Origin: Flavobacteriaceae bacterium
GTDB lineage: Bacteria; Bacteroidota; Bacteroidia; Flavobacteriales; Flavobacteriaceae
Length of the DNA: 64,000 bases
Direction: 5' to 3'
NCBI GenBank assembly: GCA_018646605.1
Contig: JABGUL010000019.1
Span: 1 to 64,000 of the forward strand
Within the stretch, counting starts at the first letter, position 1. Each line of letters starts with the position of its first letter. Under the pieces are notes generated by a model that was not told the origin of the DNA, ran no database searches, and worked only from the letters and a program-made list of their open reading frames with translations. Of the stretch, positions 1-64,000 are shown piece after piece. Made by a program: the position numbers and the translations under genes.

Positions 1-280
1 TCTACTATCCAACTTCTAACCCACTAACTAACAATTGTCCCTCGTGGGTGGTAAGGCTAACATTAACTCCTGACGTTAATACCTTGTTACTATTATATAA
101 TAATTAAACACAATGGTTGTTGTATTTTCATATAACTATTACAAAGTTAAGTGCTTGTAGAGTTTTAAGTATGGTAGTTATTAATAAGTTATTGACTTTA
201 TGAGAATAATATTAGGTAATAATTAGAAAGTGCCAAATGAGTGCCAAGAAATTGACTAACTTTATACTTAACTTAATTGT
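1..280. other. Gene-less left edge, probably the tail of a further cassette
   Basis: I see no convincing reading frame here. The only structure recognised is a pair of direct AGTGCCAA octamers (229-236 and 240-247) just before the terminator and tRNA-like copy that begin at 281. That matches the layout of the tRNA-facing ends of the two downstream modules. The stretch is therefore probably the right end of another cassette whose body lies outside the window. Confidence 0.4.
229..247 (+). repeat. Paired direct octamer AGTGCCAA, arm-like site of the off-window module
   Basis: AGTGCCAA occurs at 229-236 and again at 240-247, 11 bases start to start. The pair lies 34 bases before the terminator hairpin of the first tRNA-like copy. 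Two other boundaries in the array carry a different octamer or heptamer in the same place with 12-base spacing. By analogy with arm-type sites of tyrosine recombinases these could be recombinase binding sites; that is inference. Confidence 0.45.
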
Positions 281-309
281 AAAGAAAAACCCCTCGATTA
301 CTCGAAGGG
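281..309 (-). terminator. Intrinsic terminator attached to tRNA-like copy 1
   Basis: Read on the minus strand, CCCTTCGA, a GTAA loop and TCGAGGGG form an 8-pair stem with one G-U pair, followed by TTTTTCTTT. It sits just 3' of a tRNA-Met 3'-end copy, where the terminator of a real tRNA gene would be. Confidence 0.65.
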
Positions 310-344
310 CTTGTCTTGATTGAGCTCGCGCTTTTTCTTTGTTG

Positions 345-367
345 GTGGTCCCACCTGAACTCTAACC
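345..367 (-). repeat. tRNA-Met 3'-end copy 1 (att-like core)
   Basis: A 23-base segment beginning GTGGTCCCACCTG on the plus strand matches the 3' end of the tRNA-Met gene (2468-2490) through the acceptor stem and part of the T-arm. It differs from copy 3 at 2 of 23 positions. Its T-loop is degenerate, so it could no longer form a normal tRNA. Such partial copies mark the far end of DNA integrated into a tRNA gene. Confidence 0.6.
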
Positions 368-431
368 AAGTTAAATTTTGGTATTTAAACAATTGTTTTT
401 CAACTACTTATACTAATGTATAATTTTATAA

Positions 432-533
432 TGGAACACCAAGTGTTCCATCTATTTAAATTTAGAACATTTAGTGTTCCACTACTTCTATGGGTGTTCC
501 AAACAATTGGATTAAAAACGAATAGGTGTTCCA
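432..533. repeat. Cluster of five TGGAACAC/GTGTTCCA sites, left-end arms of module A
   Basis: TGGAACAC at 432-439 and GTGTTCCA at 443-450 form a perfect inverted pair with a 3-base centre. Further GTGTTCCA copies lie at 474-481, 494-501 and 526-533. The same octamer recurs as a direct pair at 1402-1421, at the other end of module A, and I did not see it elsewhere in the array. This placement suggests element-specific binding sites, either recombinase arms or operators. Confidence 0.55.
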
Positions 534-535
534 AA

Positions 536-558
536 GGTTCAAGTTCCAAAAGGACCAC
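536..558 (+). repeat. Inverted att-like core in module A
   Basis: The reverse complement of this 23-base stretch matches copy 3 (1488-1510) at 18 of 23 positions. The five differences are contiguous: CACCT is replaced by TTTTG. It therefore looks like the same core in opposite orientation with a different central spacer. An equivalent inverted copy lies in module B at 1626-1648, also directly after the arm-like repeats. Confidence 0.45.
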
Positions 559-587
559 ACTCTTCTAATCATTTTCTTGAGACAGAG

Positions 588-779
588 TTAATCTAAACTA
601 AACAAGTCATCTACTTTACACTCAAATATTTTTGAGAGTTTCAACCCCAACTCTAAAGAAGGAAAGTATTTATTATTCTCAATTGAGTTAATAGTTTGTC
701 TTGACACTCCCAACCTAATTGACAGGTCTTCTTGTGTCATTTTATATTTCCCTCTATACATTCTAATGTTATTATTCAT
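588..779 (-). CDS. Small Cro/CI-type (YozG-like) HTH regulator
   Basis: This 63-residue protein is essentially one helix-turn-helix domain. Residues 13-35 have the classic pattern (MTQEDLSIRLGVSRQTINSIE), followed by the NKYFPSLELGLKLSKIF helices and a VDDLF end typical of YozG-like regulators. It starts two bases after the stop of the membrane-protein gene upstream on the same strand, so the two form an operon. Such regulators are often paired with a small membrane protein of unknown role; the target is not known. Repeats in the operon promoter (1247-1298) could be its own operators. It is the cargo of the first small module beside tRNA-Met. Confidence 0.8.
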   Translation of the reverse strand: MNNNIRMYRGKYKMTQEDLSIRLGVSRQTINSIENNKYFPSLELGLKLSKIFECKVDDLFSLD

Positions 780-781
780 AA

Positions 782-1237
782 CTATGATTTGTAATGTTGG
801 TAGAGTCTATATCTAAAAATAAGATTAAATAGAAGTAGTGTAATAAACAGATTAAAAACCAAAACATACATGTAAGAAAGATTGTAAATTAAAAATGTTG
901 ATATTATTACTAAACTATAACTGATAAATAAAGACATTGTTAAACTTTCTAACCTTATTTTGGAAATTAACTCATCTTCTATTTTTTCTTTAGAAAAGGA
1001 ATTTATTAGACCTGAAATGATAATAATTGTGGTGAATATTTCATCCCCTAAACCGTTTTCTATCCAACCACCACCATAAGTCAAATCAGAAATTGACTCA
1101 GAAAACAATGAATATACATTAAGGGTAAAAAGGTCAACTATTTTATCCGTAATTAAGAGATAAAGACCAATAATTGAAGTTAAGTAAAAAACTAAACCAC
1201 TGATTTTTTTGTATTTGTTGTCAAATAAGTAATTCAT
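782..1237 (-). CDS. Small four-helix membrane protein, cargo of module A
   Basis: This 151-residue protein has about four hydrophobic segments, near residues 12-30, 68-78, 97-117 and 120-142. A polar loop containing YGGGW lies between the first two, and the C-terminus is basic. I do not recognise a named family. It is the first gene of a two-gene operon with the HTH regulator at 588-779, an arrangement seen widely in Bacteroidota and Firmicutes where the membrane protein may sense a signal or be the regulated product. The coding region is strongly AT-rich compared with the core genes beyond 3 kb. The pair sits between tRNA-Met 3'-end copies, suggesting acquired DNA. Confidence 0.7.
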   Translation of the reverse strand: MNYLFDNKYKKISGLVFYLTSIIGLYLLITDKIVDLFTLNVYSLFSESISDLTYGGGWIENGLGDEIFTTIIIISGLINSFSKEKIEDELISKIRLESLTMSLFISYSLVIISTFLIYNLSYMYVLVFNLFITLLLFNLIFRYRLYQHYKS

Positions 1238-1246
1238 TTTGTCAAA

Positions 1247-1298
1247 TGTTTTTTACAAATGTAAGTTGTTTTTTACATAATGACAAATATATTTTACA
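1247..1298 (-). promoter_or_regulatory. Promoter with direct-repeat operators for the membrane protein/HTH operon
   Basis: Two minus-strand TAnnTTTG boxes are present (complements of 1256-1263 and 1284-1291). They are interleaved with TGTTTTTTACA at 1247-1257 and 1267-1277, and a third TTTTACA at 1292-1298. The 20 to 21 base spacing places the repeats on one DNA face. Repression by the operon's own HTH protein is a reasonable inference, but no regulator has been shown. Confidence 0.45.
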
Positions 1299-1376
1299 TT
1301 TAAGACTGTTTTTGGTTCGACAATTAAGTCTTAAAAAACAAAAACCATCATAGTCAATGACTTAGAGGGTGTTTTG

Positions 1377-1399
1377 GTGGTCCTACTTGGAACTGAACC
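1377..1399 (-). repeat. tRNA-Met 3'-end copy 2, the most diverged (att-like core)
   Basis: Beginning GTGGTCCTACTTGG on the plus strand, this copy resembles the inverted cores at 536-558 and 1626-1648 more than copies 1 and 3. The 40 bases before it (about 1333-1370) still align with the terminator region of the real tRNA-Met gene, sharing the run TCAATGACTTA. It is therefore a copy of terminator plus tRNA end, probably the relic of an older insertion. Confidence 0.5.
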
Positions 1400-1401
1400 T
1401 T

Positions 1402-1421
1402 TGGAACACCATTTGGAACAC
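1402..1421 (+). repeat. Paired direct octamer TGGAACAC, right-end arms of module A
   Basis: TGGAACAC lies at 1402-1409 and 1414-1421, 12 bases start to start, just before the terminator and core of copy 3. It is the same octamer as the five-copy cluster at 432-533 on the opposite side of the module's genes. No gene starts here, so a promoter-operator role is less likely than a role in recombination. Confidence 0.5.
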
Positions 1422-1431
1422 CCACCCCTTT

Positions 1432-1483
1432 TTGAAGAAAAAAAGAACCCTAACGCCTTGATTTATAAGGGATTAGGGTTCTT
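1432..1483 (-). terminator. Strong intrinsic terminator attached to tRNA-like copy 3
   Basis: AAGAACCCTAA (1443-1453) and TTAGGGTTCTT (1473-1483) form a perfect 11-pair stem, with an inner CCTT/AAGG pairing in the loop. On the minus strand the stem is followed by seven Ts. It would terminate tRNA-Met transcripts if the DNA between copy 3 and the tRNA gene were excised. Confidence 0.7.
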
Positions 1484-1487
1484 GGGT

Positions 1488-1510
1488 GTGGTCCCACCTG
1501 AACTTGAACC
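1488..1510 (-). repeat. tRNA-Met 3'-end copy 3 (att-like core)
   Basis: This copy matches the real tRNA-Met 3' end (2468-2490) at 20 of 23 positions, including the first 13 in a row. Its minus-strand reading keeps a canonical T-loop (TTCAAGT) and a T-stem with one G-U pair. Swapping it onto the tRNA body would therefore still give a plausible tRNA. It marks the far boundary of module B. Confidence 0.65.
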
Positions 1511-1553
1511 CTCGTATTAAATAATTGATTTACAGGTGTTTATAAAACAGTGT

Positions 1554-1591
1554 GTCACTCCAGGAGTGACAAGTTATCACTCTTAGAGTGA
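1554..1591. repeat. Inverted TCACTC repeats, left-end arms of module B
   Basis: GTCACTCC-A-GGAGTGAC (1554-1570) and TCACTCT-T-AGAGTGA (1577-1591) are two adjacent perfect inverted pairs. The TCACTCT element recurs as a direct pair at 2394-2412, on the other side of the dehydrogenase gene. The layout parallels module A with a different sequence. Confidence 0.55.
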
Positions 1592-1625
1592 AGAAAAATA
1601 TTTCTATAAAACAGTCAAAATACCT

Positions 1626-1648
1626 GGTTCAGGTTCCAAAAAAACCCA
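1626..1648 (+). repeat. Inverted att-like core in module B
   Basis: The reverse complement ends in TTTTGGAACCTGAACC and matches the inverted core of module A at 18 of 23 positions. It lies just after the arm-like repeats and before the cargo gene's 3' end, the same relative place as in module A. By itself it is weak; the equivalence of position gives it value. Confidence 0.35.
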
Positions 1649-1651
1649 AAA

Positions 1652-2362
1652 TTAAAGTCTTAATAATGAGTGGGGAATTACTCTTAGTAAATTTGAAATT
1701 AATCTCCATCTTGAATCATTATAAATTATTCTTTTTCCCTTATTTATCCCTTTATATATTTTTTCACAAGTGTCATTAACAGAAGAAACCCAGAAAAACC
1801 CCTCTCCCTTTAACATGTTTGTTTTTACTGGTCCTAATCTCACATCCGTTATTTGAATATTCTTATTTAATTTACTTAATGAAATTGATAAACTTTCTAA
1901 AAAAGTAATTTGATATGATTTAGATGAGTTATATGACCCTACAAATTTTCCTCCTCTAATACCTCCAATAGAACTTAAATTGACTAACACTCCATTTTTT
2001 TTGTTTAGAAAATAGTTTGTAAAGAAATTCATGGTTTGTGTAAATCCTATAACATTTGTTTGAATAGTTTTCAAATCAATCTCTTTATCAAATTCTTTAT
2101 TTATATCACCCCAACCCGAACAATTTATTAAAATATCAATACCATTCATTTTTGATATTAAAGAGTTATAGACATCGTTTGATTTTGATGTATTACTTAC
2201 ATCTAGTCTTTCGATGAAAACATTTTGATTTGTTGATTTAATTTGGTTCAAATATTCAGTTCTTCTTCCTACTACTCCAACTTTATGTCCATTTTTAAGA
2301 TATAGATCTACTAAACCTTTTCCAATACCACTAGTCCCTCCAATTATTAAAACTTTTTTCAT
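1652..2362 (-). CDS. Short-chain dehydrogenase/reductase, cargo of module B
   Basis: This 236-residue protein is a classical SDR: a Rossmann nucleotide-binding motif GGTSGIG at residues 8-14, DV at 54-55, NCSG at 80-83 in place of NNAG, the catalytic serine at 130-131, and Tyr144-x3-Lys148. RR at 33-34 after the second strand suggests NADP rather than NAD; this is inferred. Substrate unknown. It stands alone between tRNA-like copy 3 and the tRNA-Met gene, flanked by TCACTC-type repeats, and is AT-rich like the neighbouring accessory genes. A single metabolic gene carried as the only cargo of a very small element is unusual. The C-terminus (HSLLRL) looks complete. Confidence 0.85.
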   Translation of the reverse strand: MKKVLIIGGTSGIGKGLVDLYLKNGHKVGVVGRRTEYLNQIKSTNQNVFIERLDVSNTSKSNDVYNSLISKMNGIDILINCSGWGDINKEFDKEIDLKTIQTNVIGFTQTMNFFTNYFLNKKNGVLVNLSSIGGIRGGKFVGSYNSSKSYQITFLESLSISLSKLNKNIQITDVRLGPVKTNMLKGEGFFWVSSVNDTCEKIYKGINKGKRIIYNDSRWRLISNLLRVIPHSLLRL

Positions 2363-2393
2363 AGACTAAAAAAGAATAAATATACCCAATTTA

Positions 2394-2412
2394 TCACTCT
2401 ATTTGTCACTCT
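2394..2412 (+). repeat. Paired direct heptamer TCACTCT, right-end arms of module B
   Basis: TCACTCT lies at 2394-2400 and 2406-2412, 12 bases start to start, between the dehydrogenase start and the tRNA-Met terminator. Because it is also upstream of the dehydrogenase gene it could be an operator. The same spacing and position at the two other boundaries, where no gene starts, favours a shared structural role. Confidence 0.5.
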
Positions 2413-2420
2413 ATGGTGTG

Positions 2421-2463
2421 TTGTAAAAACAAAAACCCTCTAAATCAATGACTTAAAGGGTTT
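2421..2463 (-). terminator. Intrinsic terminator of tRNA-Met
   Basis: AAACCCT (2433-2439) pairs with AGGGTTT (2457-2463). On the minus strand the stem is followed by a T-rich tract (TTGTTTTTACAA). It lies directly 3' of the tRNA gene and is related in sequence to the region before copy 2. Confidence 0.6.
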
Positions 2464-2468
2464 AAGGG

Positions 2469-2542
2469 TGGTCCCACCTGGGCTCGAACCAGGGACCAAC
2501 TGATTATGAGTCAGCTACTCTAACCAACTGAGCTATAGGACC
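2469..2542 (-). tRNA. tRNA-Met (anticodon CAT)
   Basis: The 74-base minus-strand gene folds into a full cloverleaf: acceptor GGTCCTA/TGGGACC, D-stem GCTC/GAGT, anticodon stem GCTGA/TCAGT around the loop CTCATAA, and T-arm CCTGG-TTCGAGC-CCAGG with discriminator A73. The anticodon is CAT. A paired first base (G1-C72) rules against the initiator. Elongator Met is the likely identity; tRNA-Ile2, which also has CAT before modification, cannot be excluded. CCA is not encoded. The gene is the attachment-site donor for the partial copies at 345, 1377 and 1488. Confidence 0.9.
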
Positions 2543-2672
2543 GTTTCTAACTAGAATCTATACTAGCTAGTGGACAAAAATACCATTATTCCTCAAAAAA
2601 GAATACTACTAAATCAAAAATTTAAATCATCAACTTAAATCTTGTAGATAGTGCTCGTGAAAGGATATTAAC

Positions 2673-2757
2673 TACCTTTGTACCGTAGGGCTTCACACCC
2701 TATTTTTGTAAAAGGGTAGTAAGGCTATGGTTGGCTGGACCTGCCCTTTTATTTTTT
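2673..2757 (+). ncRNA. Possible small non-coding RNA (unidentified)
   Basis: A TACCTTTG box (2673-2680) is followed by a TAGGG/CCCTA hairpin. A second stem, AAAAGGG (2710-2716) with CCCTTTT (2744-2750), is then followed by ATTTTTT, which looks like a terminator. I tested for 4.5S/SRP RNA (no GGAAGCAG-type loop), tmRNA and RNase P RNA and do not recognise any of them. A 6S-like RNA is possible but unproven. Confidence 0.25.
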
Positions 2758-2986
2758 CTGCTTTTCAAATCAGGGACAAATAGTTTACCTTTATAAAAAT
2801 ATAAATTATGAGCAGCAAGTTTTTTGGTAACAGTAAAGTTAAAGCAACCCAAGGGGAAAAAAACAAAAAAGTAGCAAGCCCACGCGCGACTAAAAGAACC
2901 ACTGCCGTAAGAAAAACAGGGCGAGGAAAATAGCATTTACTTGTTTTGGAACGCCTTGTTTGTAAGTACTTCAAGACAATTTTCGT

Positions 2987-2994
2987 TATCTTTG
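2987..2994 (+). promoter_or_regulatory. -7 box TATCTTTG upstream of the DUF2452 gene
   Basis: TATCTTTG matches the Bacteroidota -7 consensus TAnnTTTG and lies 16 bases before the TTG start at 3011. No good -33 TTG is seen at the ideal distance. Confidence 0.45.
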
Positions 2995-3010
2995 AGGAAA
3001 AATTTATCAT

Positions 3011-3406
3011 TTGAAGGAAAAAAAACCAGATGCAGTTGTTTGGGACGAAACTCAAGAAAGCTATATCGCAAAACTTCTGCCTTACGCTAGTAGTTTAAGC
3101 GGTCCCATTATAGAGGTTCCCAATGTAGATGCCTTCAAAAAGAAAGGCGTAGATAAGGTTTCTAAACAATTTCAAGCAGAATTAGACGATCTACAGAAAA
3201 AGATAAAATCCTTTGTCTCCCTTGCTGCTGACACTCAGAAAGTCTATTCTGCTCACTTCAAGTTTGAACCCATTGTAGGTGAAACCTACTATCTTTATCA
3301 AGGTAAAAAAGAGACTTTTCTATCTTTAATTCCGCCAGAACAATGGAGTAAAGAACATTTAGGCACCTTCCGCCTAAACGGGGATTATAAGTGGGAACGT
3401 CTATAA
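3011..3406 (+). CDS. DUF2452 family protein
   Basis: This 131-residue soluble protein belongs to a family found widely in Flavobacteriia, recognised by the start KKPDAVVW, the central coiled region (DDLQKKIKSFV), the phrase FEPIVGETYYLYQ (near 87-99) and an ending in W-E-R-L. Function unknown. The start is the TTG at 3011: the family's conserved KKPD lies right after it, and no ATG is available upstream in frame. A -7 box ends 16 bases before it. The gene is followed by rbfA on the same strand after 27 bases. Confidence 0.8.
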   Translation: MKEKKPDAVVWDETQESYIAKLLPYASSLSGPIIEVPNVDAFKKKGVDKVSKQFQAELDDLQKKIKSFVSLAADTQKVYSAHFKFEPIVGETYYLYQGKKETFLSLIPPEQWSKEHLGTFRLNGDYKWERL

Positions 3407-3433
3407 GCTCATTTTTATCCGTATTTTTGTACC

Positions 3434-3835
3434 ATGGATAAACAAGAAACACCACGGCAAAAAAAAATTAATAAGGTTTTACAACAAGAAGTTGCAACGC
3501 TTTTGCAAGGTGCAATCCGTCAAGAAAACGTCAGTAACCTAATGATCTCCGTTACTAAAGTCCATGTTACATCCGATTTAACCTCAGCCAAAATTTACCT
3601 AAGTATTTTTCCAACCCAAGATGCACAGCGACACTTTGAAGTCCTTAAAGAAAATAAATTTCAACTACGCCATGATTTGTCGCAACGGATGAAAAATCAA
3701 TTGAGAAGAGTGCCGGATCTTCAATTCTTTTTAGATGATTCCCTAGATTATATAGAATCCATAGACAACGAGTTAAAAAAAGGAAAAAACCCAATAAAAA
3801 ATCCTGAAGCATTAGAGCCTCGGCAAAAAAAATAA
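3434..3835 (+). CDS. rbfA: Ribosome-binding factor A
   Basis: RbfA binds the 30S subunit and helps mature the 5' end of 16S rRNA, especially in the cold. The 133-residue protein has the family's N-terminal ...RQKKINKVLQQEV... helix, the VTKVHVTSDLTSAKIYLS strand pair (near 40-57), the L-R-x-x-L-S-x-R-M helix (near 75-87), and the RVPDLQFFLDDSLDY end. A TATTTTTG box ends 5 bases before the ATG, so either the transcript is almost leaderless or the gene is read from the DUF2452 promoter. The permease gene follows after 27 bases and is probably cotranscribed. Confidence 0.95.
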   Translation: MDKQETPRQKKINKVLQQEVATLLQGAIRQENVSNLMISVTKVHVTSDLTSAKIYLSIFPTQDAQRHFEVLKENKFQLRHDLSQRMKNQLRRVPDLQFFLDDSLDYIESIDNELKKGKNPIKNPEALEPRQKK

Positions 3836-3862
3836 AGTGCTTTTAAAAACTAAAAATTGAGC

Positions 3863-5074
3863 ATGACGTATTCTCTAAAAATCGCATTGCGTTATTTTTT
3901 TTCTAAAAGTCAGCAAACGGTAATCAACCGTATTAATGGCTTTGCCCTTTTTATGGTGGTGGTCGCAACTGCAGCACTGTTTATCGTTTTAAGTGCTTTT
4001 GCGGGGCTAAAAGATTTTGGCCTTTCCTTTACGAACTCCTTTGACCCGGATTTTGAAATCCAAGCCATACAAGGAAAATATCTTACCCTTGAAAACAATA
4101 CACTCAGTCAAATTGAAGCCCTTGAACAAATTGATGCAGCAGCCCCTGAAATTGAAGAAAAAGTATTTCTTTCTTTCAAAGAAAAAAATCAAGTGGCCTA
4201 TCTCAAGGCGGTAGGACCAAGATATATTAATGTGGTGGAGGTTGATCAACTTATTGCCCTGGGCGATTGGCTTTCTTTTTCAGGTTCAGAGGCTGTTTTG
4301 GGATTTGGTATTGCAGGTAGTTTAAGCGTAGGTGTTTTTGACTATAATACCTTTTTGAATGTTACCGTTCCAAAAAAAAATCAGAAATCCCTATTAGGAC
4401 AAGACCCTTTTGTCACTATGCCCAGCGTTGTAGTAGGATTATATCAAATCAGTGAGGATTTAGATAAAAAATATGTGTTTTCTAATCTTGAGTTTGGTCA
4501 AAAGCTCCTAGAGTTGGAAGCAAATCAATATTCTTCCTTAGTCATAAAAACAAAAGGAGCTGTAAATAAGGAAGTGTTACTTCCCTTGCTGTCTCCTTTT
4601 TTTAAAGAACCTATTCGTTTGGTTTCGCGCTCAGAACAAAATGCTGCACTTTATAAAATGCTAAATGTAGAACATCTTGCAATCTATTTTATTTTTACTT
4701 TGGTTATGATTATCGCTTTGTTTAATGTCGTTGGTGCGCTAATCATGATGATTTTAGACAAAAAGGGGCAACTTAAAATATTATTGGCAATGGGAGCGCA
4801 GCCAAGAGGAATTCATCAAATTTTCTTTACAATTGGTTTGCTGATTTGTGGTGTTGGAGGAATTATTGGATTAGTCATAGGAGTATTAATTGTTATTCTT
4901 CAGGACCATTTCCCTATTATTTATGTGCCTGGAACTTCCCTAGCTTATCCTGTGTTATTTGAGTTAAAAAATATTGCGATCGTTCTAGGAACACTGCTTA
5001 TTTTAGGGACCATCAGTACAGCTTGGGCAACGAGAGGATTGGTAAAAAAAGTAAAGGCTTATGCCATTTCTTGA
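3863..5074 (+). CDS. LolC/LolE-type ABC transporter permease (FtsX-like)
   Basis: The 403-residue inner-membrane protein has the MacB/FtsX layout: one N-terminal helix (about 23-45), a large periplasmic domain, then three helices near 270-300, 315-350 and 370-395, with the LolC/E-like sequence LGxxxxTI near the end. By family it would move lipoproteins out of the inner membrane together with a LolD ATPase encoded elsewhere. The start ATG at 3863 is preferred over the TTG six bases upstream because homologues begin near TYSLKIALRYFFSK. The 3' end overlaps the convergent dusB gene by 16 bases. A generic lipoprotein-release permease assignment is safe; the exact paralogue is not. Confidence 0.85.
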   Translation: MTYSLKIALRYFFSKSQQTVINRINGFALFMVVVATAALFIVLSAFAGLKDFGLSFTNSFDPDFEIQAIQGKYLTLENNTLSQIEALEQIDAAAPEIEEKVFLSFKEKNQVAYLKAVGPRYINVVEVDQLIALGDWLSFSGSEAVLGFGIAGSLSVGVFDYNTFLNVTVPKKNQKSLLGQDPFVTMPSVVVGLYQISEDLDKKYVFSNLEFGQKLLELEANQYSSLVIKTKGAVNKEVLLPLLSPFFKEPIRLVSRSEQNAALYKMLNVEHLAIYFIFTLVMIIALFNVVGALIMMILDKKGQLKILLAMGAQPRGIHQIFFTIGLLICGVGGIIGLVIGVLIVILQDHFPIIYVPGTSLAYPVLFELKNIAIVLGTLLILGTISTAWATRGLVKKVKAYAIS

Positions 5075-6051
5075 GCAGAAAAATGCTCAATAATTTCATC
5101 GAAAACTTCGAAAACACCCGCCGAATCATTGGATGTGACCATGCGTGTTCGCAACGGTTTAAAATTGGGTATTCCTTTAAAATAATTAGTATAATGGCGT
5201 CGTGTCTCCAAAACTCCTTGAATTTCTCCTTTCCAATCAATAGCCATTTCTAAATGCCTTCTTGCTACAGCAACACGATCTTCAATGGAGGGTGCAGCAG
5301 CATATGTGCCGGTTTCAAAAAAATGTTTTACTTCATTAAAAAACCAAGGATTTCCGATACTTGCTCGTCCAATCATCGCGCCATCTAAACCAAACTCATC
5401 GCGCATCAATTTTGCCTTTTCTGGAGAGTCAACATCGCCATTTCCAAAAATGGGGATCTGCATGCGTTGGTTGTTTTTTACCTCAGCAATCGGATGCCAA
5501 TTGGCATCCCCCTTATACATTTGCGCACGGGTTCTTCCATGAATAGAAATTGCTTTAGCACCTGCATCTTGAAGGCGTTCGGCTACTTCCACAATTTTTA
5601 TGGAGGCATCGTCCCATCCCAATCTTGTTTTCACCGTTATAGGCAAATGGGTATGCTTGGCCATCGCTTCTGTAAGTTTAACCATCAACGGAATGTCTTT
5701 TAAAATGCCTGCTCCGGCTCCTTTACTCACCACTTTTTTTACCGGACACCCAAAATTAATATCAATGATGTCGGGATTTGACGCTTCGACAATCTCAACT
5801 GATCGAAGCATAGAGTCTAGGTTTGCCCCAAAAATTTGGATGCCTACAGGACGTTCCTTTTCATAAATGTCAAGTTTTTGAACACTCTTTGCGGCATCTC
5901 TTATCAGCCCTTCTGAGGAAATGAATTCAGTATAAACAACATCTGCTCCCAGCTCTTTACATAGAGCTCTAAAAGGAGGGTCACTAACATCCTCCATGGG
6001 TGCAAGCAAAAGCGGAAAGTCGCTTAATTCTATGTCGCCAATTTTAACCAA
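5059..6051 (-). CDS. dusB: tRNA-dihydrouridine synthase B
   Basis: This FMN-dependent enzyme reduces uridine to dihydrouridine in the tRNA D-loop. The 330-residue protein is full length. It shows the N-terminal LAPMEDVSD flavin motif (residues 16-24), the catalytic cysteine in NFGCPVKKV (Cys102), the substrate-site KTRLGW segment (near 141-146), GNGDV (near 190-194) and the MIGRASIGNPW FMN phosphate loop. It is convergent with and slightly overlaps the permease gene, and divergent from lepA with a 197-base gap. Confidence 0.95.
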   Translation of the reverse strand: MVKIGDIELSDFPLLLAPMEDVSDPPFRALCKELGADVVYTEFISSEGLIRDAAKSVQKLDIYEKERPVGIQIFGANLDSMLRSVEIVEASNPDIIDINFGCPVKKVVSKGAGAGILKDIPLMVKLTEAMAKHTHLPITVKTRLGWDDASIKIVEVAERLQDAGAKAISIHGRTRAQMYKGDANWHPIAEVKNNQRMQIPIFGNGDVDSPEKAKLMRDEFGLDGAMIGRASIGNPWFFNEVKHFFETGTYAAAPSIEDRVAVARRHLEMAIDWKGEIQGVLETRRHYTNYFKGIPNFKPLRTRMVTSNDSAGVFEVFDEIIEHFSAQEMA

Positions 6052-6217
6052 AATTATTTTTTTGTCAAAAATAAAGAAAAGGAGTGGTTTTTAAACCAAT
6101 TACTTTCTTTCAAGGTTGCTTATCCTGTCTTTATTAGGTCCTGATCTCCAGATGAGACAAGCATAGTAAAGACTGAAAAAAGAAAGCTAATGTTAAAAAA
6201 CACACCTTCCAAAGCCG

Positions 6218-6225
6218 TATATTTG
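6218..6225 (+). promoter_or_regulatory. -7 box TATATTTG of lepA
   Basis: A perfect TAnnTTTG match 23 bases before the lepA ATG, giving a short leader of about 15 bases. Confidence 0.55.
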
Positions 6226-6248
6226 CGCCCAGCAAAGAAATTGCCGAA

Positions 6249-8045
6249 ATGAAAAATATTCGAAACTTCTGTATTATTGCCCATATTGATCATGGGAAAA
6301 GCACACTGGCCGATCGCCTTTTGGACTTTACCGGAGCAGTAACAGAGCGTGAAAAGCAAAATCAGCTTTTGGATAATATGGACTTAGAACGTGAACGTGG
6401 GATTACCATAAAGTCTCACGCGATTCAAATGGAATATACCCAAGAGGGTGAAACCTATGTGCTCAACCTAATTGATACTCCTGGTCATGTCGATTTTTCC
6501 TATGAAGTTTCCCGATCTATAGCCGCTTGTGAAGGAGCCCTTTTAGTGGTTGATGCCGCACAAAGTATCCAAGCACAAACCATTTCAAATTTATATCTGG
6601 CTCTAGAAAATGATTTAGAAATTATTCCTGTGCTCAATAAGGTAGACCTCCCCTCAGCAAATGTTGAAGAGGTAACAGATGATATTGTAGATTTATTAGG
6701 GTGCAGTCCCGATGAAATTATACCTGCCTCTGCAAAAACAGGCCTCGGTATACAAGAAATTATTACCGCTATTATTAGCCGAGTCCCTTCACCAAAAGGA
6801 AGTGTAGATGCTCCCTTACAGGCATTAATTTTTGATTCCGTTTACAATCCTTTCCGCGGCGTTGAAACCTATTTTAGAATTTTGAATGGCTCAATTAGAA
6901 AGGGACAAAAAATTCAATTTATGGCAACTGGGAAAACCTACAATGCCGACGAAATTGGAACCTTAAAATTAACACAACAAGCCAAACAAAAAATCAATGC
7001 TGGTGACGTAGGTTACCTCATCACTGGGATTAAAGAGGCTAAAGAAATAAAAGTTGGAGATACGATCACAGATCCTGAATTCCCTACGACCAAAGCTATT
7101 TCGGGTTTTGAAGAAGTTAAGCCTATGGTCTTTGCAGGGATTTATCCTGTTGATACAGAAGAATATGAAGAGCTACGTACTTCCATGGAAAAATTACAAC
7201 TTAACGATGCTTCTTTAGTTTTTACCCCAGAAAGTTCTGCCGCTTTAGGCTTTGGGTTCCGTTGTGGCTTTTTGGGAATGCTACATTTAGAAATTATTCA
7301 AGAGCGTTTGGAGCGAGAATTTGACATGACAGTAATTACGACCGTTCCCAATGTTTCGTATCACGCCTTCACCAAAAAAAATCCCGATGAGATTTTATTG
7401 GTAAATAACCCTTCTGACCTTCCTGACCCTTCTTTTATGGACCGCGTAGAAGAACCTTACATTAAGGCTACAATTATTACAAAATCTGAGTTTGTCGGAA
7501 ATGTAATGTCACTTTGTATTGAAAAAAGAGGACAAATAACAAACCAAACTTACTTGACTCCAGAAAGGGTTGAGTTAAGTTTTGATATGCCTTTGGCTGA
7601 AATTGTCTTTGATTTTTATGATCGCTTAAAAACTGTATCCAAAGGATATGCCTCTTTTGATTATGCTCCCATTGGGCTGCGTCCATCAAAATTAGTAAAG
7701 GTTGATATACTATTAAATGCCAGTCCTGTCGATGCTTTGTCTGCATTAATTCACACTGATAACGCTTACAGTATTGGTAAAAAAATGTGTGAAAAATTAC
7801 GTCAACTCATCCCTAGGCAGCAGTTTGATATTCCCATTCAAGCGGCGATAGGTGCGAAAATTATTTCTAGAGAAACAATCAAAGCCCTACGAAAAGATGT
7901 AACCGCTAAATGTTATGGAGGAGATATTTCACGTAAAAGAAAACTCCTTGAAAAACAGAAAAAAGGGAAAAAGAAAATGCGCCAAATTGGTAATGTTGAA
8001 ATTCCACAACAAGCATTTATGGCAGTTTTAAAACTGAACGATTAA
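6249..8045 (+). CDS. lepA: Elongation factor 4 (LepA)
   Basis: LepA is a ribosome-bound GTPase thought to back-translocate or remodel stalled ribosomes and to assist 30S assembly. The 598-residue protein is full length. It has the P-loop AHIDHGKST (residues 11-19), the switch region [27 protein letters not shown], the EF-G-like domains II, III and V, and the LepA-specific basic C-terminal region with [22 protein letters not shown] (about 565-586). It stands alone behind its own promoter; an acetyltransferase gene follows after 69 bases. Confidence 0.97.
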
Positions 8046-8114
8046 GTTTCTATTGCTTACTTTTAAACTTAATAGGGTTTTTCGAAAAGAAAAATAAGCT
8101 TATCTCTTGTTTTT

Positions 8115-8579
8115 ATGTCAGAAATTAAAGATTTAGTTATTCGTGAAGCAGTACTCGGTGATCTCTCCGTTTTAAAAGGATTTGAACAGGCTCTTATTGA
8201 CTATGAACGCCCTTATGCACCGAATTTAAAAGAGGGGGCAATCTCTTATTATGATATCCAAAGTTTCATAGAAAGTCACGATGTCCTTCTTTATGTGGCG
8301 GAATTTAAGGGGAAAGTTGTAGCTTCTGGCTATGCGCAAATTCAAAAATCAATAGCATATAAAAAACCGGAAAAGTTTGCCTATTTAGGCTTTATGTATG
8401 TAAGGCCTGAATTCCGTGGTAAAGGAATTAATAACATAGTAATACAAAAGCTAGTCAATTGGGCTCATCAAAAAAACATCTATGAAATACAGCTGGATGT
8501 CTATGAAAAAAATGAAAGTGCTCTCAAAGCCTATAAAAAGTTTGGGTTTAAACCAGATCTGTTAAAAATGAGGTTGTGA
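8115..8579 (+). CDS. GNAT-family N-acetyltransferase
   Basis: The 154-residue protein has the GNAT fold: an N-terminal strand IREAVLGDL, the acetyl-CoA motif VRPEFRGKGINNIVIQKL (about 95-112), and the final LDVYEKNESALKAYKKFGFK segment. It should transfer an acetyl group from acetyl-CoA to an amine; the substrate cannot be told from sequence. Its stop overlaps an alternative GTG start of the downstream peptidase gene, so the two may be cotranscribed. Confidence 0.85.
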   Translation: MSEIKDLVIREAVLGDLSVLKGFEQALIDYERPYAPNLKEGAISYYDIQSFIESHDVLLYVAEFKGKVVASGYAQIQKSIAYKKPEKFAYLGFMYVRPEFRGKGINNIVIQKLVNWAHQKNIYEIQLDVYEKNESALKAYKKFGFKPDLLKMRL

Positions 8580-8638
8580 CTAATCTCCTTCCTGACAACA
8601 TGAATTTATCCTTTCTTAACCTCCCTAATTTAAAAAAC

Positions 8639-9583
8639 ATGAAAAAATTAATCTTTCTATTTATAACCCTCTTAGGATTTTACAACTGTTCGACCCCTTC
8701 TAAATTTGATCAAAAGAAAGTGCGTAATCAAATTAGTTTAGGGGAGACTGAGTCCATTTTAGTTACCCTAGCAAGTGATGAAATGAAAGGCCGTGATTCC
8801 AATTCAGGAGGATACTTCAAGGCTGCTGAATTCGTAACAAGCTATTTTAAGCAACATGGGGTTGAGCCATTCTACCCTTCCTTTAGAGATTCATTAATAA
8901 CCAAAGATGTTGATTCCTATAATGTCGTAGGGCGTATTGGAGCGTATAATCCAAAACTTAAAACCGTATTAATTGGGGCCCACCTGGATCATGTGGGTGT
9001 CAAAGAGACCGAAGGAGATAGTATTTACAATGGTGCAAATGATAATGCAGCAGGGGCTACAGCAGTAATACAAATTGCACGCTTTTTAGCAAATCACCAA
9101 TGGAAAAAAAATATAATTGTTGCTCTTTTTGCTGATGAGGAAAAGGGATTAAAGGGTGCCTATCACTTGGCAGAACGCTTAAAAAAAGAAGGAGTAAGCT
9201 TAGAATATATGATCAATTTTGAAATGATAGGTACCGTCTTAACTTCCGGTGAAAATCAAGTATACCTAACTGGATATAAGCGCTCTACTATGGCAGATGA
9301 AATGAATGAAATATCTCCTCAATTTGTCCAATTCCTACCTCAGGCAAAAGAATTAAATCTTTTTAAGCGTTCGGATAATTATGCTTTCTATGAAATTTTT
9401 GGAATCCCCGCACAAACCCTTTCGTCTTTTGACTTCAAAAACTTTGATTTCTATCATAAAGCTGGAGATGAAGTAGATAAATTAAACATAGAAAATATGA
9501 ATCAAATTATAGGAACTTCAGCATTTACACTTGCAAAATTATTTCAAAGTAACGCTACATTGGTTCAATTTCAAAACGAGTAA
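8639..9583 (+). CDS. M28-family zinc aminopeptidase, probable lipoprotein
   Basis: The 314-residue exported peptidase has a signal sequence ending in a loose lipobox (GFYNC, Cys near residue 18). The M28 metal-site segments are GAHLDHVG, GANDNAAG and ADEEKGLKGA, with a late His in FYHKAGDEVDKL. Members cut N-terminal residues from peptides in the periplasm or at the cell surface. I chose the ATG at 8639 because the signal peptide starts there; earlier in-frame GTG (8576) and ATG (8600) codons would add a polar stretch in front of it. It overlaps nothing and ends before a 108-base gap. Confidence 0.85.
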   Translation: MKKLIFLFITLLGFYNCSTPSKFDQKKVRNQISLGETESILVTLASDEMKGRDSNSGGYFKAAEFVTSYFKQHGVEPFYPSFRDSLITKDVDSYNVVGRIGAYNPKLKTVLIGAHLDHVGVKETEGDSIYNGANDNAAGATAVIQIARFLANHQWKKNIIVALFADEEKGLKGAYHLAERLKKEGVSLEYMINFEMIGTVLTSGENQVYLTGYKRSTMADEMNEISPQFVQFLPQAKELNLFKRSDNYAFYEIFGIPAQTLSSFDFKNFDFYHKAGDEVDKLNIENMNQIIGTSAFTLAKLFQSNATLVQFQNE

Positions 9584-9669
9584 TAGTCATCATTTAAGGT
9601 GCCATAAGAAAAAGAAAACCCGGGAACGGTTCTTCCTCTATCATCTTTGTTCCTTCGCTTTATTCAATG

Positions 9670-9677
9670 TATATTTG
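9670..9677 (+). promoter_or_regulatory. -7 box TATATTTG of the PhnA-C-like gene
   Basis: A perfect TAnnTTTG match 14 bases before the ATG at 9692. Confidence 0.5.
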
Positions 9678-9691
9678 AGAAAATGTAAGGT

Positions 9692-9901
9692 ATGAATGTA
9701 ACCGACATCAACGGAAATGCCCTTGTGGATGGAGATTCAGTAAAACTAACCAAAGATCTAAAAGTCAAGGGTGCTGGAATCACATTAAAAAGAGGGACCG
9801 TTGTAAAAAACATTCGGGTAACAGAAAGTAGCGAAGAAATTGATTGTAAAATCAAAAAAACAAGCATTATTTTACGAACAGAGTTCGTTCAAAAAATGTA
9901 A
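9692..9901 (+). CDS. PhnA/YjdM C-terminal-domain protein
   Basis: The 69 residues match the C-terminal domain of the PhnA (YjdM) family. They carry the phrases DINGNALVDGDSVKLTKDLKVKG (about 4-26), GTVVKNIRV and EIDCKIKK. The usual N-terminal zinc-ribbon half is absent, so this is a stand-alone domain. Despite the old name alkylphosphonate uptake protein, the family has no proven role in phosphonate metabolism. The gene has its own promoter box and is followed by the universal stress gene after 14 bases, so it may lead that operon. Confidence 0.85.
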   Translation: MNVTDINGNALVDGDSVKLTKDLKVKGAGITLKRGTVVKNIRVTESSEEIDCKIKKTSIILRTEFVQKM

Positions 9902-9915
9902 TCGACTATCAAATT

Positions 9916-10779
9916 ATGGCGTTTAAACCCTTTAAAACACTTTTGTTTGGATTTGCATTTTCCCCTTCTCTCAAGGCAAATGTCTATGAGGCTACGCGAC
10001 TGGCTAATTATTTTGAAGCCGCTTTAATTTTATTACATGTTGGAGAAAAAACAAAAGAAAAAGAAAATCAATTTCAACAACTTTTAAAAGAATGCCCCAT
10101 AAAACCCAATGAAATTCAAACGTATTGGGAAGAAGGAAACCCCATTACTACGTTGGCAAACGCATGTGTAAAATACAACATAGACCTATTGCTTTTAGGG
10201 GCGCTTAAAAGAGAAAATGTCGTTAAATATTATTTAGGATCTATCGCTCGAAAATTAACACGACAAGCGCCATGCTCTGTGCTGCTAATGCTCAACCCCT
10301 CCGTTGAGCGAAGTCCTTGTAAGCATATTGTTGTCAATGGCTTTGATAGTCCCCAAACTCATGAAACTGTAGAGGCCGCCTTTTATGTAGGCACATCATT
10401 GAATACAGAAAAAATTACCCTCGTTGAAGAAATTAGCGAATCTCGCGTAGCCATTGCTGTAAATGACGATCGTAGTTTGCGAAAAGCAACCCTACGAAAA
10501 GAGAAAATTGATCGTGAGGAAAAATTGCGTGTTACCGATATTGTTGAAAAAATTCCAGCCACAAAAAGAGATGGATTAAAATGGGAAACACAAAGTATTT
10601 TTGGGAGAAGAGGGTACTCAATTGGTCATTATGCTCGAGTTGTAAGGGCTGATTTATTGGTGATGAACGCACAGGAAGAAAGGCGGTTTTATCATCGTTT
10701 TTTTCCAAGAGATCTAGAGCATATTCTGGCAGAGCTACCTACTGATGTATTAATAATTCATTCTAAATCCCATGGCTAA
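9916..10779 (+). CDS. Tandem universal-stress-protein (UspA-like) domain protein
   Basis: The 287-residue cytoplasmic protein has an N-terminal USP domain (about 1-135) with TLLFGFAFSP, LILLHVG and a nucleotide-loop-like stretch ALKRENVVKYYLGSIARKLTRQAPCSVLLM. A second, more diverged half (about 140-285) includes GYSIGHYARVVRADLLVMNA. Its last 8 bases overlap the start of the SulP transporter gene, so the two are translationally coupled. A regulatory link between this protein and the transporter is a reasonable guess, not shown. Confidence 0.85.
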   Translation: MAFKPFKTLLFGFAFSPSLKANVYEATRLANYFEAALILLHVGEKTKEKENQFQQLLKECPIKPNEIQTYWEEGNPITTLANACVKYNIDLLLLGALKRENVVKYYLGSIARKLTRQAPCSVLLMLNPSVERSPCKHIVVNGFDSPQTHETVEAAFYVGTSLNTEKITLVEEISESRVAIAVNDDRSLRKATLRKEKIDREEKLRVTDIVEKIPATKRDGLKWETQSIFGRRGYSIGHYARVVRADLLVMNAQEERRFYHRFFPRDLEHILAELPTDVLIIHSKSHG

Positions 10780-12970
10780 AAAAAGTCCTGTTTTAGCGTT
10801 TGCAAAAGAGTTGCCTCAAAATATTTTTGCTGGTTTTGTGGTTTCGCTAATTGCTTTACCCTTAGGTTTAGGACTTGCCATAGCCTCTGATGCTCCCCCA
10901 CTCTCTGGGATTATTGCTGCGGTAGCCGGAGGGATTGTTGTAGCTTTATTTGGTGGCTCACACGTAACCATTGCAGGACCAGGAAATGGATTGGTCATTG
11001 TTCTTTTGGCTGCAATAACAACATTGGGTGAAGGAAATCTTTATGAAGGATATTTGTTTACACTTGCCGCCATTATATTGTCTGGTGGACTGCTTATTAT
11101 TTTTGGTGTTTTGCGTTTAGGCGCCATGAGTGAATTTTTTCCTGCATCTGCCTTACAAGGAATGCTTGCTGCTATTGGAATAGGAATTTTGGCAAAACAA
11201 TTTCATGTAATGTTAGGCCTCACATCAATTCCTGGGGGAACCATTGAACAATTAATGCGTATCCCGGATTCTTTCTTGCTCTTTTTAGGGCTTCATCCAT
11301 TTGCTGGAGTTCTGGGGGCGGGTAGCTTACTTTTTCTTTTTCTTTATAGCAGAATACGCAATCCCTATTTTCATTTGATTCCTGCGCCCATGTGGGTTGT
11401 GGTGGGTTCCATTGGAATTGGCTACTATTATGCCTTAGTTTTAAATAAAGAGGTGCCTATAGACCCTGAATTATTAATTAAAATTCCGGATCAATTATTC
11501 TCAAATCTCCCACGCCCAAACTTTGATAAGCTTTTTGATTTAAATTTTATTGGCGTTGTATTTTCCATCACTTTAATTGCGGTTATCGAATCCTTATTAA
11601 GCATTAAGGCGGTAGATAAATTAGACCCCAGGAAAAGACGTTCTAATGTAAATAAAGACCTTCGGGCCCTTGGATTGGCGAGTATTGTAAGTGGTTTTTT
11701 AGGCGGGTTAAATGTTGTTACCGTAATCGCTAGAAGCTCAGTAAATGCAAATAATGGCGGCACTAATCGTTCTGCTAATTTTTTTCACGCTGCCTTTCTG
11801 GTCCTTTTTGTAGTGCTACTAGGGGATCAAATACAGCGTATTCCTCTCACTGCTTTAGCTGCAATTTTAGTGTTTACAGGCTATAAGCTGGCATCCCCTG
11901 AAAATTTAATCCGAATCTATAAAATTGGCCCCGAGCAAGCGTTAATTTTCCTAATTACTCTAGTCACAACATTATTCACAAGCCTCATTGTAGGGATTGC
12001 TGTAGGTATCCTATTTACCTTTATCGTGCATCTTTTCCTTCGCAAAAGTTTTTTTCTTTTTTCACTCAATATTTTCAAACCCAATGTGTTGATGTATCGA
12101 GAAGACCAAAGCGGAAACTACTATGTGAGTGTTAAAAATTTCTGTAGTTTTTTAAATTTCTATCGCTTAAAAATAAAGCTAGATCAAATCCCTGAGAGCG
12201 AACATGCCATTGTTGACTTTTCCTTGTGTGATTTTGTCGACCACACAGTTATGGAAGGGCTTCATGACTATCAACGTTCTTTTGCCCGAAAAAATGGAAT
12301 TTTTGAAACGATTGGTCTTGATATTCATGCTTCTGAAACACAACATCCTTTTGCAGTAAGAAAAAGCCTCCCTATTAATGTATTGATGGGGCTTCAAAAC
12401 GCACTATCCAATAGACAAAAAAATATTGAGCAATTGGCACAACAGTTGGCATGGAATTATGATCCCAAAATTGAAAGTGACCCAAAAGGAATAAATCGCT
12501 TTCTCTTTTTCGAATCCAAAGTTGTGAATTATAGTGTGAACTCTCTTTACGATGATACATTTACTCTTTTTGATCTTTCTTTTTCTGAAGGCGCTTTTAT
12601 TACAAAAGAAGACCTGAAGGGCACTTTTTTACTCTTTAAAAGCCCAATTCCCCTCCCAAATTTTGTTTTAGATAAAGAGGATTTTAAAACTGCATTGTAT
12701 CATTGGGCGGGCTTTGACGATATCAATTTTACCAAGCATCCTGACTTTTCAAAGCGCTTTCATTTGAGCGGAAACAACAAGAAAGCAATCAGGACTCTTT
12801 TTAATTCTGAATTGATCTACTTTTTTGAAAGCCATCCTATTTTTCATATCGAATCAAATGGTACGCATATCTTGATTAAAGGAAAAGAGCGCCTCTCAAG
12901 CCTTCAAGAGATTAAAATCATGCTCGCGTTTTCCAAAGACCTACTTGAGTTACTTGAAAAGCAGCAATAA
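10772..12970 (+). CDS. SulP-family anion transporter with long C-terminal extension
   Basis: The 732-residue membrane protein starts with the SulP signature region (LPQNIFAGFVVSLIALPLGLGLAIASDAPP, about 14-43) and has 10 to 12 helices to about residue 435. A STAS-like domain follows (about 450-530, with AIVDFSLCDFVDHTVMEG). Known members move sulfate, bicarbonate or other anions, often with Na+ or H+. Bicarbonate is plausible but the substrate cannot be set from sequence. About 200 residues after the STAS domain match nothing I recognise. Overlap with the upstream USP gene indicates coupled expression. Confidence 0.88.
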   Translation: MAKKSPVLAFAKELPQNIFAGFVVSLIALPLGLGLAIASDAPPLSGIIAAVAGGIVVALFGGSHVTIAGPGNGLVIVLLAAITTLGEGNLYEGYLFTLAAIILSGGLLIIFGVLRLGAMSEFFPASALQGMLAAIGIGILAKQFHVMLGLTSIPGGTIEQLMRIPDSFLLFLGLHPFAGVLGAGSLLFLFLYSRIRNPYFHLIPAPMWVVVGSIGIGYYYALVLNKEVPIDPELLIKIPDQLFSNLPRPNFDKLFDLNFIGVVFSITLIAVIESLLSIKAVDKLDPRKRRSNVNKDLRALGLASIVSGFLGGLNVVTVIARSSVNANNGGTNRSANFFHAAFLVLFVVLLGDQIQRIPLTALAAILVFTGYKLASPENLIRIYKIGPEQALIFLITLVTTLFTSLIVGIAVGILFTFIVHLFLRKSFFLFSLNIFKPNVLMYREDQSGNYYVSVKNFCSFLNFYRLKIKLDQIPESEHAIVDFSLCDFVDHTVMEGLHDYQRSFARKNGIFETIGLDIHASETQHPFAVRKSLPINVLMGLQNALSNRQKNIEQLAQQLAWNYDPKIESDPKGINRFLFFESKVVNYSVNSLYDDTFTLFDLSFSEGAFITKEDLKGTFLLFKSPIPLPNFVLDKEDFKTALYHWAGFDDINFTKHPDFSKRFHLSGNNKKAIRTLFNSELIYFFESHPIFHIESNGTHILIKGKERLSSLQEIKIMLAFSKDLLELLEKQQ

Positions 12971-13022
12971 AAATTTTGTTGTTTGCTGTCTCTTTGGGAT
13001 TTTGTACTTTGGGTGAAAAAAC

Positions 13023-14006
13023 ATGTCGAAAAGTATTCTGCACTTTTGTGTTTTCTTTATTTCATTGACCCTACAGGGACAAGAAACAATAGGTATGATC
13101 GAGCGACTGGATCCTGATATTGATAAATTTATCTCTGATAATGCTCAAATTGAGGTTTTAGCCTCAGGCTTTTCATGGGCAGAAGGACCGGTTTGGGTTT
13201 CTCATTTGAATGGTATTCTTTTTACGGACGTACCTAAAAACACCGCTTATTTATGGACAGAGAATAAGGGAGTTACAGAGTTTCTCAAACCAAGCGGAAT
13301 GACAAATCATGCGCCGCATAGTACAAATGAAGGAGCTAATGGGTTGCTTCTTGACGCTGCCGGAAATTTAGTGCTTTGTCAACATGGTGACCGTCGTGTT
13401 GCCCGCTTAAAAAATTGGTCTTTTAATGAGCCTGAATACGAAACATTAATCGATCATTATGACGGTAAACGGTTCAATAGTCCTAACGATTTAGTCTTCA
13501 ACACAAAAGATGAATTGTTCTTTACAGACCCTCCTTATGGCTTAAAAGATCAAGACCGTGACCCCCTCAAAGAGCTTTCTTTTAATGGGATTTACAAGTG
13601 GTCTAAGGAGAAGGGAATAACGCTTTTAAATAAAGCCCTTTCTAGACCAAACGGAATTGCAATTTCATTGGATGAAAAAACCATATACGTTGGGAATTCT
13701 GATGCTAATAATCCAATTATTGCAGCCTTTGATCTGGTAGATGGAAGATTAATAAACCAGCGTGTCTTTTTTGATGCCAAATCAATGGAAAAAAAAGGAA
13801 TGGGTCTTTTTGATGGTTTGAAAGTTCATTCTTCTGGAGTTCTTTTTGCAACCGGCCCTGGCGGTGTATTATTAATTACTCCTGAAGGAAAACACATAGG
13901 CACTGTCCGCCCGGGAAAAGCAACGGCCAATTGTGCCTTTGATAAAGATGAAAACTATTTGTACCTCACATCTACTAATGTGTTAGCACGTATAAAATTA
14001 AAATAA
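13023..14006 (+). CDS. SMP-30/gluconolactonase-like exported protein
   Basis: The 327-residue protein has a signal peptide (about 1-19, ending LQGQ) and a six-bladed propeller with family motifs: FSWAEGPVW, GANGLLLDAAGNLVLCQHGDRRV, NSPNDLVFNTKDELFFTDPPYG, SRPNGIAIS and DGLKVHSSGVLFATGPGGV. The Glu in AEGPVW and the Asn and Asp in NSPND and FDGL supply the metal site. It probably opens a sugar lactone in the periplasm, substrate unknown. The hydrolase gene follows with no gap. Confidence 0.88.
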   Translation: MSKSILHFCVFFISLTLQGQETIGMIERLDPDIDKFISDNAQIEVLASGFSWAEGPVWVSHLNGILFTDVPKNTAYLWTENKGVTEFLKPSGMTNHAPHSTNEGANGLLLDAAGNLVLCQHGDRRVARLKNWSFNEPEYETLIDHYDGKRFNSPNDLVFNTKDELFFTDPPYGLKDQDRDPLKELSFNGIYKWSKEKGITLLNKALSRPNGIAISLDEKTIYVGNSDANNPIIAAFDLVDGRLINQRVFFDAKSMEKKGMGLFDGLKVHSSGVLFATGPGGVLLITPEGKHIGTVRPGKATANCAFDKDENYLYLTSTNVLARIKLK

Positions 14007-14864
14007 ATGCAACTTTACGTAATTGAAGCTGGAAATTTTAAATTAGATGGTGGCGCCATGTTTGGTGTAGTTCCAAAGCCCCTTTGGGAAAAAACAAATC
14101 CTGCAGATGAAAAAAACAGGATTGAAATGGCCACCAGATCATTACTCGTGGAAGATGGGAATCGATTAATTTTGATTGATACGGGAATGGGAAATAAGCA
14201 AGAAGATAAATTCTTTAGCCACTATGGTTTGTGGGGTGACTATTCGTTGGATAGCTCACTTGAAAAAGCGGGATTTCATAAAAATGATATTACTGATGTG
14301 TTTTTTACTCATTTACATTTTGACCATTGTGGAGGTGCTATAAATAGGTCCAAGAATGGAATTCTTGAGCCAGCATTTAAAAATGCGAAATTCTGGGTGC
14401 ATAAATCCCACTGGAAATGGGCATTAAATCCTAATCCAAGGGAAAAAGCTTCGTTTTTAACCGAAAACATCCTGCCTATCCAAGAAAGCGGCCAACTTAA
14501 TTTTATTACTGGGAATGGTCCGTTACTTGAAGAAACTGGTTTGCCCTTTTCAATCCTTTTAATTGATGGTCATACCGAAAAGCAAATGCTTCCTTTGTTA
14601 AATTATAAGGGTAAAAAACTATTTTACGCTGCAGACCTAATTCCTACTGTAGGACATATTCCCATTCCTTATATCATGGGATATGACACACGCCCCTTAT
14701 TGACGCTTGAAGAAAAAAAGGGGTTCTTGGAGCGCGCGCTTTTTGAAGATGCTTTGCTTTTTTTGGAGCATGACCCTAAGCATCAGTTGGTTTCTTTAAA
14801 GCAGACTGAAAAAGGGGTTCGTATGAATACGCATTTTAACTTTGATTCTTATTTTACTAATTAA
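14007..14864 (+). CDS. Metallo-beta-lactamase-fold hydrolase
   Basis: The 285-residue protein carries the binuclear metal motif HLHFDHCGG (residues 102-110), a further ligand region LIDGHTEKQM (His near 190), Asp in YAADLIPT and a late His in LEHDPKH. It resembles the lactonase-like branch of the fold (N-acyl-homoserine-lactone or related ester hydrolases). No signal peptide is seen. It starts one base after the stop of the gluconolactonase-like gene, so the two may work on related lactones; that link is inferred from position only. Confidence 0.88.
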   Translation: MQLYVIEAGNFKLDGGAMFGVVPKPLWEKTNPADEKNRIEMATRSLLVEDGNRLILIDTGMGNKQEDKFFSHYGLWGDYSLDSSLEKAGFHKNDITDVFFTHLHFDHCGGAINRSKNGILEPAFKNAKFWVHKSHWKWALNPNPREKASFLTENILPIQESGQLNFITGNGPLLEETGLPFSILLIDGHTEKQMLPLLNYKGKKLFYAADLIPTVGHIPIPYIMGYDTRPLLTLEEKKGFLERALFEDALLFLEHDPKHQLVSLKQTEKGVRMNTHFNFDSYFTN

Positions 14865-14901
14865 GTAACCGTATATTTAACCCTCAAAACACATTATAAT
14901 T

Positions 14902-16725
14902 ATGAGACATTTTTCCCTTTTTTTACTTAGCTTATTGTTTTTTCAAATTGGCAATGCTCAATACTGGCAGCAAGCTGTTGATTATACCATGGAAGTTTCT
15001 CTAGACACTGAGACCGCTCTTTATTCAGGTTCACAAAAACTAGTATATACCAATAATTCGCCTGAAACTTTACACAAGGTTTTTTACCACTTATATTTTA
15101 ATGCCTTTAAACCGGGTAGTGAAATGGCCATAAGATTAAAAAGCGCTGCTGATAAAAACAGGCGTTTTAAAATAGATGTAAATGCTTTAACCCCTGATCA
15201 GCAGGGATATTTAAAGGTTAGTGAACTAAAACAAGATGGTGTTTTGTTGTCCCCTGTTGACTCTGAAACTATTTTAGAAGTCCCATTAAATAAGCCAATC
15301 CCCCCGGGCGGAAGTACAACATTTGAATTAAATTTTGAAGGTCATGTGCCCGATGTTATTCGACGAGCCGGAAAAAACTCAAACGAAGGGGTCGCTTTTT
15401 CCATGGCACAATGGTATCCCAAAATGGCTGAATATGACCGAGAGGGGTGGAATGCAGACCCATACACCGGCCGAGAATATCATGGTGTTTGGGGAGATTT
15501 TGATGTTAAAATCACCTTGAACAAAAAGTTTGTGGTCGCCGCAAGTGGGTACTTACAAAATGCTGAAGATATTGGAATGGGATATTCAGATCGAAAAAAA
15601 CCAAAAGCCAAAAAAGGAAACGTTACTTGGCATTATATTGCACCTCAAGTTCATGATTTCACTTGGGCAGCTGATCCGGATTATATTCATGATACCTATC
15701 CCGGACCTAACGATGTTACCTTACATTTTTTCTATAAAAACAATCCTGATATAATAGACAATTGGAAAAAACTTCAACCAGACACGGCTAAGATGATGGC
15801 GTTTTACAATGAAAAGGTCGGTCTTTATCCATATAAACAATACTCTGTTGTTCAGGGGGGTGATGGAGGTATGGAATACGCAATGCTAACTCTTGTTACC
15901 GGAGGCCGAAAATACGGATCCCTATTTGGAGTAACGGCCCATGAATTGGCCCATTCCTGGTTTCAACATGTGCTGGCAACAAACGAAACAAAACATGAGT
16001 GGATGGACGAGGGGTTTACTTCGTTTATTTCTACGCTAGCAGAAGATGAAATTTTAGAAGAAAACAAAGATTTCCCCTTAGAAGGTTCTTATAGAGGGTA
16101 TTTCAATTTAGCTGGCTCAGGCCAAGAAATGCCTCAAAGCACCAATGCCAATCGCTACAAACATAACTATGCTTATGAAAGTACCGCTTACAATAAAGGA
16201 GCTGTTTTCTTGGGTCAGTTGGGATACATCGTCGGTAAGGAAAAGCTTTATGAGATTTTACAGACGTATTATGATGAGTGGAAATTCAAGCATCCTCTTC
16301 CCAATGATTTAAGGAGAATCGCTGAACGTGTTTCTGGAATTCAACTCCAGTGGTTTTTAACCGACTGGACACAAACTACAAACAAAATTGATTATGCTAT
16401 TGCAAAAGTAAGTACGGTTAAAACCGGTACCGAAATCCTTCTAAAAAGAAAAGAGTTAATGCCCATGCCCCTAGAAGTTTTAATTCAATTTAAAAATGGA
16501 GAAAGTGAGTTACATTATATTCCAATTTCACTAATGCGGGGTGAAAAACAAAATCCCTATGCAATAGATTGGACGTTACACAAAGATTGGAGCTGGGCTA
16601 ATACTGAATATACCTTCACTATAGATAGACAAAAAGAAGACATTGAAGTTATAGTAATAGACCCAAGTAACTTGATGGCAGATGTAGACAAAAACGACAA
16701 TTATTATGTCGCACCCGAAAATTAA
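14902..16725 (+). CDS. M1-family zinc metallopeptidase
   Basis: The 607-residue exported protein has a signal peptide (about 1-19) and the M1 site HELAHSW (residues 347-353), with the second metal-binding Glu at 370. GGMEYA (about 322-327) is the family's exopeptidase motif GxMEN in variant form. It probably trims peptides outside the inner membrane. No type IX sorting tail is evident. Its 3' end overlaps rnpA by 20 bases, so rnpA is likely read from the same transcript. Confidence 0.9.
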   Translation: MRHFSLFLLSLLFFQIGNAQYWQQAVDYTMEVSLDTETALYSGSQKLVYTNNSPETLHKVFYHLYFNAFKPGSEMAIRLKSAADKNRRFKIDVNALTPDQQGYLKVSELKQDGVLLSPVDSETILEVPLNKPIPPGGSTTFELNFEGHVPDVIRRAGKNSNEGVAFSMAQWYPKMAEYDREGWNADPYTGREYHGVWGDFDVKITLNKKFVVAASGYLQNAEDIGMGYSDRKKPKAKKGNVTWHYIAPQVHDFTWAADPDYIHDTYPGPNDVTLHFFYKNNPDIIDNWKKLQPDTAKMMAFYNEKVGLYPYKQYSVVQGGDGGMEYAMLTLVTGGRKYGSLFGVTAHELAHSWFQHVLATNETKHEWMDEGFTSFISTLAEDEILEENKDFPLEGSYRGYFNLAGSGQEMPQSTNANRYKHNYAYESTAYNKGAVFLGQLGYIVGKEKLYEILQTYYDEWKFKHPLPNDLRRIAERVSGIQLQWFLTDWTQTTNKIDYAIAKVSTVKTGTEILLKRKELMPMPLEVLIQFKNGESELHYIPISLMRGEKQNPYAIDWTLHKDWSWANTEYTFTIDRQKEDIEVIVIDPSNLMADVDKNDNYYVAPEN

Positions 16726-17065
16726 AATCTCTTTAAGACGATTAAAAAGTAAAAGGGTTCTTGATCAGTTGTTTGATTCTGGGCAAATAATCCGCTCCCG
16801 CAACCTCTTGTTAAGGTATCAATTAATAGAAACAGTCCCCGCATTTTATGTGGGGGTATCTGTTTCAAAGAGAAATTTTAAAAAAGCTGTAGATAGAAAC
16901 CGCATAAAAAGACAATTAAGAGAGGGGCTACGAGAGGCGGATTCTCAAAACTTCTTTTATGGAAATTGTATGTTGATTTTTACAGGAAAAAAAGCTTCAG
17001 AAACTATGGTTCTTAAAGAAGAAATATCGGCTTTATTTAACAAAATGAAACCGGATTCTTTTTAA
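16706..17065 (+). CDS. rnpA: Ribonuclease P protein component
   Basis: RnpA binds the catalytic RNase P RNA and helps it remove tRNA 5' leaders. The 119-residue protein has the family core FYVGVSVSKRNFKKAVDRNRIKRQLRE, with the RNR signature at residues 64-73. It lacks its usual neighbour rpmH; instead it overlaps the M1 peptidase gene by 20 bases, a linkage seen in Bacteroidota. Its stop codon shares the tetranucleotide TTAA with the stop of the convergent acetyltransferase gene. Confidence 0.93.
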   Translation: MSHPKIKISLRRLKSKRVLDQLFDSGQIIRSRNLLLRYQLIETVPAFYVGVSVSKRNFKKAVDRNRIKRQLREGLREADSQNFFYGNCMLIFTGKKASETMVLKEEISALFNKMKPDSF

Positions 17066-17505
17066 AGAATCATCCCAATGTGAGGTATCCCATCCTCAAG
17101 GTATTCTTCGCCGGTGGCTTTAAAACCGTGTTTATTGTAAAAGTTTTCAAGATGGGCCTGTGCTGATATTTTGATGGTTACCGCAGGAAAGTGTGCTTTG
17201 GTTTGTTTCAAACAATAATTCATAAGTTCGTGACCTTGATTTTTCCCGCGTTGTGTTTGAGAGACCGCTACTCTACCTATTGAAACTTTTTCTGGATAGG
17301 AAACGCCAGGAGCTAAAATTCGTGCACAAGCAACTATTTTTTCTTTACTTTTCCCTATTATATGAAGTGCTAAAAGGTCTTTTCCGTCAATATCTTGGTA
17401 AACACAATTTTGCTCTACAACAAAAACTTCCGATCGTAAAGCGAGAAGATCATGAAGCTCTTGAGGAGAAAAGGAATCGAACTTTTTACATTCAAATGAA
17501 AGCAT
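17062..17505 (-). CDS. ElaA-like GNAT acetyltransferase
   Basis: The 147-residue protein matches the ElaA branch of GNAT enzymes: ALRSEVFVVEQNCVYQDIDGKD (about 22-43), the acetyl-CoA segment IGRVAVSQTQRGKNQGHELM (about 76-95) and FYNKHGFKATGEEYLEDGIPHIGM at the end. Its substrate is unknown. The ATG overlaps the rpiB stop by one base, showing a two-gene operon. Its own stop overlaps that of rnpA on the other strand. Confidence 0.88.
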   Translation of the reverse strand: MLSFECKKFDSFSPQELHDLLALRSEVFVVEQNCVYQDIDGKDLLALHIIGKSKEKIVACARILAPGVSYPEKVSIGRVAVSQTQRGKNQGHELMNYCLKQTKAHFPAVTIKISAQAHLENFYNKHGFKATGEEYLEDGIPHIGMIL

Positions 17506-17936
17506 TATTTACAGGGTATTTTATCTATTCTTTTCTGGTGTCTCCCGCCTTCAAATTTTGTGGATATAAAAACCTTAACCATTTCAATTGCTTGAGGAAT
17601 AGAAATAAAACGTGCCGGTAAACTTAAAATATTAGCATCATTGTGTTCTCGTGCTAGAGCAACTATTTCTTTGTTCCAACAAAGGGCAGAACGAATTTTT
17701 TGATATTTATTTGCCGTCATATTGGCCCCATTTCCGCTTCCACAAATAATAATTCCAAAGTCAGACTTCCCCTCTGAAACATCTTTTGCTACAGGGTGGA
17801 TAAAATCTGGATAATCTACACTGTCTGTTGTGTTGGTTCCATAGTTTATTGTTTCGTAATTTTCTGATTTTAAAAAAGCTATTATTTTCTCTTTATACTC
17901 CGGTCCCGCATGATCATTACCAATACTTATTTGCAT
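17505..17936 (-). CDS. rpiB: Ribose-5-phosphate isomerase B
   Basis: RpiB interconverts ribose 5-phosphate and ribulose 5-phosphate in the pentose phosphate pathway. The 143-residue protein has the N-terminal ISIGNDHAGPEYKEKI, NYGTNTTDSVDYPDF, the active-site loop GIIICGSGNGANMTANKYQKIRSALCWN (about 71-98) and the HNDANILSLPARFI strand. Length and motifs are typical. It leads a two-gene operon with the ElaA-like gene. Confidence 0.95.
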   Translation of the reverse strand: MQISIGNDHAGPEYKEKIIAFLKSENYETINYGTNTTDSVDYPDFIHPVAKDVSEGKSDFGIIICGSGNGANMTANKYQKIRSALCWNKEIVALAREHNDANILSLPARFISIPQAIEMVKVFISTKFEGGRHQKRIDKIPCK

Positions 17937-18438
17937 AATTTTTTTTATAAAAGTAAAAAAAGTGTCTTCTTATGTTTAAAAACTGTTGGTTAGTTTATTC
18001 ATTATTTGTTGACAATTAATATAAGTATGTTATCGTTAATTCAATATTGTCTAGTATGTAAAAAAAAGGTGTTTCTCCAAATTTATTTTTCTTTTTTTAT
18101 CGTTATTAAAAACACAAAAAAAGAACGTTTGTGAACTATTAAAATGAAAAAAGAGACTACTATTTATTAATATATATAGTTGTTAACACCCATTTTATAT
18201 CTTTTTAAGTAATTAATTTTAAGGGGTTTATATTGTTAATAGGGTGAGATAAAATGTTTGCTTTTATATCTTTTTAAAAGAGAGTAAGATATAGATAAAA
18301 AATTATTACTACTATGAACAGTCTATATACATCATCATTAATTTAAATTTTAAAAAGAAAAAATATATAATAATGTTAATAGTGTTAATAAAGTGACGAA
18401 AACGAATATCGTACCTTTGTTCTAATTTAAAAATCTAG
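17937..18438. other. AT-rich intergenic region between rpiB and rnr
   Basis: No gene seen. It contains a perfect 16-base direct repeat, TTTTATATCTTTTTAA, at 18193-18208 and 18262-18277, several GTTAATA words near 18370-18395, and the rnr promoter box at 18412. It is divergently placed, so it must hold the promoters of both rpiB and rnr. I looked for DnaA boxes of the TTATCCACA type and did not find any, so an origin call is not supported. Confidence 0.6.
18412..18419 (+). promoter_or_regulatory. -7 box TACCTTTG of rnr
   Basis: A perfect TAnnTTTG match 19 bases before the rnr ATG. Confidence 0.55.
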
Positions 18439-20592
18439 ATGTCTAAAAAGAAAAAAGAACGTTATCAACTTGAGGGGAAAATTATATCTCTTTTTAAAAG
18501 CCGTCCTAAGGCTGTTCTTAATTATAAGCAAATAGCTGCAGCCCTAGACATTAAAGATACTAAAGGGAGAAATAACATTATAAAAGTACTAAACACACTT
18601 CACAGTCAAGATCAATTAGATGCTTTGAAGCCCGGCCAATATCAATTTAATAACTCTTCTGTAGAGTTGGTTTCTACTCAATTAACTATTATTCCTTCAG
18701 GGAAAGGTGTTGTAAAAGTTGATGGATATGATGAAGAACTTATTGTACCAAAAAAATTTTTAAATAAAGGTTTACATGGTGATCAAATTGAAATAAGTAT
18801 TCACAAAAAAAATAAACAAGTAGAAGCTCATGTTGAAAATATTTTAGAAAGAAGTAAACGAGAATATGTAGGTGTTTTTGAGCGTCAAAAAGATTTTGGT
18901 TTTGTTCTTTGTAGGAGTGGAAGAATGTATACTGATCTTTTTATAGAAAGGGAAGAATTAAAAAACTATAAAGACGGTGAAAAAGTAGTTGCTGTTTTAA
19001 AAGACTGGCAGGAAAAAAGAGAGTCACCATCTGGAAGAATTATTAAAAGTTTAGGCCAACCCGGAGAGAAAGAAACAGAAATACATGCAATTCTTCATGA
19101 GTATGGTCTTCCTTACGAATTTCCAAAAGAAATAGAGGAAGCGGCAGAGAAAATAAAAAAAGACTTAGATCAAAAAGAAATAAAAAAAAGGAGAGATTTT
19201 AGAGATGTTTTAACATTTACAATTGACCCAATAACAGCCAAAGATTTTGATGATGCGCTTTCATTTAAAACGTTGTCAAACGGATTATTTGAAGTTGGAA
19301 TCCATATTGCTGATGTTTCCTATTATGTTCAACCAAATACAATATTAGATCAAGAAGCATATGATAGGGCAACATCTGTTTATCTTGTAGATAGAGTCGT
19401 TCCGATGCTACCAGAAGTTTTATCAAATGGTTTATGTTCTCTTCGCCCTAAAGAAGAAAAATTCACTTTTTCTGCCGTATTTATTCTAAATATAGAAGGA
19501 ACAGTTCAAGAAGAATGGTATGGAAGAACAGTTATCAATTCGGACTATCGTTTTTCTTATGAAGAGGTTCAAGACGTTTTGGAAAATCAAAAAGCTCAGG
19601 TTGACTCAAGCGTTTCTCTTACAGGAAAAACGTATATCCTTCCAGATAATGTGTTTAAAGCAATAAATATTTTAGATTTTCAAGCAAAAAAATTAAGAAG
19701 CCAACGAATGAAGAATGGCGCTATTTCATTCGACCGCGTTGAAGTTAATTTTCACTTAGATGATGAAAATAACCCAGAGTCTGTTTACTTTAAAACATCA
19801 AAAGATGCCCATAAATTAATAGAAGAATTTATGCTTCTTGCAAACAAAAAAGTTGCTGGTTTTATAAATAAAATTCAACCACTCCCTCCTTTTGTTTATA
19901 GAACACATGATGATCCCGATGAACAAAAATTATTCAACTTAAAACAAACAATCTCTCCTTTTGGTTATTCATTTAACCCGAATAAAAAAAATGTTAGTAG
20001 TGAAATTAATGGATTGTTACTTGCTTGTAATGGAAAAAAAGAACAAAATTTAATAGATACGCTAACGCTTAGATGTATGTCAAAAGCGGAATATTCAACA
20101 GATAATATTGGTCATTATGGGCTTGCTTTTTCTCACTATACCCACTTTACATCACCCATCAGAAGATATCCCGATGTAATGGTTCATCGCCTTTTACAAA
20201 CCTACCTAGACAAAAAACCGTATCCATCAAAACAAACTATAGAGGAAGCTTGTCAGCATTCTTCTCAAAGGGAACAATTAGCAACAAGAGCCGAGCGAGA
20301 TTCAATAAAATACATGCAAATGGTGTTTATGGAAGACAAGGTAGGCCAGATATTCAATGGAGTGATTTCTGGAGTAACAGACCGAGGCCTGTATGTAGAA
20401 TTAATTGATAATAAGTGTGAAGGAATGATTCGTGTGATGGATATTAAGGGTGATTTTTTCCATTATGATGATCGACAACACGCATTTATTGGAGAACGAA
20501 CAAAAAAAACATATCAGTTGGGAGATACAATAGCAATAAAAGTTAAAAAAGTAAATATACTTCGTCGTTTTCTTGATTTTGTACCCGCATAA
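18439..20592 (+). CDS. rnr: Ribonuclease R
   Basis: RNase R is a processive 3'-to-5' exoribonuclease that degrades structured RNA. The 717-residue protein has an N-terminal winged-helix region (about 10-70), cold-shock-like domains (about 75-215), the RNB catalytic domain (about 240-570) with TIDPITAKDFDDALS carrying the metal-binding aspartates, HYTHFTSPIRRYPD, and a C-terminal S1 domain (about 630-712). All expected parts are present. The codons are noticeably AT-rich. The DUF2807 gene follows after 11 bases. Confidence 0.96.
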   Translation: MSKKKKERYQLEGKIISLFKSRPKAVLNYKQIAAALDIKDTKGRNNIIKVLNTLHSQDQLDALKPGQYQFNNSSVELVSTQLTIIPSGKGVVKVDGYDEELIVPKKFLNKGLHGDQIEISIHKKNKQVEAHVENILERSKREYVGVFERQKDFGFVLCRSGRMYTDLFIEREELKNYKDGEKVVAVLKDWQEKRESPSGRIIKSLGQPGEKETEIHAILHEYGLPYEFPKEIEEAAEKIKKDLDQKEIKKRRDFRDVLTFTIDPITAKDFDDALSFKTLSNGLFEVGIHIADVSYYVQPNTILDQEAYDRATSVYLVDRVVPMLPEVLSNGLCSLRPKEEKFTFSAVFILNIEGTVQEEWYGRTVINSDYRFSYEEVQDVLENQKAQVDSSVSLTGKTYILPDNVFKAINILDFQAKKLRSQRMKNGAISFDRVEVNFHLDDENNPESVYFKTSKDAHKLIEEFMLLANKKVAGFINKIQPLPPFVYRTHDDPDEQKLFNLKQTISPFGYSFNPNKKNVSSEINGLLLACNGKKEQNLIDTLTLRCMSKAEYSTDNIGHYGLAFSHYTHFTSPIRRYPDVMVHRLLQTYLDKKPYPSKQTIEEACQHSSQREQLATRAERDSIKYMQMVFMEDKVGQIFNGVISGVTDRGLYVELIDNKCEGMIRVMDIKGDFFHYDDRQHAFIGERTKKTYQLGDTIAIKVKKVNILRRFLDFVPA

Positions 20593-20603
20593 AAAAGCCA
20601 CAT

Positions 20604-21290
20604 ATGAAAAAACAAACATCTTTTTTTCTATTATTTATTTTTATTTTTTTAAACGCTTTTTCTCAAGACATAGAAAGAAGAACACTTACAATGGGTCCTT
20701 TTTATGGAGTTAAGGTTTTCTCAAAACTAGATATTAAATTAATTCCTTCAGAAGTCAATAAAGCTATTATTTATGGGGACCATAAGGATGAGGTTATTCT
20801 ATCTCTTAAAAATAAAATGATAAAAATAAAATTAGCCTCGAAGAGCGTTTTGAACCTAGGCTATACTTATATAGAACTTTACCATAGCGAACCTTTAGAC
20901 AGAATAGTTGCCCATCAAGGGGTTACTTTAACAACCGAAGCAATTGAACAAACAAGCCTGAAGGTTGAGGCAAAAAGTGGTGCAATTATTACACTAGAAG
21001 CGAACGTAGATCGTTTAGATGCGGTTAGTAATTCTGCAGGTAGAATTCACCTTAAAGGGCAAGCCACAAATTTCAACCTATCTCTTTCTACCAGTGGTAG
21101 TTGCGAAGCAGAAGAGCTTTTAACAGAACAATCACAGGTAAAAAGCTATGCGGGAGGCTATGCCCATATTAATGCTTCTGAACTTGTTGATGCCAAAATT
21201 ATAGGTGGTGGTGTCTTGCGCGTTTATGGAAGTCCAAAGAAGCAGGTAACCCAAACAAACTTGGGAGGGAAAATAATCATTGAAGAATAA
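20604..21290 (+). CDS. DUF2807 (head GIN domain) exported protein
   Basis: The 228-residue protein has a signal peptide (about 1-20, ending AFSQ) and a single DUF2807-type beta-solenoid, recognised by FYGVKVFSKLDIKLIPSE near the start and the repeated strand-turn pattern through LKVEAKSGAIITLEA and LSLSTSGSCEAE. Many Bacteroidota encode such envelope proteins; a role in adhesion has been suggested from fold only. It is likely cotranscribed with rnr. A tRNA-Cys gene on the other strand begins five bases after its stop. Confidence 0.85.
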   Translation: MKKQTSFFLLFIFIFLNAFSQDIERRTLTMGPFYGVKVFSKLDIKLIPSEVNKAIIYGDHKDEVILSLKNKMIKIKLASKSVLNLGYTYIELYHSEPLDRIVAHQGVTLTTEAIEQTSLKVEAKSGAIITLEANVDRLDAVSNSAGRIHLKGQATNFNLSLSTSGSCEAEELLTEQSQVKSYAGGYAHINASELVDAKIIGGGVLRVYGSPKKQVTQTNLGGKIIIEE

Positions 21291-21294
21291 TAAG

Positions 21295-21365
21295 AGGCAT
21301 CGAGCGGATTCGAACCGCTGTACAAGCTTTTGCAGAGCTCTGCCTAGCCACTCGGCCACGATGCC
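21295..21365 (-). tRNA. tRNA-Cys (anticodon GCA)
   Basis: The 71-base minus-strand gene has acceptor GGCATCG, a short D-arm, anticodon loop CTGCAAA (GCA), T-arm GCGG-TTCGAAT-CCGC and the U73 discriminator that is diagnostic of tRNA-Cys. CCA is not encoded. It lies between the DUF2807 gene and folB, on the folB strand. I see no tRNA-derived copies near it. Confidence 0.93.
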
Positions 21366-21386
21366 ATGCGGCAAAAGTACTAATAT

Positions 21387-21761
21387 TTAATCGAATTTTA
21401 ATGCAGATCTAGAGAGTTCTCTTTTTATAGCAACTTCTTCAACATTTCCGCCGATTGGTGGATTTCTTTTTGCCACTTTTACTTTCGCTTTTTCAACACC
21501 AGGATGCTCTTCTAAAATTATTTTAAGAATACGATCCGCAACATGTTCCAAAAGTTTTGCGCGCACCTTCATTTCTTTTTTAACAATAGAATGCAAGGCA
21601 ACATAATCAACAGTATCATGAAGATTGTCGGTTTTTGACGAAACGTCTAAATTTGTTTTTACGACAACATTTACAATATAGTCACTACCTATTTTTTCTT
21701 CTTCATCCATACACCCATGAAAAGCATATAAATGAATATTTTTTAAATATATTTTTCCCAT
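21387..21761 (-). CDS. folB: Dihydroneopterin aldolase
   Basis: FolB cleaves dihydroneopterin to 6-hydroxymethyl-dihydropterin and glycolaldehyde in folate synthesis. The 124-residue protein has YLKNIHLYAFHGCMDEEEKIGSDYIV at the N-terminus, DTVDYVAL, the LLEHVADRI helix with the conserved Glu, and VKVAKRNPPIGG with the active-site Lys. The ATG at 21761 is the right start; the longer upstream frame runs back over the start of divergent glnS. tRNA-Cys lies 21 bases downstream. Confidence 0.93.
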   Translation of the reverse strand: MGKIYLKNIHLYAFHGCMDEEEKIGSDYIVNVVVKTNLDVSSKTDNLHDTVDYVALHSIVKKEMKVRAKLLEHVADRILKIILEEHPGVEKAKVKVAKRNPPIGGNVEEVAIKRELSRSALKFD

Positions 21762-21818
21762 AATAATGAAGCAAATATAAAGACAGTTTTCTTGATACCT
21801 TGCAAAGCATCCATTCAT

Positions 21819-21826
21819 TATCTTTG
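21819..21826 (+). promoter_or_regulatory. -7 box TATCTTTG of glnS
   Basis: A perfect TAnnTTTG match 17 bases before the glnS ATG, with a TTG at 21800-21802 (16-base spacing) as a possible -33 element. Confidence 0.5.
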
Positions 21827-21843
21827 CACAAACAAAAAAAGGA

Positions 21844-23514
21844 ATGGAACGTCCCTTACATTTTATAGAACACATCATTGAAGAAGATATAGCAGCTGGT
21901 TTTTCCAAAAAAAACCTTCGTTTTCGTTTTCCACCAGAACCCAATGGATATTTGCATATTGGTCATGTGAAAGCAATTTGTTTAAATTTCAATTTAGGGG
22001 AGCGCTATAGTGCTCCCGTCAACCTTCGCTTTGACGATACCAATCCAGCAAAAGAAGAACAGCAATTTGTAGATGCTATCAAGGAGAATATTACTTGGTT
22101 GGGATATGAATGGGATAGAGAATGTTACGCTTCCGATTATTTTGATCAGTTATATGATTGGGCACAATTATTAATTTCAAAAGGTCTTGCTTATGTTGAT
22201 TCGCAAAACTCAGAGACGATAGCCTCACAGAAAGGAACACCAAGAACTTCAGGAACCCATAGCCCCTTTAGAGATCGTTCAATCCATGAAAACCAAGAAT
22301 TATTTGCTGAAATGAAATTGGGCAAACATCCAGAGGGCGCCCACGTATTGCGTGCAAAAATAGACATGTCATCACCTAACATGCTTTTGCGAGATCCTGT
22401 GATGTATAGAATTCTCTATAAAACGCACCATAGAACAGCAGATCGCTGGTGTATTTATCCGCTGTATGATTGGACACATGGGGAGTCAGATTATATCGAA
22501 CAAGTATCTCATTCCTTATGCTCTTTAGAATTTAAGCCCCATAGAGACCTTTATGACTGGTTTTTAGAGGCGCTTAGCCCTTTGGAGAAACTTCCCCCCA
22601 AACAAAGAGAGTTTGCCCGTATGAATCTCTCTTATACTGTCACAAGCAAGCGCAAGCTTTTGAAATTGATAGAGGAAAGAATTGTTAATGATTGGGATGA
22701 TCCAAGACTACCCACAATTGCTGGACTAAGACGTAGAGGTTACACCCCTACATCTTTACGCAATTTTGTTGATACTGCCGGGGTTGCTAAAAGGGATAAC
22801 ATAATAGACATGTCTTTATTGGAATTTTCTGTCAGAGAAGATCTAAACATAACAGCTCCAAGGGTTATGGCGGTTTTAGACCCTATAAAGCTAACTATCT
22901 CAAACTATCCTGAAGGAAAAGAAGAGCTTTTAGAAGGAGAAATAAACCCGGAACAATTCGAGTTAGGCTCCAGAACAATACCCTTTTCAAAACACCTTTT
23001 AATTGAACGAGAGGATTTTAAAGAGGAGGCCAATCGTAAGTTTTTTAGATTAACGCTTGATAAAGAGGTGCGCCTTAAAAATGGATATATAATTAAGGGT
23101 GAATCTGTAGTAAAAAATGACTTAGGTATGATAACAGAGATAATTTGTTCTTATGATCCTGACAGCAAAAGTGGAAGTGGTACTGAGGCAAGTATGCGAA
23201 AAGTCAAAGGAACACTTCATTGGGTTTCTGAAGCTCATGCACTACCCGCAGAGGTTAGGCTTTATGATCGTTTATTTCAGGTTGAAGCTCCAGATCAAGA
23301 TAAAGAGGTGGATTTTAAGACGCATGTAAATCCCAATTCCCTCTCAATCATTAATGCCTTTGTTGAGCCTAGCTTAAAGACAGCAAAAGCGTTTGAAAAC
23401 TTTCAATTTCAACGATTAGGATATTTTGTTGTTGATCCAGATACTACGGAACACAAACTAATCTTTAACAAAACAGTTGGTTTAAGAGATACTTGGTCAA
23501 AACAAAACCAGTAG
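21844..23514 (+). CDS. glnS: Glutaminyl-tRNA synthetase
   Basis: This class I synthetase charges tRNA-Gln directly. The 556-residue protein shows FPPEPNGYLHIGHVKAI (HIGH at about 38-41), the GlnRS-type LRFDDTNPAKE, the KMSKS equivalent VTSKRKL (about 268-274), and an anticodon-binding beta-barrel to the end. It is full length. It is convergent with the SPFH gene, one base apart at the stops. With gltX at 24450-25931 this shows separate GlnRS and GluRS enzymes. Confidence 0.96.
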   Translation: MERPLHFIEHIIEEDIAAGFSKKNLRFRFPPEPNGYLHIGHVKAICLNFNLGERYSAPVNLRFDDTNPAKEEQQFVDAIKENITWLGYEWDRECYASDYFDQLYDWAQLLISKGLAYVDSQNSETIASQKGTPRTSGTHSPFRDRSIHENQELFAEMKLGKHPEGAHVLRAKIDMSSPNMLLRDPVMYRILYKTHHRTADRWCIYPLYDWTHGESDYIEQVSHSLCSLEFKPHRDLYDWFLEALSPLEKLPPKQREFARMNLSYTVTSKRKLLKLIEERIVNDWDDPRLPTIAGLRRRGYTPTSLRNFVDTAGVAKRDNIIDMSLLEFSVREDLNITAPRVMAVLDPIKLTISNYPEGKEELLEGEINPEQFELGSRTIPFSKHLLIEREDFKEEANRKFFRLTLDKEVRLKNGYIIKGESVVKNDLGMITEIICSYDPDSKSGSGTEASMRKVKGTLHWVSEAHALPAEVRLYDRLFQVEAPDQDKEVDFKTHVNPNSLSIINAFVEPSLKTAKAFENFQFQRLGYFVVDPDTTEHKLIFNKTVGLRDTWSKQNQ

Positions 23515-23515
23515 T

Positions 23516-24448
23516 TTATTTTTTATCTTTATTTTGCTCTAATTGTTGTTTTTTCATTGCTTCGCCAATTTGATTACTGGCAGTAAATGAAGCGACCATG
23601 TTGTTCAACATTTCACTTCCTGCTTGAGGTGAGTTAGGTAACAATATAAGGTTTGTATTTGTTTCACCACCGATAGCTTGAAGTGTATCATAATGCTGGG
23701 TAACAACAATTAGCGCAGAAGCTTCTTGAGAGTTTATCCCCACTTTATTTAAAACATCCACAGACTCTTCCAATCCTCTTGCAATTTCTCTTCTTTGATC
23801 CGCAATACCCTGTCCTTGCAATCGTTTGCTTTCAGCTTCAGCTTTTGCTTTTTCAACAATTAAAATACGTTCAGCATCTCCATCATATTGAGCCGCTACT
23901 TTTTTGCGCTCTGCTGCATTGATACGGTTCATAGCCGCTTTAACCTCAGCGTCTGGGTCTATGTCAGTCACCAATGCTTTTATAATATCATAACCATAGT
24001 TAATCATCGCATCATTAAGCTCACCCTTTACCGCATTAGCAATTTCATCTTTTTTTTCAAAGACATCATCTAATTTCATTTTTGGGACTACAGCCCTAAC
24101 AACATCAAAGACATAAGATGTAATTTGATCTTGAGGATAATCCAGCTTATAGAATGCGTCATAAACTTTTTCTTGCACAACTTTATACTGGACAGAAACC
24201 TTTAATTTAACAAATACATCGTCTTTTGTTTTTGTTTCTACGATAACATCAAGCTGCAGAATACGGAGACTAATACGTCCAGAGATTCGGTCTATAAAAG
24301 GGATTTTAAAGTGTAAGCCAGATTGCCTAATAGATAAAAAACGACCAAATCGTTCTACAATGGCAGCGGTCTGTTGTTTTACAACAAAAAGACCAGAAAA
24401 CAAGAAAAGTAGTACTACTGCTATAATGATGATAGTTGCTGTGCCCAT
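23516..24448 (-). CDS. SPFH-domain (stomatin/QmcA-like) membrane protein
   Basis: The 310-residue protein has one N-terminal membrane helix (about 4-22), an SPFH/Band 7 domain (about 25-190) with VVKQQTAAIVERFGRF and the FKIPFIDRI segment, and a coiled-coil tail with AAERKKVAAQYDGDAERI and AEAESKRLQGQGIADQRREIARGLEES. It forms large membrane-bound oligomers; family roles include protease control and membrane domain organisation. It lies one base downstream of gltX on the same strand. Confidence 0.9.
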   Translation of the reverse strand: MGTATIIIIAVVLLFLFSGLFVVKQQTAAIVERFGRFLSIRQSGLHFKIPFIDRISGRISLRILQLDVIVETKTKDDVFVKLKVSVQYKVVQEKVYDAFYKLDYPQDQITSYVFDVVRAVVPKMKLDDVFEKKDEIANAVKGELNDAMINYGYDIIKALVTDIDPDAEVKAAMNRINAAERKKVAAQYDGDAERILIVEKAKAEAESKRLQGQGIADQRREIARGLEESVDVLNKVGINSQEASALIVVTQHYDTLQAIGGETNTNLILLPNSPQAGSEMLNNMVASFTASNQIGEAMKKQQLEQNKDKK

Positions 24449-24449
24449 C

Positions 24450-25931
24450 TTAAGTAAGTTTTAGGTTAATATATTTAATTAAATCGTCGATTCTTTTTAA
24501 AGATAACTCTTTCCCGAGAAGATTACAAATTTCAAACAAATCCGGCCCAGTCAGTTTTCCAACTAACGCTAAACGAAAGCATTGCATTAAGGTCCCAATA
24601 GGAACAGAATTTTCTTTAGCCCAGGCCATCAAACTTTCTTTTAATTGCTCGTTATCTTTTTCTACCTCTTCTTTTATCTTATTCAATACGCTTATAGGTC
24701 CTTTGTCTTTTAATTTTTCAAGAACTTTTTCATCATACGCATAAGGACTTTGAATAAAAGATAATTCACCTCTTAAATCATTTAGAGAAAACAATCTTTC
24801 TTTCACCAGATTAAAGAGAGCCAAATGATTTTTTTTTGGAAAATCTGAAAGCATTTTTTTAACAGTATCCATTTGAATTAAATCATCCGTATTTGCTTGT
24901 GTGATTTTTTGATGGTTTACCCATCTTGCTTTTTCATAATCAAAACGAGCCCCTCCTTTTTGAATTCCTGATACGGAAAATTTTGATTCTAATTCTTCTA
25001 AAGTAAACAACTCATTTTCGGTTCCATCATTCCAACCCAATAGGGCTAAATAATTAATCATCGCTTCGGGCATAAAGCCCATTTCTCTGAACCCTGGGGT
25101 ATCTTCTCCCCAACTTAATGGAAAGACAGGAAACCCATCTTTGTCACCATCCCGCTTAGATAACTTTCCTTTACCGCTCGGTTTTAATATTAAAGGGAGG
25201 TGCATAAATTTTGGAGTTTCCCAACCAAATGCAGTATAAATTAATTTGTGTAATGGCAATGAGGGTAACCATTCCTCACCTCTTATAACACAACTTATTT
25301 TCATTAAATAATCATCAACAACATTTGCAAAATGATAGGTCGGCATACCATCACTTTTCATTAATATTTTATCATCAAGTTCATCTGTATTTACCCGAAC
25401 GGTACCTCGAATTTCGTCATGCACACTCACCATATTTCCGGATTCAACTTTTAGCCGAATAACATAATCCCCTTTGAGTGCCAGCTTGGTTTCTTCTTCT
25501 GTTAAAGACAAACTGTTTTTAAATGACATTCTGTTTTTAGCGCTATACTTAAATGTTTGTTTATCCTTTTCGATTGTAGCCCTTGACTCAGCCAGTTCTT
25601 CATTTGAATCAAACGCATAGTAGGCCCCCCCTCTTTCTATTAATTTCTCTATGTATTCCTTGTATATTGCCTTTCTTTCACTTTGTCTATATGGACCATA
25701 ATTACCTCCACTTTTTGGCCCTTCATCAGGTATCATCCCACACCATTCTAATGTTTCTTGAATATAATTTTCGCTACCTGTAACATAGCGACTTTGATCA
25801 GTATCTTCAACACGAAGAATAAATATACCTTCTTCCTTTCGTGCAAACAGGTAGTTAAAAAGAGCAGTTCGAAGCCCACCTATATGTAAAGGACCTGTTG
25901 GGCTAGGGGCAAATCGGACGCGTGTTTTCAT
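24450..25931 (-). CDS. gltX: Glutamyl-tRNA synthetase
   Basis: This class I synthetase charges tRNA-Glu. The 493-residue protein begins KTRVRFAPSPTGPLHIGGLRTALFNYL (HIGH equivalent at about 17-20) and has RVEDTD, the KLSKRDGD motif (about 258-265) and an alpha-helical anticodon domain. The discriminating GluRS features fit, and a separate GlnRS is present nearby. The gene is divergent from ybeY; the SPFH gene follows directly. Confidence 0.96.
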   Translation of the reverse strand: MKTRVRFAPSPTGPLHIGGLRTALFNYLFARKEEGIFILRVEDTDQSRYVTGSENYIQETLEWCGMIPDEGPKSGGNYGPYRQSERKAIYKEYIEKLIERGGAYYAFDSNEELAESRATIEKDKQTFKYSAKNRMSFKNSLSLTEEETKLALKGDYVIRLKVESGNMVSVHDEIRGTVRVNTDELDDKILMKSDGMPTYHFANVVDDYLMKISCVIRGEEWLPSLPLHKLIYTAFGWETPKFMHLPLILKPSGKGKLSKRDGDKDGFPVFPLSWGEDTPGFREMGFMPEAMINYLALLGWNDGTENELFTLEELESKFSVSGIQKGGARFDYEKARWVNHQKITQANTDDLIQMDTVKKMLSDFPKKNHLALFNLVKERLFSLNDLRGELSFIQSPYAYDEKVLEKLKDKGPISVLNKIKEEVEKDNEQLKESLMAWAKENSVPIGTLMQCFRLALVGKLTGPDLFEICNLLGKELSLKRIDDLIKYINLKLT

Positions 25932-25993
25932 TCTTTTTTTTGCAAAGATAATCGCTTCTCCCCGATATGCATTAATGACCCAGTCAAAACCTG

Positions 25994-26001
25994 TATATTT
26001 G
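25994..26001 (+). promoter_or_regulatory. -7 box TATATTTG of the ybeY-mnmG operon
   Basis: A perfect TAnnTTTG match. Transcription would start near 26008, which leaves only a few bases before the likely true ybeY start at 26015-26020 and about 60 before the GTG at 26069. Confidence 0.5.
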
Positions 26002-26068
26002 CAAAAAAATAAACATCATAAAGTTTAACAACATACCTGTATTTTTAAATTCATCGTTTGTTTCAAAC

Positions 26069-26440
26069 GTGATCAGAGAGTATATCTCGCAGTTTGGTTT
26101 TATAATTGATCAACTGGTTTATAATTTTGTTTCACAAGAAGAATTACTTGAAATGAATCAGAAATATTTAAACCATACTACACATACAGATATTATAAGC
26201 TTTAATTACAGTTCAAAAGAATCGCTCAGAGCAGAATTTTTTATATCCCTTTGGGCTGTAGAGCGCTCAGCAGAAGAGGAGTCGCAAAGTGTTGAAAATG
26301 AATGCCTTAGAGTCATTGTTCACGGTATTTTACATTGTTTAGGATTTAATGACGCTTCTTTACAAGAAAAAGCAAAAATGCGTACTCTTGAAAATAATTT
26401 TATTGATATGTTCCACGTGAAACAAAAAGCACATGTTTGA
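26069..26440 (+). CDS. ybeY: Endoribonuclease YbeY (rRNA maturation), start uncertain
   Basis: YbeY is a metal-dependent RNase for 16S rRNA 3'-end maturation and ribosome quality control. The frame carries LNHTTHTDIISFNY and the metal site HGILHCLGFND (the third His is Asn here; Bacteroidota homologues also lack it). From the GTG at 26069 it has only 123 residues. The same frame stays open upstream to about 26000 and reads IIKFNNIPVF, like a normal YbeY N-terminus. A start at ATC 26015 or ATA 26018 would give 140 to 141 residues, the usual length. Its last codons contain a parS site and overlap mnmG by 8 bases. Confidence 0.9.
   Translation: MIREYISQFGFIIDQLVYNFVSQEELLEMNQKYLNHTTHTDIISFNYSSKESLRAEFFISLWAVERSAEEESQSVENECLRVIVHGILHCLGFNDASLQEKAKMRTLENNFIDMFHVKQKAHV
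26409..26424 (+). promoter_or_regulatory. parS site (ParB/Spo0J binding)
   Basis: TGTTCCACGTGAAACA is an exact match to the Bacillus subtilis parS consensus. It lies inside the 3' end of ybeY, encoding the MFHVKQ residues. ParB loads here and spreads to organise newly replicated origins. Confidence 0.85.
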
Positions 26441-28304
26441 TAGATCGTTTGATGTAATTGTAGTAGGTGCCGGACATGCTGGTTGCGAAGCAGCAGCAGC
26501 AGCAGCAAATTTAGGATCCAAAACGCTTTTGATTACTATGAACCTTCAAACAACAGGACAAATGTCCTGTAATCCAGCTATGGGAGGAATTGCAAAAGGT
26601 CAAATTGTAAGAGAAATAGATGCTCTTGGCGGTTACAGTGGTATAGTCACCGACCGTACTGCAATTCAATATAAAATGCTAAACCAATCCAAAGGTCCCG
26701 CAATGTGGAGTCCCCGCGCACAATCTGATAGAAGTATGTTTAGCTTGGAGTGGCGTAGTATGTTAGAGAAAACCCCTAATCTCGATTTTTATCAAGAAAT
26801 GGTAGTTGACTTAATAGTTGAGCAAGATCTAGTTAAAGGAGTGGTTACCTCTTTGGGGCTCAAAATTTTTGGTAAATCAGTAATATTAACAAATGGCACT
26901 TTTTTAAATGGTTTAATTCATATTGGAGAGAAGAACTTTGGTGGTGGACGAGCAGGAGAAAAAGCAGCTGTCGGTCTAACGACATCTCTTGAAAATTTAG
27001 GATTTGAGTCAGGTAGAATGAAAACGGGTACACCACCACGTGTAGATGGTCGGTCTTTGGATTATACAAAAATGCAGGAACAGCCAGGCGATGTAACTCC
27101 ATCAAAATTTTCTTTTTCTGATTTAACTAAACCCCTTACCCGCCAATTAAGTTGTCACATTACGCATACTAATCTTGATGTTCATGATATATTACGATCA
27201 GGTTTCGACAGGTCACCCATGTTCAACGGAGCAATACAGAGCACAGGCCCTAGGTATTGTCCCTCTATTGAAGATAAGATAAATCGTTTTAGCGATAAGT
27301 CTCAACATCAGATTTTTGTTGAACCAGAAGGCTGGAATACGGTTGAGGTTTATGTAAATGGATTTTCGACTTCACTCCCCGATGATATTCAATACAAGGC
27401 ACTAAAGTCTGTTGTTGGTTTTGAGAACGTAAAGTTTTTCAGACCTGGATATGCAATTGAATACGATTATTTTCCACCAACACAGTTATTTCATAGTTTA
27501 GAAACAAAGAATGTCCAAAACCTTTTTTTTGCTGGTCAAATTAATGGTACTACAGGCTATGAAGAAGCCGCTGCCCAAGGCCTAATGGCAGGTATCAATG
27601 CTCACTTGAAAGCATCTGATAAAAGCCCTTTTGTTTTAGGACGTGAAGAGGCATATATAGGTGTTTTAATTGACGATCTTATATTAAAGGGAACGGAAGA
27701 GCCCTATAGAATGTTTACATCCAGAGCAGAATACAGGACATTATTACGACAAGACAATGCAGACGAACGTTTAACTCCAAAAGCCCACTCAATCGGATTG
27801 CTGGGTGATGATCGCTTAAAAAAAGTTGAACAAAAACAACAACAAAGAGCTGACCTGGTTCGCTTCCTTAGGAAAACCAGCTATGAGCTAAACACCGCAA
27901 ATACAGTTTTGCTTAACAATAAATCAGATACTGTCACCCAAACAGATAAGTTTGCTAAGCTTCTCTCAAGACCATCAATTACTAGGAAAGATTTACATCA
28001 ATTCAAATCAATCAATTCTTACCTTAATGACTTTGAAATAGATGACACTGTATTTGAGCAAGCCGAAATTGAGATTAAATATGCAGGGTATATTGAAAAG
28101 GAAAAGCGTAATGCCGATAAATTAAAACGTTTAGAAAACATTGTTATACCTCGCGGTTTCAATTTTGATGTATTAGCATCATTATCACATGAGGCCAAAG
28201 AAAAGCTCAATAAAATCAGACCCGATACAATTGCACAAGCATCACGAATCAGTGGCATTAATCCAAGTGATATTAGTGTACTTCTCGTATCAATGGGTCG
28301 CTAA
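26433..28304 (+). CDS. mnmG: tRNA uridine-5-carboxymethylaminomethyl modification enzyme MnmG (GidA)
   Basis: MnmG, with MnmE, uses FAD and folate to modify the wobble uridine of several tRNAs. The 623-residue protein is full length: the FAD motif VVGAGHAGCEAAAAAA (about 9-24), CNPAMGGIAKGQ (about 45-56), GTFLNGLIHIGE, the TGTPPRVDGRSLD region with the cysteine-linked catalytic segment, and the GYEEAAAQGLMAGINA motif. In many bacteria gidA sits near the origin with parS sites, as here. It overlaps ybeY and abuts the methyltransferase gene. Confidence 0.97.
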   Translation: MFDRSFDVIVVGAGHAGCEAAAAAANLGSKTLLITMNLQTTGQMSCNPAMGGIAKGQIVREIDALGGYSGIVTDRTAIQYKMLNQSKGPAMWSPRAQSDRSMFSLEWRSMLEKTPNLDFYQEMVVDLIVEQDLVKGVVTSLGLKIFGKSVILTNGTFLNGLIHIGEKNFGGGRAGEKAAVGLTTSLENLGFESGRMKTGTPPRVDGRSLDYTKMQEQPGDVTPSKFSFSDLTKPLTRQLSCHITHTNLDVHDILRSGFDRSPMFNGAIQSTGPRYCPSIEDKINRFSDKSQHQIFVEPEGWNTVEVYVNGFSTSLPDDIQYKALKSVVGFENVKFFRPGYAIEYDYFPPTQLFHSLETKNVQNLFFAGQINGTTGYEEAAAQGLMAGINAHLKASDKSPFVLGREEAYIGVLIDDLILKGTEEPYRMFTSRAEYRTLLRQDNADERLTPKAHSIGLLGDDRLKKVEQKQQQRADLVRFLRKTSYELNTANTVLLNNKSDTVTQTDKFAKLLSRPSITRKDLHQFKSINSYLNDFEIDDTVFEQAEIEIKYAGYIEKEKRNADKLKRLENIVIPRGFNFDVLASLSHEAKEKLNKIRPDTIAQASRISGINPSDISVLLVSMGR

Positions 28305-29153
28305 ATGTTTCACGTGGAACAAGTAAAACTTCTATACAGACCCAAAGATCATTTGGTTTCCCAAGAAGAGTTTAACGTTTTTTGGATTGAAGAGGCTCAA
28401 TATGCCTTTACTGAATTACCCAATAAAATTGATTTAGATCATTATTACCAGGCTCAAGATTACAGTTCACATAAAACAGAACGTAAATCCTTTTTAGACT
28501 ATGTATATGTTTTTATACAAAGATTAATGCTGTCTTACAAATCTAGTTTTATAAAGAAATATTCAAATCAACGAGTCCTGGATGTAGGTGCAGGCGTTGG
28601 TGTTTTTGCAACGTATTTAAAAAAGAAAGGGTTTATCATAAGTACAGTAGAGCCAAGTGAAAAGGCAAGAAAAGAATGTCTTAAAAAGGGCTTAACATGC
28701 TATAAAACAGTTAATTACATACCCAATACAGAGAGTTTTTCAGCCATCACACTTTGGCATGTCTTAGAACATTTACCAGAACTAAATGATGTGCTATCAC
28801 AACTGTATTCAAAACTCAAAACGACAGGGAAGCTGGTAATTGCGGTTCCTAATCTTAAAAGTTACGATGCGATATATTATAAAGCATTCTGGGCAGCCCT
28901 GGATGTGCCCCGACACTTGTGGCACTTTACAGACTCTGGATTAATTAGACTACTTGAGGTAAATGGGTTTTTATTTGAATCGCAACACCCTCTATGGTTC
29001 GACGCCTTTTATATATCATACATGTCTGAAGTTCAAAAAGGGGCAACATTTCCTTTTTTAAGAGGAATTTTCATAGGTCTTATTTCTAATATTAAAGCTC
29101 TCTTTAATAATCAATACTCTTCAAAGATTTATGTTTTCAGGAAGCCGAGTTAA
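28305..29153 (+). CDS. Class I SAM-dependent methyltransferase
   Basis: The 282-residue protein has a Methyltransf_11/12-type SAM site: RVLDVGAGVGVFATYLKKKG (about 89-108), the acidic VEPSEKA strand end and LWHVLEHLPE (about 147-156). The flanking regions resemble Bacteroidota methyltransferases of unknown substrate that sit beside mnmG. The first residues, MFHVEQ, are dictated by a parS site over the start codon. The stop is 11 bases from that of convergent holB. Confidence 0.85.
   Translation: MFHVEQVKLLYRPKDHLVSQEEFNVFWIEEAQYAFTELPNKIDLDHYYQAQDYSSHKTERKSFLDYVYVFIQRLMLSYKSSFIKKYSNQRVLDVGAGVGVFATYLKKKGFIISTVEPSEKARKECLKKGLTCYKTVNYIPNTESFSAITLWHVLEHLPELNDVLSQLYSKLKTTGKLVIAVPNLKSYDAIYYKAFWAALDVPRHLWHFTDSGLIRLLEVNGFLFESQHPLWFDAFYISYMSEVQKGATFPFLRGIFIGLISNIKALFNNQYSSKIYVFRKPS
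28306..28321 (-). promoter_or_regulatory. Second parS site
   Basis: TGTTTCACGTGGAACA is the exact reverse complement of the site at 26409-26424. It begins one base after the first base of the methyltransferase ATG, so the protein starts MFHVEQ. The two sites are about 1.9 kb apart in opposite orientation and bracket mnmG. Confidence 0.85.
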
Positions 29154-29164
29154 GCAAATCGGTT

Positions 29165-30268
29165 TTAAAAAAAACAACGAGATAATTGAATCCCCAAGTT
29201 ATCAAAAACCATCTTGGCATTGGCATTTCTCAAAATTTGATAATGACTTATTTCAAATAATGATATCAAATCTTGAATGTTATTACTCGTAATAAAGGGA
29301 GCAATTTTTTCAATGTCAAAGTCATTTTCAGTTTGATAGTGAACGAGTTTGTGTAAAGAATAGTTTATAAGAAAAGCATCTCTAAAAAACTGTACCCCAT
29401 AATTCAAAAATGCCTTTTGTTCTTCCTTACCAATCTGACTTAGTTTTCCTGTCCACTCCATCAATTTGACAATAGAATTTACGTCTTTCTTGACTTTAAA
29501 AGCAACCCTCAATCCTGCAATAAGTAGCGCTTCAAACTCTTTATTGTTCGTGTTTTGTACGATTCTCTGTAAACGCCTGTAGTCTCCTTCTGCTTGAGTA
29601 ACAAGGCTTTTTTTATCTTTAATTTCACTGGACAAAGAAGCTTCCAAAACTTTATTTGTAATGGGAGGAATGTTTACCAGTTGGCATCTTGAAACAAGTG
29701 TTGGTAAAAGCATTTCAATATCCTCGGCGATTAAAATAAAATAGGTGTTTTGAGGAGGCTCTTCAAGAATTTTCAAAAACTTGTTCGAAGCTACTTTATT
29801 CATTCTTTCAGTTCCCCAAATAACACAAACCTTATTTCCTCCAGAATAGGATTTCAAATGCATCTTTTGATGTAATTTTTCAATTTCTTTCACACCTATT
29901 AATCCCTGTTTATTTCCTTCAACGATAGCTTCAAACCAGTCATTATAATTTCCATAAAGGCTCTCGCTTAAAAAAGCAGTCCATTCAGAGCTATAATCAC
30001 TACAATAAGCCACTTTCTCAGTGCCACGTTTAACAACCGGATAAACAAAATGAAAGTCCGGATGATGAATTTTTTCTCCTAAAGGTTTACCTGAAGAGCA
30101 TTCTGATGAAATACCCAATAATGCTAATGAAAAAGCTAAACTTATAGGCAATCCTCCATATCCAGATAATCCTGTAAATAGTTGAGCATGAGGAACTTGA
30201 TTGGAATCTATTAGGTGTTCTAGTTGCTTTTTAATATCTTCCTGACCGATGATGTTTTTCCAAATCAT
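29165..30268 (-). CDS. holB: DNA polymerase III delta-prime subunit
   Basis: Delta-prime is part of the clamp loader that places the sliding clamp on primed DNA. The 367-residue protein begins WKNIIGQEDIKKQLEHLIDSNQVPHAQLFTG and contains NKFLKILEEPPQNTYFILIAED followed by LPTLVSRCQ with the SRC motif (about 191-193). As usual for delta-prime the P-loop is not canonical (GLSGYGGLP). The gene stands alone, divergent from pgk and convergent with the methyltransferase gene. Confidence 0.92.
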   Translation of the reverse strand: MIWKNIIGQEDIKKQLEHLIDSNQVPHAQLFTGLSGYGGLPISLAFSLALLGISSECSSGKPLGEKIHHPDFHFVYPVVKRGTEKVAYCSDYSSEWTAFLSESLYGNYNDWFEAIVEGNKQGLIGVKEIEKLHQKMHLKSYSGGNKVCVIWGTERMNKVASNKFLKILEEPPQNTYFILIAEDIEMLLPTLVSRCQLVNIPPITNKVLEASLSSEIKDKKSLVTQAEGDYRRLQRIVQNTNNKEFEALLIAGLRVAFKVKKDVNSIVKLMEWTGKLSQIGKEEQKAFLNYGVQFFRDAFLINYSLHKLVHYQTENDFDIEKIAPFITSNNIQDLISLFEISHYQILRNANAKMVFDNLGIQLSRCFF

Positions 30269-30332
30269 GGGTTAAAGATACACTTACTATAGTTTTTTTA
30301 AAATACTCTTTTCAGATCTTTATAAAATAAGG

Positions 30333-30362
30333 TTGGCAACACTTGACATTATTGTATTTTTG
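30333..30362 (+). promoter_or_regulatory. Promoter of pgk (TTG-N19-TATTTTTG)
   Basis: TTG at 30333-30335 and TATTTTTG at 30355-30362, 19 bases apart, fit the flavobacterial -33/-7 pattern well. The ATG follows 17 bases later at 30380. Confidence 0.6.
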
Positions 30363-30379
30363 AAAAAAATTTAATAAAA

Positions 30380-31567
30380 ATGCGCACTTTAAATCAGCAA
30401 AACTTCAAAAATCAACGAGTAATTATTCGGGTAGACTTTAATGTACCCTTAAACGAAGCCTTGGAGGTTACAGATCGAACACGAATTGAGGCCGCTAAAC
30501 CTACCATTGATTATATTTTGGAACAAGGTGGAAGTTGTGTTTTACTCTCACACCTTGGTCGTCCCAAAGGAAATGATCCCAAATTATCTTTGTCACATAT
30601 CGTAGAAACAGTTGCCGATGTTTTAGGAAGACCTGTCAAATTTTGCTCTACAACTGTGGGTGATGCTGCAGAAGCCGCAGCAAAAAATCTAGAACAAGGA
30701 ACGGTATTGTTGATGGAAAACTTGAGGTTTCATAAAGAAGAAACAGCAGGAGATATTTTATTTTCAGAAAAGCTAGCCCGTTTGGGAACGTTTTATGTTA
30801 ACGATGCTTTCGGAACAGCACACAGAGCCCATGCCTCCACGACCATAATAGCCAATCTTTTTAAGGACAACAAATGCTTTGGTATCCTTTTAGAAAAAGA
30901 GGTGATTGCAATAGAAAAAGTAATGGAAAAAGGAGAGAAACCCATACTAGCCATATTGGGTGGCGCGAAAGTTTCATCAAAAATCACCATTATCGAAAGT
31001 CTTTTAGAAAAAGTAGATCATTTGATTATTGGAGGAGGAATGGTTTATACGTTTACAAAAGCCCTTGGAGGACAGGTTGGAAATTCAATATGTGAACCCG
31101 ATTATTGTGATTATGCTCTAGAGTTATTAGAAAAAGCTAAAACAAAAGGAGTTGAAATTCATTTACCTGTTGATGTTTTGGCAGGAGATGATTTTAGTAA
31201 TGATGCAACCCAAAAAACATTTGATGTAATGAACATACCGGACGGATGGGAAGCAATGGATGCTGGTCCAGAGAGTCAAGTGTTATTTCATAATCTTATT
31301 TTAAAGTGTAAAACAATTCTTTGGAATGGACCTATGGGTGTTTTTGAATTCTCAAATTTTTCAAAAGGCACAATAGCGGCTGGAGACTCAATTGCTGAGG
31401 CGACTCAAGCAGGTGCTTTTTCGTTAGTAGGAGGTGGAGACTCGGTAGCAGCGGTAAAGCAATTCGGCTTTGAAAACAAAATGAGCTATATTAGCACAGG
31501 AGGTGGAGCAATGCTGGAAAGTTTAGAAGGAAAAATACTTCCGGGAATTGCTGCTCTAAATGAATAA
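30380..31567 (+). CDS. pgk: Phosphoglycerate kinase
   Basis: Pgk transfers phosphate from 1,3-bisphosphoglycerate to ADP in glycolysis and works in reverse in gluconeogenesis. The 395-residue protein is complete: RVIIRVDFNVPL (about 13-24), SHLGRPKG (about 58-65), RFHKEE, the nucleotide-site GGAKVSSKI (about 193-201), NGPMGVFE and the final STGGGAMLESLEG. It has its own strong promoter and the DUF4837 gene overlaps or abuts its stop. Confidence 0.97.
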   Translation: MRTLNQQNFKNQRVIIRVDFNVPLNEALEVTDRTRIEAAKPTIDYILEQGGSCVLLSHLGRPKGNDPKLSLSHIVETVADVLGRPVKFCSTTVGDAAEAAAKNLEQGTVLLMENLRFHKEETAGDILFSEKLARLGTFYVNDAFGTAHRAHASTTIIANLFKDNKCFGILLEKEVIAIEKVMEKGEKPILAILGGAKVSSKITIIESLLEKVDHLIIGGGMVYTFTKALGGQVGNSICEPDYCDYALELLEKAKTKGVEIHLPVDVLAGDDFSNDATQKTFDVMNIPDGWEAMDAGPESQVLFHNLILKCKTILWNGPMGVFEFSNFSKGTIAAGDSIAEATQAGAFSLVGGGDSVAAVKQFGFENKMSYISTGGGAMLESLEGKILPGIAALNE

Positions 31568-31568
31568 A

Positions 31569-32540
31569 ATGAAAAAAGGCTTCGTTTATTGTATTGCATT
31601 ACTCTTCTTTTATTGTAAAAGCGATACAGATAAAAAGGTGAATTATGTTCCTCAATCGAGTGGAAACATAAATCATGTTACTGTGGTGATGAATGAGAAA
31701 GACTGGAACACCAAACTGGGCGAAGAAGTAAGAGCTGGATTACAAAAAATTTATGAAGGACTCCCTTTAGACGAACCCGAATTTTCATTGGTTTATATGA
31801 ACCCAAAGGCATTTACTGGTTTTGCTAGACAAAACAGAAATATTGTTTGGTTTAGAAAAGACTCTCTTGATGGTTTTCGTTTGACCCAAAACCAGTTTGC
31901 AAAACCTCAAATATTGGCGACAATAACGGGAATTGATTCAGAAAGTCAAGCCTTTTACTTTAATGAAAACGCTGCTTTACTTAGGCAAACCATGTTTGAA
32001 AATGAACGTAAGGAGAAGCTTAGAAGGATCATGAAATCCCCTACAAACGAGAACACATTAGCTAAGCGGTTTGGAATTAAATTGACTTATCCATCCGCAT
32101 ATAAAACCTTTAAAGACACGACAAACTTTGTTTGGATTCAAAAGGAAGTTCAAAAAGGCCACTTAAACATAATAGCTTATACTTTAAATGAAAATATACT
32201 GGAGGGGACTTTTAACGAACGAATTTTAAACATAAGAGATTCTATTGGAAAAGTTTATGTTGCAGGAAGATTAGACGGGAGCTATCTGATTACAGAGCGA
32301 GCTTTTCGCCCTTATTTTTACCGAACAGAAATAGATGGAAAATTAAGTTACTTAACCAAGGGAACGTGGGAAGTTGCCAATGATTTTATGGCAGGACCTT
32401 TTGTGAATTATATGATTCAGGATACTTTGAATAAAAGAATGTTAGTTGTTGAAGGATTTGTGTTTGCACCAACAGCAAATAAAAGAGATTATATGTTTGA
32501 GCTAAACACTATAATCAACACACTAAAAAAAGCAGATTAA
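31569..32540 (+). CDS. DUF4837-family lipoprotein
   Basis: The roughly 323-residue protein starts with a lipoprotein signal ([16 protein letters not shown], Cys near 17). It carries the family hallmarks [20 protein letters not shown] and [17 protein letters not shown]4837 proteins occur in Bacteroidota envelopes; function unknown. I chose the second ATG (31569), directly before the signal core, over one three codons upstream that overlaps the pgk stop; either is possible. Its stop shares TTAA with convergent tatA. Confidence 0.85.
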
Positions 32541-32728
32541 TCTTTTTTATCTTCACCCTTAGGAGTTTCCTCCTCTTTGGTGGCGTTTTTAAACTCTTTT
32601 ATACCGCTTCCTAATCCTTTCATTAGTTCAGGAATTTTGCGTCCTCCGAAAAGCAATAATACTACTGCGATTATTAAAATGATTTGTGGTCCCCCTATCA
32701 TGCCTAAAAATGTTAAAGCCATTAGCAT
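32537..32728 (-). CDS. tatA: Sec-independent translocase TatA/TatE-type subunit
   Basis: TatA oligomers form the pore for folded, twin-arginine-signal proteins. The 63-residue protein has one membrane helix (about 14-28, [15 protein letters not shown]), the FGGRKIPEL hinge, an amphipathic helix [14 protein letters not shown], and an acidic-basic tail ([13 protein letters not shown]). An internal ATG two codons in is an alternative start. Stand-alone tatA apart from tatC is usual in Bacteroidota. It is divergent from the M23 gene. Confidence 0.92.
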
Positions 32729-32817
32729 TTGTGTTATTTTAAAACAAATGTACAGAAATATTTAGTTTCATTTACATCAAAATGTATTGAGGATATTTTC
32801 TCAGATGTAGGATTCCG

Positions 32818-32825
32818 TATCTTTG
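32818..32825 (+). promoter_or_regulatory. -7 box TATCTTTG of the M23 peptidase gene cluster
   Basis: A perfect TAnnTTTG match 9 bases before the ATG at 32835. It probably drives the whole run from the M23 peptidase to the pyruvyltransferase-like gene. Confidence 0.5.
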
Positions 32826-32834
32826 TAATCTATT

Positions 32835-33710
32835 ATGGCAAAACAAGAAACAAAAACGAAACATTTTCTCAGAAAACTATTCAGCTCATATAGGATGGTT
32901 ATTATCAATGAGGAGACATTTGAAGAGAAATCACAGCTGCGTATTTCTCGTTTTAGTGTTTTTTTTGGAGGCTTTTTGTTTTTGGTCCTTTTCTGCACAG
33001 GCTTTTTTATGATGATATCATACACTTCCCTAAAAGAGTACATTCCGGGATATGATTCTTCCGAATTGAGACAAAAAGCAATTCAGAATTTGTTTACAAC
33101 AGATTCACTAATTACACTTTATAATCAAAACATTCAATATCTGAATTCTGTTCGTGCTGTAATTTCAGAAGATATTTCTTTTCAAGATGAAGAACTATCA
33201 AACGATCAACTTCTAAATTCATTAGAACAGAACACAAATTTTGTGTCTCCTATTCTGGAAGATTCACTATTGAGGGCATTTGTAGCTAATGAGGATAAAT
33301 ACAACCCCAATAATAACTCAGGTTCTTTAGAACTAAATGCCTTGTTGTTACCACCGGCTAAAGGGCCAATTTCACAAGCCTTCAATAAAGAGGAGGCGCA
33401 CTATGCGGTTGATATTGTTTTAGGAGAAAACACACCAATCAAGGCAATAGCTGACGGGACAGTAATTTTTGCCGAATGGACAGTGCAAACAGGATTTGTA
33501 ATTATTTTAGAACACCCATCAGGCTTTCTATCCGTTTATAAACACAACTCGGCACTTAGCAAGTCTCAAGGGGATTCCGTTATAGGTGGAGAAGTTATTG
33601 CTAGTGCAGGAAATACAGGAGAATACAGTACAGGATTTCATTTACATTTTGAATTATGGATGGATGGCTATCCTTTAAACCCTTCCAATTTTTTTAATTT
33701 TTCGGACTAA
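32835..33710 (+). CDS. M23-family (LytM) peptidoglycan peptidase, membrane-anchored
   Basis: The 291-residue protein has a short cytoplasmic start, one membrane helix (about 37-60), a linker and a C-terminal LytM domain (about 175-285). Metal-site elements are HYAVDIV (HxxxD, about 186-192) and HLHFELW (about 273-279), so it looks catalytically intact. It should cut peptide cross-links in the cell wall. The stop and the GH3 start overlap by one base, so this begins a four-gene run on the plus strand. Confidence 0.9.
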   Translation: MAKQETKTKHFLRKLFSSYRMVIINEETFEEKSQLRISRFSVFFGGFLFLVLFCTGFFMMISYTSLKEYIPGYDSSELRQKAIQNLFTTDSLITLYNQNIQYLNSVRAVISEDISFQDEELSNDQLLNSLEQNTNFVSPILEDSLLRAFVANEDKYNPNNNSGSLELNALLLPPAKGPISQAFNKEEAHYAVDIVLGENTPIKAIADGTVIFAEWTVQTGFVIILEHPSGFLSVYKHNSALSKSQGDSVIGGEVIASAGNTGEYSTGFHLHFELWMDGYPLNPSNFFNFSD

Positions 33711-35224
33711 TGATTAAAACCTTAGGAGCTAAAATTTATGCTGCTATTGCGCATCGAAAGAATCAAAAGTGGATTACAAGACCTATTGATGCTCAAAAAA
33801 AGGTGTTTAATTTACTCATCAAAAGAGGTTTAAAAACACGTTTTGGAAAAGAACATGATTTTGAAAAGATTAAATCAATAAAAGAATTTCAAAGTGCCAT
33901 TCCAATCAGGGACTATGAAGGCTTAAAAAAATATATCGATGCTATTTTAAATGGAGAAAGCGATGTGCTTTGGCCAGGAAGACCCCTTTATTATGCAAAA
34001 TCTAGTGGGACAACTTCTGGCGCAAAGTATATTCCAATTACAAAAGAATCCATGCCTCAACATATTCGAGCGGCTAAAGAAGCGATTTTGAACTATATTT
34101 TTAAAACAGGAAAGGCAGCTTCTGTAAATGGGAAACATATATTTCTTCAAGGAAGTCCTGTCTTGGAAGATAAAAAAGGAATTGCCTTAGGGCGACTGTC
34201 TGGAATTGTTGCGCATTATGTTCCTAGTTATTTACAAAAAAACCGAATGCCAAGTTGGGAAACGAACTGTATTGAGGACTGGGAAAAAAAGGTAGATGCT
34301 GTTGTAGCTGAAACGAAATCAGAAAACATGACGATTATAGGGGGGATACCTTCTTGGGTTCAAATGTATTTTGAGCGTTTGATTGATAAAACAGGAAAGA
34401 ATGTAGGCGATTTATTTCCCAACTTTTCACTTTTTGTTTATGGAGGGGTTAATTTTGAACCATATCGGGCCATCTTTAAAAAATTAATTGGCCGTACTCC
34501 AGATAGTATTGAACTATATCCCGCTTCGGAAGGGTTTTTTGCTTATCAAGATGAACAACAGGACAAGGGATTATTGCTTCTAGTAAACCATGGTATTTTT
34601 TATGAGTTTGTCGAATCTTCTAGTTTTTTTGATAAAAACCCCGTTTTCCTATCTTTAGAAGAAGTAAAATTAGGAGTAAATTATGTCATGATTATTTCTA
34701 CAACAGCAGGATTATGGAGATATAATCTAGGAGACACCATTCAGTTTACCAATTTATCACCTTATAAGATAATTGTAAGTGGACGAATTAAACATTTTAT
34801 TTCGGCATTTGGAGAACATGTTATTGTCAGTGAAGTTGAACAAGCCATTCAATTTGCCATAGAAAAAGAAACGGAAGAAATTCAGATTAGAGAATTTACT
34901 GTTGCACCTCAAATTAATCCAAGTCAAGGATTGCCTTATCACGAATGGTATATTGAATTTGATACGCTACCAAAAGACTTAGATGGCTTTGCGCTAGAAA
35001 TAGATCAAGCCATGCAAGAAAAAAACATTTACTATAAAGATCTTATTATTGGCAAAGTCTTAAGACCATTGGTTATTAGACCTGTGGACTCAGGGGGATT
35101 TAAAAAATACATGAAAAGCATAGGAAAACTAGGAGGTCAAAACAAGATTCCTAGGGTTGCAGACAACAGGAAAATAGCAGATCAATTAGACGCGTTTTTT
35201 AATTTAAAAATAGAAGACAAATGA
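33710..35224 (+). CDS. GH3-family acyl-adenylate-type enzyme
   Basis: The 504-residue protein belongs to the GH3 branch of adenylate-forming enzymes, named for plant auxin-amino acid ligases. It has the phosphate-binding motif SSGTTSGAKYIP (from residue 98), the YPASEGFFAY segment, and LWRYNLGDTIQFT followed by GRIKHFISAFGEH. In plants these join amino acids to small acids; in Bacteroidota the substrate is unknown. It is tightly linked to an M23 peptidase and to a glycosyltransferase, suggesting a cell-envelope role, which is inference. Confidence 0.87.
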   Translation: MIKTLGAKIYAAIAHRKNQKWITRPIDAQKKVFNLLIKRGLKTRFGKEHDFEKIKSIKEFQSAIPIRDYEGLKKYIDAILNGESDVLWPGRPLYYAKSSGTTSGAKYIPITKESMPQHIRAAKEAILNYIFKTGKAASVNGKHIFLQGSPVLEDKKGIALGRLSGIVAHYVPSYLQKNRMPSWETNCIEDWEKKVDAVVAETKSENMTIIGGIPSWVQMYFERLIDKTGKNVGDLFPNFSLFVYGGVNFEPYRAIFKKLIGRTPDSIELYPASEGFFAYQDEQQDKGLLLLVNHGIFYEFVESSSFFDKNPVFLSLEEVKLGVNYVMIISTTAGLWRYNLGDTIQFTNLSPYKIIVSGRIKHFISAFGEHVIVSEVEQAIQFAIEKETEEIQIREFTVAPQINPSQGLPYHEWYIEFDTLPKDLDGFALEIDQAMQEKNIYYKDLIIGKVLRPLVIRPVDSGGFKKYMKSIGKLGGQNKIPRVADNRKIADQLDAFFNLKIEDK

Positions 35225-36282
35225 AAACCAAGAAAGTAACCTTGGTGTGTACAATCAAAAACACTTTTGTTCTCAAAGACGTAGCGCTTTTAGAATCTCT
35301 AGGGTACTCTGTTTTATTAATTCACTCTCCGCCATATAAAGATCCATTACGTTTTATTTTCAATAGAATACGGGAGTTTTTTTTTGGCTTTCTTTATGTT
35401 TTACAATCCCATGCAACGATAAGTTGGTTTAATGATTATCATTCTTTCTTCCCTTTATTTTTTTCCACACTTTTTGGTAAAAAAAGTATCATAATCGTTG
35501 GAGGATATGATGCGGTTTCAAGCCCAAAATTGCAATATGGAATTTTTTTAAAGAAAAATTTTAGACAAAAACTAGCACGAATTAATTACACCCTTTGTAG
35601 TCAAATTTGGGTAGTGCATAAAAGTTTAGCAGAAGGATGTAAACAGGCCAAGGATGATTCAGAAACTGAATCAGGGATTTTTAAATTTATTCCAAACATT
35701 AAAACACCCATAGCAGAAGTGCCTACCTCCTATGACAGCAGTTTCTGGAAAGCAGATGAGACAAAAAAGGAAAAGACGGTGCTAACAGTAGCCAATATTT
35801 CAGATCAACGCACCTATGAGCGAAAGGGAATTCCTTTATTTATTTCTTTGGCAACAGCACTCCCTGATTATCAGTTTACGATTGCAGGAATTAAGTCATT
35901 AAAGCTAAGATCTGACAAGCTACCTCAAAACATCCAACTTTTGGAAACCCAAACAAGAGCCGAATTGAAAACACTTTACAGTAAAAGTCAATTTTATTTT
36001 CAGGGTTCTAAAATAGAGGGTTTACCCAACGTATTATGTGAAGCAATGCTCTGTGAATGCGTCCCTATTGGGAAAGCGGTTTTTGGTATTCCAGACGCCA
36101 TTGGCACTACCGGATTACTTTTTATTGAGGGTACAGCCCCAGGAGTTTTAATAGATTTTTTAAAAAAAAACCCAAAAGGATTGGGGCTGAAAGCACGAAA
36201 GCGAATTCAAAATGCTTATCCTTTAGAAAGAAGAAAGAAAGCCTTTATGATGCTTTTAGAAAATACAGGATCTGATGAATAG
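35221..36282 (+). CDS. Glycosyltransferase (GT4-like)
   Basis: The 353-residue protein has a variable N-terminal half and a C-terminal GT-B donor domain with TVLTVANISDQRTYERKGIPLFI (about 187-209), the strand FTIAGIKSL, and the SKIEGLPNVLCEAMLCECVPI loop (about 263-283) with the EGLPNVLCEAM acidic motif that binds the nucleotide sugar. It overlaps the GH3 gene by 4 bases and the next gene by 8. It likely builds a surface glycan; donor and acceptor unknown. Confidence 0.85.
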   Translation: MKTKKVTLVCTIKNTFVLKDVALLESLGYSVLLIHSPPYKDPLRFIFNRIREFFFGFLYVLQSHATISWFNDYHSFFPLFFSTLFGKKSIIIVGGYDAVSSPKLQYGIFLKKNFRQKLARINYTLCSQIWVVHKSLAEGCKQAKDDSETESGIFKFIPNIKTPIAEVPTSYDSSFWKADETKKEKTVLTVANISDQRTYERKGIPLFISLATALPDYQFTIAGIKSLKLRSDKLPQNIQLLETQTRAELKTLYSKSQFYFQGSKIEGLPNVLCEAMLCECVPIGKAVFGIPDAIGTTGLLFIEGTAPGVLIDFLKKNPKGLGLKARKRIQNAYPLERRKKAFMMLLENTGSDE

Positions 36283-37234
36283 AAAACCAGCAGTTTTAGC
36301 GTACCCAAATTCAAATAATTTAGGGGATTACATTCAAAGTATTGCTGCAAAGCAATTAATTGGAGATGATAAAATAGCTGAACTAGATAGAGACCATTTA
36401 GATCAATACGCTGGAGACAAAGTAAGTTTGGTGATGAACGGGTGGTTTATGGAAAAACCATCAAACTGGCCGCCCTCACCTCAAATTACCCCATTATTTC
36501 TTTCGTTTCATCTCAATCCCACCGCTGAGAAAGTGATGTTAAGCGAAAAGGGAATAACTTATTTTAAAACCCATCAGCCCATTGGCTGTCGTGATTTACA
36601 CACCCAAAGAGTGCTTGAGAGTAAAGGAATAAAAACTTTTTTTTCTGCATGTATGACCTTAAGTTTAAAAAGATCAGCGTTTACAACTCCTAAAAAAGGA
36701 AGAAAAGGGATTGTGGTAATTAGCCCTTTAGAGCGATTGTTACCCGAATCGCAAACTTTTCGATTAACCAAAACAAACGGCTTTTTAAACATCTTTGTAC
36801 AAACCCTTAAATTTCCATTAAAATATATCAAGTATAGAAAAGCTATGTCACGGTTGATGATATATTTGGAGTCTCAAGAAGAAAGGATAGTGTGGACTTC
36901 TCAATTAATAGACACAAAAAATTTTTCAGAAAAAGAACGAATATTAGAAGCAAGAAAGCAACTAGTCAATCTTGCAAATGCTCGTTTAGTAATTACTTCT
37001 CGAATTCATTCTGCTCTTCCAGCGGTAGCCTTTGAAACCCCGGTGCTTTTTCTTTCAGACGGGCTGGAACATCCCAATCAAAAAAGCCGCTTAGAGGGAC
37101 TTGACTCTTTTTTTCCAATCATTAATTCAAGTGAATTAATAGAGTGGCAAGGAAAACAACCGGAGGCCAAAAAGGCACATTTACCTTTTGTGAAAAAAAT
37201 TCAAAAAGAAATAGACACTTTTTTTAAAGATTAA
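36275..37234 (+). CDS. Polysaccharide pyruvyl transferase family protein
   Basis: The 319-residue protein begins AVLAYPNSNNLGDYIQSIAAKQ, the family's N-terminal signature. It has a GCRDLHTQRVLESKGI segment and the C-terminal ITSRIHSALPAVAFETPVLFLSDG (about 246-269) with the conserved Arg-His pair. Members add a pyruvyl ketal to sugars in exopolysaccharide or cell-wall glycans. It closes the four-gene run and overlaps the glycosyltransferase gene by 8 bases, so the two enzymes probably act on the same glycan. Confidence 0.85.
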   Translation: MNRKPAVLAYPNSNNLGDYIQSIAAKQLIGDDKIAELDRDHLDQYAGDKVSLVMNGWFMEKPSNWPPSPQITPLFLSFHLNPTAEKVMLSEKGITYFKTHQPIGCRDLHTQRVLESKGIKTFFSACMTLSLKRSAFTTPKKGRKGIVVISPLERLLPESQTFRLTKTNGFLNIFVQTLKFPLKYIKYRKAMSRLMIYLESQEERIVWTSQLIDTKNFSEKERILEARKQLVNLANARLVITSRIHSALPAVAFETPVLFLSDGLEHPNQKSRLEGLDSFFPIINSSELIEWQGKQPEAKKAHLPFVKKIQKEIDTFFKD

Positions 37235-37266
37235 AAAGAGAACACTTTAGATATATCTTAAGTGGT

Positions 37267-37274
37267 TATCTTTG
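37267..37274 (+). promoter_or_regulatory. -7 box TATCTTTG of purD
   Basis: A perfect TAnnTTTG match. It overlaps an in-frame upstream TTG codon at 37272, which argues for the ATG at 37290 as the purD start. Confidence 0.55.
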
Positions 37275-37289
37275 TATAAATTATTTTTA

Positions 37290-38561
37290 ATGAATGTATT
37301 GGTTATTGGTGGAGGTGGACGTGAACACACTCTTTGTTGGAAAATTAAACAGAGTAAAGATTGCAATCAGCTTTTTGCAGCTCCAGGAAATGCAGGGACA
37401 GCATTATGTGCTACCAACCTTCCCATAGAAGTAAATGATTTCGAAGGAATAAAAAATGCGGTTTTAACAAATAGCATTCAGATGGTAGTTGTTGGCCCTG
37501 AAGACCCATTGGTAAATGGGATCCATGATTTCTTTTTAAATGATCCACAGCTTTCTTCTGTAGGAGTTATTGGACCACAAAAAGAGGCAGCTACCTTAGA
37601 GGGGAGTAAGGCATATGCTAAAGAGTTTATGATGCGACATAATATTCCTACTGCTGCTTATGCTGAATTTACATCGGAAACGATCACAGAAGGTGAAGTT
37701 TTTTTAGAACAAAGCAACTCTCCCTACGTGCTTAAAGCAGATGGGCTTGCTGCAGGGAAGGGAGTTCTTATAATTGAGGATTTAGCAACTGCAAAAAAGG
37801 AATTGCGTGAAATGCTTTTGGAAAGCAAATTTGGCGCTGCATCCAGTAAAGTAGTTATTGAGGAGTTTTTAGCAGGAATAGAATTATCGTGTTTTGTTTT
37901 GACCGACGGAACCTCCTATTTAACCCTGCCTATGGCCAAAGACTATAAAAGAATTGGAGAAGGGGATACAGGATTAAACACAGGAGGAATGGGCGCTATT
38001 TCTCCCGTTCCTTTTGTTACAAAAGAATTTAAAGATAAAATAGAAACTCAAATCATAAAACCTACAATTGAAGGACTAAAGAAAGATCGTTTACCTTACA
38101 AGGGGTTTGTTTTTATTGGGTTGATTAAAGTAGGAAATGAACCCAAAGTAATTGAATACAATGTTCGATTGGGAGATCCTGAAACGGAGGTTGTCATTCC
38201 GAGGATTAAAAATGATTTCTTAGCTGTCTTGCAAGCCATAAATGATGAGCGGTTAAATGAGGTGGAATTAGAGATTGATTCAGCAGTTGCCGCTACTGTT
38301 GTTGCAGTTTCTGGAGGCTATCCAGAGGGGTATGAAAAAGGAAAAATAATCACAGGGCTAGAGCTGCATAAAGAGAAAATGGTTTTTCATGCTGGCACAA
38401 AACAAAAAGGAACATCAATTGAAACTTCAGGCGGGCGTGTATTGGCAGTAACTTCCTTTGGCAAAGATCACAGGCATGCGGTTAAAGAAAGCTATGAGAC
38501 TTTGTCAAAAATTGATTTTCAAGGAATTAATTATCGAAAAGATATTGGATTTGATTTATAA
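37290..38561 (+). CDS. purD: Phosphoribosylamine-glycine ligase
   Basis: PurD joins glycine to phosphoribosylamine using ATP, the second step of purine synthesis. From the ATG at 37290 the protein has 423 residues and begins NVLVIGGGGREHTLCWKI. It has the ATP-grasp elements KADGLAAGKGV (about 143-153), MAKDYKRIGEGDTGLNTGGMGA and EYNVRLGDPETEV. The longer TTG start is rejected because it lies in the promoter. The stop overlaps the convergent DUF6341-type gene by 6 bases. Confidence 0.96.
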   Translation: MNVLVIGGGGREHTLCWKIKQSKDCNQLFAAPGNAGTALCATNLPIEVNDFEGIKNAVLTNSIQMVVVGPEDPLVNGIHDFFLNDPQLSSVGVIGPQKEAATLEGSKAYAKEFMMRHNIPTAAYAEFTSETITEGEVFLEQSNSPYVLKADGLAAGKGVLIIEDLATAKKELREMLLESKFGAASSKVVIEEFLAGIELSCFVLTDGTSYLTLPMAKDYKRIGEGDTGLNTGGMGAISPVPFVTKEFKDKIETQIIKPTIEGLKKDRLPYKGFVFIGLIKVGNEPKVIEYNVRLGDPETEVVIPRIKNDFLAVLQAINDERLNEVELEIDSAVAATVVAVSGGYPEGYEKGKIITGLELHKEKMVFHAGTKQKGTSIETSGGRVLAVTSFGKDHRHAVKESYETLSKIDFQGINYRKDIGFDL

Positions 38562-38783
38562 AAACGAATGGGCAGAAGGGTCTTTGTCTTCTTCTCCGTT
38601 TTTGTCAAAAGAATTAAGTTGTAAAATCCAATAAATTAAAGCAGAAAAGCCAACAAGCACAAAAATCCAATTAACAGTATTGGAAAGCGTCCAACTGCTT
38701 GCTTCGATTTGACGCAAAAGATCATAAGGAAGAAAAAGAATTTCTTCAAACAGCCAGGCAATTCCTTCAAAAAAAGCTTTCAT
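38556..38783 (-). CDS. DUF6341-type small membrane protein
   Basis: The 75-residue protein has a hydrophobic N-terminal segment (FFEGIAWLFEEILFLPYDLLR), a second membrane helix (about 38-55, NWIFVLVGFSALIYWILQL) and an acidic tail. Small proteins of this kind beside purD and a DUF6427-type gene are common in Flavobacteriaceae and are sometimes misnamed uracil phosphoribosyltransferase. Function unknown. It is divergent from the DUF6427-type gene. Confidence 0.75.
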   Translation of the reverse strand: MKAFFEGIAWLFEEILFLPYDLLRQIEASSWTLSNTVNWIFVLVGFSALIYWILQLNSFDKNGEEDKDPSAHSFL

Positions 38784-38825
38784 ACAAGATTATAATTTAT
38801 AAATTGATTTAAAATTTGAACCAAT

Positions 38826-39776
38826 ATGTTTGCAAAGATATTTAAAAGGCTAACTATTCAAGCGTTCATCACCTCTTTTTTTTTATGTTTTCTAGCAATT
38901 TTTTTTGTAACGTATTGTGTTACTGCTGGAAATATTGATGCACAAGCCTTAATTAAAACAATGTTTTTATGGGTTGCTTATGCCATCATTATTGTTACAA
39001 TTTCTTTTTTAGAGTCAAGACGACTTAACCAATCATTTGCTGCTATTCATCTTCTTTCAATACCCTTATGTATCCTTTTGTTCAATCAGCAAGGAGGATT
39101 TTCAATTGAGATGGCAATAGTTTTAGTTATACTTTTAATTACAACAAGTCTTTTTTCAAATGATTTTAAAAAAGCATCTTCAACAAAAGCCCTTTTTCTT
39201 CTTGGTGTTTTGGTAGCAATTCTTGCCTTCATCAATATTTATTATTCTGTATTTATAATTACCTCTCTTTTAATTCTGTTTGAAATTAGGCACAGGCAAA
39301 TTAAAAATGTAATTGCCCTTTTTGTTGGTGTAATTCTTACCCTGCAGCTATTATGGATTTTATTTTATGTTGCCACAGGGTCATTTTTTTACGATTCAAA
39401 CATCCTTAAATCTGAATTATCAGTAATTGGAGAGTATTCCAAGGAAGATATAGCATGGAGTGCAACTGTTTTTATTGCTCTATTAACAGCAACTATTTTT
39501 AGACTTTCCAATTATAAAACAATGGCCCAAAGAAATAATACTTTTAGGGTTTTTCAATTCATGAGAATATGGTTAATAATAAGCATTTTTTTCCGCTTTT
39601 TAAATATAAATGAAGGGAACGCTGTATGGTTAGAAAGTTTTATTCCAACTGCATTTTTTTTGGGAATCGCCATTGACGCAATAAAAAATGGTTTCTTAAA
39701 AAATCTTATAATAATGGCCATACTTTTTTCTGCAATTAGCCTTAAACTATTTAATTACGATTTAATTTCTTTTTGA
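38826..39776 (+). CDS. DUF6427-type polytopic membrane protein
   Basis: The 316-residue protein has about eight to ten hydrophobic helices across its length and few polar loops (for example YSKEDIAWSATVF near 204-216). It resembles the flavobacterial DUF6427 membrane family that sits beside purD and a DUF6341-type gene. No catalytic motif is visible and the function is unknown. It ends 22 bases before the convergent reductase gene. Confidence 0.7.
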   Translation: MFAKIFKRLTIQAFITSFFLCFLAIFFVTYCVTAGNIDAQALIKTMFLWVAYAIIIVTISFLESRRLNQSFAAIHLLSIPLCILLFNQQGGFSIEMAIVLVILLITTSLFSNDFKKASSTKALFLLGVLVAILAFINIYYSVFIITSLLILFEIRHRQIKNVIALFVGVILTLQLLWILFYVATGSFFYDSNILKSELSVIGEYSKEDIAWSATVFIALLTATIFRLSNYKTMAQRNNTFRVFQFMRIWLIISIFFRFLNINEGNAVWLESFIPTAFFLGIAIDAIKNGFLKNLIIMAILFSAISLKLFNYDLISF

Positions 39777-39798
39777 TTAAAGGGGAGTTAATTTAAAT

Positions 39799-40842
39799 TT
39801 AAACATCATCATAATCAAGGCTAATTTGTTCTGTTTGGGCAATAGCCTGACAACTTAATACAAGCCCTTCTTTAACTTCTTCATCCGTTAATATTTGATT
39901 GCTTTGCATGGATGCTTTACCATCCGTAACACGCGCAATACAACTACTACAAACTCCTCCTTGACAAGAATAAGGCACGTCCAGCTTTGCTTGGAGGGCA
40001 ATATCCAATAAAGTTTTTCCCGCGACCAACTCAATAGAATGGGTGACTTCATCACAAGTCAAAGTTAAGATTCCTTTTTCTGCTGAGGTTTCTACTGACG
40101 CAGTATCTTTATTAGCCGTGAAAAGCTCAAAAAATATTTGCTCTTTTGAAATCCCTTTCTTTACTAACTGATCGGTAGCTATATGAATCATACTTTCTGG
40201 GCCACAGAGATAAAACGCTTCTGGAAGCTTGTCTTCAGTTTGTTTTAAAAGGTAATTGACAAGAGAGGTATCTATTCGTCCAAAATGCGTATCAGCCACA
40301 TTGGCTTGGGTAAATGCCCAATGAATTTTTAATCTTTGAGGATTTTCTTTTTCGAGCATTATTAGGTCTTCATAGAACATGGCTTCTTCTGGGGACTTAT
40401 TCCCATATAATAAGACAAATTGAGAGTTGGAATCACTCTGAAGGACAGACTTTATTATGGACATGATGGGAGTAATCCCACTTCCTGCAGCAATACCTAC
40501 TATTGTACTTTCGTTTAATTCTGGAGCTAAAGTAAATCGCCCCTCAGGAACACTTACCTCTAAAAAATCACCGACTGCAAGTTGCTGAGTAGCGTAAGTA
40601 GAAAAAACACCCTCAGGAACCTGCTTAATTCCCACTTGTAATACTCCTGATTGAGGAACTGAACAAATGGAATAGGAGCGCCGGACTTGGCTACCAGCAA
40701 TTTGGGTTTGTAAGCTTATGTATTGTCCAGCCATAAAATTAAAATCACCCATTAATGTAGGGGGAATTTCAAAAGAGACAATAACTGCTTTGGAGGTTAA
40801 TTTGTCAATATTAGAAACGCGAAGGGAATGAAATGAAGACAT
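39799..40842 (-). CDS. Ferredoxin-NADP reductase-like protein with C-terminal 2Fe-2S domain (PaaE-like)
   Basis: The 347-residue flavoprotein has an FAD-binding domain (RRSYSICSVP, about 54-63), an NAD(P)-binding domain (GIAAGSGITPIMSIIKSVL, about 116-134) and a plant-type 2Fe-2S ferredoxin domain with CQGGVCSSC and a fourth Cys in VLSCQA. This is the layout of PaaE and related oxygenase reductases. No oxygenase genes are nearby, so its partner is unknown; a general ferredoxin reductase role is as likely. Confidence 0.87.
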   Translation of the reverse strand: MSSFHSLRVSNIDKLTSKAVIVSFEIPPTLMGDFNFMAGQYISLQTQIAGSQVRRSYSICSVPQSGVLQVGIKQVPEGVFSTYATQQLAVGDFLEVSVPEGRFTLAPELNESTIVGIAAGSGITPIMSIIKSVLQSDSNSQFVLLYGNKSPEEAMFYEDLIMLEKENPQRLKIHWAFTQANVADTHFGRIDTSLVNYLLKQTEDKLPEAFYLCGPESMIHIATDQLVKKGISKEQIFFELFTANKDTASVETSAEKGILTLTCDEVTHSIELVAGKTLLDIALQAKLDVPYSCQGGVCSSCIARVTDGKASMQSNQILTDEEVKEGLVLSCQAIAQTEQISLDYDDV

Positions 40843-40913
40843 AGCTTTTTTTTGACAAATTTAAAAAAATGATTATCATTGTACCTCTTCAAGAAGTTTA
40901 AAAGCCCAGATTT

Positions 40914-42398
40914 ATGTCCATTTCACTAAAACAATCAATTTCCCTTTCTAAGAAGAAATTTTTTCGAGCACCGCAGTGGGAATTGAAGTTGGCAGCGCGG
41001 ATTTTTATTGGCTTTATAGTACTGTATTTTTTAGTTGTTTTTCTGGCTCTAGGAATAGGACTTTTTTTTATTATCAGAGAAGCTTCTCCTGATCAAGACC
41101 CAGTATCTGTTGTGAATTTATGGATAATTTACTTTTTCGGAATTGATTTTTTAATGCGGTATTTTATCCAAAACCCCCCTATTACAGATGTAAAATCACT
41201 TTTGCTGCAACCGATTACTAAAGCTCAGATTATACAAAGGGTAATGCTTCGCTCATTGACCTCCTTTTTTAATTTTATTCCGCTTATAATTTTAATCCCT
41301 TTTTGTGTTGTTGTAAGTGTTGAAAATGGCTCTACCCTTTCTTTATGGATTTGGTTTTTTGCGATATTGACCCTCTCCGTCACTAGTAATTATTTGATTT
41401 TTTTAATTAATAAAAACAAAAGTATTGCCATTGGCACACTTATTTTCTTGATTTTGGGGTATCTCTTGGAAACCTATTTTAAAATCCCTGTCATTTCTTT
41501 TTTTAGTTCAGGATTTGAAGCTATATATACTCAGCCACTTTGGATTTTGGTTCCTCTAGCTTTATTTGCTTTTATTTGGCAACTTACACAGCGCTTTTTA
41601 AAATCTCAACTTTATCTGGATAAGGGATTAGGCAAAAAGAAAGAGAGAATTATTGGATCAAAGCTTAAATTCTTTGATGCTTGGGGAACAATAGGCGTTC
41701 TTCTTAAAAACGACATTCGGTTAATTATTAGAAACATTAGGGCTCGACAAGTAGTTTTGATGGGTTTTATGTTTTTATTTTATGGATTGTTTTTTTTTAC
41801 ACAACAAATTTACATTGAGCGACCGGTCGTATTAATTTTTGCTGGGGTATTTATAACTGGCGGATTTATGACAGCTTATGGGCAATATGTTCCCGCTTGG
41901 GACAGCGAGTATTATTCTTTTTTAATGGGGCAGAACTTACCTTATAAAGAGTATCTAAAATCAAAACTTTATCTGCTTATGTTTTCTATTGTGTTGTGTA
42001 CTTTTTTATCCTTTCCCTATTTGTATTTTGGTAAAAAGGTAATGCTCATCATATTAGCAGCTGGATTATTTAACTTGGGTCTTGGGAGCCTCATCAACTT
42101 GTTCTCAGGAGCTTATAACGCTACTCCCATTAAGCTCAATGTCAAGGCAAAAGCATTTGAAAACACCCAAGCATTTAATTTAACACAGCTATTGTTTTCG
42201 TTGCCTAAACTGGTTTTACCGATAATTATTTTTTACCTCCCTTATGCATTTCTAGGATTTAATGCAGGAATTCTAGGGCTTGTTTTTTCAGGAATTCTAG
42301 GGCTTGTTTTTCAAAATAAAATCCTCAACTGGATTGAAAGAATTTATCAAACCAAGAAATACGAAACTCTCGCCTCATTTAATAAAAGCAAAATATGA
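40914..42398 (+). CDS. DUF5687-type membrane protein, probable ABC exporter permease
   Basis: The 494-residue protein has about 10 to 12 membrane helices and resembles the DUF5687 family of Bacteroidota. It overlaps the following ATPase gene by 4 bases (ATGA), so the two should form one ABC exporter; the cargo is unknown. Near the C-terminus an 8-codon tandem duplication gives GILGLVFS-GILGLVFQ (bases 42267-42314), which lengthens one membrane helix. The start ATG at 40914 gives MSISLKQ. Confidence 0.8.
   Translation: MSISLKQSISLSKKKFFRAPQWELKLAARIFIGFIVLYFLVVFLALGIGLFFIIREASPDQDPVSVVNLWIIYFFGIDFLMRYFIQNPPITDVKSLLLQPITKAQIIQRVMLRSLTSFFNFIPLIILIPFCVVVSVENGSTLSLWIWFFAILTLSVTSNYLIFLINKNKSIAIGTLIFLILGYLLETYFKIPVISFFSSGFEAIYTQPLWILVPLALFAFIWQLTQRFLKSQLYLDKGLGKKKERIIGSKLKFFDAWGTIGVLLKNDIRLIIRNIRARQVVLMGFMFLFYGLFFFTQQIYIERPVVLIFAGVFITGGFMTAYGQYVPAWDSEYYSFLMGQNLPYKEYLKSKLYLLMFSIVLCTFLSFPYLYFGKKVMLIILAAGLFNLGLGSLINLFSGAYNATPIKLNVKAKAFENTQAFNLTQLLFSLPKLVLPIIIFYLPYAFLGFNAGILGLVFSGILGLVFQNKILNWIERIYQTKKYETLASFNKSKI
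42267..42314 (+). repeat. 24-base tandem duplication inside the DUF5687 gene
   Basis: Two copies of a 24-base unit beginning GGAATTCTAGGGCTTG start at 42267 and 42291. The first 21 bases are identical. The frame is kept, adding eight residues. The near-identity suggests a recent slippage event. Confidence 0.85.
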
Positions 42399-43090
42399 TT
42401 TCAGTTCACTCACTATCAAAAAAATATGGCGGGGCCACCGTTTTAGATCTCCAAGAGCTCAATATACCTAAGGGGGAACTTTTTGGGTTAGTAGGAAATA
42501 ACGGCGCAGGAAAAACTACTTTTTTTAGTTTGCTATTGGATTTAATTGAATCCAGCAGTGGCACAGTTTCTATTAACGAGATAGATGTTCAAAAAAGTGA
42601 AGCATGGAAACCATTCACTTCTGCATTTATTGACGAAAGCTATTTAATAGGCTATCTAACTGTAGAAGAATACTATCATTTTATTGGAAGTTTACGGGGG
42701 GAAACAATTGAAGAAGTCGATCTTTTTGTCAAAGCTTTTGAGCCATTTTTTAACTCAGAAATATTAAACCAAAAAAAATATTTGAGAGATTTTTCAAAAG
42801 GGAATCAAAAAAAAGCGGGAATAATTGGTGCTTTAATTGGACATCCTGAAGTGGTAATCTTGGACGAACCTTTTGCAAATCTCGATCCAACAACACAAAT
42901 TCGCCTTAAAACTCTTTTAAAGGAAGAAGCTCAGAAGCATGGAACAACTTTTTTGATTTCTAGTCATGATTTAACCCATGTGACGGACGTCTGCGAACGT
43001 ATTGTCTTACTTGAGAAAGGAGTGATTTTAAAAGACATCAAAACGACCCCATCAACATTAAAAGAACTGGAACACTATTTTTCAAATTAA
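42395..43090 (+). CDS. ABC transporter ATP-binding protein
   Basis: The 231-residue ATPase has Walker A GNNGAGKTT (about 35-43), the signature region FSKGNQKKAGIIGALIGHPEVVILDEPFANLD with Walker B (about 129-160) and the switch His in SSHDLTHV. In the signature motif FSKGN replaces LSGGQ, as in several Bacteroidota ABC-2-type ATPases. It is coupled to the DUF5687 permease gene and probably powers that exporter. Confidence 0.92.
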   Translation: MISVHSLSKKYGGATVLDLQELNIPKGELFGLVGNNGAGKTTFFSLLLDLIESSSGTVSINEIDVQKSEAWKPFTSAFIDESYLIGYLTVEEYYHFIGSLRGETIEEVDLFVKAFEPFFNSEILNQKKYLRDFSKGNQKKAGIIGALIGHPEVVILDEPFANLDPTTQIRLKTLLKEEAQKHGTTFLISSHDLTHVTDVCERIVLLEKGVILKDIKTTPSTLKELEHYFSN

Positions 43091-43150
43091 TATAACTACC
43101 TGACATACTAAAACGCTTGTTTTCATGTTATTATCATACAAGTATCATAG

Positions 43151-45625
43151 ATGTTAAAAGCCCACCCTCTTTTTTGGATTATCCCTTTATTCTTAATGCT
43201 ATTCTTTTCTTGTAGTACTACAAAGAGTGGAGTCCTAAATAAAGAGTACCACACCCTCACAACCAAATACAATGTCCTTTTTAATGGAAAAGAGGCCTTT
43301 GCAATTGGTGAGCAAATTTTGGAGGAAGCATATGAAGATAATTTTTATGAACTGATTCCAATAGAGCCTATTAATTTAAGGGGCGAAAATATTGATGAAT
43401 CCTCTATCGTTCCTGGTTTTGATCGCGCTGAAGAAAAAGCAGTAAAAGCAATTCAAAAACACTCGATGAATATTAAAGGGAACCAATACAATCGCCAGAT
43501 AGATGAGGCTTATTTGTTACTTGGTAAAGCACGATATTTTGATCGTCGTTTTTTCCCTGCATTGGAAGCCTTTAATTTTTTATTAAAAAGTGGAGCAAAC
43601 CAAAGCATCTTTGTACAAGGTAAGATCTGGCGTGAGAAAACAAATATTCGATTACAAAACCACGAATTGGCGATTCAGAATCTTAGACCTATTGCTAAAT
43701 CTTTGAAGCCAAGAAATAAATTTTACCCTTTAGCCAACGCAACAGTTGCCAACGCTTTCATTAATCTGAAAGAAATAGATTCAGCTGCCTATTATATAAA
43801 ACGCGCAGCCCTTGCAGCTCCAAAGAGAAAGTCAAAAGCCAGATATTTATTTATTACAGGTCAAGTTTTTGAATTACTAGGAAAAAAAGATTCTGCTCAA
43901 TGGGCCTACAAAGGAATAACGAATCTAAAGCGAAAGGCCTCACGTAAATTTTATATCAATGCAAATGTTAAGCAGATGTTGTTAGATAATTCTACTGAAT
44001 TTGAAGACAGAATTGAACACGTAGAGCGGCTTCTTAAAAACTATGAAAATGACCCTTTTGAGCATGTGCTGAACCGTACTCTGGGAAGTTTATATTTATC
44101 CGAAAACTTAGACAGTCTAGCATTGGTTTATTTCACCCGCTCACTAGAATCGCCTTCTATAGATTCTTATACTCAAATTGAGAATTATCAAAATCTAGCG
44201 GATTACTATTTTAGTGTAGGCGATTATTTAAAAACAGGAGATTATCTGGACAAGCTGCTTCCTCTTTTTGATGAAAAATCAATAGCATATAAAAAACTTA
44301 AAAGAAAAAGAGACAACTTATCTGAAGTTGTGATTTATGAAAAAACAATTCAGAAAACCGACAGTTTACTTTCATTGATTTCACTAACTAAGAAGGATCA
44401 ATTAAAATTTTACCAAAATTATATCGATGAAAAACAGTCAAAAGCGGAAGAAGTATTAGCAGCACAGTCAAAAAAGAATCAATCTCTAATTCAGAAAAAC
44501 ACACAAAACGCATTTTATTTTTACAATCCTAAAGTAGTTTTAAAAGGGCGCCAAACATATAAAGCAAATTGGGGAAATCGACCTAACGTGGACAGTTGGA
44601 GAAACGCTGCATCTCTACAGAATATTTCAATAAATGCAACGGTCGATTCAGAACGAAGCAAAAAAAAGGTAGTTTTTTTACAGGAAACACCTGAAAGTTA
44701 CGTCATGGCTTTGCCAAAAAAAGAAAGTTCTAAAGACAGCATCACCAACCTCAATCGAAAAGCATATTTGCAACTTGGGATGATCTATAAAGAAAAATTC
44801 AGTGATTTTCCTTTGGCACGAAAACGTTTAGAAACGCTACTTTCTTTTAATCCGCCCTCAGAGATTGCCGTTCAGGCATTATATCATTTATATAGGATGA
44901 ATGAAAGGGAGCTTCCTGAAGTTGCAGCTAAAAATAAATCTACTTTAATCGAAAAGTATCCAGACACGCCTTTTGCCCGATTAGTTTCTGACCCAGAAAA
45001 TTATGATGCCTCCGGAGTGATTACTCCAGAAAAGCTTTACGCGAATGTGTTAGATTTATTTGAAAAACAAGATTTTAAAAAAGTTTTAAAAGAAATTGAA
45101 TCCCTTGAGGTTGTTACCAGTGGTAGCAAGATGGAGCCTAAAATAGCGCTTTTAAAAGCCCATACTAAGGGGCGACTTCAAGGAGTAGAATCATGGAAAG
45201 TAGCCCTTAAAGATGTCGCAACAAACTTCAGTGCTGTGGAGGAGGGCGTAAATGCAAAAGCATTAATCGAACAAATAGAAGCTAACAATGATTTAGTAGA
45301 AAGAGGAGTGGTTTATAAGAACTATAAATGGATTTTCCCATTTTTAAGCGATGACAAAGAAGGTTTCTCAGAGCTATATCTGCATTTAAAAAGTATCTTG
45401 TCTACAACAAAAAAAAATTGGAAAGTAAGTCAGGATGTGTATGACGAGAATTATTCATTTATTGTAATTCATGGGATAAGAGATCTACAAGAAATAGAAA
45501 GCCTAAAAGCAAACCAGAGTATCAAAGATCAATTATCATTTGAAATATTAGATAATTTTGTAACTTTGGCGTCCCAATATCGTACTTACTTAAAAAATAA
45601 ATCCTGGAAAAGCGAAGCAAGATGA
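43151..45625 (+). CDS. sprE: Type IX secretion/gliding lipoprotein SprE (PorW)
   Basis: SprE/PorW is a TPR lipoprotein of the periplasm needed for type IX secretion and gliding in Bacteroidota. The 824-residue protein has a lipoprotein signal (FLMLFFSCS, Cys near 21) and the family opening KEYHTLTTKYNVLFNGKEAF. Many TPR-like helical repeats follow (for example DEAYLLLGKARYFDRRFFPALEAFNFLL near 117-144), then the C-terminal region. The bactofilin gene overlaps its stop by 4 bases, and the ATP synthase operon follows. Its presence implies that the cell has type IX secretion; other components are outside the window. Confidence 0.85.
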   Translation: MLKAHPLFWIIPLFLMLFFSCSTTKSGVLNKEYHTLTTKYNVLFNGKEAFAIGEQILEEAYEDNFYELIPIEPINLRGENIDESSIVPGFDRAEEKAVKAIQKHSMNIKGNQYNRQIDEAYLLLGKARYFDRRFFPALEAFNFLLKSGANQSIFVQGKIWREKTNIRLQNHELAIQNLRPIAKSLKPRNKFYPLANATVANAFINLKEIDSAAYYIKRAALAAPKRKSKARYLFITGQVFELLGKKDSAQWAYKGITNLKRKASRKFYINANVKQMLLDNSTEFEDRIEHVERLLKNYENDPFEHVLNRTLGSLYLSENLDSLALVYFTRSLESPSIDSYTQIENYQNLADYYFSVGDYLKTGDYLDKLLPLFDEKSIAYKKLKRKRDNLSEVVIYEKTIQKTDSLLSLISLTKKDQLKFYQNYIDEKQSKAEEVLAAQSKKNQSLIQKNTQNAFYFYNPKVVLKGRQTYKANWGNRPNVDSWRNAASLQNISINATVDSERSKKKVVFLQETPESYVMALPKKESSKDSITNLNRKAYLQLGMIYKEKFSDFPLARKRLETLLSFNPPSEIAVQALYHLYRMNERELPEVAAKNKSTLIEKYPDTPFARLVSDPENYDASGVITPEKLYANVLDLFEKQDFKKVLKEIESLEVVTSGSKMEPKIALLKAHTKGRLQGVESWKVALKDVATNFSAVEEGVNAKALIEQIEANNDLVERGVVYKNYKWIFPFLSDDKEGFSELYLHLKSILSTTKKNWKVSQDVYDENYSFIVIHGIRDLQEIESLKANQSIKDQLSFEILDNFVTLASQYRTYLKNKSWKSEAR

Positions 45626-46005
45626 AATCAATAGACTCAAATGTTCAGTACAGTAAAATTGATAAGAGCACTGTATTTAAAGGATCAATAAAAGCAAAAA
45701 CAGACATCCGAATCGACGGTATTTTAGAAGGAGATGTAGAAACAGTTGGAAGGGTAATTATAGGAAAAGAGGCTTCAGTAAAAGGAAAAATTTTGTGTGC
45801 AAATGCAGATATTGAAGGTGTTTTTAAAGGAAATCTAACCGTGTCAGGAACCCTCTCCCTCAAAACAGGGAGTAATGTGGAAGGCGAGGTTTTTATACAA
45901 AAATTAATTGTGGACTCTGGCGCAATTTTTAATGCAAATTGCTCAATGCATTCTGAGGAAGACGGCGTAAAAAAATTAACCACCACACGTGAAAAAACAG
46001 CCTAA
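45622..46005 (+). CDS. Bactofilin-family cytoskeletal protein
   Basis: The 127-residue protein is a compact right-handed beta-helix of about six turns: STVFKGSIKAKTDIRIDGILEGDVETVGRVIIGKEASVKGKI. It lacks the long disordered tails of some bactofilins. Such proteins polymerise without nucleotides and act as scaffolds in the cell. The gene is tied by 4-base overlap to sprE upstream and by 17 bases to the atpZ-like gene downstream, so it lies inside one transcription unit. Confidence 0.9.
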   Translation: MKSIDSNVQYSKIDKSTVFKGSIKAKTDIRIDGILEGDVETVGRVIIGKEASVKGKILCANADIEGVFKGNLTVSGTLSLKTGSNVEGEVFIQKLIVDSGAIFNANCSMHSEEDGVKKLTTTREKTA

Positions 46006-46195
46006 TCGATGGCTAATTTTTTCTAGCCTAGCGTTTCAAATTGGAATCATAATGTATGGTTCAATCAAATTAGGCAATTTCTTAGATGAAAAGTATCATA
46101 CAACTAGTTTTGCACTTTCGTTAAGCGTTTTCGGTTTAATTATGGTTTTGTGGCTAATATACAGACAAAGCAAAAGTTTTTGGAATAACCCATGA
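45989..46195 (+). CDS. AtpZ/AtpI-family ATP synthase accessory protein
   Basis: The 68-residue protein has two membrane helices (about 10-28 and 40-58) around the loop KLGNFLDEKYHTTS, as in AtpZ/AtpI proteins, which help assemble the c-ring or supply Mg2+ or Ca2+. It uses a GTG start inside the bactofilin gene. It leads the ATP synthase genes and overlaps the next frame by 4 bases. Confidence 0.85.
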   Translation: MKKQPNRWLIFSSLAFQIGIIMYGSIKLGNFLDEKYHTTSFALSLSVFGLIMVLWLIYRQSKSFWNNP

Positions 46196-46551
46196 AAAAG
46201 AACGCACTTTACATCATTCTGCTTTTAATTCTGATGCCCTTAGGGTTATTTATTCAATTAGAAATACTTCCAGCAAGCACTCACTTTTTATTTGTGAGTT
46301 ATGGTATCAATTCACTTTTGGCAATTATAGCACTTTTCCTTTTAAGCTGGGGAATACATAATAAAAAAGAAAATTTAGCGACACTATACCTAATAACGGT
46401 TTCTTTAAAGCTGGTGATTTACTTTTTTTATTTTCATCCTAGGTTTGAATTGGATGGCGTTTTAACACGCTCAGAATTTTTTATCTTTTTTATTCCTTAT
46501 GCGATAGGGCTTTTACTAGAAATAGTGGTTTTAGCGAGACGTTATAAGTAA
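46192..46551 (+). CDS. DUF6168-type membrane protein (AtpI-like position)
   Basis: The 119-residue protein has four predicted helices (about 6-20, 30-52, 62-80 and 95-113). It occupies the place between the AtpZ-like gene and atpB that DUF6168 proteins hold in Flavobacteriaceae. Role unknown; by location it may assist ATP synthase assembly. A 154-base gap with a promoter box separates it from atpB. Confidence 0.72.
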   Translation: MKKNALYIILLLILMPLGLFIQLEILPASTHFLFVSYGINSLLAIIALFLLSWGIHNKKENLATLYLITVSLKLVIYFFYFHPRFELDGVLTRSEFFIFFIPYAIGLLLEIVVLARRYK

Positions 46552-46664
46552 CAAAGACCCGCTAAAAAACAAATTTTTTCTTGTTGTTTGTCCGCCTTTT
46601 TTTTATCCCAAAAAAAAGAAGGCTAAAAAAGCTTTTATTTATTTCTTTATTTATTCGAAAGCCT

Positions 46665-46672
46665 TACATTTG
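46665..46672 (+). promoter_or_regulatory. -7 box TACATTTG of atpB-atpG
   Basis: A perfect TAnnTTTG match 33 bases before the atpB ATG at 46706, so the core ATP synthase genes can be transcribed apart from sprE-bactofilin-atpZ. Confidence 0.5.
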
Positions 46673-46705
46673 CAGCGCTAAAAACACTATTTATAAACAA
46701 GTTTT

Positions 46706-47806
46706 ATGCCGACAACGCTAAACAAATTTTACTCCGTTTTTTTATTTACAATCGCGTTGTTTTCAGCACCCTACACTCTGGAGGCGAAAGAAAGTGAAGC
46801 TTCAGGAGACCTTAAAACCGAAATCAAAGAGTATATTTCTCACCACCTTCAGGATGCTTACGATTTTAGTTTATTCTCATATACGAATGATTCAGGGGAA
46901 CATGTTTACATTGGGATACCCCTTCCAGTAATATTATGGGACAATGGGTTGCATGTTTTTTCTTCTTCTAAGTTACATCATGGTGAAGATGTTGTTCAAT
47001 CCGGAGATTATTTTTACAAATTAGACCATTCAAAAATTTACCGTACAGATGCTGCGGGGACTATTAATTATGATGAAAGTCATCATGCTACAAATGTGGC
47101 GCCTTTAGATTTTTCTATCACCAAGGGTGTGACAAGTATGTTACTTATTGCCATCTTGATGTTTTTCTTGTTCAAAGGACTGGCAAAAACCTATGCTGCC
47201 AATGGTGGAGTTCCTGCAGGAATTGGCCGCTTTTTTGAGCCGATTGTGTTGTACATTAGAGACGATATTGCTCGACCTAATATTGGAGAGAAAAAATACG
47301 GGAAGTACATGAGCTTTCTTTTGACAGTATTTTTCTTCATTTGGTTTTTAAATATGTTAGGGCTTACACCTCTAGGGGTAAATGTAACTGGAAATATTGC
47401 CGTTACCTTTGGTTTAGCATTACTCACCTTTGTGATAACAAATTTTACAGGCACAAAAGATTATTGGCTGCATATATTTGATCCTTTAGGATCTTCAATG
47501 AAATGGTATGCTAAAATACCTTTATATATTATTTTGATACCTATAGAAGTTTTGGGCATCTTTATCAAACCGTTTTCCTTATTAATACGTCTTTATGCGA
47601 ATATGCAAGCAGGACATATTGTATTAATGAGTTTAATAGGGTTGATGTTTATTTTTAGAAGTTGGTTGGGAAGTCCTTTATCCTTTGGATTGGCTTTTGC
47701 AATCTCGATTATAGAATTGTTAGTGGCTTTGTTACAAGCCTATATTTTCACGATGCTTTCTGCTCTTTATTTCGGTTTTGCCGCTGAAGAACATGAGCAT
47801 CATTAA
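46706..47806 (+). CDS. atpB: ATP synthase F0 subunit a
   Basis: Subunit a forms the proton half-channels. The 366-residue protein is long for the family: an N-terminal signal-like helix and a His-rich periplasmic stretch of about 130 residues precede the conserved core, a usual Bacteroidota feature. The core has LRLYANMQAGHIVLM (about 296-310) with the essential Arg297, and ALLQAYIFTMLSALYFG near the end. A His-rich tail closes the protein. Confidence 0.95.
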   Translation: MPTTLNKFYSVFLFTIALFSAPYTLEAKESEASGDLKTEIKEYISHHLQDAYDFSLFSYTNDSGEHVYIGIPLPVILWDNGLHVFSSSKLHHGEDVVQSGDYFYKLDHSKIYRTDAAGTINYDESHHATNVAPLDFSITKGVTSMLLIAILMFFLFKGLAKTYAANGGVPAGIGRFFEPIVLYIRDDIARPNIGEKKYGKYMSFLLTVFFFIWFLNMLGLTPLGVNVTGNIAVTFGLALLTFVITNFTGTKDYWLHIFDPLGSSMKWYAKIPLYIILIPIEVLGIFIKPFSLLIRLYANMQAGHIVLMSLIGLMFIFRSWLGSPLSFGLAFAISIIELLVALLQAYIFTMLSALYFGFAAEEHEHH

Positions 47807-47858
47807 CCCAAACACAGCAATGTGTCAATAAAAGAGTGTTTAATTTAAAATTATAATT

Positions 47859-48050
47859 ATGGAAATTCCAGTAATGGTAGGAGCCGGATTAGTAGTAATC
47901 GGTGTAGGTATGGGTATCGGTAGAATCGGTGGTTCTGCGATGGAGGCGATAGGTCGTCAACCAGATGCTTATGGTAAAATTCAAACAGCAATGTTGATTG
48001 CTGCTGCCCTTGTAGAGGGAATTGGTTTTGCTGCTTTATTTGCAGTATAA
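47859..48050 (+). CDS. atpE: ATP synthase F0 subunit c
   Basis: The 63-residue hairpin has two glycine-rich helices (MVGAGLVVIGVGMGIGRIGG and TAMLIAAALVEGIGFAALFAV) joined by the RQPDAY loop (33-38). The ion-binding carboxylate is Glu53 in LVEGIGF. The Na+-type ligands (Gln in helix 1, Ser or Thr after the Glu) are absent, so a proton ring is likely. Start and length are typical. Confidence 0.95.
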   Translation: MEIPVMVGAGLVVIGVGMGIGRIGGSAMEAIGRQPDAYGKIQTAMLIAAALVEGIGFAALFAV

Positions 48051-48092
48051 AAATAGACCCTTTTAGGGCCTTTTAACTTAACGTTTTAAACG

Positions 48093-48593
48093 ATGGAAAA
48101 ATTAATCGGTGAATTTTCATTAGGCTTATTCTTTTGGCAATCTCTAATTTTTATAGGCTTGTTTTTCTTGCTTAAAAAATTTGCATGGAAGCCCATTTTG
48201 GATGCAGTCAATGAGCGTGAAACTTCAATCAAAGATGCACTTGCTTCTGCTGAAGCTGCTCGCAACGAGATGGAGAGTTTACAATCAGACAACCAACGCA
48301 TTTTGAAAGAAGCGCGTGCAGAAAAAGAAACCTTACTCAAAGAAGCGCGTATTACACGTTCTGAATTGATTAATGGTGCTAAAGAAGAGGCACAAATGGA
48401 AGCTCAAAAAATCTTGGCACAAGCTCAAGAAGCCATCCAAAACGAAAAGCGTGCAGCAGTCATTGAGTTAAGAGAACAAGTAGGTTCAATTGCTATGGAG
48501 ATTGCAGAAAAAGTGCTTCAAAAAGAATTGGAAAGTAACGACAAGCAATTGCAGTTGGTTGAACAATTATTAAAAGACACCAATTTAAAGTAA
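48093..48593 (+). CDS. atpF: ATP synthase F0 subunit b
   Basis: The 166-residue stator protein has one membrane helix (about 8-27, FSLGLFFWQSLIFIGLFFLL) followed by KKFAWKPILDAVNERETSIKDAL and a long charged coiled coil to the end. It links F0 to the alpha3-beta3 head. It sits 43 bases after atpE, and atpH begins one base after its stop. Confidence 0.95.
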   Translation: MEKLIGEFSLGLFFWQSLIFIGLFFLLKKFAWKPILDAVNERETSIKDALASAEAARNEMESLQSDNQRILKEARAEKETLLKEARITRSELINGAKEEAQMEAQKILAQAQEAIQNEKRAAVIELREQVGSIAMEIAEKVLQKELESNDKQLQLVEQLLKDTNLK

Positions 48594-48594
48594 A

Positions 48595-49140
48595 ATGATA
48601 GGAACGCGCGCAGCACTTCGTTATGCCAAAGCTACTTTAGCATATGCCCAAGAGGCTAAAGCTTCAGAGGCGGTTGCTAAAGACATGATTGCTTTAGGAA
48701 CTTTAATGCAACAAAACAACGAATTGCAAATAGTATTGGAAAATCCCATCCTTCCTGTGACTCAAAAAGAGGCTGCTTTGAAGGCTTTGTTTTCAGATGC
48801 TTGCCCGCAAACATTACAATTGTTTTCGCTTTTGGCTGAGAATAACCGACTAGCAATAGTTGCAGCAACTGGAGAACAATATGTTCGACTTTACGCCGAA
48901 ACTCAGGGAGAAATAAAAGCGATAGTCACTACCGCAGTTCCCTTATCTCCTGCACTAGAAAGTCTTGTTTTAGAAAAAGCGAAAAATTTAACGAAGGACA
49001 AAGTGCAATTAGAAAATAAGATAAACCCAGATATTATAGGTGGTTTTATTTTACAAATTGGCGACATGCAATACGATGCTAGTGTTGTGCATCAGTTGAA
49101 AGCAATAAAAACAACATTAACAAAAACGAATACGATCTAA
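48595..49140 (+). CDS. atpH: ATP synthase F1 subunit delta
   Basis: The 181-residue stator subunit has the N-terminal helical bundle (RAALRYAKATLAYAQE) and the C-terminal family segment VQLENKINPDIIGGFILQIGDMQYDASVVHQL. It joins subunit b to the F1 head. Its place between atpF and atpA is standard. Confidence 0.94.
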   Translation: MIGTRAALRYAKATLAYAQEAKASEAVAKDMIALGTLMQQNNELQIVLENPILPVTQKEAALKALFSDACPQTLQLFSLLAENNRLAIVAATGEQYVRLYAETQGEIKAIVTTAVPLSPALESLVLEKAKNLTKDKVQLENKINPDIIGGFILQIGDMQYDASVVHQLKAIKTTLTKTNTI

Positions 49141-49152
49141 ATATAAACGATC

Positions 49153-50730
49153 ATGGCAGATGTAAATCCCGCTGAAGTTTCAGCAATTCTAAAAAAACAA
49201 TTATCAGGCTATAGCTCTGCATCCGCTCTGGATGAGGTTGGTACTGTACTCGAAGTAGGTGACGGTATTGCCCGTGTGTTCGGACTTTCTAACGCACAGT
49301 ATGGAGAATTAGTTGCCTTTGATAACAACCTTGAAGGAATGGTACTAAACCTAGAAGAAGACCACGTAGGGGTTGTATTATTAGGTCCATCCAAAGATGT
49401 AAAAGAAGGAGATACGGTAAAAAGAACACAGCGAATTGCCTCGATCAATGTGGGTGAAGGTGTTGTAGGTCGTGTTGTAAATACATTAGGTAACCCTATT
49501 GACGGTAAAGGCGCCTTAGAAGGAGAGCTTTTTGAAATGCCACTAGAACGTAAAGCACCTGGGGTTATTTTCCGTCAACCCGTAAATGAACCTTTACAAA
49601 CTGGGATTAAATCGATTGATGCTATGATTCCTGTAGGAAGAGGTCAGCGTGAATTGGTAATTGGTGACCGTCAAACAGGAAAAACAACTGTTTGTATCGA
49701 TACCATCCTAAACCAGAAAGAATTTTATGATGCTGGAGAGCCCGTTTATTGTGTCTATGTTGCTATAGGACAAAAAGCGTCTACTGTAGCAGGAATTGCA
49801 AAAACATTAGAAGATAAAGGTGCAATGGCTTACACAACCATTGTTGCTGCCAATGCCTCAGATCCTGCTCCCATGCAGGTATATGCACCTTTTGCTGGAG
49901 CTGCCATTGGAGAATACTTTAGAGACACAGGGAGACCTGCTCTAATCATCTACGATGATCTATCAAAACAAGCTGTCGCGTATCGTGAAGTATCCTTATT
50001 ATTACGTCGTCCTCCAGGACGAGAAGCGTATCCTGGGGATGTATTCTACTTACACTCTCGTTTGTTAGAGCGCGCTGCAAAAGTAATTGCAGATGATAAC
50101 ATTGCAAAAGAAATGAATGATCTACCGGCATCATTAAAAAGCAAAGTAAAAGGAGGAGGTTCTTTAACAGCACTTCCAATTATTGAAACACAGGCGGGAG
50201 ACGTTTCTGCCTATATTCCTACCAACGTAATTTCGATTACTGATGGACAGATATTCTTAGAGTCTGATTTATTTAACTCTGGAGTTCGTCCTGCAATTAA
50301 CGTGGGTATTTCTGTATCTCGTGTAGGAGGTTCAGCTCAGATAAAATCCATGAAAAAAGTCTCAGGAACTTTAAAATTAGATCAAGCTCAGTTCCGTGAA
50401 TTGGAAGCCTTTGCAAAATTTGGTTCGGATTTAGATGCAGCCACTTTAAATGTGATTGAAAAAGGAAGACGTAATGTTGAAATTTTAAAGCAAGCACAAA
50501 ACGATCCATTTACTGTAGAAAATCAAACGGCGATTATTTACGCAGGGTCTAAAAACTTACTTCGTAACGTTCCCGTAAACCAAGTAAAAGCTTTTGAAAG
50601 AGCCTATTTGGATGAATTAAATGCAAAACACCGTCCGGTATTAGATTCTATTAAAGCTGGAAAATTAACAGATGAAGTATTGGATACTTTAAATGCAGTA
50701 GCTAAAAGTACTTCAGCACAATTCGAATAA
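49153..50730 (+). CDS. atpA: ATP synthase F1 subunit alpha
   Basis: The 525-residue subunit binds nucleotide at its non-catalytic site through Walker [10 protein letters not shown] (about 172-180) and [17 protein letters not shown]; it also has [28 protein letters not shown]. The protein is complete. The gene lies 12 bases after atpH. The catalytic beta subunit gene is not next to it, as is usual in Bacteroidota. Confidence 0.97.
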
Positions 50731-50736
50731 TCGACT

Positions 50737-51597
50737 ATGGCTAACTTAAAAGAAATACGGAATAGAATTGCATCGGTCTCCTCGACCATGCAAATCACCT
50801 CTGCAATGAAAATGGTTTCTGCAGCTAAGCTTAAAAAAGCGCAAGATGCCATTACCGCGATGCGTCCGTATTCTGATAAGCTAACTGAACTAATTCAAAA
50901 CTTGAGTGGTTCTTTAGATGGGGACACTCCCAATCCTTACACACAAGTAAGACCTGTAAAAAAAGTATTGCTTGTTGCAATTACTTCCAACAGAGGTCTT
51001 TGTGGTGGGTTTAATTCTAACATTATTAAGGCCACAAATCAGTATGTCGCTGATAATAGCAATTATGATGTTCAATTATTGACCTTGGGAAAAAAAGGAG
51101 ATGATATTTTGGCAAAAAAGCACAACATTGCTGAGAATAACAATGGAATTTATGATGATTTAACTTTTGCAAATTCAAGTGAAATTGCACTAGGTTTCAT
51201 GGATGCTTTTGCCAACAAAGAATATGATAAAGTTGTAGTAATTTACAATAGTTTTAAAAATGCCGCAACGCAATTGGTCCTGACGGAAACTATTTTACCC
51301 ATTGAGCCTGAAGTGACAGAAACTTCATCTGGAGCAGGGGATTATGTTTTTGAACCGACACAAGAGGAAATTATAAGTGAATTGCTGCCCAAGAGCATCA
51401 AGATGCAGCTTTATAAAGCCTTACGTGATTCATTTGCAAGTGAGCATGGAGCACGAATGACTGCCATGCATAAGGCAACTGATAACGCTACAGAATTGAG
51501 AGATCAATTGAAATTGACATACAATAAAGCACGTCAAGCAGCGATTACAAATGAAATTTTAGAAATTGTAGGGGGCGCAGAAGCTTTAAACGGCTAA
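50737..51597 (+). CDS. atpG: ATP synthase F1 subunit gamma
   Basis: The 286-residue rotor shaft has the N-terminal coiled coil LKEIRNRIASVSSTMQITSAMKMVSAAKLKKAQ and the C-terminal ASEHGARMTAMHKATDNATELRDQLKLTYNKARQAAITNEILEIVGGAEAL, both diagnostic. It is the last gene of this operon; atpD and atpC must be elsewhere. A 76-base gap follows. Confidence 0.96.
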   Translation: MANLKEIRNRIASVSSTMQITSAMKMVSAAKLKKAQDAITAMRPYSDKLTELIQNLSGSLDGDTPNPYTQVRPVKKVLLVAITSNRGLCGGFNSNIIKATNQYVADNSNYDVQLLTLGKKGDDILAKKHNIAENNNGIYDDLTFANSSEIALGFMDAFANKEYDKVVVIYNSFKNAATQLVLTETILPIEPEVTETSSGAGDYVFEPTQEEIISELLPKSIKMQLYKALRDSFASEHGARMTAMHKATDNATELRDQLKLTYNKARQAAITNEILEIVGGAEALNG

Positions 51598-51673
51598 TAT
51601 TTTCCCTCTCCTTTTTTTCTACTATCTTGCATCGAGTGATTGAATAATTCAGTTCAACTCTATTTCTACAATT

Positions 51674-52273
51674 ATGGAAAAGAAAATTTTTTTTTGGTTG
51701 GTATGCATTAGTGTATTACTTGCAACATTTTCTTCATGTAAAAAAGAAGTAATTGACAATGAACCAATTGCTGAAGAAGAGGAAACAGTAGAAATTTCAG
51801 ACCCTTTTTATGCTGAGCTAACAGAAACAAGCACGCTTGATGATTATTGGGCGATTTTTGTAGCGGACGCCATTCGTTCTGGAAAACCAGATCCAGGAAC
51901 TGGTCGAGTTATTTCCGTCTTTTTTGGTACAGAACCTGATTTTGCTTCTGGGGTTACTGCAGATCATGCCGGTAGAGCCTATAACATCTGTGATGAGAAT
52001 ACTGTAAGCTTTGAAATCATTAAATCCTTTTGGGAAGATTTTTCAATTGTTCAGCGCCTTTATACCTTCTATCATGAGGCTGGACATGCGCGATACAAAT
52101 ACAGACACCCATGTGAATCTTATGAATGCACAGTTGCCCCTGAAGATTATCCCGTCATGTGGCTTTCTGTACTTCCAGCAAACACACCCTTAGAGGAATT
52201 CATTAAGGATAAGGATAATTTCTTCAAGAGAAATTGGGATGGGGTTCGCTATTTTAATTGCGACATACAATAG
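51674..52273 (+). CDS. Unrecognised lipoprotein with HEAGH zinc-protease-like motif
   Basis: The 199-residue protein has a lipoprotein signal (VLLATFSSCKK, Cys near 22), an acidic linker (about 28-45), then a compact domain with FYHEAGHARYKY (HExxH near residues 135-139). A pair of cysteines in HPCESYECTV follows, with no obvious third metal ligand. It could be a small surface metalloprotease or a degenerate zincin; I do not recognise the family. It stands alone after the ATP synthase operon. Confidence 0.65.
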   Translation: MEKKIFFWLVCISVLLATFSSCKKEVIDNEPIAEEEETVEISDPFYAELTETSTLDDYWAIFVADAIRSGKPDPGTGRVISVFFGTEPDFASGVTADHAGRAYNICDENTVSFEIIKSFWEDFSIVQRLYTFYHEAGHARYKYRHPCESYECTVAPEDYPVMWLSVLPANTPLEEFIKDKDNFFKRNWDGVRYFNCDIQ

Positions 52274-52329
52274 GTTAATACTTTCCAAAGCATAAATAGT
52301 AAAGACTTATATTAAAAAAAGCATTAAAA

Positions 52330-52680
52330 GTGGAAACAATAAACCCTCTTACATTAATACTTATTCTAACGGGTTTAATTTTTTATGTGGCGGGTTTAAT
52401 CCAAGCTAAATATCCACCAAAAAAGATCAATCACTTTTATGGTTATCGTACTTCAACATCAATGCGAAGCCAAGAAATCTGGGATTTTTCACAGCAATAT
52501 TCTGCAGATAAAATACAAAGGTTAGGAGGTTTAATAATACTTCTAGGAGCCATCGCTTTTTTTATAAACGTTCAACAGCTATGGGCTGTTTGGATAGGGA
52601 TTGCTTTAGTCACCCTTTTACCAGTACTACTAATTATTCAAATCGAAAAAGAGCTTAAAAGACGTTTTCCAAAAGACTAA
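52330..52680 (+). CDS. SdpI-like membrane protein
   Basis: The 116-residue protein has three membrane helices (about 8-24, 63-80 and 84-102) and the SdpI-family loop KINHFYGYRTSTSMRSQEIWDFSQQYSA (about 34-61). SdpI in Bacillus gives immunity to a killing factor; most homologues have unknown roles. The start is GTG at 52330. No toxin gene is seen nearby. Confidence 0.85.
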   Translation: METINPLTLILILTGLIFYVAGLIQAKYPPKKINHFYGYRTSTSMRSQEIWDFSQQYSADKIQRLGGLIILLGAIAFFINVQQLWAVWIGIALVTLLPVLLIIQIEKELKRRFPKD

Positions 52681-52770
52681 CTTTGGTTGACAAAAAGGGG
52701 AAAGAAATTTAGGATTATCAAAAAGTATAGCATACATTTTCTTATTTTTAAATTACTTAAAAGATGAATA

Positions 52771-53208
52771 ATGATCAACGTTTCAGTTCAAAATGACAGC
52801 CCTTATGAACTTCCTTTTTATGCCACAAAAGCAGCAGCAGGAGCAGATTTAAAAGCCGTTTTAGACGAACCCCTAACATTAAAACCTTTGGAACGTAAAG
52901 TGATAGGTACTGGCTTAAAAATTGCTCTTCCAGAGGGTTTTGAAGCTCAGGTAAGACCCCGAAGTGGGTTAGCAGCAAAACATGGAATTTCTGTCCTTAA
53001 TTCCCCGGGAACAATTGACGCAGATTATCGTGGGGAAATAGGGGTTATAATAGTTAATTTATCTAATGAAGATTTTACCATTCATCCCGGAGAACGTATT
53101 GCACAATTAGTCTTAGCCCGTTTTGAACAAATCAATTGGCAAATAACAGAAAGCTTATCTCAAACAGAACGTGGTGATGGAGGTTTTGGAAGTACAGGAA
53201 AGCAATAA
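52771..53208 (+). CDS. dut: dUTP diphosphatase
   Basis: Dut hydrolyses dUTP to dUMP and keeps uracil out of DNA. The 145-residue trimeric-type enzyme has its conserved motifs: [50 protein letters not shown] and the C-terminal [10 protein letters not shown]. An ATG at 52764 is out of frame. The nucleotidyltransferase gene follows after 6 bases. Confidence 0.96.
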
Positions 53209-53214
53209 TTATTT

Positions 53215-54231
53215 ATGAAAATCATAGTCCCCATGGCGGGTAGAGGTTCTCGATTAAGGCCTCATAGCTTAACAACACCAAAACCTCTTATAGCTGTTGC
53301 GGGTTCACCTATTGTTCATCAATTAGTTCATGAAATTGCGAAAGTGGTTGCATCCCCAATTACAGACATCGCTTTTATTTTGGGAGATCCTGCTTTTTTT
53401 GGAGAAGCAGTTGAAAATTCACTAAAGATCCTTGCAACGGAATTGGGCGCCACTCCACACATATTTAGACAATTAGAGCCGTTGGGCACGGGACACGCAA
53501 TAATGTGTGCAGCAACAATTTTGGAGGGTCCAGCAGTCGTGGCATATGCGGACACTTTAATTCGCGCAGACCTTTCTTTAGATCCAACAGCTGATGCAGT
53601 TATATGGGTAAAACAGGTTGAGAAACCCGAAGCATTTGGGGTTGTTGAATTAAACGCCAAAAATACCATTGTTAATTTGGTAGAAAAACCAAAAGAATTT
53701 GTTTCAGATTTGGCTGTGATTGGAATTTATTATTTCAAAGAAATTGAAGCTTTAAAAGCTTCTTTAGAAAAAGTTGTTAAGCAAAATTTAAAACCTGGAG
53801 AGGAGTATCAAATCAACCAGGGAATCCTGTCCATGATGGAGGAAGGTAAAATTTTTAAAGCCGGAAAAGTTAACGCATGGATGGACTGTGGTAATCCTGA
53901 AGTTACCCTCCAAACTAATGCAGCGATGTTACAATTCAAAGCGGATGAAGGAGAGGAATTGATTGATCCTACAGCAGTAATTGAAAACAGTACGATTATT
54001 TCACCTTGTTTTATTGGAAAAGGGGTGCAAATTAATAACAGTGAAATTGGTCCAGGGGTTTCTATTGGCGAAGGGACAATAATTGAAAACTGTAATTTAA
54101 AAAATACTTTGATCCAAAACCATAGTCATTTGACCAATATAACAACTGAAAAAGCAATGATTGGCAATCATGTGCGTTATAAAGGAAACCCTACCTTTGT
54201 AAGTCTAGGAGATTACTCTGAAATGCATTAA
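53215..54231 (+). CDS. Sugar-phosphate nucleotidyltransferase with left-handed beta-helix tail
   Basis: The 338-residue protein starts IIVPMAGRGSRLRPHSLTTPKPLI, the NTP-transferase motif of RmlA/GlmU-type enzymes. It has GTGHAIMCA and VEKPKEF in the catalytic domain (about 1-235), then hexapeptide-like repeats (ENSTIISPCFIGKGVQINNSEIGPGVSIGEGTIIENC). It should make a nucleotide sugar; which one is not clear. In Bacteroidota it is often found between dut and a DUF4292 gene, as here. Confidence 0.88.
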   Translation: MKIIVPMAGRGSRLRPHSLTTPKPLIAVAGSPIVHQLVHEIAKVVASPITDIAFILGDPAFFGEAVENSLKILATELGATPHIFRQLEPLGTGHAIMCAATILEGPAVVAYADTLIRADLSLDPTADAVIWVKQVEKPEAFGVVELNAKNTIVNLVEKPKEFVSDLAVIGIYYFKEIEALKASLEKVVKQNLKPGEEYQINQGILSMMEEGKIFKAGKVNAWMDCGNPEVTLQTNAAMLQFKADEGEELIDPTAVIENSTIISPCFIGKGVQINNSEIGPGVSIGEGTIIENCNLKNTLIQNHSHLTNITTEKAMIGNHVRYKGNPTFVSLGDYSEMH

Positions 54232-54233
54232 TT

Positions 54234-55013
54234 ATGATACAAAAGCTTCATCACTTAATTTTTTTTATAGGAATTATTATATTTTTTAATTCTTGTAAAT
54301 CGGTGGCGGTTTTACCTACAAAAACACCCCTGAAAAATGTTGACATTTCTGCTTTAGTGTCAAAAATCAAATCGAACTATCCAAAAGTAAATAAACTACG
54401 TTCCCGAATTCGTGCTACCTATAATGATGGAAAGCGAACGCAGCAAATTATCATTCAACTACGAATGGAGAATAAAAAGAAGGTTTGGATGAGTGCTACG
54501 ATGATAATTCCTATTGCAAAGCTAATGATTACACCTGAAGAAATTTCTTTTTATGAGAAATTCCAAAAAAATTATTTCCAAGGGAATTTTGATCTTATCA
54601 ATAAACCGCTAAACACCTCTTTTAATTATTCTGATATTGAAAACATATTACTAGGAAAGCCTTTTTTAGATCCCGGAGAAGGGCGTTGGAAACAAATTTC
54701 TAATCCACAATATTATATTTTAATTCCTCAAGGCAAGCGCTCGGGAATTTCACCCACTTTATTTTTTGATCCTGTAGAATTCATTTTAAAGGAACAGCGA
54801 ATTGTTCTTCCAGGAACTTCAAAAACAGTAACGATTAAATACCTTAATCATGCACGTATCAGCGGAGAAACACTCCCTCAGCTTATCGAAATAAGTCTTT
54901 TTGATGGCACAAACTTGCAGCGCTTGGAATTAGAATTTAATCGAACAGATTTTCCAGAATCTTTAAATTTTCCCTTTGAAATTCCAGAAGGGTATTCAAA
55001 AATTAAATTTTAG
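54234..55013 (+). CDS. DUF4292-family lipoprotein
   Basis: The 259-residue protein has a lipoprotein signal (IIIFFNSCKS, Cys near 21) and a LolA/LolB-like beta domain with LRSRIRATYNDGKRTQQIIIQLRMENKKKVWMSA and a late FPESLNFPFEIPEGYSKIKF. Such proteins may bind or carry lipids in the envelope; not proven. It begins three bases after the nucleotidyltransferase stop and is followed by the EnvC-like gene with no gap. Confidence 0.85.
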   Translation: MIQKLHHLIFFIGIIIFFNSCKSVAVLPTKTPLKNVDISALVSKIKSNYPKVNKLRSRIRATYNDGKRTQQIIIQLRMENKKKVWMSATMIIPIAKLMITPEEISFYEKFQKNYFQGNFDLINKPLNTSFNYSDIENILLGKPFLDPGEGRWKQISNPQYYILIPQGKRSGISPTLFFDPVEFILKEQRIVLPGTSKTVTIKYLNHARISGETLPQLIEISLFDGTNLQRLELEFNRTDFPESLNFPFEIPEGYSKIKF

Positions 55014-55014
55014 T

Positions 55015-56232
55015 ATGTATAAAACGTTATGTTTTATTGCTCTTTTTTGGATTGGACTGCATCCTGTTTTAGCTCAGGATACCTCCAAGAGACAGCAAGA
55101 ATTGGAAGCACAACGAATACGGTTAAAAAATGAAATTAAGCAAATCAATGAATTGCTTTTTACAAATACCAAAACACGAAAAAACGCATTAAGTGAAGCG
55201 GAAGATCTACAAGTCAAACTGAATGTTAGAAGTGAATTGATCAAAGTGACTAACGAACAAGCTAACATTCTCACCAGAAAAATCAGTTTAAACCAACGTA
55301 ATATTGGCGATCAACGAAAAGAATTAGAGCTCTTAAAAGAAGATTATGCCAGCATGATTCAGAAGTCTTACGCAAGTAAATCTCTTAAAAACAGGCTGAT
55401 GTTTTTGTTTTCCTCTGAAAGTTTTTTACAGGCATATAAGCGTATACAATACCTAAAACAATACGCAAGTTATAGACGAAAACAAGGTTTAGCAATTAGC
55501 GAAAAAACTCAACTACTTCAGCAGCTTAATCAAACTTTAATAGATGAAAAAGAGAAAAAAACTCTTTTAATTAAAGAAAATAGAGCTGTTCAACAAAAGT
55601 TGGCTGAAGACCGAAAAGAGCAAGAGAGTTTAATCAAAGTTTTAAAACGAAAAGAACGCTCTTTAGCTGCTCAGATTTCAAAAAAGGAAAAGCAATCCAA
55701 TGAAATCGATCAAGCAATTAATCGTTTGATAAGGGAAGCAATTGCAGCTTCAAATAAAGCCGCTGGAAAAAAAGGAAACAAAACATTTGAACTTACCCCT
55801 GAAGCGAAACTGATTGCAGCTAGTTTCTCCTCAAACAAAGGACGCCTCCCGTGGCCACTTGAAAAAGGGGTTGTAATTCAACGCTTTGGAAGACAACCAC
55901 ATCCTGTTGTAAAAACTACTACCATACAAAGTAATGGGGTCACTTTAGCAACAACAGAAAAGGCTCAAGTTCGTGCGGTTTTTGAAGGCGAGGTTATGTC
56001 AGTAGTTACCTATAAAGGAAGTAACCCATCCGTATTAATTAGACATGGAAATTTTATTTCAGTGTATAAAAACTTAGGGAAACTATACGTTAAAAAAGGA
56101 GATAAAGTAAAGGCAAAACAAGCAATTGGTGAGGTGTTTACAAATCAACAAAATGGCAAAACGGAGTTACAATTCAGTATCTTTAACAATGTTACAGCTC
56201 TCGATCCAAAGGGTTGGATTTACCAAATGTAA
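55015..56232 (+). CDS. EnvC-like murein hydrolase activator (degenerate M23)
   Basis: The 405-residue exported protein has a signal peptide (about 1-20, ending VLAQ), a long coiled coil (about 25-245) and a LytM-like domain (about 285-400). The domain lacks metal ligands: HxH is replaced by LQFSI and the first site reads IQSNGVTL. That is the state of EnvC, which activates amidases rather than cutting the wall itself. I start it at ATG 55015 because the signal peptide begins there; an upstream in-frame TTG lies inside the DUF4292 gene. Confidence 0.88.
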   Translation: MYKTLCFIALFWIGLHPVLAQDTSKRQQELEAQRIRLKNEIKQINELLFTNTKTRKNALSEAEDLQVKLNVRSELIKVTNEQANILTRKISLNQRNIGDQRKELELLKEDYASMIQKSYASKSLKNRLMFLFSSESFLQAYKRIQYLKQYASYRRKQGLAISEKTQLLQQLNQTLIDEKEKKTLLIKENRAVQQKLAEDRKEQESLIKVLKRKERSLAAQISKKEKQSNEIDQAINRLIREAIAASNKAAGKKGNKTFELTPEAKLIAASFSSNKGRLPWPLEKGVVIQRFGRQPHPVVKTTTIQSNGVTLATTEKAQVRAVFEGEVMSVVTYKGSNPSVLIRHGNFISVYKNLGKLYVKKGDKVKAKQAIGEVFTNQQNGKTELQFSIFNNVTALDPKGWIYQM

Positions 56233-56233
56233 C

Positions 56234-57193
56234 CTATTTTTCTTCTAGATACCAGGCGTCTTCTTTCAGTGTATATTTAATATAATACAATAAATTAATG
56301 GCTTCTTTTTTGGACGTAAACCTTCCATAGGCAGCACGATATAATCCATCAGGGCTGGATTGAGCAAGTGCAGCCGTATAGCCTTCTTCGTTTAGTGTTT
56401 CTACTTTCTTTTCTGCATTTTCTATGGAGCGGAAAGATCCTGCAATAACACTGTAGTAATTTTCATCTAAAGGTGTAGCTTCCTGAACTGGCTTAGAAAC
56501 AACAGAAACTTCAATTTCAGATAGGGTTCCTAAATCAAAGGTTGCTTCCTGTACATTTTTTTCAATTTGTTGCTGTGCTTTTTGCTGCGCAACAAGACGT
56601 TGTTCAGTAACATATTGATCTCCAAAATAATAAGAAGAAGCCAGCAAAGCAATTCCAATAATACCGATAGCTGCATATCGCAACATAGGGGATTTTTTAG
56701 TTTTTTCTTTTTCTGGGGTGAACATTAAGTCATCATTATTATTTTTCATGAGTGAACTAATTTTAGGTTGAATTATGGTATTATTCGATAGCTTTCTTTT
56801 GAAGTGAGTTAAGCCAAAAGAAGAAGTATCAAAATTCACTTTACCCCAAGGGATAAAGGTGATTTTTTTATCAAAATTTAAGAGAATTTCACCTACTCCA
56901 GGGAAACGCAATGTTTGTGTTTTAAGCCTTTTTTTCCAACTACTTACTTCTTTTTCTATGAGCCTTAATGCATTTTCATAGGTAAGTCCTTCTTTTTGTG
57001 CCACATAATGTGCTAAAATTCCATCGTTGGTTTTTAGGAGCTGATTGAAAGTAACTTCCTTTCTAGGAGGGTAAAAATTACCACCATCACTGACTTTAGC
57101 CATTAAAGGGCGTGTCAAGAATGCACCAAAATGTGGAATGGTTACACATTCATATTGATACAGTAATTCCTGTATGTATCGAGTTAATAGCAT
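56234..57193 (-). CDS. HU-CCDC81-like and SPOR-domain membrane protein
   Basis: The 319-residue protein has an N-terminal pair of HU/CCDC81-like domains (about 1-140, with PHFGAFLTR and PGVGEILLNFDKKITFIPWGK), a membrane helix (about 171-190), a linker and a C-terminal SPOR domain (about 240-318, with SVIAGSFRSIENAEKKVETLNEEGY). SPOR domains bind denuded glycan at division sites, so it may link the chromosome or cytoplasm to the septum; this is inferred from domains. It is convergent with the EnvC-like gene, one base apart. Confidence 0.86.
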   Translation of the reverse strand: MLLTRYIQELLYQYECVTIPHFGAFLTRPLMAKVSDGGNFYPPRKEVTFNQLLKTNDGILAHYVAQKEGLTYENALRLIEKEVSSWKKRLKTQTLRFPGVGEILLNFDKKITFIPWGKVNFDTSSFGLTHFKRKLSNNTIIQPKISSLMKNNNDDLMFTPEKEKTKKSPMLRYAAIGIIGIALLASSYYFGDQYVTEQRLVAQQKAQQQIEKNVQEATFDLGTLSEIEVSVVSKPVQEATPLDENYYSVIAGSFRSIENAEKKVETLNEEGYTAALAQSSPDGLYRAAYGRFTSKKEAINLLYYIKYTLKEDAWYLEEK

Positions 57194-57274
57194 GATCTCA
57201 AAAATAGTAAAATTATACTATACTAGTATCAATACAACTGAAGGTTTAGTATATTCGTAAGTAAACCCAAATCA

Positions 57275-58373
57275 ATGAATCGCCTAGAAGCATGCTTACT
57301 TCTCGAGTCACTCCCTGGAATGGGGTGGAACAGGGCACAGAGAATGGTCACTCATTTTGGTTCTCCAGAAGCTATTTTTCTTGCAAAACATCAAGACTGG
57401 GAATCTGTTGAAGGAACAGGAGAAAAGGGCTGTAATGCTCTTAAAAGCTAAAAAAAAAGGTCTTTTAAGTGCTGAAAAAAAAGCAAGGGAAATAAAGACT
57501 TTAGGAATTCAATGTTTGTTTTTTGGCACCCCAGAATATCCATTAGCACTTTCTTTTTGTGCTGACGCACCTTTGGTTTTGTTTTATAAAGGAACACTTT
57601 CTTTTCAAGATAGGTTTATTGTAAGTATTGTCGGGACGAGGCAAAACACTCCCCATGGCAGAGCATTTTGTGAAGAGTTAATACACACTTTAGCACCATT
57701 TAATCCAATTATATGTTCGGGCTTAGCCAGAGGAATCGATATTATAGCTCATCGAGCAGCCTTAAAAGCAAACTTGGATACTGTTGCTTGTTTAGCCCAT
57801 AGTTTTGATAGAATATATCCTTATGAGCATCATAAAACAGCAAGTGAAATTGAAAAAAAAGGGGCCTTGGTAACAGATTTTTTACCCGGTGCCGTATTCA
57901 ACCGGGCTAATTTTCCTAGACGAAATAGATTAATTGCTGGAATGGCGCATGCCACTGTAGTGATTGAGTCTGCAGTAAAAGGAGGAAGTATGAATACTGC
58001 AGATTTAGCACATCAATATGGAAGAGAACTGTTTGCAGTTCCTGGGCGTCCTTCTGATTTGAAAAGTGGAGGGTGCCACCAACTATTATTTCAACAAAAA
58101 GCACAATTGCTAACAGATCCACAAGAGATTGTGAATACTTTGGGCTGGAATAAGCAGGTCGTAACCAAAGCAATTCAAAAACCCTTGTTTGTAGATTTAA
58201 CCGAGGAAGAGCGACAGCTTTTCACTCAATTTTCAAAAGAGGGGAAAATACATTTAGATCATTTAGCGTTTTCGGTTGGCATAAAAGTTAGTACTACTGC
58301 CTCGTTATTGATGCAAATGGAAATGAAAGGAATGGTTCGGGCTTTACCAGGAAAATATTTTGAATGGATTTAG
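57275..58373 (+). CDS. dprA: DNA-processing protein DprA, interrupted by a frameshift
   Basis: DprA loads RecA on incoming single-stranded DNA during transformation. The first part, from ATG 57275, reads LLLESLPGMGWNRAQRMVTHFGSPEAIF and stops at TAA 57449-57451. The rest, in another frame, reads AVMLLKAKKKGLL then the Rossmann core with SIVGTRQNTPHGRAFCEEL, SGLARGIDIIAHRAAL, RNRLIAGMAHATVVIESAVKGGSMNTADLA and a C-terminal winged helix. Removing one G from GGG at 57427-57429 joins the parts as GEK-AVM into about 365 residues, the normal length. The cause may be mutation, a sequencing error or programmed shifting. The stop overlaps trpS. Confidence 0.88.
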
Positions 58374-59338
58374 TAACCTATTTTATCTCGTACGCGAAGC
58401 AATACATCAGAAGCTATTTTTCTAGCCTTTTCTGCTCCTTTAGCTAATGCAATATGAACTTCTTCGGGGTGTTGGTGGTAATAGTCAAACTGTTTTCTTT
58501 CTTTTTCAAAACGATCTAAAATCAATTCAAATAAAAGTTGTTTGGCATACCCATAACCCATTCCACCATGTAGGTATTTTTCTCTAAGCGCTTGAATGGA
58601 TGAGGCAGGAGCAAGTAAAGAATAAATAGCAAAAACATTACATTGTTCAGGATCTTTAGAATCTTCAACGGGAGTACTGTCTGTTTTTATTCCCATAATT
58701 TGTTTACGTAATTTCTTTTCGGGGAGGAAAATATTTATAGTATTTTCCTTTGACTTACTCATTTTTTCGCCATCGGTACCTGGAACATATTGACTACTTT
58801 CTTGGATTTTTGCTTGTGGTAAAACAAAAGTTTCCCCCATTTGATGATTAAAACGAGCTGCGACGTCACGAGTAATTTCTAGATGTTGAAGCTGGTCTTT
58901 TCCAACAGGAACAATTTCGGCATCATATAATAAAATATCGGCTGCCATCAACATGGGGTATGAAAATAATCCAGCATTGATATCAGATAGCTGTTCGGAT
59001 TTATCTTTAAACGAATGAGCTAAGGTTAAACGCTGGTAGGGAAAAAAACAATGTAAATACCAAGCTAATTCCGTTACTTCACTCACATCGCTTTGGCGAT
59101 AAAAATGAGTGTTTTCAATATCTAAACCACAAGCCAACCATGTAGCTGCAGTAGCAAAGGTATTTTCTCTTAGCGTTTCTCCATTTTTAATTTGAGTCAG
59201 CGAGTGTAAGTCTGCGATGAACAAAAAGGAATCATCACTACTTGCTTTAGCCATTTCAATAGCTGGAAGCACTGCCCCTAAAAGATTTCCTAAGTGGGGG
59301 GTTCCTGTTGACTGTACCCCAGTTAAAATACGTGCCAT
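58370..59338 (-). CDS. trpS: Tryptophanyl-tRNA synthetase
   Basis: This class I synthetase charges tRNA-Trp. The 322-residue protein from ATG 59338 begins ARILTGVQSTGTPHLGNLLGAV (HIGH equivalent PHLGN) and has YPMLMAADILLYDAEIVPVGKDQLQHLEI and the DGEKMSKSKENTI motif (about 192-204). A longer frame adds six residues without a good start. Its stop shares TTAG with the stop of dprA. Confidence 0.95.
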   Translation of the reverse strand: MARILTGVQSTGTPHLGNLLGAVLPAIEMAKASSDDSFLFIADLHSLTQIKNGETLRENTFATAATWLACGLDIENTHFYRQSDVSEVTELAWYLHCFFPYQRLTLAHSFKDKSEQLSDINAGLFSYPMLMAADILLYDAEIVPVGKDQLQHLEITRDVAARFNHQMGETFVLPQAKIQESSQYVPGTDGEKMSKSKENTINIFLPEKKLRKQIMGIKTDSTPVEDSKDPEQCNVFAIYSLLAPASSIQALREKYLHGGMGYGYAKQLLFELILDRFEKERKQFDYYHQHPEEVHIALAKGAEKARKIASDVLLRVRDKIGY

Positions 59339-59451
59339 TTTCAAATATTTTAGCAAAGGTACGTTTCCTCTGACTGCAGCGCAACTATGACTTATAAATT
59401 TTCGGTTGCTTTTTAGTTTTCTGTTAATACTTTCTGAAGACTATTTATTAG

Positions 59452-60279
59452 ATGAGTTTATATATAAATGTCAAAGATGTTTTAAAAAAGTATCTTTGGT
59501 TAGTGAAAAAGGTACTACTAGTTTTATGGAGGGGATGGTTTTATTTTCTTGCTGCTATTCCAGTTATTGTTTTATTTATTCCATTAGCCTTTTTTGTACT
59601 TCTTCCTAATGGTTATCGTTATGTATTTTGGATTGCGCGAAACGTCTGGGCTCCATTCGTTTTGTTGGGAATGGGGTTTTGGGTAAAAAAAGCCAATGCT
59701 TTCCCAGAAGAAGGTAAGAGCTTTATGCTCATTGCAAATCACACCAGCTATATTGACGTAATGGTCATTTTAAGATTAAGGAAAACACCTTTTGTTTTTG
59801 TAGGTAAAAAGGAGTTAGTTAACATTCCAATTTTTGGGTTTCTATACAAGCGAGCCGCTATAATGGTAGACCGAAGTAGTTCAAAAAGTCGTTTTGGAGT
59901 ATATGGAAGAGCTCAAAAAGTAATTGCCAAAGGCTATAGTGTTTGTATTTTTCCTGAAACCGATTACATTGATGAATCGATTGTTTTAAATCCCTTTAAA
60001 CAAGGTGCTTTTAAACTTGCAATAGAACATGAATTACCCATTTTGCCGATGGCATTTTTAGATTGTAAACGTAAATTTCCATGGCACACATCACATGGTT
60101 TTCCAGGGGATCTCCGCGCTAAAGCGTTAGAAATTATTCCTACTTCTAATTTGAAAGAAACGGATATTCCTAACCTTCAAGAAAAAGCCTATCAAATAAT
60201 TAAAATATCATTATTGAATGACCCTAAAGGGCATACAGAAAAAGCGATTTTAAAATGGAAAAAGCAGGAAAGTAACTAA
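59452..60279 (+). CDS. 1-acyl-sn-glycerol-3-phosphate acyltransferase (PlsC-like)
   Basis: The 275-residue inner-membrane enzyme has a hydrophobic N-terminal part (about 18-75) and the acyltransferase motifs [10 protein letters not shown] (residues about 96-105, NHxxxxD in place of HxxxxD with the His retained), [25 protein letters not shown] and FPETDYID. It should add the second acyl chain to make phosphatidic acid; a lyso-ornithine-lipid role is also possible. Its stop shares CTAA with the stop of recA. Confidence 0.87.
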
Positions 60280-61283
60280 GCGTCAACAGCTTTTAAGGTA
60301 TCCATAATTTTTTTCTCAAGCTCGTCCATTAACTCAGGGTTGTCTTCCAATAAGGTTTTAACAGCATCTCGCCCTTGACCAATTTTGGTATCTCCATAGC
60401 TAAACCAAGAGCCGCTTTTCTTTATGATTTCGTAGTTTACACCCAAATCGATAATTTCTCCAATTTTAGAAATTCCTTCTCCGTACATAATATCAAATTC
60501 TGTTGTGCGGAAGGGAGGTGCTACTTTATTTTTAACCACTTTCACTCGAGTTTTATTTCCTAAAACTTCAGATTCTGTGTTTTTAATTTGTGTAGATCTA
60601 CGAATATCCAATCGAACCGAAGCATAAAATTTCAGAGCATTTCCACCAGTTGTTGTTTCAGGATTTCCGAACATTACACCAATTTTTTCTCGTAACTGAT
60701 TGATGAAAAAGACCGTACAATTTGTTTTGCTAATAGATCCAGTCAATTTTCGTAAAGCTTGTGACATTAAACGAGCATGGAGTCCCATTTTGGAATCACC
60801 CATTTCGCCTTCAATTTCGCTTTTTGGTGTTAGAGCAGCAACGGAATCAATCACGACAATATCGATGGCACCAGAGCGTATCAGGTTATCAGCAATTTCT
60901 AAAGCTTGCTCTCCGTGATCGGGTTGTGATATGATGAGTTCTCCCACATCAACACCTAATTTTTCTGCATAAAAACGATCAAAAGCATGTTCAGCATCAA
61001 TAAAAGCAGCAATACCACCGCTTTTTTGACATTCAGCAATGGCATGAAGGGTGAGTGTTGTTTTACCTGAAGATTCTGGGCCGTAAATTTCGATCACACG
61101 CCCACGAGGGTACCCCCCAACTCCCAAGGCAATATCTAAACCTATAGAACCTGATGAGATTGATTCTACTTCAACAATGGCTTCATCACCAAGTCTCATA
61201 ACGGCTCCTTTGCCATAGGTTTTATCCAACTTGTCTAGCGTAAGTTGGAGCGCTTTTTGTTTTGCACTTTTTTGATCTGACAT
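60276..61283 (-). CDS. recA: Recombinase RecA
   Basis: RecA forms filaments on single-stranded DNA for strand exchange and triggers the SOS response. The 335-residue protein has Walker [10 protein letters not shown] (about 69-77), the [20 protein letters not shown] loop 1 region, [37 protein letters not shown] (loop 2) and a C-terminal domain. It is complete. I see no lexA-type box that I can name upstream. Confidence 0.97.
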
Positions 61284-61389
61284 AACTTGCTTTTTGGCTA
61301 AATTACATTTTCTTCTAAAGGCTTACAAGTCTGTAATGACTGCATTATTAACAATTTTTTTGTAGGTTTAATCTTTAAAGAGATTTAGT

Positions 61390-62709
61390 ATGAAGCCATT
61401 CGTTTTTCTTATCTGCTTGTTTAGCCAAGCCCTTTTCAGTCAAGACATTTTACCGCTTCGTGAGCGCGCACGAATGATTGACGCAATTCAAAAAGACCGA
61501 ATTCAGAACTTACTTCCCCAGCTAATGGAGGAACAGAATTTGGATCTTTGGGTTTTAATCACCAGAGAATATAATGAAGATCCCGTAGTCAAAACTTTAT
61601 TACCTCCTACATGGCTGAACGCTCGTAGACGTACTATTTTAGTTTTTTCAAAAACAAAAAAGGGGATTGATGCCGTGGCTATTACACGCTACAATTTTGG
61701 GAATAACATTCGTTCTATTTGGAATAAAGAAGAGCAACCGGATCAATGGCAAGCATTATCAGAATATATCCAGAGTCAAAATCCAACACGGATAGGAATC
61801 AACACCTCTGAACATTACGGAATAGCAGACGGCTTGGTAAAAACTGATTATGACGGAATGATGCAAGCTTTACCGAAAAAGTATCATAAAAAAGTAGTTT
61901 CTGCATCGTCCCTAGCCGTACGTTGGATTGAAACCCGAACAGCTTTGGAAATGACCTTGTTCAGCCAGCTGGTAGAAATTACACACAATATTATTTCAGA
62001 AGCTTTTTCTACTAAAGTGATCACACCTGGTGCCACGACCACTGAAGATGTGGTGTGGTGGTTACGTGAAAAAGTTGTTGCTTTGGGATTAGACACTTGG
62101 TTTCACCCTACAGTTGACGTTCAACGTTCCGGTAAAAGCGATTTATACGCCTTCGATGGTATGTCAAAATACGATATTATTTATCCGGGGGATTTGTTGC
62201 ATTGCGATTTTGGAATTAGTTATCTAACCCTTAATACGGACTGCCAAGAGTTGGCCTATGTGCTCAAACCTGAAGAGACTAAAGCCCCTGAATTTTTGGA
62301 AGAAGCCCTTGCCCAAGGCAATGCGGTTCAAGATCATCTTACGGATAACTACAAGAAAGGAAAATCAGGGAATGCTATTTTAAAACAAGCTATAGAGGAT
62401 AGTAAAGCTGCAGGATTACGTCCTCAGATTTACACACATCCGCTGGGACTTTATGGCCATTCTGCAGGAACTACCATAGGGATGTGGGATGCACAAGAAG
62501 GCGTTCCTGGCTCTGGAGATCACCCTTTGCACGAAGAAACCGTCTATGCCATAGAGCTAAACGCAAAGGTTTTTATTCCTGAATGGGAAAAAGACGTACG
62601 TGTCATGTTGGAAGAAGCGGGCTATTTTGGAGGGGATGGATTTCGCTATGTAAACGGGAGGCAAACAAAGCTTCTTTTGGTTGGTGGAAAAGAGAAACAT
62701 TTGGAGTAA
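61390..62709 (+). CDS. M24-family metallopeptidase (aminopeptidase P-like), exported
   Basis: The 439-residue protein has a signal peptide (about 1-18, ending ALFSQ), a creatinase-like N-terminal domain (about 25-190) and a pita-bread C-terminal domain. Candidate metal ligands are Asp in LLHCDFGI and NTDCQEL, His in YGHSAGTTIGMWD, and Glu in YAIELNAK and VMLEEAGYF. It probably cuts X-Pro peptides outside the cytoplasm. It is divergent from recA and followed by trhO after 53 bases. Confidence 0.87.
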   Translation: MKPFVFLICLFSQALFSQDILPLRERARMIDAIQKDRIQNLLPQLMEEQNLDLWVLITREYNEDPVVKTLLPPTWLNARRRTILVFSKTKKGIDAVAITRYNFGNNIRSIWNKEEQPDQWQALSEYIQSQNPTRIGINTSEHYGIADGLVKTDYDGMMQALPKKYHKKVVSASSLAVRWIETRTALEMTLFSQLVEITHNIISEAFSTKVITPGATTTEDVVWWLREKVVALGLDTWFHPTVDVQRSGKSDLYAFDGMSKYDIIYPGDLLHCDFGISYLTLNTDCQELAYVLKPEETKAPEFLEEALAQGNAVQDHLTDNYKKGKSGNAILKQAIEDSKAAGLRPQIYTHPLGLYGHSAGTTIGMWDAQEGVPGSGDHPLHEETVYAIELNAKVFIPEWEKDVRVMLEEAGYFGGDGFRYVNGRQTKLLLVGGKEKHLE

Positions 62710-62762
62710 ACTCTTTATTTTCCCTACCTTTACCCATCTTTTAAACTTAACTAAAGTATAGC

Positions 62763-63794
62763 ATGCAACTGTACAATACCTTAAGCGCAAAAGAGCGTGC
62801 GCAACTCATCGAAGAAGCCGGTCAAGAACGGCTAACGCTCTCTTTTTATCAATATGCTCAATTAGGCAACCCACAATTGTTTCGCGATTATTTGTTTCTG
62901 CAATGGAATCCATTGGGAGTTTTAGGGCGTATTTATGTCGCACATGAAGGCATTAATGCACAGCTTTCCCTTCCTGCAAAACAATTTGAAACCTTTAAAA
63001 AGACCCTAGATGAAATCACCTTTTTAGAAGGAGTACGATTAAATATTGCCATAGAACATGACAATAAATCCTTTTTAAAACTGACCATTAAAGTCCGTAC
63101 TAAAATTGTAGCCGATGGGCTGGAAGACAACACCTTTGATGTAACCCAAAAGGGAACCCACGTCAATGCTCAAGAGTTCAATATGTTGTTAGCAGATAAA
63201 AACACTATATGTGTGGACATGCGTAACCATTATGAAAGTGAAATTGGGCATTTTGATACTGCCATCACCCCAGATGTAGATACTTTTCGGGATTCGTTAC
63301 CCATCATAGAAGAAGAGCTTTCAGAACATAAAGAAGAAAAAAAACTCTTGATGTATTGCACAGGAGGTATTCGTTGTGAAAAAGCCTCAGCCTATTTTAA
63401 GCATAAAGGATTTAAAAATGTATATCAGTTAGAAGGTGGTATCATTGAATATGCACGTCAGGTAAAAGCGCAGGAAATAGAAAATAAATTCATTGGGAAG
63501 AATTTTGTGTTTGACGAACGCCGAGGGGAACGTATTTCTGAAGATGTGATCGCACAATGTCATCAATGTGGTGCACCCTGTGATACGCATGTAAATTGTA
63601 TCAATGAAGCCTGTCACTTATTGTTTATTCAGTGTGAGGCATGTCAAGAAAAAATGGATCAATGCTGTTCCACTCCTTGTCAGGAGATTGTTGCTTTGCC
63701 CATTGAGGAGCAACGCGAACTGCGAAAAGGCCTGCACAACAGCAATAAAATATTCAAAAAAGGACGTTCGGAAGTTTTAAAATTTAAACACTAA
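62763..63794 (+). CDS. trhO: tRNA uridine(34) hydroxylase TrhO (rhodanese-like)
   Basis: TrhO makes 5-hydroxyuridine at tRNA position 34 with oxygen. The 343-residue protein has the UPF0176 layout: an N-terminal acylphosphatase-like region with GRIYVAHEGINAQLSLP, a rhodanese domain with LLMYCTGGIRCEKASAYF (active Cys near 199), and a C-terminal cysteine-rich zinc-like region (CHQCGAPC, CINEACHLLFIQCEACQ). All parts are present. Confidence 0.92.
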   Translation: MQLYNTLSAKERAQLIEEAGQERLTLSFYQYAQLGNPQLFRDYLFLQWNPLGVLGRIYVAHEGINAQLSLPAKQFETFKKTLDEITFLEGVRLNIAIEHDNKSFLKLTIKVRTKIVADGLEDNTFDVTQKGTHVNAQEFNMLLADKNTICVDMRNHYESEIGHFDTAITPDVDTFRDSLPIIEEELSEHKEEKKLLMYCTGGIRCEKASAYFKHKGFKNVYQLEGGIIEYARQVKAQEIENKFIGKNFVFDERRGERISEDVIAQCHQCGAPCDTHVNCINEACHLLFIQCEACQEKMDQCCSTPCQEIVALPIEEQRELRKGLHNSNKIFKKGRSEVLKFKH

Positions 63795-63857
63795 TTTAAG
63801 ATTTATTAAAGGGATCATTATTTGAAATCCCTGTATCTTTAGGGTCAAAACAAAAGT

Positions 63858-64000
63858 ATGAGTTGTTCCAGTTGTTCTAACAGTAGCGGAGGCACCCCAA
63901 GGGGATGCAAAAGCAATGGTACCTGTGGGAGCGATAGCTGTAATAAACTCACAGTTTTCGATTGGCTAGAAAACATGGAGCCTGCCAATGGAGTAGCACC
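63858..64000 (+). CDS. ricT: RicT/PSP1-domain iron-sulfur protein, cut by the window edge
   Basis: The first 47 codons from ATG 63858 give a cysteine-rich start (SCSSCSN then GCKSNGTCGSDSCNKLTVFDWLENM), the opening of Bacteroidota RicT (YaaT/PSP1) proteins. In Bacillus the Ric complex carries iron-sulfur clusters and affects RNA processing. The PSP1 domain itself lies beyond the window. A near-consensus -7 box (TATCTTTA) lies about 20 bases upstream. Confidence 0.85.
   Translation, partial: MSCSSCSNSSGGTPRGCKSNGTCGSDSCNKLTVFDWLENMEPANGVA

Follow-up and report, generated by a model that had tools for sequence, protein, structure and literature searches.

Small integrase-less modules stacked at a tRNA-Met gene of Flavobacteriaceae and their probable mobilisation in trans

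The window, a 64,000-nucleotide stretch of a Flavobacteriaceae genome, carries two integrase-less modules of 980 and 1,143 bp on the 3′ side of a tRNA-Met gene, together with the right end of a third. We interpret the array as non-autonomous integrative cassettes that are stacked at the tRNA-Met 3′ end and mobilised in trans, and assign this reading a probability of about 0.8. The original prediction of tRNA-linked, stacked, non-autonomous elements with their recombinase elsewhere is supported by the gain and loss of modules in relatives and by a matching integrase family.

Anatomy of the array

Each module opens on the left with GTGGTCCCACCTG, which copies 13 bp of the tRNA end, followed by inverted "arm" repeats, and on the right the left-arm motif returns as a direct doublet (12-bp period) with a terminator. 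The same core, common to the modules, lies within the tRNA-Met gene at 2468–2480. The features are:

229–344, plus: right end of element C (AGTGCCAA doublet, period 11, and terminator); the remainder lies past the contig end
345–1487: module A, 1,143 bp from core to core, with matching GGAACAC arms at both ends
345–367, plus: module A left core (GTGGTCCCACCTG and AACTCTAACC)
433–480: module A left arm palindromes (GGAACACcaaGTGTTCC, AGAACATttaGTGTTCC)
536–556, plus: module A inverted core-like internal site GGTTCAAGTTCCAAAAGGACC, 0 mismatches to the motif
588–779, minus: module A cargo, HTH_3 regulator of 63 aa (PF01381, 5e-13)
782–1237, minus: module A cargo, membrane-like protein of 151 aa, no family match in the profile search
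1312–1399, plus: older right end, decayed and nested in module A (one GGTTCGA arm, a terminator and the degenerate core at 1377–1399)
1403–1422, plus: module A right arm doublet, period 12 (GGAACACCatttGGAACACC)
1443–1483: module A terminator-like hairpin (inverted repeat)
1488–2467: module B, 980 bp from core to core, with a TCACTC motif in the left palindromes and right doublet
1488–1510, plus: module B left core (GTGGTCCCACCTG and AACTTGAACC), 3 mismatches to the tRNA end
1554–1591: module B left arm palindromes (GTCACTCcagGAGTGAC, ATCACTCttAGAGTGA)
1626–1646, plus: module B inverted core-like internal site, 2 mismatches to the motif
1652–2362, minus: module B cargo, short-chain dehydrogenase of 236 aa (PF00106, 1.1e-30)
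2393–2412, plus: module B right arm doublet, period 12 (ATCACTCTatttGTCACTCT)
2431–2463: module B terminator-like hairpin (inverted repeat), matching the G028 and G030 right ends at 97% identity
2467–2542, minus: tRNA-Met gene, the integration target (ARAGORN; Rfam tRNA, E=4e-14)

Three copies of the tRNA-Met 3′ end in a single orientation had been predicted, and all three are real. Those at 345–367 and 1488–1510 each have 3 mismatches in 23 positions and the degenerate copy at 1377–1399 has 6, compared with a best match of at least 7 mismatches in every one of 300 first-order resamplings of positions 1–2460. When two variable positions are masked, the copies at 345–367 and 1488–1510 show 1 mismatch, and the expected number of such matches is 0.00. 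Chance resemblance to the tRNA end is ruled out by the masked expectation and the resampling together.

The array had been divided into three units with a boundary at 1377; it consists instead of two complete modules and the end of a third. The copy at 1377–1399 is excluded as a separate cassette edge and closes the decayed right end nested inside module A, which (at about 1312–1399) shares 88.6% identity with the right end of G008 and 86%, over 79 bp, with that of G319. Module A's own right end is at 1403–1487, and further single GTGTTCC copies lie near 494 and 526. In module B the internal site sits just past the stop of the cargo gene, and the hairpin at 2431–2463, which arrived with the module, is now downstream of tRNA-Met. 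The right end of element C is 92.8% identical to a right end in G020 that directly abuts tRNA-Met; the contig begins at window position 1.

The predicted lack of a recombinase gene between the copies was borne out by an ORF and profile search of the window array. Only the tRNA scored above the Rfam gathering score, and PADLOC returned generic HTH matches only for the window cargo. The earlier reading overlooked the terminators and arm repeats, as well as the inverted sites at 536–556 and 1626–1646 and the right end at 229–344.

Modules in relatives: precise insertion, transfer and cargo reassortment

At least 20 modules of the same design, 0.65–7 kb in size, occupy the same tRNA-Met in relatives, many of which are single-cell genomes; the recombinase-free ones are mostly 0.65–2.5 kb. 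The left-core pattern was found in 8 of 400 family genomes, representing 7 genera, and the reversed-pattern control gave zero among the matches listed. Among GTDB contigs it occurs in 31 stretches, most of them from pelagic Flavobacteriaceae and many named as single-cell isolates. Of 68 right ends, 35 contain perfect direct 7-mers with a period of 12, compared with 1.4% of control windows; of 31 left ends, 23 contain inverted 7-mers separated by 3 bp, compared with 0.7% of controls. Within a module the left and right arm motifs agree, with an observed score of 357 against 291 ± 7.5 in permutations; the maximum in 100,000 permutations was 324, and none reached the observed value. The ends of two modules, G030 and L140 at 1949, do not match, and some modules are therefore hybrids.

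Modules are gained and lost at the tRNA-Met locus in relatives, with junctions that are base-precise at the core, in keeping with the original prediction. Removal of positions 358–2480 in silico leaves the window 96.4% identical to the G020 locus, and similar removal of a 4.39-kb restriction-modification module from G369 leaves it 99.0% identical to G187, of the same genus. Transfer between genera is evident from a 1,150-bp module that is 99.5% identical in G028 and G319, members of two different genera whose dusB identity is 74.7% at the DNA level and 69.7% at the protein level. The near-identity ends at the core and the flanks differ on both sides; in G319 an extra 760-bp module lies between the 1,150-bp module and the tRNA. 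In several genera, units of 0.65–1.2 kb with intact cargo share 93–99.5% DNA identity, as compared with 72–77% for dusB.

Cargo reassorts as well. It changes at or beside the inverted site between G119 and G028 and between L137 and G369, two cargo genes are found both alone and fused in either order, and an inverted core-like site lies 118–191 bp into 21 of 31 left ends compared with 2.3% of controls, although the motif was built from these same module sequences. It might thus be the gene together with its internal inverted site that is mobile, through exchange of the integron kind, with the tRNA-bounded module a mere container. We consider this rather doubtful: the two fusions differ in their junctions, the G029b fusion has lost the site, and the G030 breakpoint is about 40 bp upstream of the inverted site, so that deletion within tandem arrays explains the fusions too.

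It is improbable that the modules are decayed remnants, that is, islands that once had an integrase, lost genes by deletion and persist as immobile scars at the tRNA. Some ends are indeed decayed (1312–1399), several outer right ends are without doublets, and most tRNA-Met loci of the genus lack an integrase of the helper family described below; however, the ends of inserted modules are intact, and remnants would not stay near-identical between genera, as the 0.65–1.2-kb units do. Still less probable is movement by homologous recombination of the chromosomal flanks with no site-specific recombinase now at work, an exchange for which the conserved flanks of the tRNA and the tandem repeats could provide homology, but which is at odds with insertions that stop exactly at the 13-bp core and with the confinement of G028/G319 near-identity to the module.

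A candidate helper and the proposed mechanism

A 515–550-aa tyrosine recombinase (Arm-DNA-bind_5 / SAM_5 / Phage_integrase) encoded by rare relatives is, judged from sequence, the likely helper of the modules. Arm-DNA-bind_5 integrases adjoin the same tRNA-Met (G025, G090 and G338), tRNA-Phe, tRNA-Val or tRNA-Asp, and a period-12 arm doublet lies between the integrase start and the tRNA at those loci. The 8.48-kb G025 element has a palindromic left end too, and both of its ends follow the module design. In G025, G090, G019 and G338 an intact catalytic domain is joined to an arm-binding domain and arm repeats flank the core; the window modules themselves encode no such protein. Only a few arm types could be paired with an integrase whose arms match closely, namely GGTACCC/AGTACCC, and (A/G)GAACAC at tRNA-Asp in G354. 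The differing arm motifs suggest differing helpers.

The search for a helper inside the source genome gave no member of the family at E≤1e-15; the genome has only two PF00589 matches and two other Arm-DNA-bind_5 proteins, the latter two without an adjacent tRNA at the loci examined. The helper matches the integron-integrase-like XerA model weakly (23 bits; cut-off 220), and the integrases related to it in phages and plasmids share only 22–31% identity; for P0001, viral contigs gave no close match, and one 23% match with the alignment. No carrier for the modules was found among viral contigs and phage records, where the pattern search gave two matches, both without a tRNA or second core; the common cargo gene is encoded by none of the records searched, and no phage DNA similar to the modules was found. 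An analogous left-core pattern for tRNA-Phe mini-modules gave nothing in 400 genomes beyond an apparent tRNA variant.

We propose that in each cassette one or two genes are enclosed by what would be the complete attachment site of an arm-type tyrosine recombinase. In a circularised cassette the right end (doublet and terminator), the 13-bp core and the palindromic left end would together form a full attP. The Arm-DNA-bind_5 recombinase, supplied in trans, would bind the arms and recombine the core with the tRNA gene; insertion would preserve the tRNA end and set the cassette terminator behind the tRNA, and each new insertion would shift older cassettes outward. Movement itself, passage through circular forms, the identity of the helper and the route from cell to cell are inferred from comparison of genomes. 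It is possible, and we suggest it tentatively, that this is a cassette-shuffling system distinct from integrons, in which the tRNA-Met 3′ end would be the dock and the standard ends the carrier, with cargo swapped via inverted sites (GGTTnnRGTYC-N5-GGACY) and arm-specific tyrosine recombinases arriving transiently. If so, streamlined ocean bacteria would have a pool of one-gene mobile units.

To our knowledge, the acquisition of single genes by streamlined, largely uncultured ocean bacteria is poorly understood, and the modules offer a concrete vehicle: they are small enough for one gene, dock at a defined site, have recognisable ends and a candidate enzyme, and cross between genera. The arm motif at each end should allow helper and passenger to be predicted from sequence, and the movement of integrase-less islands in general thereby becomes directly testable. 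The sequence signature should also allow many more such units to be found, some with restriction-modification systems.

Comparison with known systems

Ca. Methylopumilus additive islands at tRNA-Lys, which are associated with repeats of the final 20 bp of that gene (PMC10872708), are the closest phenomenon. They differ in phylum and in tRNA, and arm sites, a helper integrase and cargo exchange are not described in the available portion of that source. Islands of the Methylophilaceae, as given there, are bounded by tRNA 3′-end repeats and span 330 bp–42 kb and 1–63 genes (PMC10872708); the original statement that elements this small were not described was thus too strong. Tycheposons likewise are linked to tRNA genes (tRNA-Met among them), occur in streamlined marine bacteria and use tyrosine recombinases, but they are reported to span 4–200 kb and to include the recombinase (cited in PMC10872708), whereas modules of the window type are mostly 0.65–2.5 kb and recombinase-free; elements of the G025 type would agree with tycheposons in both size and recombinase. 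The ssrA-specific islands of Dehalococcoides are in tandem, with 20-bp RNA-gene repeats between them, and many are without integration genes (PMC3146451), but they involve a serine recombinase and the vcr islands are about 12 kb.

CIMEs are described as decayed ICEs or IMEs that lack integration genes, keep their att sites and form tandem stacks where a target gene ends (its 3′ end); accretion with an element that arrives later mobilises them (PMC5704250). The window modules similarly keep att sites at both ends without integrase or transfer genes; what differs is that here units of a single gene, each end with its arm sites intact, recur across genera and reassort their cargo. CALINs are integrase-less arrays of small single-gene units served by a tyrosine recombinase in trans (PMC11389934), and integron cassettes and CALINs carry similar kinds of cargo, but the modules here are bounded by a tRNA-derived core and arm-type sites and each has its own terminator. 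The modules resemble CIMEs or CALINs in logic, but they are tiny and their cargo is interchangeable.

Copies of the tRNA-Met end and module anatomy

Base 1 of the contig (G000:C34; genome 1.98 Mb) is also the first base of the window. Three degenerate copies of the tRNA-Met 3' end had been noted beside the gene, and all three are present; they are not chance similarities, as they carry 3, 3 and 6 mismatches, versus at least 7 for the best match in each of 300 resamplings of 1-2460. The copy at 1377-1399, proposed as the edge of a separate cassette, instead closes a decayed right end nested within module A; this decayed end has 89% identity to an intact right end in a relative (G008).

Features of the tRNA-Met locus
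2467-2542, minus: tRNA-Met, upstream of an rbfA-like gene
345-367: copy of tRNA-Met 3' end, 3 mismatches in 23
1488-1510: copy of tRNA-Met 3' end, 3 mismatches in 23
1377-1399: copy of tRNA-Met 3' end, 6 mismatches; closes the decayed right end in module A (arm type GGTTCGA)
345-1487: module A, arm motif GGAACAC
1488-2467: module B, arm motif TCACTC
Left of 345: right end of a third element (C), GTGCCAA doublet
536-556 (module A) and 1626-1646 (module B): inverted core-like sites, directly past the stop of the last cargo gene

As read from the sequence, a left end opens with the core GTGGTCCCACCTG (13 bp), continues with roughly 10 bp unlike the tRNA (typically nnCTnnAACC) and then shows a 7-bp motif in one or two palindromic pairs. 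At the right end two direct copies of the motif stand at a period of 12, followed by a terminator-like hairpin and then either the tRNA or the following core. Of the 68 right ends collected, 35 contain perfect 7-bp direct repeats with a period of 12, versus 1.4% of random windows drawn from these loci; other periods are at background except period 11 (6/68). Among left ends, 23 of 31 contain inverted 7-mers separated by 3 bp, versus 0.7% of controls. Left-end motifs fit the right-end motif of their own module far better than those of other modules (n = 22; score 357 versus 291 ± 7.5 permuted, the highest of 100,000 permutations being 324), some modules being homologous to one another and so not fully independent. 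An imperfect 34-bp inverted repeat (525-558/1377-1410), comprising arm motif and core-like site, flanks the module A genes on both sides and could be a trace of past inversion.

Spread, gain and loss, and cargo

The tRNA-Met loci of the genus were extracted via rbfA, and left cores differing from the tRNA were searched for more widely; all relatives are draft genomes. Such cores were found in 8 of 400 family genomes (7 genera) and in 31 stretches of named GTDB contigs, mostly pelagic Flavobacteriaceae or Bacteroidetes and many with single-cell-type isolate names (e.g. AG-891-I06, AG-916-A19, AG-916-G20, AG-920-B11); a few matches from unrelated Promicromonospora, Poseidonia and Flavobacterium profundi look like chance. 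Core-to-core sizes are 641, 653, 653, 708, 760, 854, 980, 1143, 1150 (twice), 1154, 1170, 1227, 1485, 1505, 1877, 2331, 2342, 2344 (twice), 2474, 4390, 5755 and 7129 bp, with one more copy of 652 bp in G187.

Gain and loss of modules with junctions at the core, as originally predicted, is borne out by in silico deletions. Removing 358-2480 from the window joins the right end of element C to the tRNA and gives 96.4% identity to the G020 locus with one gap column; removing one 4.39-kb module from G369 gives 99.0% identity to its congener G187. A 1,150-bp module is 99.5% identical between G028 and G319, which belong to different genera (dusB DNA identity 74.7%), with unlike flanks and, in G319, an additional 760-bp module between it and the tRNA.

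Gene 1 of this module adjoins tRNA-Met or its 13-bp core in all copies that were examined. It forms 641-653-bp modules alone (G187, G369, L137, L140), as gene 2 does a 708-bp module (G119); together they stand in the order 1-2 in G028, G319 and G030 and reversed in G029. In these fusions the junction between the upstream unit's right arm and the downstream unit lies at the internal site or next to it; terminator, core and left end are lost. The internal site GGTTnnRGTYCnnnnnGGACY (≤1 mismatch) matches 21 of 31 left ends, from which it was itself derived, versus 2.3% of controls, and is inverted relative to the tRNA core in all 21; it may be used by a recombinase or may only mark deletion endpoints.

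Cargo, some of it named by sequence reading alone, includes SDR, GNAT acetyltransferase, DUF1572, DUF1569-like, YHYH and acyltransferase-like proteins, FkbM and class I methyltransferases, BspA-like repeats and restriction-modification systems. One such system occupies a single module in each of L134 (oriented 3841-6315; EcoO109I-like nuclease plus cytosine methylase) and L125 (oriented 3276-7666; two methylase domains in one frame plus a partner protein). In L141 (oriented 3203-7878), lipoprotein genes with BspA-like GDISNWDVSNV repeats occur in two neighbouring modules, one gene per module, and point in opposite directions.

Candidate helper integrases and a possible second element class

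In G025 the first gene beside tRNA-Met encodes a 533-aa tyrosine recombinase (Arm-DNA-bind_5, Phage_int_SAM_5 and Phage_integrase domains) in an element of about 8.5 kb with a mutated left core and palindromic left end. Its relatives in G090 and G338 adjoin the same tRNA, with 87-94% DNA identity across genera versus 73-75% for dusB. The residues R..HxGR..H..Y can be read in the alignment. Family members at tRNA-Phe, tRNA-Val and tRNA-Asp carry a period-12 doublet in the stretch from gene start to tRNA, its motifs including AGTACCC, GGTACCC, GGAACAA and (A/G)GAACAC. Close integrase counterparts exist for GGTACCC (mini-modules of G041 and L140) and GGAACAC (module A); for most other arm types none was found among these integrases.

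G338 (C2; L179, L185) carries two integrases of the candidate helper family, at tRNA-Met (AGTACCC arms) and tRNA-Phe (GGAACAA arms). The window's own genome encodes two Arm-DNA-bind_5 proteins of other recombinase subfamilies (374 and 447 aa; G000:C22:1402 and G000:C10:4241), with no tRNA near them in the fetched loci (L160, L167); they may act as helpers.

In L053, L062 and L065 (G037, G028 and G036), the gene nearest tRNA-Met or the outer core encodes a small protein whose HVHMLxDT motif recalls HUH replication initiators and whose only Pfam match is weak (PF21578); each such gene adjoins the right end of a GGGACAAAT-armed element. This arrangement suggests a second, possibly rolling-circle, element class at tRNA-Met.

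Comparison with known systems

In the literature searched, neither arm-site matching nor a defined helper family nor exchange of cargo on this scale came up. Tiny tRNA-bounded units do exist elsewhere, since the additive islands at tRNA-Lys of Methylophilaceae range from 330 bp to 42 kb (PMC10872708). In logic the modules resemble CIMEs (PMC5704250) and CALINs (PMC11389934), passengers that carry recombination sites while others provide the recombinase.
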